From contig CAJBOM010000206.1 of NCBI GenBank assembly GCA_903956835.1, forward strand, positions 1-40,429: a stretch of DNA of 40,429 nt. The letters are read 5' to 3'. Below the pieces are notes generated by a model, which was given only the letters and a program-made list of their open reading frames with translations, was not told the origin of the DNA and searched no databases. This document shows positions 1 through 40,429 of this stretch, one piece after another; the stretch's first letter is position 1; every line of letters begins with the position of its first letter. The stretch comes from an uncultured Verrucomicrobiota bacterium (GTDB taxonomy: Bacteria > Verrucomicrobiota > Verrucomicrobiia > Methylacidiphilales > Verrucolacustridaceae). The translations under genes and the position numbers were made by a program.

Positions 1-132
1 TTCCGGAGCCGGGGTGGCATTTCCGTTTTCCGCTTTCATTGTTCTCAGATTACATGCGCGCGTTGGGGTTGGCAACGGGATGCGCGGATCGGCGGGGTTG
101 ACGTGGGGAATAACCCTCGGGACGATGGGGGG

Positions 133-570
133 ATGGCAGCGACACGAACGACGGAGTATGCGGTAAGGGCTTTGGTGATTTTGGCCTTGGAGGGGGGGGG
201 TGGGCAAGTGAAGCACGCGGCGGCCTTGGCGCAGATGTCGGGGACACCGGCTAAGTTTATGGAGCAGGTGCTAAGACTTTTGCGGAAGGGGGGATTTATC
301 GTGAGCCGGCGGGGTGCGGGGGGTGGGTACGAGTTAGCGCGGGCGGCGGAGAAGATTCGAATGGGGGAGATTGTGAGCTGGGTGGATGGTCAGGGTGGGA
401 GTCCCTCGGAGAAGCGTGGGGATGCGGTGGGTGAAGTGTGGGGAAATCTACAAAAGGATGCGGAGCAGGCGGCCTGGAAAGTTTTGCAGGCAGAGTCGTT
501 GGCGCGGTTGGCGGAGAGAGTACAAGCCAAACTGGCGGCCAAGGGGAAGCTGAACGAGTATCAGATCTGA
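133..570 (+). CDS. Rrf2 family transcriptional regulator
   Basis: Winged-helix pattern TTEYAVRALVILAL...MSGTPAKFMEQVLRLLRKGGFIVSRRGAGGGYELAR is typical of Rrf2. Internal ATG at 133 preferred over 103. No cysteines, so not an Fe-S IscR type. Confidence 0.85.
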   Translation: MAATRTTEYAVRALVILALEGGGGQVKHAAALAQMSGTPAKFMEQVLRLLRKGGFIVSRRGAGGGYELARAAEKIRMGEIVSWVDGQGGSPSEKRGDAVGEVWGNLQKDAEQAAWKVLQAESLARLAERVQAKLAAKGKLNEYQI

Positions 571-618
571 TCTGCTCGGCTTGCTCCGCAGAGGATTTAG
601 CCCAATAGTATTTTAAGA

Positions 619-1476
619 ATGGCTTGGTCTAATCCATGGCAGAGGTGGGAAGGGGCGGAGGGTCCGATTTTTACGATCGGCGCGGTGCGAGTAGATCTAA
701 CGATTCTTCTGGTGGGGGTGCACACGGCGGCGATGGCGGTGGGGGCGATTCTGACGGCCTCGGGGCTTGGGGGCTGGGTGACGGCGGCGGTATTTACTCC
801 TGCGGCGTTGCAGGAAGGCCATGTCTGGACCTTGCTGACTTATCCTTTTGTTCATGATATTCGGCAGGAGGGGATCTGGTTTGCGATGGAGATGCTGATG
901 TTTTTCTGGTTTGGGCGGGAGGTGGAGTCGGCGATTGGGCGGAAGCCGCTAGGGTGGCTTTACGTGGCGTTGGCGGTGGTGCCGGCGTTAATTTTGGCGG
1001 GGTTGGCGCCGTGGTTGGGTTCGGGGGTTTTGGCGGGTTCGAGTGCGATTAGTTTCGCGGTGTTTCTGGCTTTTTGCGCTTTGCATCCTGGGGCACAATT
1101 TTTCATTGGTTTGTCTGCGCGTTGGGTGGGTTGGATTTTATTGGCGGTGTACAGTTTGACGTATTTTGCGGGGCGGGACTGGTCGGGCGGGGTGCAGTTG
1201 TGGGCTACGGCGGTTTTGGCGGTGGGTTGGGTACGGCGGGGTGGGGTAGATTGGCCGAGCATTTCCTTCCCGTCTCGGCGCAAAAAAGCAGGGAAAGCGA
1301 AGGGTGGTCTAGGGAAAAAGGTGGTGGGAGTGTTGCCCCTAGAAAAGGTGGATCCGATTCTGGAAAAGATTTCGCGTGAGGGAATGGGATCTTTAACTGC
1401 GGCGGAGCGGAAGCTTTTGGAAGATGCGCGTAAAAAACTGATGTCGAAAGACCGATCGAGTGATTCGTTGCGTTAA
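619..1476 (+). CDS. Rhomboid-like membrane protein, probably catalytically degenerate
   Basis: Multi-TM protein with EGHVWTLLTYPFVH, FFWFGREVE and AGSSAISFAVFLAFCALHPG matching the rhomboid core. C-terminal DPILEKISREGMGSLTAAERKLLEDARKKL tail is typical of bacterial rhomboid relatives. Confidence 0.75.
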   Translation: MAWSNPWQRWEGAEGPIFTIGAVRVDLTILLVGVHTAAMAVGAILTASGLGGWVTAAVFTPAALQEGHVWTLLTYPFVHDIRQEGIWFAMEMLMFFWFGREVESAIGRKPLGWLYVALAVVPALILAGLAPWLGSGVLAGSSAISFAVFLAFCALHPGAQFFIGLSARWVGWILLAVYSLTYFAGRDWSGGVQLWATAVLAVGWVRRGGVDWPSISFPSRRKKAGKAKGGLGKKVVGVLPLEKVDPILEKISREGMGSLTAAERKLLEDARKKLMSKDRSSDSLR

Positions 1477-1485
1477 GGTAAAGCG

Positions 1486-1992
1486 ATGTCACCTTCCCCA
1501 GTCGGCGAGACCTGCAAAAGGGTGGATGGGGCGAATTGGAAGCCGCGAGAGAAGGCAACGCTTTGTTTTATAATTGAGAATGGTAAAATTTTGTTAATCG
1601 AGAAGAAGCGTGGGTTGGGGGCGGGTAAAGTGAATGGGCCTGGGGGAAGGATCGAGGTGGGGGAGACGGCAGAGCAGGGGGCGATACGGGAGACGCAGGA
1701 GGAGGTGGGGCTTACCCCGACGGGAATGGAGTGGGCGGGGGAGTTGAGTTTTCAATTCCGAGACGGGTACTCTTTGCACGTGGAGCTATATCGGGCGTCG
1801 GGCTGGACGGGGGAGTTGATGGAGACGGATGAGGCAAAGCCCTTCTGGTGCTCGACGAATGAGATTCCCTATGGACGGATGTGGGCGGACGACGAGCAGT
1901 GGATGCCGCGGTTATTGGCGGGAGAAAAATTTCGGGGTTGGTTTGAGTTTGATGGAGATTGGATGGAGTGGTTTCGAATGGAGGTGGCATGA
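1486..1992 (+). CDS. Nudix hydrolase, MTH1/8-oxo-dGTP diphosphatase-like
   Basis: Nudix box GGRIEVGETAEQGAIRETQEEVGL, plus MTH1-like GAGKVNGPGG and MWADDEQWMPRLLAGEKFRGWFEFDG. Confidence 0.88.
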   Translation: MSPSPVGETCKRVDGANWKPREKATLCFIIENGKILLIEKKRGLGAGKVNGPGGRIEVGETAEQGAIRETQEEVGLTPTGMEWAGELSFQFRDGYSLHVELYRASGWTGELMETDEAKPFWCSTNEIPYGRMWADDEQWMPRLLAGEKFRGWFEFDGDWMEWFRMEVA

Positions 1993-3008
1993 GTCGGACG
2001 GTACTGGTGACGGGAGCGGCGGGATTTATTGGCTATCACCTAAGTGAGCGTCTTCTGGGTCAAGGGGATCGGGTGGTGGGGTTGGACAATCTGAACGATT
2101 ACTATGATCCGAAATTAAAAGAGGCGCGGTTGGCGAGGTTGCGACGAAGTGCTGAGTTTCGGTTTTTGAAGGTGGATTTGGGAGATCGGACGGGAGTGGA
2201 AAAAATTTGGCAGGAGGTGAAGCCTGAAGTGGTGGTGCATTTGGCGGCGCAAGCGGGGGTGCGCTATAGTTTGACCCATCCCCACGCCTATGCGCGGAGT
2301 AATTTAGAGGGGATGTTGGATGTTTTGGAGGCTTGTCGGGCGGAGAAGACGGGTCACTTGATCTTTGCGAGTTCTAGCTCGGTTTATGGGCTGAATCAGA
2401 GTCTGCCTTTTTCGGAGAGGGACAATGTGGATCACCCGGTTTCGTTGTATGCAGCGACAAAAAAGGCGAATGAGTTAATGGCGCACTCCTATGCTCATCT
2501 CTATGGGATTCCGTGCACGGGATTGAGATTCTTCACGGTGTACGGTCCTTGGGGTAGGCCGGATATGGCCTATTATAAGTTCACTCAATCGATTTTGAAG
2601 GGCGAAGCGATCGAGCTTTATGGGGAAGGGAAAATGCTGCGAGATTTTACCTATGTGGACGATATTGTGGAGGCGGTGGCTCGTTTGACGGTCAAACCGG
2701 CGAAGGGCAATCCGGAGTGGGATGGGCGGAAGCCAGATCCTGCGACGAGTTTGGCTCCATATCGAATTTACAATATCGGAAATAACCAGCCGGTGGAGTT
2801 GCAGCGTTTTGTACGGGCAATCGAAACGGCGACAGGGAAGAAGGCGAAGGTGGTGATGAAGCCTGTTCCCGCGGGGGATGTTTTAGCGACCTCGGCGAAG
2901 GTGGATGATTTGGTGGAGGCGGTTGGGTTTCGGCCGAGGACGACGATTGAGGAGGGGATGAAAAAGTTTGTCGATTGGTATCGGGAATTTGCGGAGGTGA
3001 AGTTTTAG
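1989..3008 (+). CDS. NAD-dependent epimerase/dehydratase, UDP-glucuronate 4-epimerase-like
   Basis: SDR Rossmann motif VLVTGAAGFIGYHLSERLL; SSSSVYG; YAATKKANELMAHSY; TVYGPWGRPDMAYYKF. Start overlaps the Nudix stop (ATGA). Confidence 0.92.
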   Translation: MSRTVLVTGAAGFIGYHLSERLLGQGDRVVGLDNLNDYYDPKLKEARLARLRRSAEFRFLKVDLGDRTGVEKIWQEVKPEVVVHLAAQAGVRYSLTHPHAYARSNLEGMLDVLEACRAEKTGHLIFASSSSVYGLNQSLPFSERDNVDHPVSLYAATKKANELMAHSYAHLYGIPCTGLRFFTVYGPWGRPDMAYYKFTQSILKGEAIELYGEGKMLRDFTYVDDIVEAVARLTVKPAKGNPEWDGRKPDPATSLAPYRIYNIGNNQPVELQRFVRAIETATGKKAKVVMKPVPAGDVLATSAKVDDLVEAVGFRPRTTIEEGMKKFVDWYREFAEVKF

Positions 3009-3328
3009 ACGATTTCGGTCGCTTGGCAGATATCGCGCCAGCCAGGGAAGTTCCAGGCATTGGGAAAGCCGCGGCACTGGTCGGGTTTGACGGGTTGAAT
3101 TTGGCAATCTTGACCATCGAGGAAGACGCAGGCGCCGTCGGGTTGATCGATAAGGGAGAGACCGCGGCGGTCGGAGCGAAGTCGGGTATATTTCTCGATG
3201 AAGAGGTCCTGTTTCATTTTAAGGAAAGAGGCGATGGCACTGATTTCGGCATCGCTGACTTTGACATCGCCAGGCCAGCGGCAGCAGTTGGTGCAGCGTT
3301 CGCAAAGGTATTTGGGGGGTTTTTTCAA
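3005..3328 (-). CDS. YkgJ-family cysteine cluster protein
   Basis: CERCTNCCRWPG...GACVFLDGQDCQIQPVKPDQCRGFP is the YkgJ-type Cys cluster. Overlaps the epimerase stop tail-to-tail by 4 bp. Confidence 0.88.
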   Translation of the reverse strand: MKKPPKYLCERCTNCCRWPGDVKVSDAEISAIASFLKMKQDLFIEKYTRLRSDRRGLSLIDQPDGACVFLDGQDCQIQPVKPDQCRGFPNAWNFPGWRDICQATEIV

Positions 3329-3338
3329 ATTAAAATTC

Positions 3339-4892
3339 TTAGGGGTGGGTCTTTTCGCGAGGATTATTTCGATGGAGAAAAAATAGTCCGAAGAGCACGA
3401 GGCTTGTGGCGATGTAAGCGAGGGTAAATGAGGGGCAGACCCACCAACCGGTAAGGGCTTGGGCTCCTTCGGGGGTTAAGGTGACGCCGTGGATTAGGCC
3501 GAGGCTGGAGAGGCAGGCGGAGACGAGGGCGACGCTGGCGGCAGCGAGAAAACGGTGGTCGATGACAAAGGCCACCATAGCGGCGAGAAGAATGCTGGAT
3601 AAGAGGAATCCTTGGCTGAGGGCGAAGAGGCCAGAGATGACGAGGTCGCCACTGGATTGGGTGGCGACAAGGGAGAGGGAGGAGCCAGCGGAGCGGACGG
3701 TTGTTTCAACAATAAGAGCGGCCCAACCCGCAAGGCAGGGGATGAGTCCGACGGCGACAGCGAGGGCGTGTTTGGCGGGAGTATCGGAAAAGGCTTGGGC
3801 GGTGATGACGATTCCTACCCAAAGAAGAATGCCGAGGGTGACTTCGAGGGGGATGAAGCGGAGGACGAGCCCAGTTGCGCCTGAGAGGCAAATTAGGGCG
3901 AGGAGGATGCCGTTGACGGTGGAGTAACCGGTGCGGGCGCCCATGGCTTTCCAGCCTGGATGGCCGATGTAGATGGTGGTGGGAAAAGGGCTGCCGAGAA
4001 AAGCGGCAAGAAGGGTGGAGAGTCCGTTGACGGAGAGGGAGGAGCGGGTGGCGTAGCGGTCGCCGGAGGCTTCGGCGCTTTCGAGATTTTGGAGGGAGCC
4101 GATGACGTTGAAGAGGGCCATAGGGAAGATGACGGAGAAGAAGGCCCCAGCGCCTTCGCGTTGGAAAAAGGCGAAGAGTTTATCGAAAGCGGGATGAGGA
4201 AGATAGAAGCCGAGTGGGGAAGTGGGCAGAGGTGGAGGGGTGGGGGCGAGTCCGAAGCGGTGGAGAGTCCAAGCGACGAGAGTGCCGAGTAGAATTGCGG
4301 CGAGTCCTGCAGGAATTCCGCGAGGGAGGCGAATTTTTCCGGCGTAGGCGAAGAGGACTAGAAGCATGGGAAAGAGGGCGACAGCGGGGTTGGCATAAAT
4401 TTTGAAAACGAAAGGCATGGCGATGAAGGTGAGGGCGATACCCGCGAGAGGAGCGAGGAGGGCGGCGCGGGGGAGCCAGCGGCGGAGGGGATCAGCGAGG
4501 AAGGCGCCGAGGAGTTCGAGAATTCCACCGACCCAGCAGGCGAAGATGCCAGCGCTCCAGACGAGGTCGGCGTCGTGGGTTTTTTGCCAGAGTGGACCCA
4601 TGATGAGGAAGAGGTAGGCCATGAGGCTGACGGTGTTGATACCGAAGGGGAGGGCGGTGACATCGGTACGACCGGTGCGAAGGGCGAGGCGACGACCTTG
4701 CCAGGCATAGAAGAGATTTCCGACGAGGATGGAGAGGGCGGCGGCGGGCAGGATATGGGAGACAACGATTTCAACGGGAATACCGCAGACGGGCGGGACG
4801 AGTGAGAGAATGAGGAAGAGAAGGAGAAGATTGTCGATGAAAAGACCGACGAGGCCATCGAGGTCTCCTCGTACGAACCAGCGTAGGGGCAT
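3339..4892 (-). CDS. NCS2/xanthine-uracil-like permease
   Basis: About 12 hydrophobic segments; GRTDVTALPFGINTVSLMAYLFLIMGP is a family-like motif. Start placed at internal MPLRWFVRGDLDG rather than 4997. Confidence 0.7.
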   Translation of the reverse strand: MPLRWFVRGDLDGLVGLFIDNLLLLFLILSLVPPVCGIPVEIVVSHILPAAALSILVGNLFYAWQGRRLALRTGRTDVTALPFGINTVSLMAYLFLIMGPLWQKTHDADLVWSAGIFACWVGGILELLGAFLADPLRRWLPRAALLAPLAGIALTFIAMPFVFKIYANPAVALFPMLLVLFAYAGKIRLPRGIPAGLAAILLGTLVAWTLHRFGLAPTPPPLPTSPLGFYLPHPAFDKLFAFFQREGAGAFFSVIFPMALFNVIGSLQNLESAEASGDRYATRSSLSVNGLSTLLAAFLGSPFPTTIYIGHPGWKAMGARTGYSTVNGILLALICLSGATGLVLRFIPLEVTLGILLWVGIVITAQAFSDTPAKHALAVAVGLIPCLAGWAALIVETTVRSAGSSLSLVATQSSGDLVISGLFALSQGFLLSSILLAAMVAFVIDHRFLAAASVALVSACLSSLGLIHGVTLTPEGAQALTGWWVCPSFTLAYIATSLVLFGLFFLHRNNPREKTHP

Positions 4893-4983
4893 AGATTGGG
4901 GATAGCGGAGAGGGTGCGGTGGGTGCGAGCGAAACCTCGGATTGGAATCTCGCCTAGGAAGAGTGGGCTGGGTAGAAGGGATT

Positions 4984-6918
4984 ATGGGGAACGACAAAAT
5001 AGTTGATCAAGTGGCTGGGGCGGTGGTGGCAGGCCATCTTTCGGCTGAATCGGGGGAAAATATAAAGAAAACCTTCGTGGGTGGTAAGGAGGGGAGTTTG
5101 GAGCAGGTGAGTCTGGGTGCACTGGTGGGCGCAGGGGAGTGGGGAGAGTTGAGCGATCGGTTTTTTCGGAGGTTGGCCTTTGGGACGGGAGGGCTACGTG
5201 GGCGGACGATTGGGCAGGTGGTGACGGATGCGGAGAGGGGGAGGGTGGCGGAGTTGGGTAGGCCCGAATTTCCGGCGGTGGGAACGAACTGTATGAATTA
5301 TGAAAATGTGGCGAGGGCGACGGAGGGGTTGGTGAATTATTTAAAAAAATCTTTTCCGAAAGAAGTGCCGAGCGTGGTGTTTGCGCATGACACGAGATTT
5401 TTCTCCAATGAATTTGCGAAGTTGGCCGCGAGGACGGTGGTGGCGGCTGGGGGGACAGCGTATCTTTTTGCGGAGGATCGTTCGACGCCTGAGCTTTCTT
5501 TTGCGGTGCGATATTTGGGAGCACAGGCGGGGGTGGTGGTGACGGCGAGTCACAATCCGTCCCATGATAATGGGTATAAGGTTTATTTTTCGGATGGGGC
5601 ACAGATTGTGGAGCCGCATGCGTCGGGAATTATTCGGGAGGTGGAGTCGGTACTTGAGCCTGAGGTGAATCCGCAGGCGAAAGCGGGCGGAAAAGTGGTG
5701 AGGATCGGAAAGGAGATCGATGAGGTCTATTTGGAGGCCTTGCAAGAGTTGGTGATTGAGGGGGAGATGTTAAAAAAAGAGGGGACTAATTTGCGGGTGG
5801 TGTTTACGCCTTTGCATGGAACAGGGGTGAGGATTGCGCCCCATTTACTGGAGAGAGCGGGGGTGAAGGTTTCGTTGGTAAAAGAGCAAGCGGTGGGGGA
5901 TGGAAGATTTCCGACGGTGAAGTCCCCCAATCCCGAGAATGGGGAGGCGTTGGCGATGGGGATTGAGCAGGCGAAGAGGGAGAAGGCGGATCTGGTGGTG
6001 GCGACCGATCCGGATGGGGATCGGATGGGGGTGGCAGTACGGGATGGGAGTGGAAATTACCCACTGTTGACGGGAAACCAGATCGGGTCGTTATTGGCGG
6101 CGTATCGGATGGAGCGAATGCGGGCACGGGGCTGGATTCCACCTGGGCAGGAGAAGAGCTGTTGTTTGATTAAAACTTTTGTAACCACCGATTTGCAGAA
6201 GGAGTTGGCGAGATCGGCTGGGATGAAGTGTGTGGAGACGTTAACCGGGTTTAAATATATTGGAGAGAAGTTGGGTGTGTATGAAAAGGAGGCGGGGGGG
6301 CGGGGCAAGATGGGGGCGGAGGAGTGGAGAAAGAAAAGGATGGAGAAGAGTACCTTTTTCGTTTTTGGTGGGGAGGAGAGCTACGGGTACAGCGGTGGGG
6401 ATTTTGTGCGGGACAAGGATGCGAATGGGGCGACATTGATGTTGGCGGAGGTGGCGGCGTGGGCAAAGTCGCATGGGCGGAACTTATTGGAGGAGATGGA
6501 CGAAATTTATCGGAAGCATGGGCTTTATTTGGAGAAGTTGGGGACATTAGAGATGCCCGGGGCGGAGGGGGCGAAGCAGATTGCGCAGGCGGTGGGTAGT
6601 TATCAGAAGAGTCCGCCAGAGTTGTGGGGAGGGAGGAAGGTGGTGGGGGTGCAGGATTATGAGAAGGGGTTGCATCGGGATGTGGATGGGAAGGAGATTC
6701 CGAAGGAGCGGATGTTGATGTTTGATTTGGGAGAGGGATATCGGGTGGCGGTGCGAGCATCGGGCACGGAACCGAAGATGAAGTGCTATTTCTTTGGGAA
6801 ACGGAATGTGGGGGCAAATGAGGATTTGGCTAAAGCAAAGAGGGAACTGGCCGGCGAGATAGAAAAACTTTGGGAATGGACGCGACAGGACGCAGTGCGG
6901 AGGGCGCAGGCTGTTTGA
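4984..6918 (+). CDS. Phosphoglucomutase/phosphomannomutase family phospho-sugar mutase
   Basis: FGTGGLRGRTIG, VVVTASHNPSHDNGYKVYF, ATDPDGDRMGVAV, GGEESYGYSGGDFVRDKD and RASGTEPKMKCYF are alpha-D-phosphohexomutase motifs. Confidence 0.93.
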   Translation: MGNDKIVDQVAGAVVAGHLSAESGENIKKTFVGGKEGSLEQVSLGALVGAGEWGELSDRFFRRLAFGTGGLRGRTIGQVVTDAERGRVAELGRPEFPAVGTNCMNYENVARATEGLVNYLKKSFPKEVPSVVFAHDTRFFSNEFAKLAARTVVAAGGTAYLFAEDRSTPELSFAVRYLGAQAGVVVTASHNPSHDNGYKVYFSDGAQIVEPHASGIIREVESVLEPEVNPQAKAGGKVVRIGKEIDEVYLEALQELVIEGEMLKKEGTNLRVVFTPLHGTGVRIAPHLLERAGVKVSLVKEQAVGDGRFPTVKSPNPENGEALAMGIEQAKREKADLVVATDPDGDRMGVAVRDGSGNYPLLTGNQIGSLLAAYRMERMRARGWIPPGQEKSCCLIKTFVTTDLQKELARSAGMKCVETLTGFKYIGEKLGVYEKEAGGRGKMGAEEWRKKRMEKSTFFVFGGEESYGYSGGDFVRDKDANGATLMLAEVAAWAKSHGRNLLEEMDEIYRKHGLYLEKLGTLEMPGAEGAKQIAQAVGSYQKSPPELWGGRKVVGVQDYEKGLHRDVDGKEIPKERMLMFDLGEGYRVAVRASGTEPKMKCYFFGKRNVGANEDLAKAKRELAGEIEKLWEWTRQDAVRRAQAV

Positions 6919-8240
6919 AGTCAAAGCTCCGCTGGTTCCTACTGGGGTTGGGGTTTGCCGGGGCAGCGGCCTGTCTGTTGATGGACGGGGCGTGGGATTC
7001 CAATCGGCGGATGGCGGCCGCTCTGTTGGCGATCGCGGCAACTCTCTGGTTCACGGAGGTGGTGCCTCCTTTTGCGACCGGCCTGCTGGTCATTTTGGTC
7101 GGCTCGATCTTTCTGGCTCGGCCGCTAGGCGATCCGGAACTTTTTCTTCGGCCGTTGGCTAGTCCGGTTATCGCCCTCTTTTTTGGAGGACTGGTCCTGG
7201 CGCTGGCGCTAGCCAAGCGGGGTTTGGACCGGAGAATGGCTGCATTAGTATTGGGCCGATGGGGAAAAAACTCAGACCGACTGTTGTGGGCGGTGTTGGG
7301 ATTTACGGGGCTGACCTCGATGTTTCTTTCGAATACGGCCACAACCGCACTGATGATGGCGATGTTGGCGCCGTGGTTGGATGCGCCTGAGCACAATCCC
7401 AACCAGAAAAGGCGTTTAGGTTTGGCGGTGGCGATGGCGGCAAGCATCGGGGGTATGGCCACGGTTATCGGCAGTCCGACCAATGCCGTGGCCGCTGGTT
7501 ATCTTTCAGCAAACCAGCACTCGCTCACGTTTGTCGGCTGGATGGCGTGGGGTTTGCCATTGGTCTTGGTGCTGCTGGGCGTGACTGGTTGGATATTGGG
7601 GTGGGCCATTCGGGTTCCGCCCGAGGCTGCTCCGATGCTGGCCACTTCGGAAAAGTCACTCAATCGTGGAGATGTATGGGTGATCGGCACGGGCGCGGTG
7701 ACAGTGATGCTGTGGATGATGGACGGATGGCACGGGTTGCCGGCAGCCTATGTCGCCCTCATTCCCGTCTGCGTCTTTTTTATCTCGGGGATCCTGACGC
7801 CGGCCGATCTGCGCAAGCTGGACTGGGATGTGCTCCTCCTGATCGCGGGGGGATTCGCGCTTGGTTCCGCACTGGAGAAAAGCGGTTTGGCCGGAGACGT
7901 GGCACAGGTTTTGTCGCGCGGGGAGCAAGCCTGGCAGGTGGCGCTTTCGCTGGGTGGGTTGGCGTTGTTTCTTTCTGTTTTCATGTCGAACACGGCGGCG
8001 GCCAGCCTGCTGGTGCCGATCGCCGGATCTGTCGGGGTAATGGACACGATCCACGCGGTACTGCTGACCGCCTTTTGCTGCTCATTGGGGATGAGTCTGC
8101 CGGTGAGCACGCCACCCAACGCACTGATGCATTCGCGAGGCTGGGTGCAGACGCGGGATCTCATGGTCTATGGAACGCTGATCTCGCTAATCGCCCTTAG
8201 TGGAATGGTAGCCCTAGTCGCGCTCATGGGCGGTAGTTGA
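6915..8240 (+). CDS. DASS/SLC13 family anion:sodium symporter
   Basis: Two SNT motifs (FLSNTATTALMMAML, FMSNTAAASLLVPIAG) and LWFTEVVPPFATGLL. Possible TTG start at 6915 overlapping the upstream TGA; the ORF track extends to 6870. Start uncertain. Confidence 0.85.
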   Translation: MKSKLRWFLLGLGFAGAAACLLMDGAWDSNRRMAAALLAIAATLWFTEVVPPFATGLLVILVGSIFLARPLGDPELFLRPLASPVIALFFGGLVLALALAKRGLDRRMAALVLGRWGKNSDRLLWAVLGFTGLTSMFLSNTATTALMMAMLAPWLDAPEHNPNQKRRLGLAVAMAASIGGMATVIGSPTNAVAAGYLSANQHSLTFVGWMAWGLPLVLVLLGVTGWILGWAIRVPPEAAPMLATSEKSLNRGDVWVIGTGAVTVMLWMMDGWHGLPAAYVALIPVCVFFISGILTPADLRKLDWDVLLLIAGGFALGSALEKSGLAGDVAQVLSRGEQAWQVALSLGGLALFLSVFMSNTAAASLLVPIAGSVGVMDTIHAVLLTAFCCSLGMSLPVSTPPNALMHSRGWVQTRDLMVYGTLISLIALSGMVALVALMGGS

Positions 8241-8271
8241 GTCTTTTAACTTTGGGCGATACTTTTCCTTT

Positions 8272-8736
8272 ATGGCATATCCGACTAAGCTTCAGGAAAT
8301 CGTCTCATTGTTCGAGCATCTGCCCGACGAGGAGAAAAGGGAGAGTTTGGTCTCTTACAGTATGACGACCAAGGCGTGTGAGCCTGTGGATGGAGAAAAG
8401 TTTGATTTGGAGGATGTGCGTAAGGATGAGGAGTGTGCGGATACGGTAGGTGTCTTTTTGAAGGTGGATGAGGAGGGGAGGAGTCACTTTCGAATGACGC
8501 TGGGACCGCAGGTGCAGACGCTGACCAAAGCGATGGCGGCGATTTTGTGTAAAGGGTTGGAGGGGGTGACACCGAAGGCGGTGATGGAGTTGGCGAGTGA
8601 TTTTGTGCCGAAGATTGTGGGGGCGCAGTTGGTGCGGGTGAGGAGTCAGACTACCTATTATATTCTCTCTCGGATGAAGGGGATTTGTAAGGTTTGGTCG
8701 GATCGAAAAAGAGCTAGTCCAACTTCAAGTATCTGA
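8272..8736 (+). CDS. sufE: SufE family Fe-S assembly / sulfur-acceptor protein
   Basis: KLQEIVSLFEHLPDEEKRESLVSYS and EECADTVGVFLKVDEEGRSHFRMTLGPQVQTLTKAMAAILCKGLEG match the SufE fold, with a candidate active-site Cys. Confidence 0.85.
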   Translation: MAYPTKLQEIVSLFEHLPDEEKRESLVSYSMTTKACEPVDGEKFDLEDVRKDEECADTVGVFLKVDEEGRSHFRMTLGPQVQTLTKAMAAILCKGLEGVTPKAVMELASDFVPKIVGAQLVRVRSQTTYYILSRMKGICKVWSDRKRASPTSSI

Positions 8737-8749
8737 ATATTAGATACTT
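8727..8749. repeat. Inverted repeat AAGTATCT-N7-AGATACTT spanning the sufE stop
   Basis: Perfect 8-bp arms read directly; AT-rich, no clear U-tract. Confidence 0.7.
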
Positions 8750-8775
8750 AAAATACTTAAACTCTCAGGCCTTCA

Positions 8776-8804
8776 TTTAGAATTTGATTTAGAATAATTC
8801 TAAA
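8776..8804. promoter_or_regulatory. Fur/PerR/Irr-like operator: TTTAGAAT (8776-8783) plus palindrome TTTAGAATAATTCTAAA (8788-8804)
   Basis: Perfect 8-1-8 palindrome plus an additional direct half-site 12 bp upstream, 16 bp before the Fur-family ATG. Confidence 0.8.
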
Positions 8805-8811
8805 CTATGTT
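8784..8811 (+). promoter_or_regulatory. Candidate sigma70-type promoter TTGATT-N16-TATGTT for the fur-suf operon
   Basis: -35-like hexamer at 8784-8789 and -10-like hexamer at 8806-8811. The palindrome occupies the spacer. Confidence 0.45.
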
Positions 8812-8820
8812 GGTGGGCTG

Positions 8821-9258
8821 ATGAAGAGCCTTAAGCAAATGGATCGGGGCGCCCTAAGTGATGCTTTGGATCACGCTGGTCAGCGAACGACTCCCCAACG
8901 GGAGATGGTCTTCAGCGTCTTGTTGGACGAACGGAATCATCCGACAGCAGATGAGGTGTACACGCGGACAAAATCAAGGATGCCGACGATTTCGATGGCC
9001 ACGGTTTACAATTGCTTGGAAGCGCTGGTGACCTGCGGGTTGGTGAAGCAGGTGAATATTGAGAGAGAGCCGACGCGGTACTGTCCGAATCTTTCCCCGC
9101 ATGCCCATTTCCACTGTCGGGAGACGGGGCGGGTGTACGATGTGCCAGTGCCGGAGGGGATGATGAAGGATTTGGTGAAGGTGTTGCCTGGAAACTACAG
9201 CGCCGATTCGGTGGAACTGGTTTTTCGAGGACATCTGGAAAAAGGAAAAACAAAATGA
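8821..9258 (+). CDS. Fur family transcriptional regulator
   Basis: [56 protein letters not shown] is the Fur DNA-binding domain. [15 protein letters not shown] is the dimerisation-domain start. Lacks the usual CxxC pairs. Confidence 0.92.
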
Positions 9259-10010
9259 AGAACTCGCTCGAAATCAAAGGACTTAAAGCGTCAATCAACG
9301 GCACTGAAATTCTGCACGGGTTGAACTTGACGATTCCAAAGGGAGAAGTGCACGCGATTATGGGAAAGAACGGTTCGGGCAAAAGCACCTTGGCCAAAGT
9401 GATGGCGGGGCATCCTGATTATGAGGTGACGGGAGGAGATGTGTTGTTGGATGGAAAGACGATATTGGGTTTGGATCCAGACGTGCGGGCGCGGGAGGGT
9501 CTTTTTCTGGCGTTTCAGTACCCCAGCGAGATTCCTGGGGTGACGATTGCTAATTTCATGCGGGCAGCATTGAATGCGCGGCGTCCTGAAGGGCAGGAGG
9601 TCGATGCGGTGGAGTATTATAACGAGCTCTACAAAAAGATGGATCTGTTGAAGATCGATCGATCCTTCACTTCTCGGGCGGTGAATGATGGATTTTCGGG
9701 AGGGGAAAAGAAGAAGAACGAGATTTTGCAGATGGCGATGCTGGAACCGAAGTATGCGGTGCTGGATGAAACCGACTCGGGGTTAGATATCGATGCGCTG
9801 AAGATTGTTTCCCACGGGGTGAATAGCTTGCGGGGTCCGAAGATGGGTATTTTAGTGATCACCCACTATCAGCGTTTGCTGGATTATATCGTGCCCGACG
9901 TTGTGCACGTGATGGTGGATGGCCGGATCGTGAAGAGCGGCTCGAAGGAGCTTGCCTTGGAAATGGAAAAGAAAGGGTACGACTGGGTGGAAAACCTAGC
10001 GACTGCATAA
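9255..10010 (+). CDS. sufC: Fe-S cluster assembly ATPase SufC
   Basis: Walker [54 protein letters not shown]. Confidence 0.97.
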
Positions 10011-10014
10011 AAAT

Positions 10015-11436
10015 ATGAGCGAAGTAACAACCTTAGAAAAACCGGACCTGAAAATTGATCAGGATGAGGGAAACTTTTCCTATCCCGAGGATTACGCTTT
10101 TGATGCTGGGACGGGGCTGACGGAGAAGACGATCGATTACATTTGTGATGTGAAAGAGGATCCGGACTGGGTCCGCGAGTTTCGAAAGAAAGCGCTGAGG
10201 ATTTTTCGCGAGAAGCCTCTGCCGACTCATTGGGCGAGTAAGGATCTGGAGAATATTCATTTTGATGATTTTCGCTACTACCTATCGAAAGGGGCAAAGC
10301 CAAAGCGGACTTGGGATGAGGTGCCCGATGATGTAAAGCGGACCTTTGAGAGGTTGGGGATTCCGGAAAAGGAGCGGGCATTTTTGGCGGGGGTGGAAGC
10401 GCAGTTTGACAGCGAGGCGGCCTACTCCAACATTAAGAAGGCGGTGGCGGAGCAGGGGGTGATCTTTGTGGGGAGCCGGGAGGGTTTGAAGGAGCATCCT
10501 GAGATCTTTAGGAAGTGGTTTGGGAAAGTGATTCCTACGGCGGATAATAAGTTTTCCGCATTAAATAGTGCGGTCTTTTCAGGGGGCTCGTTTATCTATG
10601 TTCCGAAGGGGGTGAAGGTGAAGCACCCTCTACAGGCGTACTTCCGAATCAATGCGGAAAACTTCGGCCAGTTTGAGCGGACTTTGATCATCGTGGATGA
10701 GGGGGCGGAGTTGACCTACATGGAAGGCTGTACGGCGCCTAAGTTTGATTCGGTGACCTTGCATAGTGCGGTGGTGGAGTTGGTGGCGATGAAGGGCGCG
10801 AAACTACAGTACATCACGGTGCAGAACTGGAGCCCGAACGTTTTCAATTTGGTAACGAAGCGTGGGTTGGCGCATGAGGAGTCGGAGATCAAGTGGATTG
10901 ATTGCAACATTGGTTCGCGTTTGACGATGAAGTATCCCGGAGTGATTTTGAAGGGGCGGAAGGCGCGGGGCGAAGTTCTCTCGATTGCTTTGGCGAATAA
11001 TGGGCAGCATCAGGATACGGGTGCGAAGATGATTCATGCGGCAGATGAGACGACCTCGAACATTATTTCGAAATCGATTTCGATCGGTTCGGGTCGGGCT
11101 ACCTACCGAGGGTTGGTGCACATCCCGAGACATTTGAAGGGGTGTAAGAACAACACGGAGTGTGATGCCTTGTTGATCAATACGGAATCGAGGACGGATA
11201 CCTACCCTGCGATTGTGACACGGGGAGAAGGTAATTCCGTTCAGCACGAGGCGAGTGTTTCGAAGGTGAGTGCGGAGCAGATTTTTTACATGCAGCAGAG
11301 GGGATTGTCGGAAGGCCAGGCGATGAGCCTAAGCGTGAACGGGTTCGTCAATGAACTCGTCCGCCAATTCCCGATGGAATATAGTGTGGAGTTGAAACGG
11401 CTGATCGACCTCGAGATGGAGGGGTCGGTCGGTTAA
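10015..11436 (+). CDS. sufB: Fe-S cluster assembly scaffold SufB
   Basis: [80 protein letters not shown]. Confidence 0.97.
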
Positions 11437-11469
11437 AAAAAGAATCCATCCAAGAGGAGAATAACGACC

Positions 11470-11703
11470 ATGGCCGATACCGCTAACCGCTACCCCGAAA
11501 ACATCGCGGGAGCCTACTACGTAGATAACCAGTGCATTGATTGCGATCTTTGTCGCGAAACTGCGCCAAACAGCTTTAAGCGGAATGACGATGGGGGCTA
11601 CTCTTTTGTCTACAAGCAACCGGAAAGTGCCGAGGAGCAGAAGCTGGCGAAAGAGGCGATGGAAGGTTGTCCGGTGGAGGCGATCGGCAGTAACGGCGTC
11701 TGA
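11470..11703 (+). CDS. Single-cluster ferredoxin (4Fe-4S type)
   Basis: YYVDNQCIDCDLCRETAPNSF...GCPVEAIG: CxxCxxC plus distal CP. Confidence 0.93.
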   Translation: MADTANRYPENIAGAYYVDNQCIDCDLCRETAPNSFKRNDDGGYSFVYKQPESAEEQKLAKEAMEGCPVEAIGSNGV

Positions 11704-11710
11704 TATTTTT

Positions 11711-13108
11711 ATGGCGGGTAAAAACGGGCAAAGCCCTGTGGGCCAGAATGGGTCGGCACCTGTAGGTTGGTGGCAAGAGAGGAAAGCGGAGGCTTGGAAA
11801 AAGTTTCAAGCGATGCCGATGCCTCGACGGAGTGATGAGGATTGGCGGTTTGCCACAATTGATGCGATTCAGTTGGGGGATTTCCAGCCAGGGCAAAAGG
11901 GAAGTACGTCGGCCGAGGCCTTGCTGAAACGGAGTACGGCTTCTTTCCCGCATGCGGCCAAGGCGATCTTCTCGAATGACCGGCTTCTGCACATCGAAGG
12001 AGGAGAAGAGCTGGCGAAACAAGGGGTGGTTTTCGAATCTCTTGCGGGGGCTTTGCAGAAGCATCCCGCTTTGCTCGAGAAGCACTTTATGGCGCACCCG
12101 GTGGATCTGGGGGCACAAAAGTTTGCCGCCCTGCATGCAGCGAATGCATCAGCAGGGGTGTTGATTGTTGTGCCGAAAAACGTTGAGGTGAAGTTGCCGT
12201 TGGTTTCGTTTCATTGGTTGGATGGGAACGAGTCGGCTGTTTTTCCTCACACCCTTATCGTTACAGGGGAAAACGCGAAAGTGACGGTGGTGGATTTCTT
12301 GGGCTCGACTGAGGCGGGAGGGGCAGGATTGGCCTGTGGGCTAAACGATCTTCTGGTGGGGGCTGGGGCAAAGGTGGAGTACGTCAGCCTGCAGGAGTGG
12401 GGATCTAAGGTGACTAGTTTTCAGCTGAATTCGACGCGGGTAGAGAGGGATGGGGAGGCGCGAAGTCTTTTTGTGAATCTGGGAGCGGCCTATGCGCGAC
12501 AGGAGAGTCGGAGCACGATGGCGGGGAGTGGGGCGCGGAGCGAGATGCTGGGGCTATCCGTAGGTTCTGAGCGACAGGAGTTTGATCAGCGGACGTTGCA
12601 GTGTCATGACGTGCCGAACACGTGGAGTGATCTACTTTATAAGAATGCGTTGGATGATCGTTCGAAATCGATTTTCAAGGGTTTGATTCGGGTGGCGCCT
12701 GGGGCGGCGAAAACGGATGCGTACCAGAACAATCGGAATTTGCTCTTAAATCCTGAGGCGGAGGCGGACTCGATGCCTGGGCTAGAAATTTTGAATGATG
12801 ATGTGCGTTGCACGCACGGGGCGACGACAGGACAGATCGATCGGGATCAGCTTTTCTATTTGATGGCCCGGGGAATCGATCCTAGGACGGGGGCGCAACT
12901 TTTGGCGCATGGGTTCTTTGAAGAGGTGATTGCCCGCTTACCAGAAAAGGGGATTGGGGAGGCGGTGCGAGTGGCGGTAGCGGCAAAGTTTGCGGCGATG
13001 AGGACGAGACCGAAAAATGCGGAGAGGATTGTTGCTCGTCCCAAGGTTCAAGGTCAGATCGAGGAAGAGGCGTTGGATGTTCGGACGTTGCAGGGACTGG
13101 CAAATTAA
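11711..13108 (+). CDS. sufD: Fe-S cluster assembly protein SufD
   Basis: SufBD core: FPHTLIVTGENAKVTVVDFLGS; FKGLIRVAPGAAKTDAYQNNRNLLLNPEAEADSMPGLEILNDDVRCTHGATTGQID. ATG at 11711; the ORF track start at 11537 overlaps the ferredoxin and is rejected. Confidence 0.95.
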   Translation: MAGKNGQSPVGQNGSAPVGWWQERKAEAWKKFQAMPMPRRSDEDWRFATIDAIQLGDFQPGQKGSTSAEALLKRSTASFPHAAKAIFSNDRLLHIEGGEELAKQGVVFESLAGALQKHPALLEKHFMAHPVDLGAQKFAALHAANASAGVLIVVPKNVEVKLPLVSFHWLDGNESAVFPHTLIVTGENAKVTVVDFLGSTEAGGAGLACGLNDLLVGAGAKVEYVSLQEWGSKVTSFQLNSTRVERDGEARSLFVNLGAAYARQESRSTMAGSGARSEMLGLSVGSERQEFDQRTLQCHDVPNTWSDLLYKNALDDRSKSIFKGLIRVAPGAAKTDAYQNNRNLLLNPEAEADSMPGLEILNDDVRCTHGATTGQIDRDQLFYLMARGIDPRTGAQLLAHGFFEEVIARLPEKGIGEAVRVAVAAKFAAMRTRPKNAERIVARPKVQGQIEEEALDVRTLQGLAN

Positions 13109-13138
13109 GGAAAGCGGCGGATTGCTCGCAAAAATAAA

Positions 13139-13684
13139 ATGAAACCTGGAGATCAAACAAAGCTGTTACGGGAAGTGCCGGCGACAGCGATCCCTGCGGG
13201 GTCGCCGTTAATTTTACCAAAGGACACGGAAGTGACCTTGACTCAGTCGTTGGGGGGGAGTCATACGGTGGCGGGGGCGTTTGGATTGGCGAGGATTGAA
13301 GAGAAGGATCAGGATGCGTTGGGTCTATTGAAGGTGGTGGTGGTGGCTACGGAGGCAGACTCGAGCGAGCCGGCGGATGAGAAAAAGGTCTGGGAGAAGT
13401 TGAAAGAAGTTTTTGACCCAGAGATTCCTGTCAACGTGGTTGATTTGGGACTGGTTTACAGTGTGGAGTTGAAGCCTTTGGCTACGGGGGGATCGCGAGC
13501 GGAGGTAAAGATGACGCTGACGGCGCCTGGTTGTGGGATGGGCCCGACGATTCAGGCGGATGCACGCAATAAGGTTTTGTCAGTGGCGGGGGTGAAGGAG
13601 GCGGAGGTGGAGTTGGTTTGGGAGCCTGCTTGGACCCAGTCGATGATTAGCGAGGTGGGGAAAATGAAGATGGGCTGGGTGTAA
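13139..13684 (+). CDS. sufT: SufT (DUF59/MIP18 family) Fe-S maturation protein
   Basis: N-terminal SufT-specific region plus DUF59: EVFDPEIPVNVVDLGLVYSVELK...MTLTAPGCGMGPTIQADARNKV. Confidence 0.92.
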   Translation: MKPGDQTKLLREVPATAIPAGSPLILPKDTEVTLTQSLGGSHTVAGAFGLARIEEKDQDALGLLKVVVVATEADSSEPADEKKVWEKLKEVFDPEIPVNVVDLGLVYSVELKPLATGGSRAEVKMTLTAPGCGMGPTIQADARNKVLSVAGVKEAEVELVWEPAWTQSMISEVGKMKMGWV

Positions 13685-13854
13685 GGAAAAGGGGGCGAGG
13701 ACGCGCTTACGCGCGGATGTTTGATTTTGGATGTTTAATTTTTAATTATTTGAGAAGGTCGGACAGACTCCGATGCTGTGGAAGGGGTCGGACTCAATTG
13801 TTTCTAGGGTCTTGGCGAGGGGTGGGGGTTAGGGTAGGATTATCAGTTAGTTCT

Positions 13855-16638
13855 ATGAAATCGGCTGAAGTCAGAAAAGGGTTCTTGGAGTTCTTCCGTG
13901 GGAGGAGCCATACGATCGTGCCCTCGGCAAGTTTGATGCCGACTTCGCCGAATTTGCTCTTCACCAATGCGGGGATGAATCAGTTTGTCCCGATTTTTCT
14001 GGGTCAGGCTAAGTTTCCTCACTTCCCAGCACGAGCGGCTGACACGCAGAAGTGTATTCGGGCGGGTGGAAAGCACAACGATCTGGAAGACGTAGGGTTT
14101 GATACCTATCACCACACCTTTTTTGAGATGTTGGGAAACTGGTCGTTTGGGGACTATTTTAAAAAGGAGTCGATCGACTGGGCGTGGGAGCTGTTGGTTG
14201 AGGTGTGGAAATTCCCGCCGAATCGGCTTTATGCGACAGTCTATAAGCCAGGGCCAGGAGATCCGGCGGAGTTCGATGAGGAAGCGCACGGCTACTGGGT
14301 AGAAAAGTTTAAAAAAGTGGGGCTAGATCCTGCCATCCATGTGGTGATGGGAAATGCGAAGGATAATTTTTGGATGATGGGGGAGACGGGGCCGTGCGGG
14401 CCGTGTTCCGAGGTTCACGTGGATCTGACGCCTGACGGAAAGACGCAGGGAAAGCTGGTGAACCAAGGGGATTCCCGTTGTTTGGAGATTTGGAACTTGG
14501 TCTTTATTCAGTTTAACGCTGAGCCTGGGGGTAAGTTTAAGCCACTCCCCGAGCGGCATGTGGATACGGGGATGGGGCTTGAGAGGGTGGCGGGAATTAT
14601 GGCGACGACGAATGGGTTTAAGAACTTCGCTGCCGAACCCTCGAACTATGATAGCGATCTGTTTGCTCCAATTTTCGCGGAGATCCAAAAGGAGTCGGGG
14701 CACAAGTACGGCGCGCGGGTACCCCAGAAGAGAAGTGATTTGAGTGGGGAAGAAATGAACGACTGTATCTTCCGGGTGCTGGCGGATCATGTGCGAACGT
14801 TATCCTTCTCGATTGCGGATGGAATTGTTCCTGGGAATGAGGGACGAAGTTATGTTTTGCGGAGGATTTTGAGAAGGGCGGTGATGTTTGGGCGTCGATT
14901 AAAGCTGCCCGAAGGGTTTCTGGCGGAGTTGTCGGGCACCTTGATTCGGACGATGGGGGAGGCCTTTCCAGAATTGAAAACGCACGAGAAGGATATTCGC
15001 TCGGTCTTGCTGGGAGAGGAGGCTTCGTTTTCGAGGACGCTGGAGAGAGGGTTGGCGATATTTGATAAGTTGACCTTGGAGCGTGGAAAGATGATTCGAG
15101 GGGAAGATGCCTTTGCTTTGTATGACACCTATGGTTTTCCTTTGGATCTGACTCAGTTGTTGGCAAGGGAGAGGGGGATGGAGGTGGATGGGGCAGGATT
15201 TGAAAAGGCGATGGAGGAGCAGAGGCAGAGGGCGCGGAAGTCGCAGTCGAAATCGACGATTTTGGTCGAGGATGCGAAAGGGCCAGATTGGCCGACTCAT
15301 TTTACGGGGTACGAAAAGAGTGAGGAGGGGAAGGTAGAGAAGTTTGAAGTGGAGGTGTTGGCGGAAGCGGGTGAAGAAGGATCGAAGGGCCGGGTTTATT
15401 TATCGCCGACACCTTTTTACGCGGAGATGGGTGGACAGGTGGGGGATACGGGTTGGATCGAGTGGGACGGGGGAAAAGTGAAAGTGGTGGCGACGGTGAA
15501 GGGAGCAGGGGGGGCGACGGTGCACCTAACGGAGCGGTTGATCGACGTGAAGGAGGTAAAGATACCATTGAAGGTTAAGGTGGATTCGGAGCGTAGGGGA
15601 AGGATTGAGGCTCATCACACGGCGACGCATTTACTGCACTGGGCTTTGCGGGAGGTGTGTGGGCTCGGCGTGAGGCAGAAGGGTTCCTATGTGGGACCGG
15701 ATCGGTTGCGTTTTGATTTTTCCCACTTACGAGGATTAACTGAGGAGGAGTTGGGAAGGATTGAGGAGATGGTGGAGAGCAAGACGAAGGCGAATGTGGC
15801 GGTGGTCTGCACGGAGAAAGCCTTTGCAGAAGTGAAGGATGATTCAACGATTTTACAATTCTTCGGAGACAAGTATGGGGCGACGGTGCGGGTGGTGGAC
15901 ATTGGTGGATTTTCGAAAGAGTTGTGCGGGGGGACTCATGCCAAGGCGAGCGGACTCCTCGGCTCGGTAAAGATTATTGCGGAGTCGGCGATTGCGGCTG
16001 GGGTACGAAGGATTGAGGCGGTGGCGGGAGTGGCGCTGGTGGATTGGTGCCATGAGGAGATGAAGAAGCAGGAGGAGAAGTGGGCTGCGTTAGAAAAGAA
16101 GAAGGCGGGAACAGCAAAACTTTCAATAGAAAGAGGGAAGGAGACTCCGGATGAGTTGTGGGATTTGGTTAAGAAACGAGATTTGGAGTTGGGGCTAGCG
16201 GAGGGGGCGATGCGGGAGGGGGACAAGCAGGCGGCAAAGGATCGAATGGTGGAGATGCAGAAGAGGGCGGAGCAGGATGGAAAAGATTTGTGGGCTAAGG
16301 GAACGATTTTGAGCGGAATCAAGTGGTTGGGGGCAGATATGGGGGAAGTGCCGAATGGATATCTTCCCGTATTGGCGGATCGGCTGAAGAGAGAGGGGGC
16401 GGTGGTGCTATTTTTGATTGGCAAAGAAGGTGGGAAAGTACCGATGGTTGCATTGTGTACTGCTGAGGCGGCCAAGAGGGTGCAAGCGGGAAAGATAATT
16501 CAGGCGGCGGCGGTGGAGGTGGGGGGCAAGGGTGGGGGTAGGCCCGATATGGCGCAAGGGTCGGGTGCGGACGCTACGGGAATCGGCAAGGCGTTGGCGG
16601 CGGCGGAGAAAGTAGTGAAAGCTGGGTTGGGAGTATGA
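13855..16638 (+). CDS. alaS: Alanyl-tRNA synthetase
   Basis: LLFTNAGMNQFVPIFLG, TGMGLERV, HHTATHLLHWALREVCG, ELCGGTHAKASGLLGSVKI, C-Ala GGGRPDMAQGSGAD. Start chosen at MKSAEVRKGFLEFF (13855). Confidence 0.96.
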   Translation: MKSAEVRKGFLEFFRGRSHTIVPSASLMPTSPNLLFTNAGMNQFVPIFLGQAKFPHFPARAADTQKCIRAGGKHNDLEDVGFDTYHHTFFEMLGNWSFGDYFKKESIDWAWELLVEVWKFPPNRLYATVYKPGPGDPAEFDEEAHGYWVEKFKKVGLDPAIHVVMGNAKDNFWMMGETGPCGPCSEVHVDLTPDGKTQGKLVNQGDSRCLEIWNLVFIQFNAEPGGKFKPLPERHVDTGMGLERVAGIMATTNGFKNFAAEPSNYDSDLFAPIFAEIQKESGHKYGARVPQKRSDLSGEEMNDCIFRVLADHVRTLSFSIADGIVPGNEGRSYVLRRILRRAVMFGRRLKLPEGFLAELSGTLIRTMGEAFPELKTHEKDIRSVLLGEEASFSRTLERGLAIFDKLTLERGKMIRGEDAFALYDTYGFPLDLTQLLARERGMEVDGAGFEKAMEEQRQRARKSQSKSTILVEDAKGPDWPTHFTGYEKSEEGKVEKFEVEVLAEAGEEGSKGRVYLSPTPFYAEMGGQVGDTGWIEWDGGKVKVVATVKGAGGATVHLTERLIDVKEVKIPLKVKVDSERRGRIEAHHTATHLLHWALREVCGLGVRQKGSYVGPDRLRFDFSHLRGLTEEELGRIEEMVESKTKANVAVVCTEKAFAEVKDDSTILQFFGDKYGATVRVVDIGGFSKELCGGTHAKASGLLGSVKIIAESAIAAGVRRIEAVAGVALVDWCHEEMKKQEEKWAALEKKKAGTAKLSIERGKETPDELWDLVKKRDLELGLAEGAMREGDKQAAKDRMVEMQKRAEQDGKDLWAKGTILSGIKWLGADMGEVPNGYLPVLADRLKREGAVVLFLIGKEGGKVPMVALCTAEAAKRVQAGKIIQAAAVEVGGKGGGRPDMAQGSGADATGIGKALAAAEKVVKAGLGV

Positions 16639-17840
16639 AGAAGCCCCAAGGAGCGGATCGGATTGAGGAGGTGATTGCGGCGATGAAGCGTGGGCGGATG
16701 GTGATCATGACCGACGATGCGCAAAGAGAGAACGAGGGCGATTTGGTATTGGCGGCGAGGAGTGTGACTCCTGCTCTGATTAATTTCATGGCGCGAGAAG
16801 CGAGGGGATTGATCTGTGCGCCGGTATCGCAGGCGCGGGCGGAGAAGTTGGGCTTGAGTCGGATGGTGCCGCAGAACGAGGAAAGATTTGGAACGGATTT
16901 CACCGTTTCGGTGGATGCAGCCAAGGGGATCACGACAGGGATTAGTGCCCACGATCGAGCGGCGACCTTAAGGGTGTTAGGCCGGCCGAATCCAAAAGCG
17001 AGTGAGTTGGTGCAGCCAGGTCATATTTTCCCAGTACGGGCCAAAGAGGGTGGGGTACTGGTGCGGGCGGGGCATACGGAAGCGGCGGTGGATTTGGCGA
17101 AGTTGGCGGGGTTGGGGGATGCGGCGGTGATTTGTGAAATTTTAAAGGCGGACGGATCGATGGCGCGTTGGGCGGATTTGATGGAGTTTAAAAAGAAGCA
17201 CGGGCTGAAACTGGGGACGATTCAGGATTTAATTGAGTATCGGAGGAGGAAAGAACGGTTGGTGGTGCGAGAGCAGGTGGTGAAGTTGCCGACCGATTAC
17301 GGAATGTTTGATTTATATCTTTATCGGACGGTGACGGATGGGAGTCATCACTTGGCCTTGGTCAAGGGAAAGCCGAAGGCGAAGGATGCGGTTTTGGTGC
17401 GGGTGCATAGTGAATGTCTGACGGGAGATGTGTTTACCTCGAGGAGGTGCGATTGTGGGAATCAGTTGCACGATGCGTTGAGGAGGATTGCGCAGGAGAA
17501 GAAGGGGGTGCTGGTCTACATGCGGCAGGAGGGAAGAGGGATCGGGTTGCCGGCAAAAATTCAGGCGTATCGTTTGCAGGAGAAGGGACTGGATACGGTA
17601 GAGGCGAATCGGAAGTTAGGTTTTTCGGCTGATTTGAGAGAGTACGGGATCGGGGCGCAGATTTTGACTGATTTAGGGGTGAGGCGGATGCGTTTGCTGA
17701 CGAACAATCCAAAGAAGGTGGTGGGGTTGGCGGGGTATGGGTTGGAGTTGGTGGATCAGGTGCCGATTCGGACACGGCCGAATCCGCACAACCGAAAATA
17801 TTTAGCGACGAAAAAGAAGAAAATGGGGCATCGGCTATGA
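16635..17840 (+). CDS. ribBA: Bifunctional 3,4-dihydroxy-2-butanone-4-phosphate synthase / GTP cyclohydrolase II
   Basis: DHBP: MVIMTDDAQRENEGDLVLAA, GITTGISAHDRAAT. GCHII: VHSECLTGDVFTSRRCDCGNQL, RQEGRGIGLPAKIQAYRLQEKGLDTVEAN. Confidence 0.96.
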   Translation: MKKPQGADRIEEVIAAMKRGRMVIMTDDAQRENEGDLVLAARSVTPALINFMAREARGLICAPVSQARAEKLGLSRMVPQNEERFGTDFTVSVDAAKGITTGISAHDRAATLRVLGRPNPKASELVQPGHIFPVRAKEGGVLVRAGHTEAAVDLAKLAGLGDAAVICEILKADGSMARWADLMEFKKKHGLKLGTIQDLIEYRRRKERLVVREQVVKLPTDYGMFDLYLYRTVTDGSHHLALVKGKPKAKDAVLVRVHSECLTGDVFTSRRCDCGNQLHDALRRIAQEKKGVLVYMRQEGRGIGLPAKIQAYRLQEKGLDTVEANRKLGFSADLREYGIGAQILTDLGVRRMRLLTNNPKKVVGLAGYGLELVDQVPIRTRPNPHNRKYLATKKKKMGHRL

Positions 17841-18259
17841 AGAAAGGGAAATTTATTATTGTGGTAGCGGATTATCATTGGAAATACGCCGAGGGAATGG
17901 TGAAAGCGGCTCGGAAAGTGTTGCAGAGGCATGGAGTGGAGGTGGTGAGGGTGCCGGGAACGTTTGAGGTTCCCCTGGCGGTGAAGCGGGCTTTGAAGAA
18001 AAAGCCAGATGCGGTGTTGGCCTTGGGGTTGGTCTGGCAGGGGGAGACCTTACATGCGGATCTGATTTTAAAGGCGGCTACGGAAGCTTTGATGCGGATG
18101 ATGCTCGAGACAGAGGTGCCGATTTTGCATCATCTGGTGGGAGTAAAGACGGAGAGGCAGGCCAAGGCGCGATGTTTGGGAAAGTTGAATCGAGGAAAAG
18201 AGGCGGCCGAGGCGGCTTTGCGGATGTGGAGAGTAAAGGGGGTGGGTCGTGGCCGGTAA
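17837..18259 (+). CDS. ribH: 6,7-dimethyl-8-ribityllumazine synthase
   Basis: VVRVPGTFEVPLAVK; LALGLVWQGETLHADLI. Position directly after ribBA. Confidence 0.9.
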   Translation: MKKGKFIIVVADYHWKYAEGMVKAARKVLQRHGVEVVRVPGTFEVPLAVKRALKKKPDAVLALGLVWQGETLHADLILKAATEALMRMMLETEVPILHHLVGVKTERQAKARCLGKLNRGKEAAEAALRMWRVKGVGRGR

Positions 18260-18695
18260 GCGCAGGGAGGGGAGGATTTTAGCCGCGCAGTTTCTCTACC
18301 AGTGGGAGGTGGGGGTGAAGGGAATAGCGTTAGACGAGGCGTTGAAAAATTTATGGGTGCAAACGGAGGCGGAGGGAGGGGTGCGGGAGTTTGCGGAAAA
18401 GCGGATTCGGGCAGTTGTGGCTAAGCAAGCGGAAGTGGATGCGGAGCTGAAAAAGCTGGTGACGAATTGGGAGCCGGGTCGAATGGCGCCGGTGGATCGA
18501 GCGATTCTGCGGTTGGCGCTGTGGGAGATGAAGTTTGCGGATGATGTACCTCCGATTTCTGCTTTGAACGAGGCGATTGAGGTGGCGAAGGCGTTGAGCA
18601 CGGATGAATCGGGAAAATTTGTGAATGGGGTGCTGGATAAGGCGAGGCAGGGATTGGGGAGGTCTGAACGGGCGATTACGAAAACAGATTTATAA
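18249..18695 (+). CDS. nusB: Transcription antitermination factor NusB
   Basis: REGRILAAQFLYQWEVG...VDRAILRLALWEMKFADDVPPISALNEAIEVAKALSTDESGKFVNGVLDKA. GTG start. Confidence 0.95.
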   Translation: MAGKRREGRILAAQFLYQWEVGVKGIALDEALKNLWVQTEAEGGVREFAEKRIRAVVAKQAEVDAELKKLVTNWEPGRMAPVDRAILRLALWEMKFADDVPPISALNEAIEVAKALSTDESGKFVNGVLDKARQGLGRSERAITKTDL

Positions 18696-18701
18696 TATTC
18701 G

Positions 18702-19709
18702 ATGAGTTTTGGATCAGACGAAAAATGGATGAAGCGAGCTCTCAGGCTGGCTGGTAGAGCCGGGGAGCGGGCGCGGCCGAATCCGAGAGTGGGGGCGCTG
18801 GTGGTTAAAAACGGGAAAGTGGTGGGGGAAGGTTTTCATGTGAGGGCGGGGGGGGCGCACGCGGAGGTGGTGGCGTTGGGGAAGGGGGGGGTGAAGGCGA
18901 AGGGGGCTAAGTTGTATGTGACGTTGGAACCGTGTTCGACACGGGGGAGGACTCCAGCGTGTACCGATTTGATTATCGCATCGGGAATTAGGGAGGTGAT
19001 CTATGGGAGTGGAGATGTGGACCTCAGGAATGGAGGGCGGGCGGAAAGGATAATGCGACGGGCGGGAATCAAAGTAACTCGGGGGGTGAGGCGGGAGGAG
19101 TGCGATAAGTTGAATGAGGATTATCGGCACTGGACGACGAAAAAGGAGCCTTGGGTGATATTGAAATTGGGGCTGACGTTGGATGGATATTTGGCGGTGC
19201 CTGGGAAAAGGTGGGTGACAGGTGGCAAGGCGCGGGCGGAGGTGCAGAAGTTGCGGGCGGGATGTGATGCGATTTTGGTGGGGGCGGAGACGGTGAGGAA
19301 AGATAATCCGCGACTGACAGCGCGGATGGTTGGAGTGGGGGAGCAGCCGTGGCGGGTGGTGGTGACGAGGTCGGGAAAGTTGCCGAAGGGAGCCAAGCTT
19401 TTTCGGGGTCGGGATAAAGATCGGACGTTGGTCTATCAAAGGAAAACGTGGTCGGAGGTTTTGAAAGATTTGCATCGCAGGGGAGTTTCGAGATTACTGG
19501 TGGAGGGAGGAGCCGAGGTGGCTCGTGGCCTGATCAAATCGGGTAAAGTGGATGAGGCGGTGATTTATTTGGCTCCGATTCTGGTGGGGGACGGAAAAAA
19601 GGGAATCGCGCGGGTGGTGGATTGGTCGAGTTGGAGTTGGCGGGAGGTGGTGATGTCGTGCGCGGGGGAAGACCTGTGCTTGCGTGGAAAGCTGGGAGGA
19701 GCGAATTAA
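18702..19709 (+). CDS. ribD: Bifunctional diaminohydroxyphosphoribosylaminopyrimidine deaminase / 5-amino-6-(5-phosphoribosylamino)uracil reductase
   Basis: HAEVVAL and LEPCSTRGRTPACTDLI deaminase motifs; reductase domain DAILVGAETVRKDNPRLTAR, LLVEGGAEVARGLI. Confidence 0.96.
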   Translation: MSFGSDEKWMKRALRLAGRAGERARPNPRVGALVVKNGKVVGEGFHVRAGGAHAEVVALGKGGVKAKGAKLYVTLEPCSTRGRTPACTDLIIASGIREVIYGSGDVDLRNGGRAERIMRRAGIKVTRGVRREECDKLNEDYRHWTTKKEPWVILKLGLTLDGYLAVPGKRWVTGGKARAEVQKLRAGCDAILVGAETVRKDNPRLTARMVGVGEQPWRVVVTRSGKLPKGAKLFRGRDKDRTLVYQRKTWSEVLKDLHRRGVSRLLVEGGAEVARGLIKSGKVDEAVIYLAPILVGDGKKGIARVVDWSSWSWREVVMSCAGEDLCLRGKLGGAN

Positions 19710-19713
19710 GAGT

Positions 19714-20307
19714 ATGTTCACGGGCATTGTTGAAGAGGCGGGATTGGTGCAGGCGGTGACACGCCGAGGGAAGGGGTGGAGTTTGGAGGTGGAGGTCGCG
19801 GGAATTGCTGCGGGGGTGAAGATTGGGGATAGCGTGGCGGTGAACGGTTGTTGTCTGACGGTGACGGAAGCGAAGGGGAAGAAGTTAGTTTTTGATTTAT
19901 TGGATGAGACGAAAGAGAAGACCAACTTGCAGTCGGCCCAAGTGGGGACGCGGGTGAATTTGGAGAGTTCTTTGCGGGCGGATGGGAAGGTGGGGGGTCA
20001 TTTTGTGACGGGTCATATCGACGGGACGGCAGAGGTGGTGAAGTGGGGAAGGTCGGGAGCGGATTGGGAGCTGGAAGCGGAGGTGCCCGCAGGAATGGAG
20101 CGGTACGTGGTGCCGAAGGGATGCGTGGCGATTGATGGGATCAGTTTGACGATTGGGAGGGTCGAGGGGCGGAAGTTCAATGTTTGGATTATTCCCCACA
20201 CTTATGAGGTGACGACGCTGCGGGATCGCAAGGCGGGGGATAAAGTGAATCTGGAGTGCGACCTGCTGGCCAAGTATGTTGAAAAGATGGCGAGGATAGA
20301 AAAATGA
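19714..20307 (+). CDS. ribE: Riboflavin synthase alpha subunit
   Basis: MFTGIVEEAG; GDSVAVNGCCLTV; GHFVTGHIDGTAEV; VAIDGISLTI; NLECDLLAKYVEKM (duplicated lumazine-binding domain). Confidence 0.96.
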   Translation: MFTGIVEEAGLVQAVTRRGKGWSLEVEVAGIAAGVKIGDSVAVNGCCLTVTEAKGKKLVFDLLDETKEKTNLQSAQVGTRVNLESSLRADGKVGGHFVTGHIDGTAEVVKWGRSGADWELEAEVPAGMERYVVPKGCVAIDGISLTIGRVEGRKFNVWIIPHTYEVTTLRDRKAGDKVNLECDLLAKYVEKMARIEK

Positions 20308-21023
20308 GCGGAATGCCCCCTGAAATGGAGAAACTGCTGGTATTGCAGGATCGGGAACAGAAGCATGCGCGGTTAACGCGGGAGTTGGCGGTTTGGCCCG
20401 CGGAGATGAAGGCGTTGGAGGCGAAGAGGGTGGAAATACGGGCGGGAGCAGAAAAGAAGCGGTTGGAGGCGCAAAGTACGGAGGTGGAACGGAAGAATTT
20501 GGAGTTGGAGGCGGCTACTCATCGGGCGAAGGTGGCCCGATACAAGATCCAGCAGTTCGAGACACGTAAGAACGAGGAGTTTTCTGCTTTGGGTACCGAA
20601 ATTGCGCGGGAAGAGAAAGAGGTGCACGAGATCGAGGATCGGGAGTTGGAGTTAATGGATCGGGGGGAGAAGGCGAAGAAGGCGGCGGCGATTGAGATTG
20701 AGGCAGCGAAGGGCCGAGAAGCGGAGGTGACGGCGAAGGAGTTGGAGCAGGGTAAGAAGAAGATTGAGTTGGAGACGCGGTTGGCAGATTCGGCGAAGGA
20801 GATTGAGATGCTGGCGGCGGGACTCGATGAGGGAGTTTTAGGTAAGTACCGGAGAATCATGGCGAGTAAGAAAGATGTGGCGGTGGTGCCGGTGGTCCAT
20901 GGCACGAACTGTGGGGGTTGCCATATGAAGTTAACCGCTGGCTCGGCGATATCTGCCAAAGCAGGAAATATGGGTGCGACGTGCGAGAATTGCGGGCGAT
21001 TGCTTTTTTGGCCTGTCAGTTAG
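20304..21023 (+). CDS. Coiled-coil zinc-ribbon domain protein
   Basis: Long charged coiled coil followed by NCGGCHMKLTAG...ATCENCGRLLFW (C4 ribbon). Confidence 0.88.
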   Translation: MSGMPPEMEKLLVLQDREQKHARLTRELAVWPAEMKALEAKRVEIRAGAEKKRLEAQSTEVERKNLELEAATHRAKVARYKIQQFETRKNEEFSALGTEIAREEKEVHEIEDRELELMDRGEKAKKAAAIEIEAAKGREAEVTAKELEQGKKKIELETRLADSAKEIEMLAAGLDEGVLGKYRRIMASKKDVAVVPVVHGTNCGGCHMKLTAGSAISAKAGNMGATCENCGRLLFWPVS

Positions 21024-21034
21024 GGAAGGAATTG

Positions 21035-21346
21035 CTCACGCAAAGGTCGCAAAGGTCGCGACGCGGCTCGGGGTAGAGTCACAAAGAAATTTTAGATGTG
21101 AGAATGTAGGAGAGTGCGAATATCAGAATGTCGTTTTAAAGTTGGAAGTTTAGGTAGAGGCGGCATCTCCGAGGCCGCCTAGTTGTGCGATTGGTTACAC
21201 ATAATTGAGCGCAGGCGTTCGCGTCTGCGCCCCGATTCCGGTCGGGGCTCGGAGAGACCGCTCCCGCGGTTGCGGCCCCGGCGCCGGTCGGGGTATAGAC
21301 GCAGACGCGCGCTAAGGACGCGGAGAGGTAAGGGATAATTAGGTTA
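21035..21346. repeat. Composite intergenic repeat element (long copy)
   Basis: Tandem CGCAAAGGT x2 (21039-21056); AGGCGGC/GCCGCCT hairpin (21158-21180); GCCCCGA-TTCCGG-TCGGGGC (21229-21248); GCCCCGGCGCCGGTCGGGGT (21274-21293); CGCAGACGCG. Shares blocks with 34101-34172. Confidence 0.7.
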
Positions 21347-22561
21347 ACGGGCGAGGGATCGGGCGGAGGCGGTGACTTCAGAGTATGAAACGCCTGCGGC
21401 GGTGGCGGATTTACGACAGTCGGCATCTGCGGGATGGATTTGGACTAGTGCATCGTCGAGGTAGCCGAGTTTAACTCGAATAGGTCCGTATGGGGTGTTG
21501 ACAGTTTTTTCTTCGCGACGGAGGGTTCGGCGTTCGACCCGCTCCATGCGGAGTCCGAAAGCCGTGGTTTCACGAAGGACTATGGCGGCGAGTTTTTCAG
21601 CGTCCGCTAGTTCTGCGAGAACGGTGAGAAGATGTCCGGGGCGCCCCTTTTTCATAAGGAGCGGTGATGCGGCGGCATCGAGGGCTCCCTCCGCCATTAG
21701 CCGATCGATAGCATGGGCGAGGTGCTCTCCCGTGATGTCATCGAGGTGGGTGCGGATTTCGAAAACGGTTTCGGTGGCCTCTGGAGAGACCGAGGAGAGA
21801 TGCCCGAGAAAAGCCCGCAGAACATTGGGACGGTCGGAAAGGTCGCGGGTACCCAGGCCGTATCCGATCAAATCTGCAGCAAAAGACTCAAGAAGACCGA
21901 ACTTTGTCACAAAGTGGGCGAGAATGGCGGCGCCGGTGGGGGTAGTGAGTTCGTGGGGGACATCAAGTTGGCGGATCGGGATACCGCGGAGAATTTCGGC
22001 AGTGGCGGGGGCGGGGAGGGGGAATTTTCCATGTGCGCATTGAATGCTTCCAGTGCCGTCGACGGGTGGAGAGGCGGTGATTTCGCTGACCTTGAGGTGA
22101 TGGACTCCGGCGGCGGCACAGACAAGATCCACGATCGAGTCGATCGCACCAACCTCGTGAAAATGGACGGTCTCGACTGGGACTCCGTGGAGCTTGGCCT
22201 CGGCTTCGGCTACGCGCTGAAACATGGCGAGGGCGGAGTCGCGGACCTTGGCATCGAGTTTCGATTTCTTGAGTAGATCACGAATCTGGGACCAAGAACG
22301 CCCGTGATCATGGCTATGTTCAGCGTGGTGATGATGGTGATGGGCGTGATCGTGCGGGGTCTCGACAAGGAAGCGAGTGCCGGCCAGACCGCCACGGAGC
22401 GCTTTCTCAGCCTTTAGAACGATTTTTTCTGGGAGATGAAGGGAGGCGACAGCTTTCTCGAAAAGGTCGAGGGGGACCCCCAGATCCAAAAGGGAAGCAC
22501 AGAACATGTCGCCGCTTATGCCGGAGGGACAAGCTAGATGGAGATGGGTGGGATGAGACAT
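21344..22561 (-). CDS. larC: LarC-like nickel-pincer cofactor biosynthesis protein (DUF111)
   Basis: HLACPSGISGDMFCASLLDLG; HDHAHHHHHHAEHSHDHG; VHFHEVGAIDSIVDLV; ELTTPTGAAIL; THLDDITGEHLAHAIDRLM. Confidence 0.92.
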   Translation of the reverse strand: MSHPTHLHLACPSGISGDMFCASLLDLGVPLDLFEKAVASLHLPEKIVLKAEKALRGGLAGTRFLVETPHDHAHHHHHHAEHSHDHGRSWSQIRDLLKKSKLDAKVRDSALAMFQRVAEAEAKLHGVPVETVHFHEVGAIDSIVDLVCAAAGVHHLKVSEITASPPVDGTGSIQCAHGKFPLPAPATAEILRGIPIRQLDVPHELTTPTGAAILAHFVTKFGLLESFAADLIGYGLGTRDLSDRPNVLRAFLGHLSSVSPEATETVFEIRTHLDDITGEHLAHAIDRLMAEGALDAAASPLLMKKGRPGHLLTVLAELADAEKLAAIVLRETTAFGLRMERVERRTLRREEKTVNTPYGPIRVKLGYLDDALVQIHPADADCRKSATAAGVSYSEVTASARSLAR

Positions 22562-22582
22562 TGAAGATAGATTGACGCAACC

Positions 22583-23263
22583 GTGAGGAAATCCCAGAAA
22601 AGAAGAGTGGAATTAAATTTGCTGAAACGAGCGGCGGCGGAAGCGGCTTTAGCTTATGTGCCGAAGGGCTGTCTGTTGGGGGTAGGAACGGGATCGACGA
22701 TGATGTATTTTATTCGGGGATTGAAGAAGGGTTGGGTGAGGGGGGCGGTGCCCAGTTCTAAGAGAACGGAGCAGGCGTTGCGAAAGAGGGGAATCCGGGT
22801 GTTGAGTTTGAATCAGGCGAAGAGAGTGAGCTTGTATGTGGATGGGGCAGATGAGGTGGATCCAAAGTTGAGACTGACTAAGGGAGGTGGGGGTGCGTTA
22901 ACGAGGGAGAAGATTATCGCCACGGCGGCAAAAAAGTTCATCTGTATCGTGGATGAGTCGAAGTTGGTCAAGCGTCTGGGTAAGTTTCCCATACCGCTGG
23001 AGGTGGTTCCGATGGCACGGGATCAGGTGGCAAAGGAGATAAGAAAAAGGGGGGGCAGGCCGGTTTGGAGGAGGGGTTTTGTGACGGACAATGGGGGGGA
23101 GATTTTGGATGTGCACGGATGGAAAATTGATCACCCTGCAAAAATGGAGAAGGAGTTGGAAGCGATTCCAGGAGTAATTTGCGCGGGAATTTTTGGGGGA
23201 CGGCGTGCCGATCTCCTTCTTTTGGCGACGCCCCAAGGGGTCAAAAGAATTATAGCCTGCTGA
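22583..23263 (+). CDS. rpiA: Ribose-5-phosphate isomerase A
   Basis: LGVGTGSTMMYFI; LYVDGADEVDPKLRLTKGGGGALTREKIIA; FICIVDESKLVKRLGKFPIPLEVVPMA. GTG start. Confidence 0.94.
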   Translation: MRKSQKRRVELNLLKRAAAEAALAYVPKGCLLGVGTGSTMMYFIRGLKKGWVRGAVPSSKRTEQALRKRGIRVLSLNQAKRVSLYVDGADEVDPKLRLTKGGGGALTREKIIATAAKKFICIVDESKLVKRLGKFPIPLEVVPMARDQVAKEIRKRGGRPVWRRGFVTDNGGEILDVHGWKIDHPAKMEKELEAIPGVICAGIFGGRRADLLLLATPQGVKRIIAC

Positions 23264-24014
23264 GAAGTTCGGTGGTGAGTTGGCGGTAGCTGGCGGCGGC
23301 GGCTCCTGCATTATCGTATTCGTAAATGGTTTGGCCGTGACTGGGGGCTTCGGCGAGACGAACGGATCTGGGGATGATGGTGCGGAAGACCTGTTCTCCG
23401 AGGTGGGTGCGGAGATCTTGACTGACCTGTTGGCTGAGGCGGGTGCGGGTGTCGTACATCGTCAGAACAATTCCGAGAACTGCGAGGGTGGGATTGTGAT
23501 CTCCCTGTTTGATTCGTTCGATCAGGCTGAGAATCTTTCCGACTCCTTCAAGGGCAAAGTACTCGCATTGCACAGGAATAAGGATTTTGTCAGCGGCGAC
23601 AAGAGCACTGGTCATGAGGAGCCCGACGCTGGGTGGGCAATCGAGGATGATGAGATCGAAAGCGGGATCGTGGCGGAGGGGTGCGAGGGCATCGCGGACG
23701 CGAAGAAGGGGGTTCTCGATTCCGGCGAGTTCCATTTCTGCCCCCGCCAAATCCATCTCGGAGGAAAGGATTTGGAGATTCTCTTGCCGAGAAGATTGGA
23801 GCATGTCGATGGCACGGGCATTCCCGATAAGGACGGGGTAGAGGCTTTTACCAGGGACGATTTCGAGCCCAAGGCCGCTGGTGGCGTTGGCTTGGGGGTC
23901 GAGATCGACGAGGAGAACGCGGCGACCTGCCTCAGCGGCGCCGGCCGCTAGGTGGATGGCGGTGGTGGTTTTCCCCACGCCCCCTTTCTGGTTGCAGATG
24001 GCGATGGTGTGCAC
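23250..24014 (-). CDS. ParA/Soj family ATPase
   Basis: AICNQKGGVGKTTTAIHLAAGAAEAGRRVLLVDLDPQANATSGLG deviant Walker A. GTG start (VHTIAICNQ) at 24014 preferred over 24272. No parB in the window. Confidence 0.9.
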   Translation of the reverse strand: MHTIAICNQKGGVGKTTTAIHLAAGAAEAGRRVLLVDLDPQANATSGLGLEIVPGKSLYPVLIGNARAIDMLQSSRQENLQILSSEMDLAGAEMELAGIENPLLRVRDALAPLRHDPAFDLIILDCPPSVGLLMTSALVAADKILIPVQCEYFALEGVGKILSLIERIKQGDHNPTLAVLGIVLTMYDTRTRLSQQVSQDLRTHLGEQVFRTIIPRSVRLAEAPSHGQTIYEYDNAGAAAASYRQLTTELLSRL

Positions 24015-24072
24015 AAAGAAGGAGAACGGCGGAGGGGGTGTCTTGTCGAGCGAATTTCTGGCGGCGGTGGGC

Positions 24073-24100
24073 TTGACCTTTGGCGTATAGTTTCTAAAAT
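24073..24100 (+). promoter_or_regulatory. Candidate sigma70 promoter TTGACC-N16-TAAAAT upstream of the ABC operon
   Basis: Hexamers at 24073-24078 and 24095-24100, 13 bp before the ATG at 24113. Confidence 0.5.
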
Positions 24101-24112
24101 TTACGATTCGCC

Positions 24113-25039
24113 ATGATCCGAGTTGAAAATTTAACAAAGAAGTATGCGGGAGGAGAGGCAGTGCGGGGCATTTCCTTCTCGGTGGAAAAGGGGGAGGTGG
24201 TGGGATTCTTGGGGCCGAACGGAGCGGGAAAATCCACAACCATGCGGATTCTGACCGGCTTTTTGCCTGCAACGGACGGGCAGATTGAGGTGGCGGGGGC
24301 GAAATTACCTGAGGAGAGCTTGCTGGTGCGCCAGCGGATCGGATACATGCCTGAAAATGTTCCGCTTTATCCCGAGATGAGAGTGGAGGAGTTTTTGGAG
24401 TATCGAGGTCGATTGAAGAGAGTTGCGCGGAAGGGGATTACGGAGCGGGTAGGATTAGTTCTGGATCAGTGTGGTTTGTCGGATGTGCGGAAGAAAATTA
24501 TCGGAACCCTTTCTAAGGGATTTCGGCAGCGGGTGGGCCTGGCAGATGCTTTGATTCATAATCCGCCTTTATTGATTTTGGATGAGCCGACCGCGGGTTT
24601 GGATCCGCATCAGATTCGCTCCTTTCGTGAGTTGATCAAGGATTTGGGGCGGGACCGTACGATTTTGCTCTCGACCCACATTCTTTCCGAAGTGGAAATG
24701 GTCTGTCGACGAGCGATCATCATCAACCGAGGAAAGATTGAGGCGTCGGATACTTTGGCCAACTTGGCCAAGAGGGTGCAAGCGGGGGCTTTACAGATTG
24801 AGGTGAAAGCGGATCCAGTAGGGGCGAGGGAGAAGCTGGCCAAATTGAGCGAAGTTGGGGGTGTGGTGGAATTAAACCGGGTGGGAGAGTGGGTATCTTT
24901 TGAGGTGACGGCCTTACCAGGGAAGGATATTCGCGGAGAAGTGGACGGTTTGATTAAACGGGAACAGTGGCCCTTGCGAGATTTCCGTCGCGAAAAGGCC
25001 CGTCTGGAAGATGTCTTTGTGGAGTTGACGCAAGAATAG
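24113..25039 (+). CDS. ABC transporter ATP-binding protein (GldA-like)
   Basis: Walker A GPNGAGKSTTMRIL, signature LSKGFRQRVGLADAL, Walker B LLILDEPTAGLD. Confidence 0.93.
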   Translation: MIRVENLTKKYAGGEAVRGISFSVEKGEVVGFLGPNGAGKSTTMRILTGFLPATDGQIEVAGAKLPEESLLVRQRIGYMPENVPLYPEMRVEEFLEYRGRLKRVARKGITERVGLVLDQCGLSDVRKKIIGTLSKGFRQRVGLADALIHNPPLLILDEPTAGLDPHQIRSFRELIKDLGRDRTILLSTHILSEVEMVCRRAIIINRGKIEASDTLANLAKRVQAGALQIEVKADPVGAREKLAKLSEVGGVVELNRVGEWVSFEVTALPGKDIRGEVDGLIKREQWPLRDFRREKARLEDVFVELTQE

Positions 25040-25042
25040 GAG

Positions 25043-25801
25043 ATGATGATGACCCGTGCATTTTGGACTTTATGGAAGCGAGAGGCCGGAGCGATCCTGC
25101 TCTCCCCAATCGCGTGGGTTCTTCTGACCTGCATGGCCTTGATCAATGGTTTTAGCTTTAGTCAGTGCGTAGCCTATCTCGGCCAGGGCGTGCGAGAGTT
25201 CACGGTGATGCAGATCTATTTCTATATTTTCCACTTTTGGTTTCTCCTGATTATTCTCGTTCCGATTTTAACGATGAGACTTTTTTCGGAGGAGTATAAG
25301 ACTGGGACGATTGAGATGCTTTTGACGGCGCCAGTGCGAGATGGGGATGTGATTCTTTCCAAGTTTGCGGGTGCGCTCTCTTTTTACCTTCTGTTGTGGA
25401 TTCCCTCCTTGTTGGGGTTAGCGGTTTTCCAAGTGGTGACGCATCAAGCGGTGCCAGTGGCGTGGATTCCGTTGGGGCTTTCCTACTTGATGGTGACGCT
25501 GGTGGGGATGCTTTATCTCTCGATCGGGTTATTTACTTCGGTGCTGAGCAAGAATCAGGCGGTCTCGGCGATGCTAAGCTTTACGATCATTGCCCTGCTG
25601 TTCTTTACGGGCTTTTTAAGTTATCTGGTGAGGGATCCTGGGTGGCGGGAAGTGCTTACCTATATTTTTACCTTGGAGCAGATGCGTTCCTTTAGTGCGG
25701 GGCAGTTCGATTCTCGGCCGGTGGTCTTTTACTTGAGTGGGACAATATTCTTTCTCTGCTTAACCCAGCGGGTGATGGCGAATCGTACTTTGAAGGGATG
25801 A
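25043..25801 (+). CDS. ABC-2 type transporter permease (GldF-like)
   Basis: Six-TM permease: LRLFSEEYKTGTIEMLLTAPVRDGDVILSKF-type motif. Adjacent to the ATPase. Confidence 0.88.
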   Translation: MMMTRAFWTLWKREAGAILLSPIAWVLLTCMALINGFSFSQCVAYLGQGVREFTVMQIYFYIFHFWFLLIILVPILTMRLFSEEYKTGTIEMLLTAPVRDGDVILSKFAGALSFYLLLWIPSLLGLAVFQVVTHQAVPVAWIPLGLSYLMVTLVGMLYLSIGLFTSVLSKNQAVSAMLSFTIIALLFFTGFLSYLVRDPGWREVLTYIFTLEQMRSFSAGQFDSRPVVFYLSGTIFFLCLTQRVMANRTLKG

Positions 25802-25808
25802 ACGGTAA

Positions 25809-27335
25809 ATGAGCGCTGAACCTCAAATTCCTCCGCCTCTTTCGGCGCTGCGCAAAGCACGGCGGCAACAGGCCTTTTTTGGTTGGTTGTTTTTACCGAT
25901 GCTGGTCTTCCTGCTTGCGGGAGTGAATTACATTGGATGGCGCCACTACAAGAGGGCTGATTTTACCCTGAACCAGTTTCAGGAGCTTTCAGGGCAGACG
26001 CTGAACCTTCTGAAGAATCTTGCGAGTGAGGTGACGTTGACGGCATTTCTCGCTCCGGAACAGGATACGACGGGCAGTTTGATTCAAGAGGACGTGCAAA
26101 AACTGCTCGATGAGTATCAATATCGGGGAGGTGGGAAGGTGAAGGTGGTGCTGGTGCGACCTTATCTTGATTTCCAAGCGGCACAGAAGTTGGCGGAAAA
26201 GTTTAAGCTAACGAGTAATGAGAATGTCATCGTGGTCCAATATGGGGAGCGTTCGCGGGTGTTGAAAGTGGCGGAGATGGCAGAGATCGATCCAGGCGCA
26301 ATGATGTCTGGGGGTGCGGCGCGGGTGAAAACCTTCCGAGCGGAGGAGAAGATATCTTCGGCGATTGGGGCCTTGGTGCAGGGCAAGCCAGCGAAGATTT
26401 ACGTCACAGAGGGTTCTGGGGAGTATAATTTGAATTCCACCGACCGAGATACTAGCGGCTATTCCCTTTTATCTGCCCGGCTTGCCTCGCAGAACCTTGA
26501 GTTGGTGCCATTGAAGTTGGCGGAGCAGGAGGGGGTGCCTGAGGATGCGGACGCACTTTTAGTGGCGGGTCCTAAATTTCAGTTGGCGGCTCCCTCGGTG
26601 GCGGCAATACGGGCTTATTTGGCGAAACCTGGAAAGCTGATCTTGCTGTTGGATCCTGGGGTGCCGACGGGTTTGGAAAACATTCTGGCGGAGCAGGGGG
26701 TAACGGTGAATCCAGACAAAATCTTTCGCAAGGTGGCGGTCTTAAGTACGGGTGGACTGACGCAAGGGGTGAACGAGGAGACGGTCGGCACAAGGTTCTC
26801 GGGACATCCTGCGATACGTTGGATTGAAAATGTAGGGGGGTCGATTCGTCTTGGGTCGTGTCGTTCTCTTTCGATTCGGCCAGCGACGGCGGCATCGACT
26901 GCCAAGGCTGAGATGCTGGTGGAGACATCCGATCGGTATTGGGCGAAGGGGTGGCCCCTAGCCACGGGTAAAAAAACCGATTTTGCGGAAGGGGAAGATA
27001 GGCATGGGCCCTTTGTGGTGGCGGCGGCGATTGATGGTTCCGCCCCTGGAGACAAGGGAAAGGAGGCGCTGGCGCTGAGGGCGGTGGTGGTGGGCTCGGC
27101 TTCGGCATTTGCGAATCAAAACATTTCTCCATTAGAAGTGGATTTCATGGTGAACTCGGTGAGTTGGATGTTGGGACGAAACGAATCGTTGGGAATTTCC
27201 CCGAAGACGCCGAAGGATTTCTCTCTTTCCTTAGAGGAGGGCCAGCAAAGGATCATCATCCTGGCCACCTTGCTGGGCATTCCCCTGGTGACAGGATCCT
27301 TGGGATTTCTGGTTTGGTGGCGGCGGCGTAGTTGA
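25809..27335 (+). CDS. GldG-like ABC-associated auxiliary membrane protein
   Basis: N-terminal TM; FTLNQFQELSGQTLNLLKNLASEVTLTAFL...; C-terminal TM LGIPLVTGSLGFLVWWRRR. Operon position after the permease. Confidence 0.85.
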   Translation: MSAEPQIPPPLSALRKARRQQAFFGWLFLPMLVFLLAGVNYIGWRHYKRADFTLNQFQELSGQTLNLLKNLASEVTLTAFLAPEQDTTGSLIQEDVQKLLDEYQYRGGGKVKVVLVRPYLDFQAAQKLAEKFKLTSNENVIVVQYGERSRVLKVAEMAEIDPGAMMSGGAARVKTFRAEEKISSAIGALVQGKPAKIYVTEGSGEYNLNSTDRDTSGYSLLSARLASQNLELVPLKLAEQEGVPEDADALLVAGPKFQLAAPSVAAIRAYLAKPGKLILLLDPGVPTGLENILAEQGVTVNPDKIFRKVAVLSTGGLTQGVNEETVGTRFSGHPAIRWIENVGGSIRLGSCRSLSIRPATAASTAKAEMLVETSDRYWAKGWPLATGKKTDFAEGEDRHGPFVVAAAIDGSAPGDKGKEALALRAVVVGSASAFANQNISPLEVDFMVNSVSWMLGRNESLGISPKTPKDFSLSLEEGQQRIIILATLLGIPLVTGSLGFLVWWRRRS

Positions 27336-27348
27336 TGGAAATAGCGGG

Positions 27349-29127
27349 ATGAGTGCGCGGTCTTTTCTAATTTCGCTGGGGTTGGTGTTGGCCCTGCTGA
27401 TCGCCCTGAGTGTCTTACAGCGGAGGGAGCCAGGAACAGAGAGGGGTGCACGTGAGTCCCGTCGGATAACAGATCTGCCTGTTCGGGAGGCGGAACGAAT
27501 CGAGCTTACCGGCCCGAAAGGGTCTTTTTCCTTTCGAAAAAAAGCGGAGAAGGAGTGGTTGTTGGAAAAGCCAATTCAGGGTGCAGCGGATGCGAGCTCG
27601 GTGAAACAACTTCTTTCAGAGATTCAATTCGTGGAGACGTTGCAGAAAATGCCGGAGGGGAAAAAAGAGGAGGCTCTGTTGCAGTCATTCGGACTTGGGC
27701 AACCGACGCGTACGGTGCGGGTGGGAACGAGGGAGGGGGAGTTGCAGGTTGAGACGGGCCGCGAAACTCCGATTGCGGGGGGTATTTACATTCGTGCGCG
27801 GCAACCGGGTCGGCCTGAACTCATTGCGGTAGTGCAAAAGCAGTTAGCGGAATCGATGGATCGTGACTTAACCGGGTGGAGAGAAAAGCGGGTATTACCT
27901 CTGGAGGTGTCTGAGGTGGAGGAGATTCTTTTGCATCAGGGAGCCTTGGAGGTGGAGGTGAGGAAGAAGGATGAGGAGTGGTCGATTCACAAGCCGGTGG
28001 ACGCTCCGGCTGATCCGGTGGCGGTGGGTACTGTTCTCGGGGAGATGTCTGCTTTGAAGGCGGCGTCTTTTGTTTCGGATACAGGGGGAGATCTGGCGTT
28101 GTATGGGTTGAATGCGCCGGGGTTGGTTTTTGAATTACGGACAAAGGCGACGAATCGGATTCTGCAGATTGGGCAAGTGAATCCGCAAAATACGCAGCAG
28201 GTTTTTGCCCGGGTGACTGATCAGCCGTCGGTTTTCCTTTTGGCTCGGTCGGCAATTGATGTCTTAGGGAAAATGGCGGATCGGGTGAGGGATAAGCGTT
28301 TGGTGACCTTTTCTTCTCCTGCGCAGGTGCAGGCAGTGGATTTTGCTGGGCGTGGGGGGGAGTATCGTCTTGAGCGTGGGCAGGGCACAAACCGGTGGAC
28401 GCTACGGGTGGGCGGGAAAGAACGGGTGGCCGATGAGTTGAGAGTGGTGGCTTGGTTGGAGTATTGGCAGGAGGCGCGAGCGAGTCGTTTTCTTTCGACG
28501 GAAGATCCAGCGCGGATGGGTTTGAATAAGCCTCGGCAAACCGTGACTTTTTCTTGGTCGAATACTGTGGGAGCTGGGGGATCGACGAATCGGGTGGAGA
28601 CTTTGAAATTCGGAGATGATGCCAGCAAGGAGGAGGTCTTCGCTCAGTTGGCGGCGATTTCTGGAGGAATGGCGTTGCCGATGGCTCTGTGGCGAAGTAT
28701 TCCCGAGAGTCCGTGGAACTGGCTGAGACAGGAGTTGCTTCCTGCTGATTTCGGACCCGTGACGGGATTGATCTGGGCCTCAGGAGGAGCACGCCATGAG
28801 TATCTTGCGGGAGCGGATGGGCGGTGGCGTGCAGAGGGGGCGGTGGCAAATGTTCCAGAAGCGGCGGGCTACGCGGAGCGATTAGCTCATCTGGAAGTGT
28901 CGCGGTGGACAGGAGAACCGCGCAAAGGAGATTTTAGTAAAACTGATGTCGAAATTGTTGTGCAGGGGGAGAAGGGGAAAAGGGCGAGGATCGTGGTGGG
29001 TCGTCCGATGGCGGATGGATTCGCTCCGGTGCATGTGGAGGGGGCTGAATTTGCAGGTCTGCTTTCGCAAAATCAGGTAGGGCAGCTTAAGCAAGATCCT
29101 CGTTTACCTATCTCAACCCAGAGGTGA
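27349..29127 (+). CDS. DUF4340 domain-containing membrane-anchored protein
   Basis: N-terminal TM; repeated RIELTGPKGSFSFRKKAEKEWLLEKPIQGAADASSVKQLLSEI pattern. Confidence 0.82.
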   Translation: MSARSFLISLGLVLALLIALSVLQRREPGTERGARESRRITDLPVREAERIELTGPKGSFSFRKKAEKEWLLEKPIQGAADASSVKQLLSEIQFVETLQKMPEGKKEEALLQSFGLGQPTRTVRVGTREGELQVETGRETPIAGGIYIRARQPGRPELIAVVQKQLAESMDRDLTGWREKRVLPLEVSEVEEILLHQGALEVEVRKKDEEWSIHKPVDAPADPVAVGTVLGEMSALKAASFVSDTGGDLALYGLNAPGLVFELRTKATNRILQIGQVNPQNTQQVFARVTDQPSVFLLARSAIDVLGKMADRVRDKRLVTFSSPAQVQAVDFAGRGGEYRLERGQGTNRWTLRVGGKERVADELRVVAWLEYWQEARASRFLSTEDPARMGLNKPRQTVTFSWSNTVGAGGSTNRVETLKFGDDASKEEVFAQLAAISGGMALPMALWRSIPESPWNWLRQELLPADFGPVTGLIWASGGARHEYLAGADGRWRAEGAVANVPEAAGYAERLAHLEVSRWTGEPRKGDFSKTDVEIVVQGEKGKRARIVVGRPMADGFAPVHVEGAEFAGLLSQNQVGQLKQDPRLPISTQR

Positions 29128-29157
29128 CGCGGGAATTCTTTAGGTTAGATTGAAGAG

Positions 29158-29457
29158 ATGGAACGGGACCGAAAAAGTGCCACGCCGCAGAGCCAAGTCC
29201 GAGTACGACCTAAGCTGTACGGGGTAGCTCTTTATCTAGTGGCGGGAATCCTACTGATTCAGGTTCTTTTCTGTATTTCGGTATTCGTCCTCAGGCCCTA
29301 CGCCCAAGGGAAAACCCCCGAAGGAATATTGAATAGTGAAAGAGCGAAAGCGGGGGAGTGGTGGGGTGGGGTGACGCACTTTTTGCAGTCCCGAGTAACC
29401 AAGGGGATGATGGCACCGCGCGGAGAGACGAATGCGCCGGTGTCCGCACCCCGCTGA
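29158..29457 (+). CDS. Small single-pass membrane protein, unknown function
   Basis: One strong TM (LYLVAGILLIQVLFCISVFVL). Tightly spaced in the ABC/DUF4340 operon. Confidence 0.6.
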   Translation: MERDRKSATPQSQVRVRPKLYGVALYLVAGILLIQVLFCISVFVLRPYAQGKTPEGILNSERAKAGEWWGGVTHFLQSRVTKGMMAPRGETNAPVSAPR

Positions 29458-29463
29458 AACTTT

Positions 29464-30399
29464 ATGGCTGAGAAAAAAAGTCGGACTTGGATTTTAGCGG
29501 CGGCAGGGTTGGTGGGGATTCAAGTTTTAGTTTTGTTCGGGCTACTGAAGTTGCGCCATCAGGACACGGATGAGTCGCGAGAATGGTCGTTGGATCCGAA
29601 GGCGACGGTGGAGGAGGCGGCTCGGGAGAAGGAGTCGCGCGAGGCGCTGGGTAATCTGCCCTTGCCTGAGGGGACGAGACGTTTGACGGTGGCGGGGGCA
29701 CAGGCGGCGGCGCCACAGGCGGAGGATCTTTTGGAGCAGGCCAGAGAGCTGCAAAATCGGGGACAACTTGATTTGGCGGAGAAATTGCTGGGGCAAGCTG
29801 AGGCTAAGGCACCTGAGAATAATCGGATTCGGGTGGCGTCGGCATTGTTGGCAGAGGCGCGGCAAGATTCGGCCTTGGCGCTGCAGCGTTGGCGGGATTG
29901 TATTCGAGCGAGTGATCCAAGCGGGACGACTCGGCGGTTGGCCTTAGCGCGAGCAAGAGTGGTGGAAGAGAGGATGCGGCTTGAGCAGGTGGCGAGGCAA
30001 CGAGAGGAAAGTTTGGCGAAGAACTCACGGAAACTGGCTTTGGCAGGGGTGGTGGAGGAGAAGAGCGGGGGGGAGGGGCGGCGAGTTACTTGGAATGTAC
30101 GGGCGGTGAGTGGAAATCGTCCGTTGGATGCGGGGAAAGTGGGGGTGCGGGTGACTTTTTTTGAGCGTGGTCCGAATGGAGTTTTGCAAAAGAGTGCGGG
30201 AGGACTTCCGCGTTGGGAGAAAGGGCCTCCGTTGGTGGAGGGTGATGGATGGCGGAATCTTTCGGCGGAAGCTCGGCCCAGTGCGGAATCTAAATATGCG
30301 GGATACTCCTGGCAGCTTTTTTACGATGGAGAGTTGCAGGATGAGCGAATTCAGCCCGCGTCCTTGCGGGGTGTTCTGCGTGAAATCCCGCGGAGCTGA
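29464..30399 (+). CDS. Membrane-anchored TPR-like protein, unknown function
   Basis: N-terminal TM ([20 protein letters not shown]), helical [44 protein letters not shown] repeat. Confidence 0.7.
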
Positions 30400-30464
30400 C
30401 GGGGCTCGAACCCGCAACCCCCGCCGTGACAGGGCGGTGCTCTAACCAATTGAGCTACAGCTCC
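30391..30464 (-). tRNA. tRNA-Asp (GTC)
   Basis: Reverse complement GGAGCTGTAGCTCAATTGGTTAGAGCACCGCCCTGTCACGGCGGGGGTTGCGGGTTCGAGCCCCGTCAGCTCCG. Acceptor GGAGCTG/CAGCTCC; anticodon loop CTGTCAC; T-loop GGTTCGAGCC. CCA not encoded. Confidence 0.95.
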
Positions 30465-30476
30465 AACCAAGATAGA

Positions 30477-30504
30477 AATATACCTGCGATGGCGAAGAGA
30501 CCAA
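30477..30504 (-). promoter_or_regulatory. Candidate tRNA-Asp promoter (TTGGTC-N16-TATATT) inside the nadB start region
   Basis: -10 complement at 30477-30482, 12 nt from the tRNA 5' end; -35 complement at 30499-30504. Confidence 0.4.
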
Positions 30505-32093
30505 GTCAGGAATTCACGGCTGAGGTGGTCGTGGTGGGGAGTGGGATTGCGGGGTTGAGCTTTGCCCTGAAGGCATCGCGACATGCACGGGTCCTTTTAT
30601 TGACGAAAAAGAACGCGGCAGAATCAAATACCAACTATGCGCAGGGGGGGATTGCCTGTGTAACTTCGGCGGAGGACTCCTCCGAGTTGCATGTGCAGGA
30701 CACGATGGCGGCGGGGGCGGGGTTGTGTCGGGAGGCGGTGGTCAGGCAAGTGGTGCAGGCTGGTCCGGCCCGAGTGGCGGAGTTGATTGCGCTGGGGGTG
30801 AAGTTCACGGCGAAGCAGGTTGGGAGTGGTCAGGGGTTAGATCTGGGTAAGGAGGCGGGGCACAGTAAGAGGCGGGTTTTGCATGCAGGGGATATTACGG
30901 GGAAGGAGCTGGAGAAAGCTCTTTTGGCGGCAGTGCGGGCGTCGCGGAACATTGAGATCCGAGAGGATTTGGTGGCAATTGATTTGGTTACCTCGAAAAA
31001 ACTGAAGAAGTCGGGGCCGAATCAGGTGAAGGGGCTTTATGTTTTAGAGAGTGCGAAGCAGCGGGTTTTAGCGATCTCCGCGCGGATGGTAGTTTTGGCT
31101 ACGGGGGGGTGTGGGAAGTGTTATCTCTACACGACGAATCCGCCGATTGCGACTGGGGATGGGGTGGCGATTGCCTATCGGGCGGGAGTAGCGATTGCGA
31201 ATATGGAGTTTATCCAGTTTCATCCTACCTGTCTTTTTCATCCCACGGCGCCGACTTTTCTAATTTCGGAGGCGTTGCGTGGAGAGGGGGGAGTGGTGGT
31301 GGATGCGCAGGGAAAGGATTTCACGAAAAAGAGGGATGCGCGGGGTTCGTTGGCGCCGCGAGATATTTTGGCCCGCGCGATTGACGAGGAGATGAAGGAA
31401 ACGGGGGCGCCCTGTGTGTTTTTGGATATTCGTTCCCGTGGGGCGGACTTTTTGGAAAAACGTTTTCCTGCGATTACGGCGACTTTACGTGAGTTAGGCA
31501 TTGATCCTGCGAAGCAATTGATTCCGGTGGTGCCGGCGGCACACTATCAGTGTGGGGGAGTGCCAGCGCAGTTGGATGGATCGACACAACTTCAGGGTTT
31601 ACTCGCGTTGGGGGAGGTGGCCTGCACTGGGTTGCATGGCGCAAATCGGCTGGCGAGTAATTCTTTGCTGGAGGCGTTAGTGATGGCCCATCAGGCGGCG
31701 GAGGCTCTGCCCGAGAAGCTGGCTGGTTTGGGCAAGACTGGCCCTATTCCTGAGTGGAAGGAGGGGAAAGCCCATGATGCGGATGAGATGGTGGTGTTGA
31801 CTCATAACTGGAAGGAGATCCGGCAGTTGATGTGGGATTACGTGGGGATCGCGCGGACGAATAAGCGGTTGTTGCGGGCTCGGTCACGATTGAGGCTGCT
31901 TTTGCAAGAAGTGCAGGAGTTTTACTGGAACTTCCGAGTGACGAGTGATTTGTTGGAGTTACGGAATTTGGCATTATGTGCGTCACTGATTGTGGAGTCG
32001 GCTTTGAGGAGGAAGGAGAGTCGGGGCCTGAATGCGAATGCGGACTATCCGAAAAAGCGGAAAGAGGCGAGGGACACCCTGATTACCCCTTAG
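30489..32093 (+). CDS. nadB: L-aspartate oxidase
   Basis: [84 protein letters not shown]. Start at MAKRPSQEF; the track start at 30426 lies in the tRNA. Confidence 0.95.
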
Positions 32094-32167
32094 GTGAGAT
32101 GGTATTCGCAGCCTATTACGAGTAAGGAATCTTGAAGTTTGGGTCGGGGGCGGGTAGAGTTTTAAGA

Positions 32168-32452
32168 GTGATTCAAGAAACTACTGTTCGTCCCGAGAAG
32201 ACGGTAAAGGTGATTATGGGGATTGCGGCGCTGAGCTTGGTGACCATAGCGGTTTGTATGGTGATTTTAGTTTCAAGGGGGAATCCTGTCATGGTGCGGA
32301 GGCAAGTTATGCCTGTGGAAAATCGGATGCCAATGATTCCTGGGATGATGCCACAAGGGGGCTCGATGGGGCAGGGTATGCCAGAGGGAATGAATCGCCT
32401 TGGCCAGCCTAAACCAGTGGGCCAACCTCCCGAGAAACCTGCGACGAAGTAA
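32168..32452 (+). CDS. Small Met/Pro-rich single-pass membrane protein
   Basis: TM IMGIAALSLVTIAVCMVILV followed by VENRMPMIPGMMPQGGSMGQGMPEGMN. GTG start assumed; could be ATG 32216. Confidence 0.5.
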   Translation: MIQETTVRPEKTVKVIMGIAALSLVTIAVCMVILVSRGNPVMVRRQVMPVENRMPMIPGMMPQGGSMGQGMPEGMNRLGQPKPVGQPPEKPATK

Positions 32453-32495
32453 GCCGAAGCGTTGCCCTTACCGAAGGGTCTGCTAGAACTTTTGG

Positions 32496-34091
32496 ATGGC
32501 AACGAAGTATAAAGTTTTTGTAACGGACGGAGTATCACCGAGTGGGGTGGGTGTTTTAAAAGCGTGCCCGCAGATTGAAGTGATCGAAAGTCCGACACTC
32601 AAGGAGAAGGAGCTACTGGAAAAGCTGAAGGGGTGCGATGCCTTGATTGTGCGAAGTCAAACTCAGGTCAGTAAAGCAATACTGCAGGGGTGTCCAACGG
32701 TTCGTGCGGTGGGTCGGGCGGGGGTGGGAGTGGACAATGTGGATGTAGATGCTGCGACGGAAAAAGGTGTGGTGGTGATGAACACGCCGGCGGGCAATAC
32801 CGTCAGCACCGCGGAACAGGCTTTTACACTTCTTTTGGGGCTGGCGAGGCATTTGCCTCAGGCCCATGCCTCGATGTCGGCAGGGCAGTGGGATCGAAAA
32901 AGTTTTCAAGGCACGGAGCTGAATGGAAAGACGTTGGGAATTTTAGGAATGGGGAGGATCGGAGGAGAGGTGGCCAGACGGGCGATTGCGTTTGGGATGC
33001 GGGTGATGGCGTTCGATCCGTATCTGTCGGCGGGGAAGGCGAGGAGCCTGCAGGTAGAATTGATCGATCGGGTGGAGGATCTACTTCCCCAAGTTGATTT
33101 TATTACGATGCATCTACCGATGACCGATGAGACGAAGGGAATTCTGAGCGAGGAGAGGCTGAAACTTTGCCGCAAGGGAGTGAAGATTGTGAATTGTGCG
33201 AGAGGAGGGTTGGTTTCGGAGTCGGTACTGCTCCAAGCGATTGAGGCGGGGCAGGTAGGCGGGGCCGCCTTGGACGTTTTTGAGGAAGAGCCACTGACAG
33301 CGGATCATCCGTTACGGAAGAACAAGAAGGTGATTCTGACTCCGCACCTGGGGGCCTCTACGGCGGAAGCCCAGGAGAGCGTGGGGATCGAGATCGCTGA
33401 GGCGATCCGGGATTATTTGACCGAGGGTGCGGTACGGAACGCAGTGAATATTCCGAGTGTGGACGCGCGGACGATGGCCAAGCTGCGTCCGCAGATTGAG
33501 TTCGGTTTCAGACTGGGTCGGTTGCTCTCGCAGATTGCCCCTGCTCGGTGCGATCGTTTGACGATCAGTTATGCTGGAAAAATTGGGGAAGAGGACACGA
33601 CCCCGATCACCCGGAGTATTTTAAAGGGATTTCTCTATGGTGCGGGTGGAGGAGAAGTGAATGAGGTGAATGCCCCGAAGATGGCAGCGAATCTCGGGCT
33701 GAAGTTGAGCGAAACCAAGCAGGCGGAACCGGGGGAGTATGCCGAGCTGATTTCCGTGAGAGCAGGGCAAGATTCGAAAGAGGCGGAGGTGAGCGGGACC
33801 TTCTTTGGAACGAGTCCGCATATCGTCCGGATCAATGACCAGTGGATGGAGGCGAGGCCAGAAGGATTTTTACTGTTGATGGAAAATAAGGATCGTCCGG
33901 GGATTGTCGGTTGGATCGGAACACTGTTGGGCAAGCACAAGGTGAATATTGCGAGTATGACGCTGAGTCGGAGTGCACCAGGATCAAAGGCGCTGAGCGT
34001 GTTGAATCTGGATTCGGCCCCTGGGGATGAGGTGTTGAAGGAGATGCTGGCGGATAAAGACATTACGTCGGTAAAAGTCGTTAAGATTTAG
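32496..34091 (+). CDS. serA: D-3-phosphoglycerate dehydrogenase
   Basis: [61 protein letters not shown]-terminal ACT domain ([27 protein letters not shown]). Confidence 0.97.
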
Positions 34092-34100
34092 CTTTTTTTT

Positions 34101-34172
34101 CTCACGCAAAGCCCCGACGCCAGTCGGGGTCAGGGCGCAGACGCGGAACGGAAAGGGATTAGCGGGTTAAGG
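34101..34172. repeat. Composite intergenic repeat element (short copy)
   Basis: CTCACGCAAAG + GCCCCGACGCCAGTCGGGGT (34111-34130) + CGCAGACGCG + AAAGGGATTAGCGGGTTAA; same blocks as 21035-21346. Confidence 0.7.
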
Positions 34173-34404
34173 GGACGGTGAGCGAATCGATTGATCGACC
34201 TTGGGAGCGAGACGAAGTTTCTGCGTATCGAACGTCCGAATATCGTCCTGGATGAGCAAGGTGCTGTGATAGCTCTCCTGGCGGCCTGTTCACCAGAAAA
34301 TCAAAAGGAGGGAGCGCGCATCTTGGTCTTTCCTGTCGACCGATTTGGGCGACGCCCCTGATCACCTCCCGGCCTTTGAAACTCAATCAAGCAAAGGGCA
34401 AAAA

Positions 34405-34611
34405 CTAAAATCCGTAGATGGCCTTCAGATGGATAAAGCGTCGACTGGAAGCATTCATCGAGGTCCGATCCCTGACGGTTACCTGTTCTCTGAATGTGTC
34501 TAAGGAAATTACGGATGTTTCCATGGTGTGGGCAGGGCCTGAGTTCCAGGTCACCAGATCACTGGAGACTTCCACGACGAAGTCGAAGTCCAATCGATTT
34601 TTTAAGCGTGG
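34405..34611 (-). pseudogene. In-frame continuation of the GH5 C-terminal module downstream of a TAG codon
   Basis: Same frame as 34612..37833. Reads PRLKNRLDFDFVVEVSSDLVTWNSGPAHTMETSVISLDTFREQVTVRDRTSMNASSRRFIHLKAIYGF then TAG. Confidence 0.8.
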
Positions 34612-37600
34612 CTAGGTGATGGTTAAAAATCCCCCTGAGTCAAGAATCACTGGGTAAGGGTTCGAGATGCCGCTCATAGAAGTTAAGGGGCTCAAACCTG
34701 AGCCGTATGAAAAGAGATTGGCATGGCCGTCCCGATTTGCGTCTGCTGTGGGGCTACTCACATTTACTTCAGCGATTTGTGAGGCCGTGAACCACCGGTT
34801 CTGAAAAGAACTCCAGCTGGAGGTGCCCGAAGGTAAGGCGCTGAGGTCGACATTTTGGAAAGTAGCGGTGTTGAGCGTGTCATTTTTATGGGATGTCACC
34901 GCGAGGCCAATCTGAACAGCAGAGTTCATCGGGAGTATCACGGCATGCTGATCTCTCCAAGTCGCTCCATCGTCCGACTGCCAACCGGTGAAGGTATTGC
35001 CGCTGCGCAAGATTCGCAGCCACAGGGGCGCGTTGCGCACGCTGAGTTCGTGGTTGGATGTGTTTCCTCCCTCTGTGCTTCGCCACTGCATACGGGTACC
35101 TCCGCCTTGCGGGGTAACAAGCAAGGCGACATTTTTTGCGTTGGCGGCAATGGTCTCGCGCACCATCAAGCCCGCTTTCGCCCAGTAGTCCGTATTGTTC
35201 ATGGTGGCGAGACGGGCGATGATGACGAAGTCACCGCTTAGAATTTGGGAAACAAAATGGCACCCATCGGCAGCTCCCTCGATATCTGCCCCAGATCCTT
35301 TCAGTGTGAAGGTGGTATCAAGATAAGTGGTGCTGCCGGCAAGCCCTAGACTTCCGATGTCCTGCTGGATCCAACCCGTGGGAAGTGGTGAGTACACAAA
35401 TCCAACTTCGGCGGAGGGCTGGCTCGTATATGTTCCCGCATGTGAAATGATGCGGTAGCTGTTCGTGGCTCCACTCGTTGGGGAGGGGTCGGTGAAAGAG
35501 GTGGCAGAAATATCGGTAGCGATGGTCTGAAACAACGACTCCCCCGACGACGTGCGCCTTTGCACCGAGTAGTGAGTTGCGCCCAGCATGGATTTCCAAC
35601 TAACCGTGCCATCTGAAATGGCGACACCCAAGGGAATGGCCGGAGGACCTTGGGTGGTTGAAAGAGATGTCATGAGGAAATATTCCCAACCCGAGATGAT
35701 GCTTTTGCTGCAAAGGACTGGGTCATTTGCATTTTGGGTCAAGAAAAGGGAATTGGGACCTTGTATGGCGACCGATCGGTTGAGTCGGTTGAGGGTAAAC
35801 TGCTCGTTACTTGCCAGCGTGGTGGCATCGGCATAGAGCCTGTTGTCGGAGGCTGAATACCGGACGTACTTGCCGTTGCTGGACCGAAGAGCCGTGCGCC
35901 CTGCTCCTGCATCGACCAAGGTAAATTGTGCGTTGGCAGTCTCCGAGGTTGCCTGACAAGTCAAAAGGTAAGGACTGCTGCTTTGCCATGATAAGTACCC
36001 CCCGTTATTTGCCTTGAGCGATACGGTGGCCTCCGAAACTGGAACTGAAGCCGTGTTTGGAATAGTGTTGCTGGTCTTGGTGAATCGAATCGAGTTGATG
36101 TTGCACTCACTCGAACCTGTATTTGCGATTCGTATCGACTGAACCCCTGTAGTAGAAAAACCGCCATTTACGGTAACGGTGTTCCAATTTCCCCAGCCGC
36201 GGTCCGGCACCGAGGCGGTGACCAAAGTTTTGGTGCCATCGCCACTTTGAATCTGAAGGGTGGAGGTCTGTCCGGAACCATTGGCGACACGGAACGCGAT
36301 GTCATAAGTTCCGGTGGCCGTCACATCGACGGTGTATTTCATCCACTCGGTCGGCTTGAAAAAACCAACATTATAGCCGTTGGAAAGAGAGTCGGAGCAG
36401 GTTTCGATATCCACGCCGCCGTTTCGATAGGTCCAACGCTCGTTCCAAGCGTTGTATTCACCAGTAGTATTAAGGACATTTTCCCAGCCGGTGTCCGAGC
36501 AGGCGTGACCGTTCATACCCTGGTCATAGTTAGCGGCGTAAACCTCCATGCCTGGAATCGTCGGAATAGTACTATAGGGTGCGGTGGTGCGATTGCCGGG
36601 TTGATTAAAAATTGCACGAAGAACCTCGGTCTGGGTTTGGGTATTGGCCAGGCGAACACTCTCAGCTAGCTGAGTCAGCGTGGTGCGGGCGGTGTCTGTG
36701 CTCAAATTTGGATTGGTACCGCCCAGATAGTTTAGCAAGTCCTGATAACCGGGGGGGAAGGTGGCTTTGGAAAGACAGTTGATGCTGTCGAACTTTTTCA
36801 TGGGCCACCAGGACATGCCGATTCCTTGGCCGCGGAGTAGTTCGACCATTTTGGTGAAGTTGTCGTTGCTATTCTCCCCATGCTCTCCGCACCAAATCGG
36901 GCGGTTTTGTTCGGTTCGCATATCGAGGGCAAATTGAATGTCCGAGCTGAAATCTGCCGAAGAGCTGTACTTATGGAACACATAGACCATCTGGTCATCC
37001 CAAGAAGGAGTGAGACCGGTATAGTCGTTGCTGTAGCTATTCCCTTCGATGAAGAGAATGTGACTATCTCCATTTGCCCGAATCGTCTCGGTCAAATTGA
37101 CGTAGAGCTCACGCAAGAGGGTTCCTCCTGGAAGGGTCCAGTTGGGTTCGTTGATCAGGTCATATCCCGCGACCCACACCTCATTTTTGTAGCGCTTGGA
37201 AAGCCGATCCCAAAGCCGGACGGTTTTGCTGCGATTCTCTGCACTTTCCCAGAGCGATGGTTTGGTGGAGTCATAGTCACTGATCCCACTGTTATTGCTT
37301 TGTCCGCCCGGTCCGGCGTGCAGATCGAGGATGACGTAGATCCCGGCTGCTGTGCACCAAGAGATAATGTTGTCTAGAAGGGTGAAGCCTTGATCATTCC
37401 ACACATCGGGGGTTCCGAGATTGACGAAGTATTCGTAGTGCAGGGGGAGACGCACCGCATTGAAGCCCCACGCCTTGATCTGGTTGATGTCGGCCTGGGT
37501 GACGTGGTTGGACAGCCACGAATCGTAGAAAGTCTTCACGCTGTCGGAGCCCACCAGGGTTGTCAGCTTTTGCTTCCACGTGTGCTGGGCGGGGGCTTGG

Positions 37601-37833
37601 CTTTCGGAATTCATGATGTACCCCTCCATCACCATCCAGTTACCCATGTTGACGGCGTTTAAAATCATCTCCTGGCCAGTTGTGCTGTGGATGATTTTGG
37701 TTCCGCTCACTTGCAGAAGCTGAGCGAAGGCGTCGGAATGCAAAACAGGAAACAAAAAGAGGGCTGCGATCACCAACGTGTGAAAGTAGGCCTTGGGTGG
37801 ATGGCAATTGTGATGGGAAATCATATCCAACAC
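34612..37833 (-). CDS. Secreted multidomain glycoside hydrolase: GH5 (exo-beta-1,3-glucanase-like) + CBM6-like + fascin-like beta-trefoil + FN3-like + DUF1349-like domain
   Basis: Signal peptide; GH5 with YDLINEPNW and RPIWCGEHGE catalytic Glu motifs; NGGVDIETCSDSLSNGYNVGFFKPTEWMKYTVDV (CBM6-like); VSLKANNGGYLSW...NGKYVRYSA (fascin-like). Ends at an in-frame TAG at 34612-34614. Confidence 0.88.
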   Translation of the reverse strand: MLDMISHHNCHPPKAYFHTLVIAALFLFPVLHSDAFAQLLQVSGTKIIHSTTGQEMILNAVNMGNWMVMEGYIMNSESQAPAQHTWKQKLTTLVGSDSVKTFYDSWLSNHVTQADINQIKAWGFNAVRLPLHYEYFVNLGTPDVWNDQGFTLLDNIISWCTAAGIYVILDLHAGPGGQSNNSGISDYDSTKPSLWESAENRSKTVRLWDRLSKRYKNEVWVAGYDLINEPNWTLPGGTLLRELYVNLTETIRANGDSHILFIEGNSYSNDYTGLTPSWDDQMVYVFHKYSSSADFSSDIQFALDMRTEQNRPIWCGEHGENSNDNFTKMVELLRGQGIGMSWWPMKKFDSINCLSKATFPPGYQDLLNYLGGTNPNLSTDTARTTLTQLAESVRLANTQTQTEVLRAIFNQPGNRTTAPYSTIPTIPGMEVYAANYDQGMNGHACSDTGWENVLNTTGEYNAWNERWTYRNGGVDIETCSDSLSNGYNVGFFKPTEWMKYTVDVTATGTYDIAFRVANGSGQTSTLQIQSGDGTKTLVTASVPDRGWGNWNTVTVNGGFSTTGVQSIRIANTGSSECNINSIRFTKTSNTIPNTASVPVSEATVSLKANNGGYLSWQSSSPYLLTCQATSETANAQFTLVDAGAGRTALRSSNGKYVRYSASDNRLYADATTLASNEQFTLNRLNRSVAIQGPNSLFLTQNANDPVLCSKSIISGWEYFLMTSLSTTQGPPAIPLGVAISDGTVSWKSMLGATHYSVQRRTSSGESLFQTIATDISATSFTDPSPTSGATNSYRIISHAGTYTSQPSAEVGFVYSPLPTGWIQQDIGSLGLAGSTTYLDTTFTLKGSGADIEGAADGCHFVSQILSGDFVIIARLATMNNTDYWAKAGLMVRETIAANAKNVALLVTPQGGGTRMQWRSTEGGNTSNHELSVRNAPLWLRILRSGNTFTGWQSDDGATWRDQHAVILPMNSAVQIGLAVTSHKNDTLNTATFQNVDLSALPSGTSSWSSFQNRWFTASQIAEVNVSSPTADANRDGHANLFSYGSGLSPLTSMSGISNPYPVILDSGGFLTIT

Positions 37834-37849
37834 ATATCTTAGGCGGGCT

Positions 37850-37878
37850 CCTCGAAACAGCTAGTAGCCCTTTCGAGG
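37850..37878. repeat. Perfect inverted repeat CCTCGAAA-N13-TTTCGAGG between GH30 and GH5
   Basis: 8-bp perfect arms at 37850-37857 and 37871-37878, 17 bp upstream of the annotated GH5 start. Confidence 0.7.
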
Positions 37879-37910
37879 GGGATAGGGTAGCGCGGCCCAG
37901 TATCAAAAGG

Positions 37911-39353
37911 TCAGAAAATAAAGGTCGAAATCGATCGGGGTAAGGCCTTGATATCGGTCGCCTTGCCTTTCATCCAGAAGGTGTAATCGAGCGGTTTGTC
38001 GGATGTATTCATGACAACAGCCACCAGAGAACCGTCAGGATTGAGGAAGGCGCTGGCCAGCAGGTCTTGCCGATTGACTGAGGTAGCTATTCGTTTTGCC
38101 CCAGGAAGAACAAATTTTGAAAAGTGACCTAAGTAGTAGTAGGAGTTGGTGTACTGAATTTCCCCCGTTTTGGTGTTAGCATGGATCGGGGCAAAGCAGA
38201 AGTTACCGACGTGATTCGGACCGCCCGTTTCGTCGAGTAAAATGTTCCAATCGGTCCAACCGACCGCGCCGGCGTTGAGGTCCCCCATGAGCGAGCGCCC
38301 GTAGCGTTCACCCAAGGACCAGTCGGAGATGCGTTTCTGGTCAAATCCCTCGACGCAACCCTCGGTAAACAGAAGGTTGATGTTGGGGAAAGCTTCCTTC
38401 ACGCGGCTGAGGTTCTCAAACATCATCGGGCTTCCCGTCCATGTTTCGTACCAGTGAAATCCCAATCCCCAGACATAGGAGGCGGCCTCTGGGTCGCTGA
38501 GAATGACGCTGGCTCGCTGATAGATCAGGTCGCGGTTGTGATCCCAAGCGATAATCTTTTTTTCGCCTAGGCCGCTCTTTTTTAAGGTAGGGCCGAGGTG
38601 ATTTTTGATGAAATCTCTCTCCTCCTCTGCGGTGTAAAGGCAGGACTCCCACCGTTGCACGGCCATGGGCTCATTTTGGGCCGACAAGCCCCAGATCGGA
38701 ATGCCCGCTTTTTCGTACTCTTCGATTGTCCGAACAAAGTAGCGGGCCCAAGTTTCATAAAACTCAGGCAAGAGCTTGCCTCCTTGGACCATTTTTTTGC
38801 TGTCTTTCATCCAGGCGGGAGGACTCCAAGGACTGAGGTAAACAGGGAGGGGTTTCCCAGCGGTTTCGAGGGCAAGGCGGATCAGGGGAATCCGGAACTT
38901 GAGATCAGGGGCGATGCTAAAGCTGGCGAGAGTGGTATCCCCGTCTGGGACATAGGTGTAGCTCCCAGAGGAAAAGTCGCAGCTATGGATCGTGGTTCGA
39001 ATGAGGGAGTAGGCAATTCCGTCCTGCGGGGAGAAGTAAGCCCGCAGGATTTCCTTCTGTTTCTCCGGGGGTAGTTTGGAGAAGGTTTCGGCAGCCGCAT
39101 CGGTGATTGCCCCGCCGAAGCCGAGGATAGTTTGAAAGGTCTTGTCGGGATCAAGAAATACACAGGCTTGGTTCTCGCGCGGTTGGGCATAGGCCACCCA
39201 AGTTGGAGAGTTGGTTTCTTGCAGGCGGAGTTCAGTCCTAGCGGCGGTCACATAGGCTTTAGGTTGCGCCGCAACGCAGGGAGCGCTTGTGGAAATCATC
39301 CCGCAAGTCAGCAGGAGAAGAAAAAGTTGTCGAGGTGAGAGAATCACAATCAT
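37911..39353 (-). CDS. Glycoside hydrolase family 30 (glucosylceramidase / beta-1,6-glucanase-like)
   Basis: ILGFGGAITDAAAETFSKLP; YLSPWSPPAWMK; LSAQNEPMAVQRWESC; LLFTEGCVEG. Start at 39353 gives the signal peptide MIVILSPRQLFLLLLTCGMISTSAPCVAA. Confidence 0.92.
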   Translation of the reverse strand: MIVILSPRQLFLLLLTCGMISTSAPCVAAQPKAYVTAARTELRLQETNSPTWVAYAQPRENQACVFLDPDKTFQTILGFGGAITDAAAETFSKLPPEKQKEILRAYFSPQDGIAYSLIRTTIHSCDFSSGSYTYVPDGDTTLASFSIAPDLKFRIPLIRLALETAGKPLPVYLSPWSPPAWMKDSKKMVQGGKLLPEFYETWARYFVRTIEEYEKAGIPIWGLSAQNEPMAVQRWESCLYTAEEERDFIKNHLGPTLKKSGLGEKKIIAWDHNRDLIYQRASVILSDPEAASYVWGLGFHWYETWTGSPMMFENLSRVKEAFPNINLLFTEGCVEGFDQKRISDWSLGERYGRSLMGDLNAGAVGWTDWNILLDETGGPNHVGNFCFAPIHANTKTGEIQYTNSYYYLGHFSKFVLPGAKRIATSVNRQDLLASAFLNPDGSLVAVVMNTSDKPLDYTFWMKGKATDIKALPRSISTFIF

Positions 39354-39467
39354 GTCGATACTCTGATTCGTGGCTCGCGAAAAGTCGACCCCGCGGAGAG
39401 TGACTACCCGAAAGAGTGAGAACGTGAAAAGGGTACACCCGAGAAAGGCAAAGATCTTGACCGATGA

Positions 39468-40429
<962 letters not shown>

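Follow-up and report, generated by a model that had tools for sequence, protein, structure and literature searches.

A probable recent nonsense mutation in the C-terminal module of a multidomain GH5 protein from an uncultured Verrucomicrobiota bacterium

Young nonsense-mutation pseudogenes and truncated alleles in bacteria are characterized by a single substitution that creates a stop codon, by a downstream frame that is still intact, and by intact orthologs in sister species. Stop-codon readthrough and recoded TAG, achieved by amber suppressor tRNAs or pyrrolysine, also present an in-frame TAG with conserved coding sequence beyond it. The locus described here lies in a window of 40,429 nucleotides (the whole stretch of DNA that was analysed) and bears a likeness to both. 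Compared with the former, it stands out in that the stop comes after most of the protein, the catalytic and carbohydrate-binding domains included, and the tail alone is lost. In contrast to the latter, the TAG is not conserved, the genome yielded neither a suppressor tRNA nor a PylS above cut-off, RF1 is present, and TAG serves as an ordinary terminator. The protein itself resembles the GH5 exo-beta-1,3-glucanases and the GH5-CBM6 enzymes in its GH5 and CBM6 sequence matches, to which it adds fascin-like and DUF1349-like domains as well as a C-terminal module that has no Pfam or NCBIfam model.

The gene is read on the minus strand, where an open reading frame at 34612-37833 encodes 1073 amino acids up to a premature TAG, as supported by the reading frame, Pfam and PDB matches, and an ortholog of 90% identity in the congeneric genome G002. 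It is present in a single copy in the genome. The N-terminal part of the frame appears, by eye, to carry a Sec-type signal peptide. Pfam recovers GH5 (E = 1e-33), CBM6, and a fascin-like domain in the 1073-residue protein, together with a DUF1349 match below cut-off. Among solved structures, the GH5 part has matches to GH5 enzymes, including exo-beta-1,3-glucanases (PDB 8z2w and 1eqp), while the CBM6 part matches PDB 8zvk. Far upstream of the TAG, the DLINEPN and GEHGE stretches are intact; in GH5 enzymes, these contain the acid/base and the nucleophile. A GH30 enzyme gene (39503-37911) adjoins the GH5 gene and is followed by a GH1 gene; the adjacency of the three within 34405-40429 suggests a beta-glucan degradation cluster.

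Read in one frame on the minus strand, the end of the gene runs ...ILDSGGFLTIT-TAG-PRLKNRLDFDFVVEVSS...RRFIHLKAIYGF-TAG. The first TAG (34612-34614, minus strand) falls at a position where orthologs have tyrosine, outside any homopolymer or repeat. It is followed, in the same frame, by 68 sense codons (34408-34611) that form by homology the second half of the C-terminal module, and then by the ancestral terminator of the gene (34405-34407), also a TAG and found at the same place in the congeneric genome G003. The entire module, as delimited by homologous copies, covers 34408-34818 on the minus strand (137 codons counting the TAG) and is broken in its middle, after the first 68 residues. A 68-codon open run has a computed chance of about 4% in sequence of like composition, and homology is the stronger evidence that the tail is coding. 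The tail shares 96% protein identity with the uninterrupted tail of G002, and identity with a distant ortholog is 49% across the entire module. The sequence-only reading had described an in-frame TAG inside a conserved C-terminal module with coding sequence continuing past it; this description is borne out by the G002 tail, and the alignment of the C-terminus with homologues, which it had proposed, shows that the 68 downstream codons are similar to the module in other proteins.

The search for orthologs covered 20 congeneric genomes (the present genome being G000), among which G002 provides the sole full-length ortholog found. It has TAT at the TAG site and no stop up to the same end, and the distant ortholog (L095, from a public MAG) has TAC, so that the orthologs combine a sense codon at the site with an uninterrupted frame, as a nonsense mutation would have it. 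The TAG is one base away from either codon, and Tyr or Phe occupies this column in 24 of the 33 aligned copies of the module, in agreement with the earlier proposal that a single base change had replaced a Tyr codon. In G003, the final 58 codons are retained, with 84% identity to the G002 tail, and they adjoin the phosphoglycerate-dehydrogenase (serA) gene as in the window. This fragment was considered as a decayed remnant and rejected, as the end of the contig cuts it before the TAG position. No ortholog or module copy sharing the TAG was found in the congeneric genomes, in L095, or in a module search across 62 genomes of the order; on the sequences compared, the TAG is private to the present genome.

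The module follows the pattern DGxxNLxxYALGxxP...LTxTYxR...VxxSxDLxxW...VTVRD...RRFxRLK, in which the terminal RRFxRLK motif is strongly conserved. A profile built from four copies and run on the 62 genomes returned about 118 matches in 29 of them, which supports the earlier view that such a C-terminal module is real and widespread. Many large proteins of the order carry it at their extreme C-terminus, and in 33 of 36 aligned copies no more than 7 residues separate the end of the match from the stop codon. A genuine internal stop occurs in one of the ~118 matches, that of the present gene. The TGA codons in two other matches (G020:C5 and G015:C28) were considered as recurrent recoding and rejected; each TGA ends a shorter copy in the normal way and is overrun by the match. 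Neither Pfam nor NCBIfam holds a model for the module, and searches of these two databases and of the PDB gave no credible identity. The lone NCBIfam match, in one of 21 module members, is to the pilus-like Amuc_1099 family (NF042425, E = 8e-7). An AlphaFold prediction from a four-row alignment was unusable (pLDDT 43), and a literature search returned nothing specific. That the module acts as a secretion or anchoring signal, as was first put forward, is a guess. It is nonetheless the by-product of interest here: an uncatalogued domain with export, surface retention, or folding as possible roles.

The most probable explanation of the interrupted frame is a recent single-base nonsense mutation, from a Tyr codon to TAG, that truncates a secreted glucanase. 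We infer that the organism itself carries the TAG and produces the shortened protein. In this lineage, one base change would have removed the last 69 residues of the secreted multidomain GH5 enzyme, with ribosomes terminating at the TAG through RF1. The product would retain the signal peptide, the GH5, CBM6, fascin-like, and DUF1349-like domains, and half of the module. Whatever role the module has would probably be lost, surface retention and export being guesses.

Substitutions in the tail bear on the age of such a stop. Over the 68 codons, the present genome and G002 differ by three nonsynonymous and seven synonymous codon changes, and dN/dS between them is about 0.10 downstream of the TAG versus 0.22 upstream. 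Polarisation with G003 and L095 assigns two nonsynonymous and one synonymous change to the branch of the present genome and none and seven, respectively, to that of G002, a contrast below significance on small counts (Fisher p = 0.067). Such counts are compatible with a very recent loss and are too few to prove relaxation. If neutral over the whole branch, the tail should have accumulated roughly 19-25 changes, versus the three or four observed; thus, either the stop is of late origin or selection still acts on the tail. The substitution data alone fit both, and parsimony favours a young stop, which would date to roughly the last 4-38% of the branch if the tail evolved neutrally from then on; these figures are upper bounds obtained with differing assumptions. 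One of the changes puts His in place of Arg in the RRFIRLK motif. Because two other module copies carry the same residue (FMHLK), this change by itself does not demonstrate lost function. The polarisation is to be read with the caveat that the G003 tail has diverged further than the adjoining non-coding flank, for which reason the GH5 gene may have recombined.

If the TAG were instead an error of assembly or consensus, or an allele of a minority strain that entered the MAG consensus, the organism would mostly have Tyr at this site and make the full protein. This deserves serious weight while being unlikely. The TAG is one base from TAT or TAC, the tail after it is almost undecayed, and the genome is a draft of 218 contigs, 90.5% complete and 3.4% contaminated. 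However, the absence of a homopolymer or repeat at the site speaks against it. So does the state of the other genes: over ~18 kb, the comparison with G002 and G003 shows no other gene to be broken, so base accuracy is not generally poor in this contig. A ParA-like gene (23250-24272) was considered as broken relative to G003 and rejected, as both genomes carry an intact copy and differ only at its extreme C-terminus and in an untranslated leader. In addition, about 3.7% of random substitutions in the open reading frame give a stop, and a lone error would not be expected in the first place to be one, an argument weakened by the fact that the finding was picked for being a stop. Of the three causes named in the sequence-only reading, the very recent nonsense mutation and the sequencing error are thus both viable, while the third, readthrough yielding two C-terminal forms, found no support.

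Programmed or tolerated readthrough of the TAG, by which short and long forms of the enzyme would coexist with the tail kept under selection, is very improbable. The conservation of the downstream codons between species (dN/dS ~0.10) would suit it, and so would the base after the TAG, a C, which makes for a comparatively leaky stop-codon context. Yet the TAG occurs in no relative, and the between-species conservation is mostly older than the stop, the branch of the present genome showing two nonsynonymous changes to one synonymous. The undecayed continuation, for which readthrough had been named as one of three causes, is expected after any young nonsense mutation and does not count as evidence for readthrough. 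The check for a suppressor tRNA that had been called for gave none with a CTA anticodon among 42 tRNA genes in the 90.5% complete genome (41 typed by ARAGORN, and one at a contig end typed by eye as tRNA-Val(GAC)). Matches to PylS all fell below threshold, which is also the case in most control genomes, whereas RF1 (prfA) is present above cut-off. TAG terminates six of the 25 complete open reading frames of at least 200 residues in the window, the present gene included, and it is also the true end of this gene, which efficient suppression would read through as well. The RNA past the TAG folds no more strongly than its shuffles (z = -0.44). The narrower proposal of a lineage-specific leaky TAG, producing short and long glucanases that differ in location through the module, is fainter still.

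Adaptive truncation, in which loss of the module changes the location of the enzyme, e.g., by releasing it from the cell, is scarcely credible: the remaining domains are intact, and the closeness of the module to the stop codon (33 of 36 aligned matches) is what one would expect of a sorting or anchoring domain, but anchoring or export by the module is a guess, and the truncation is seen in one genome, where nothing points to selection in its favour. As a stop codon, the TAG is of minor importance, as it represents either a young truncation of an ordinary kind or a mistake in the assembly; if it were confirmed by reads, this natural truncation would offer a ready test case for the role of the module.

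Some minor observations concern the records and the surroundings of the gene. Of two public ortholog records, L094 (JASGCJ010000033.1) is titled Candidatus Paceibacterota and L095 (CAMCUY010000020.1) Akkermansia muciniphila. The former matches the contig of G002, a congener of the present genome, so its title looks wrong, and the title of the latter looks doubtful. Similarity to G002 ends 16 bases past the end of the GH5 gene (position 34389 of the window, 13710 of L089), while G003 retains the serA side and its contig terminates within the same GH5 gene; the similarity break at this gene is, from these alignments, a rearrangement or an assembly breakpoint. The GH5 protein is just 90% identical to its G002 counterpart, whereas its GH30 and GH1 neighbours reach 98%.
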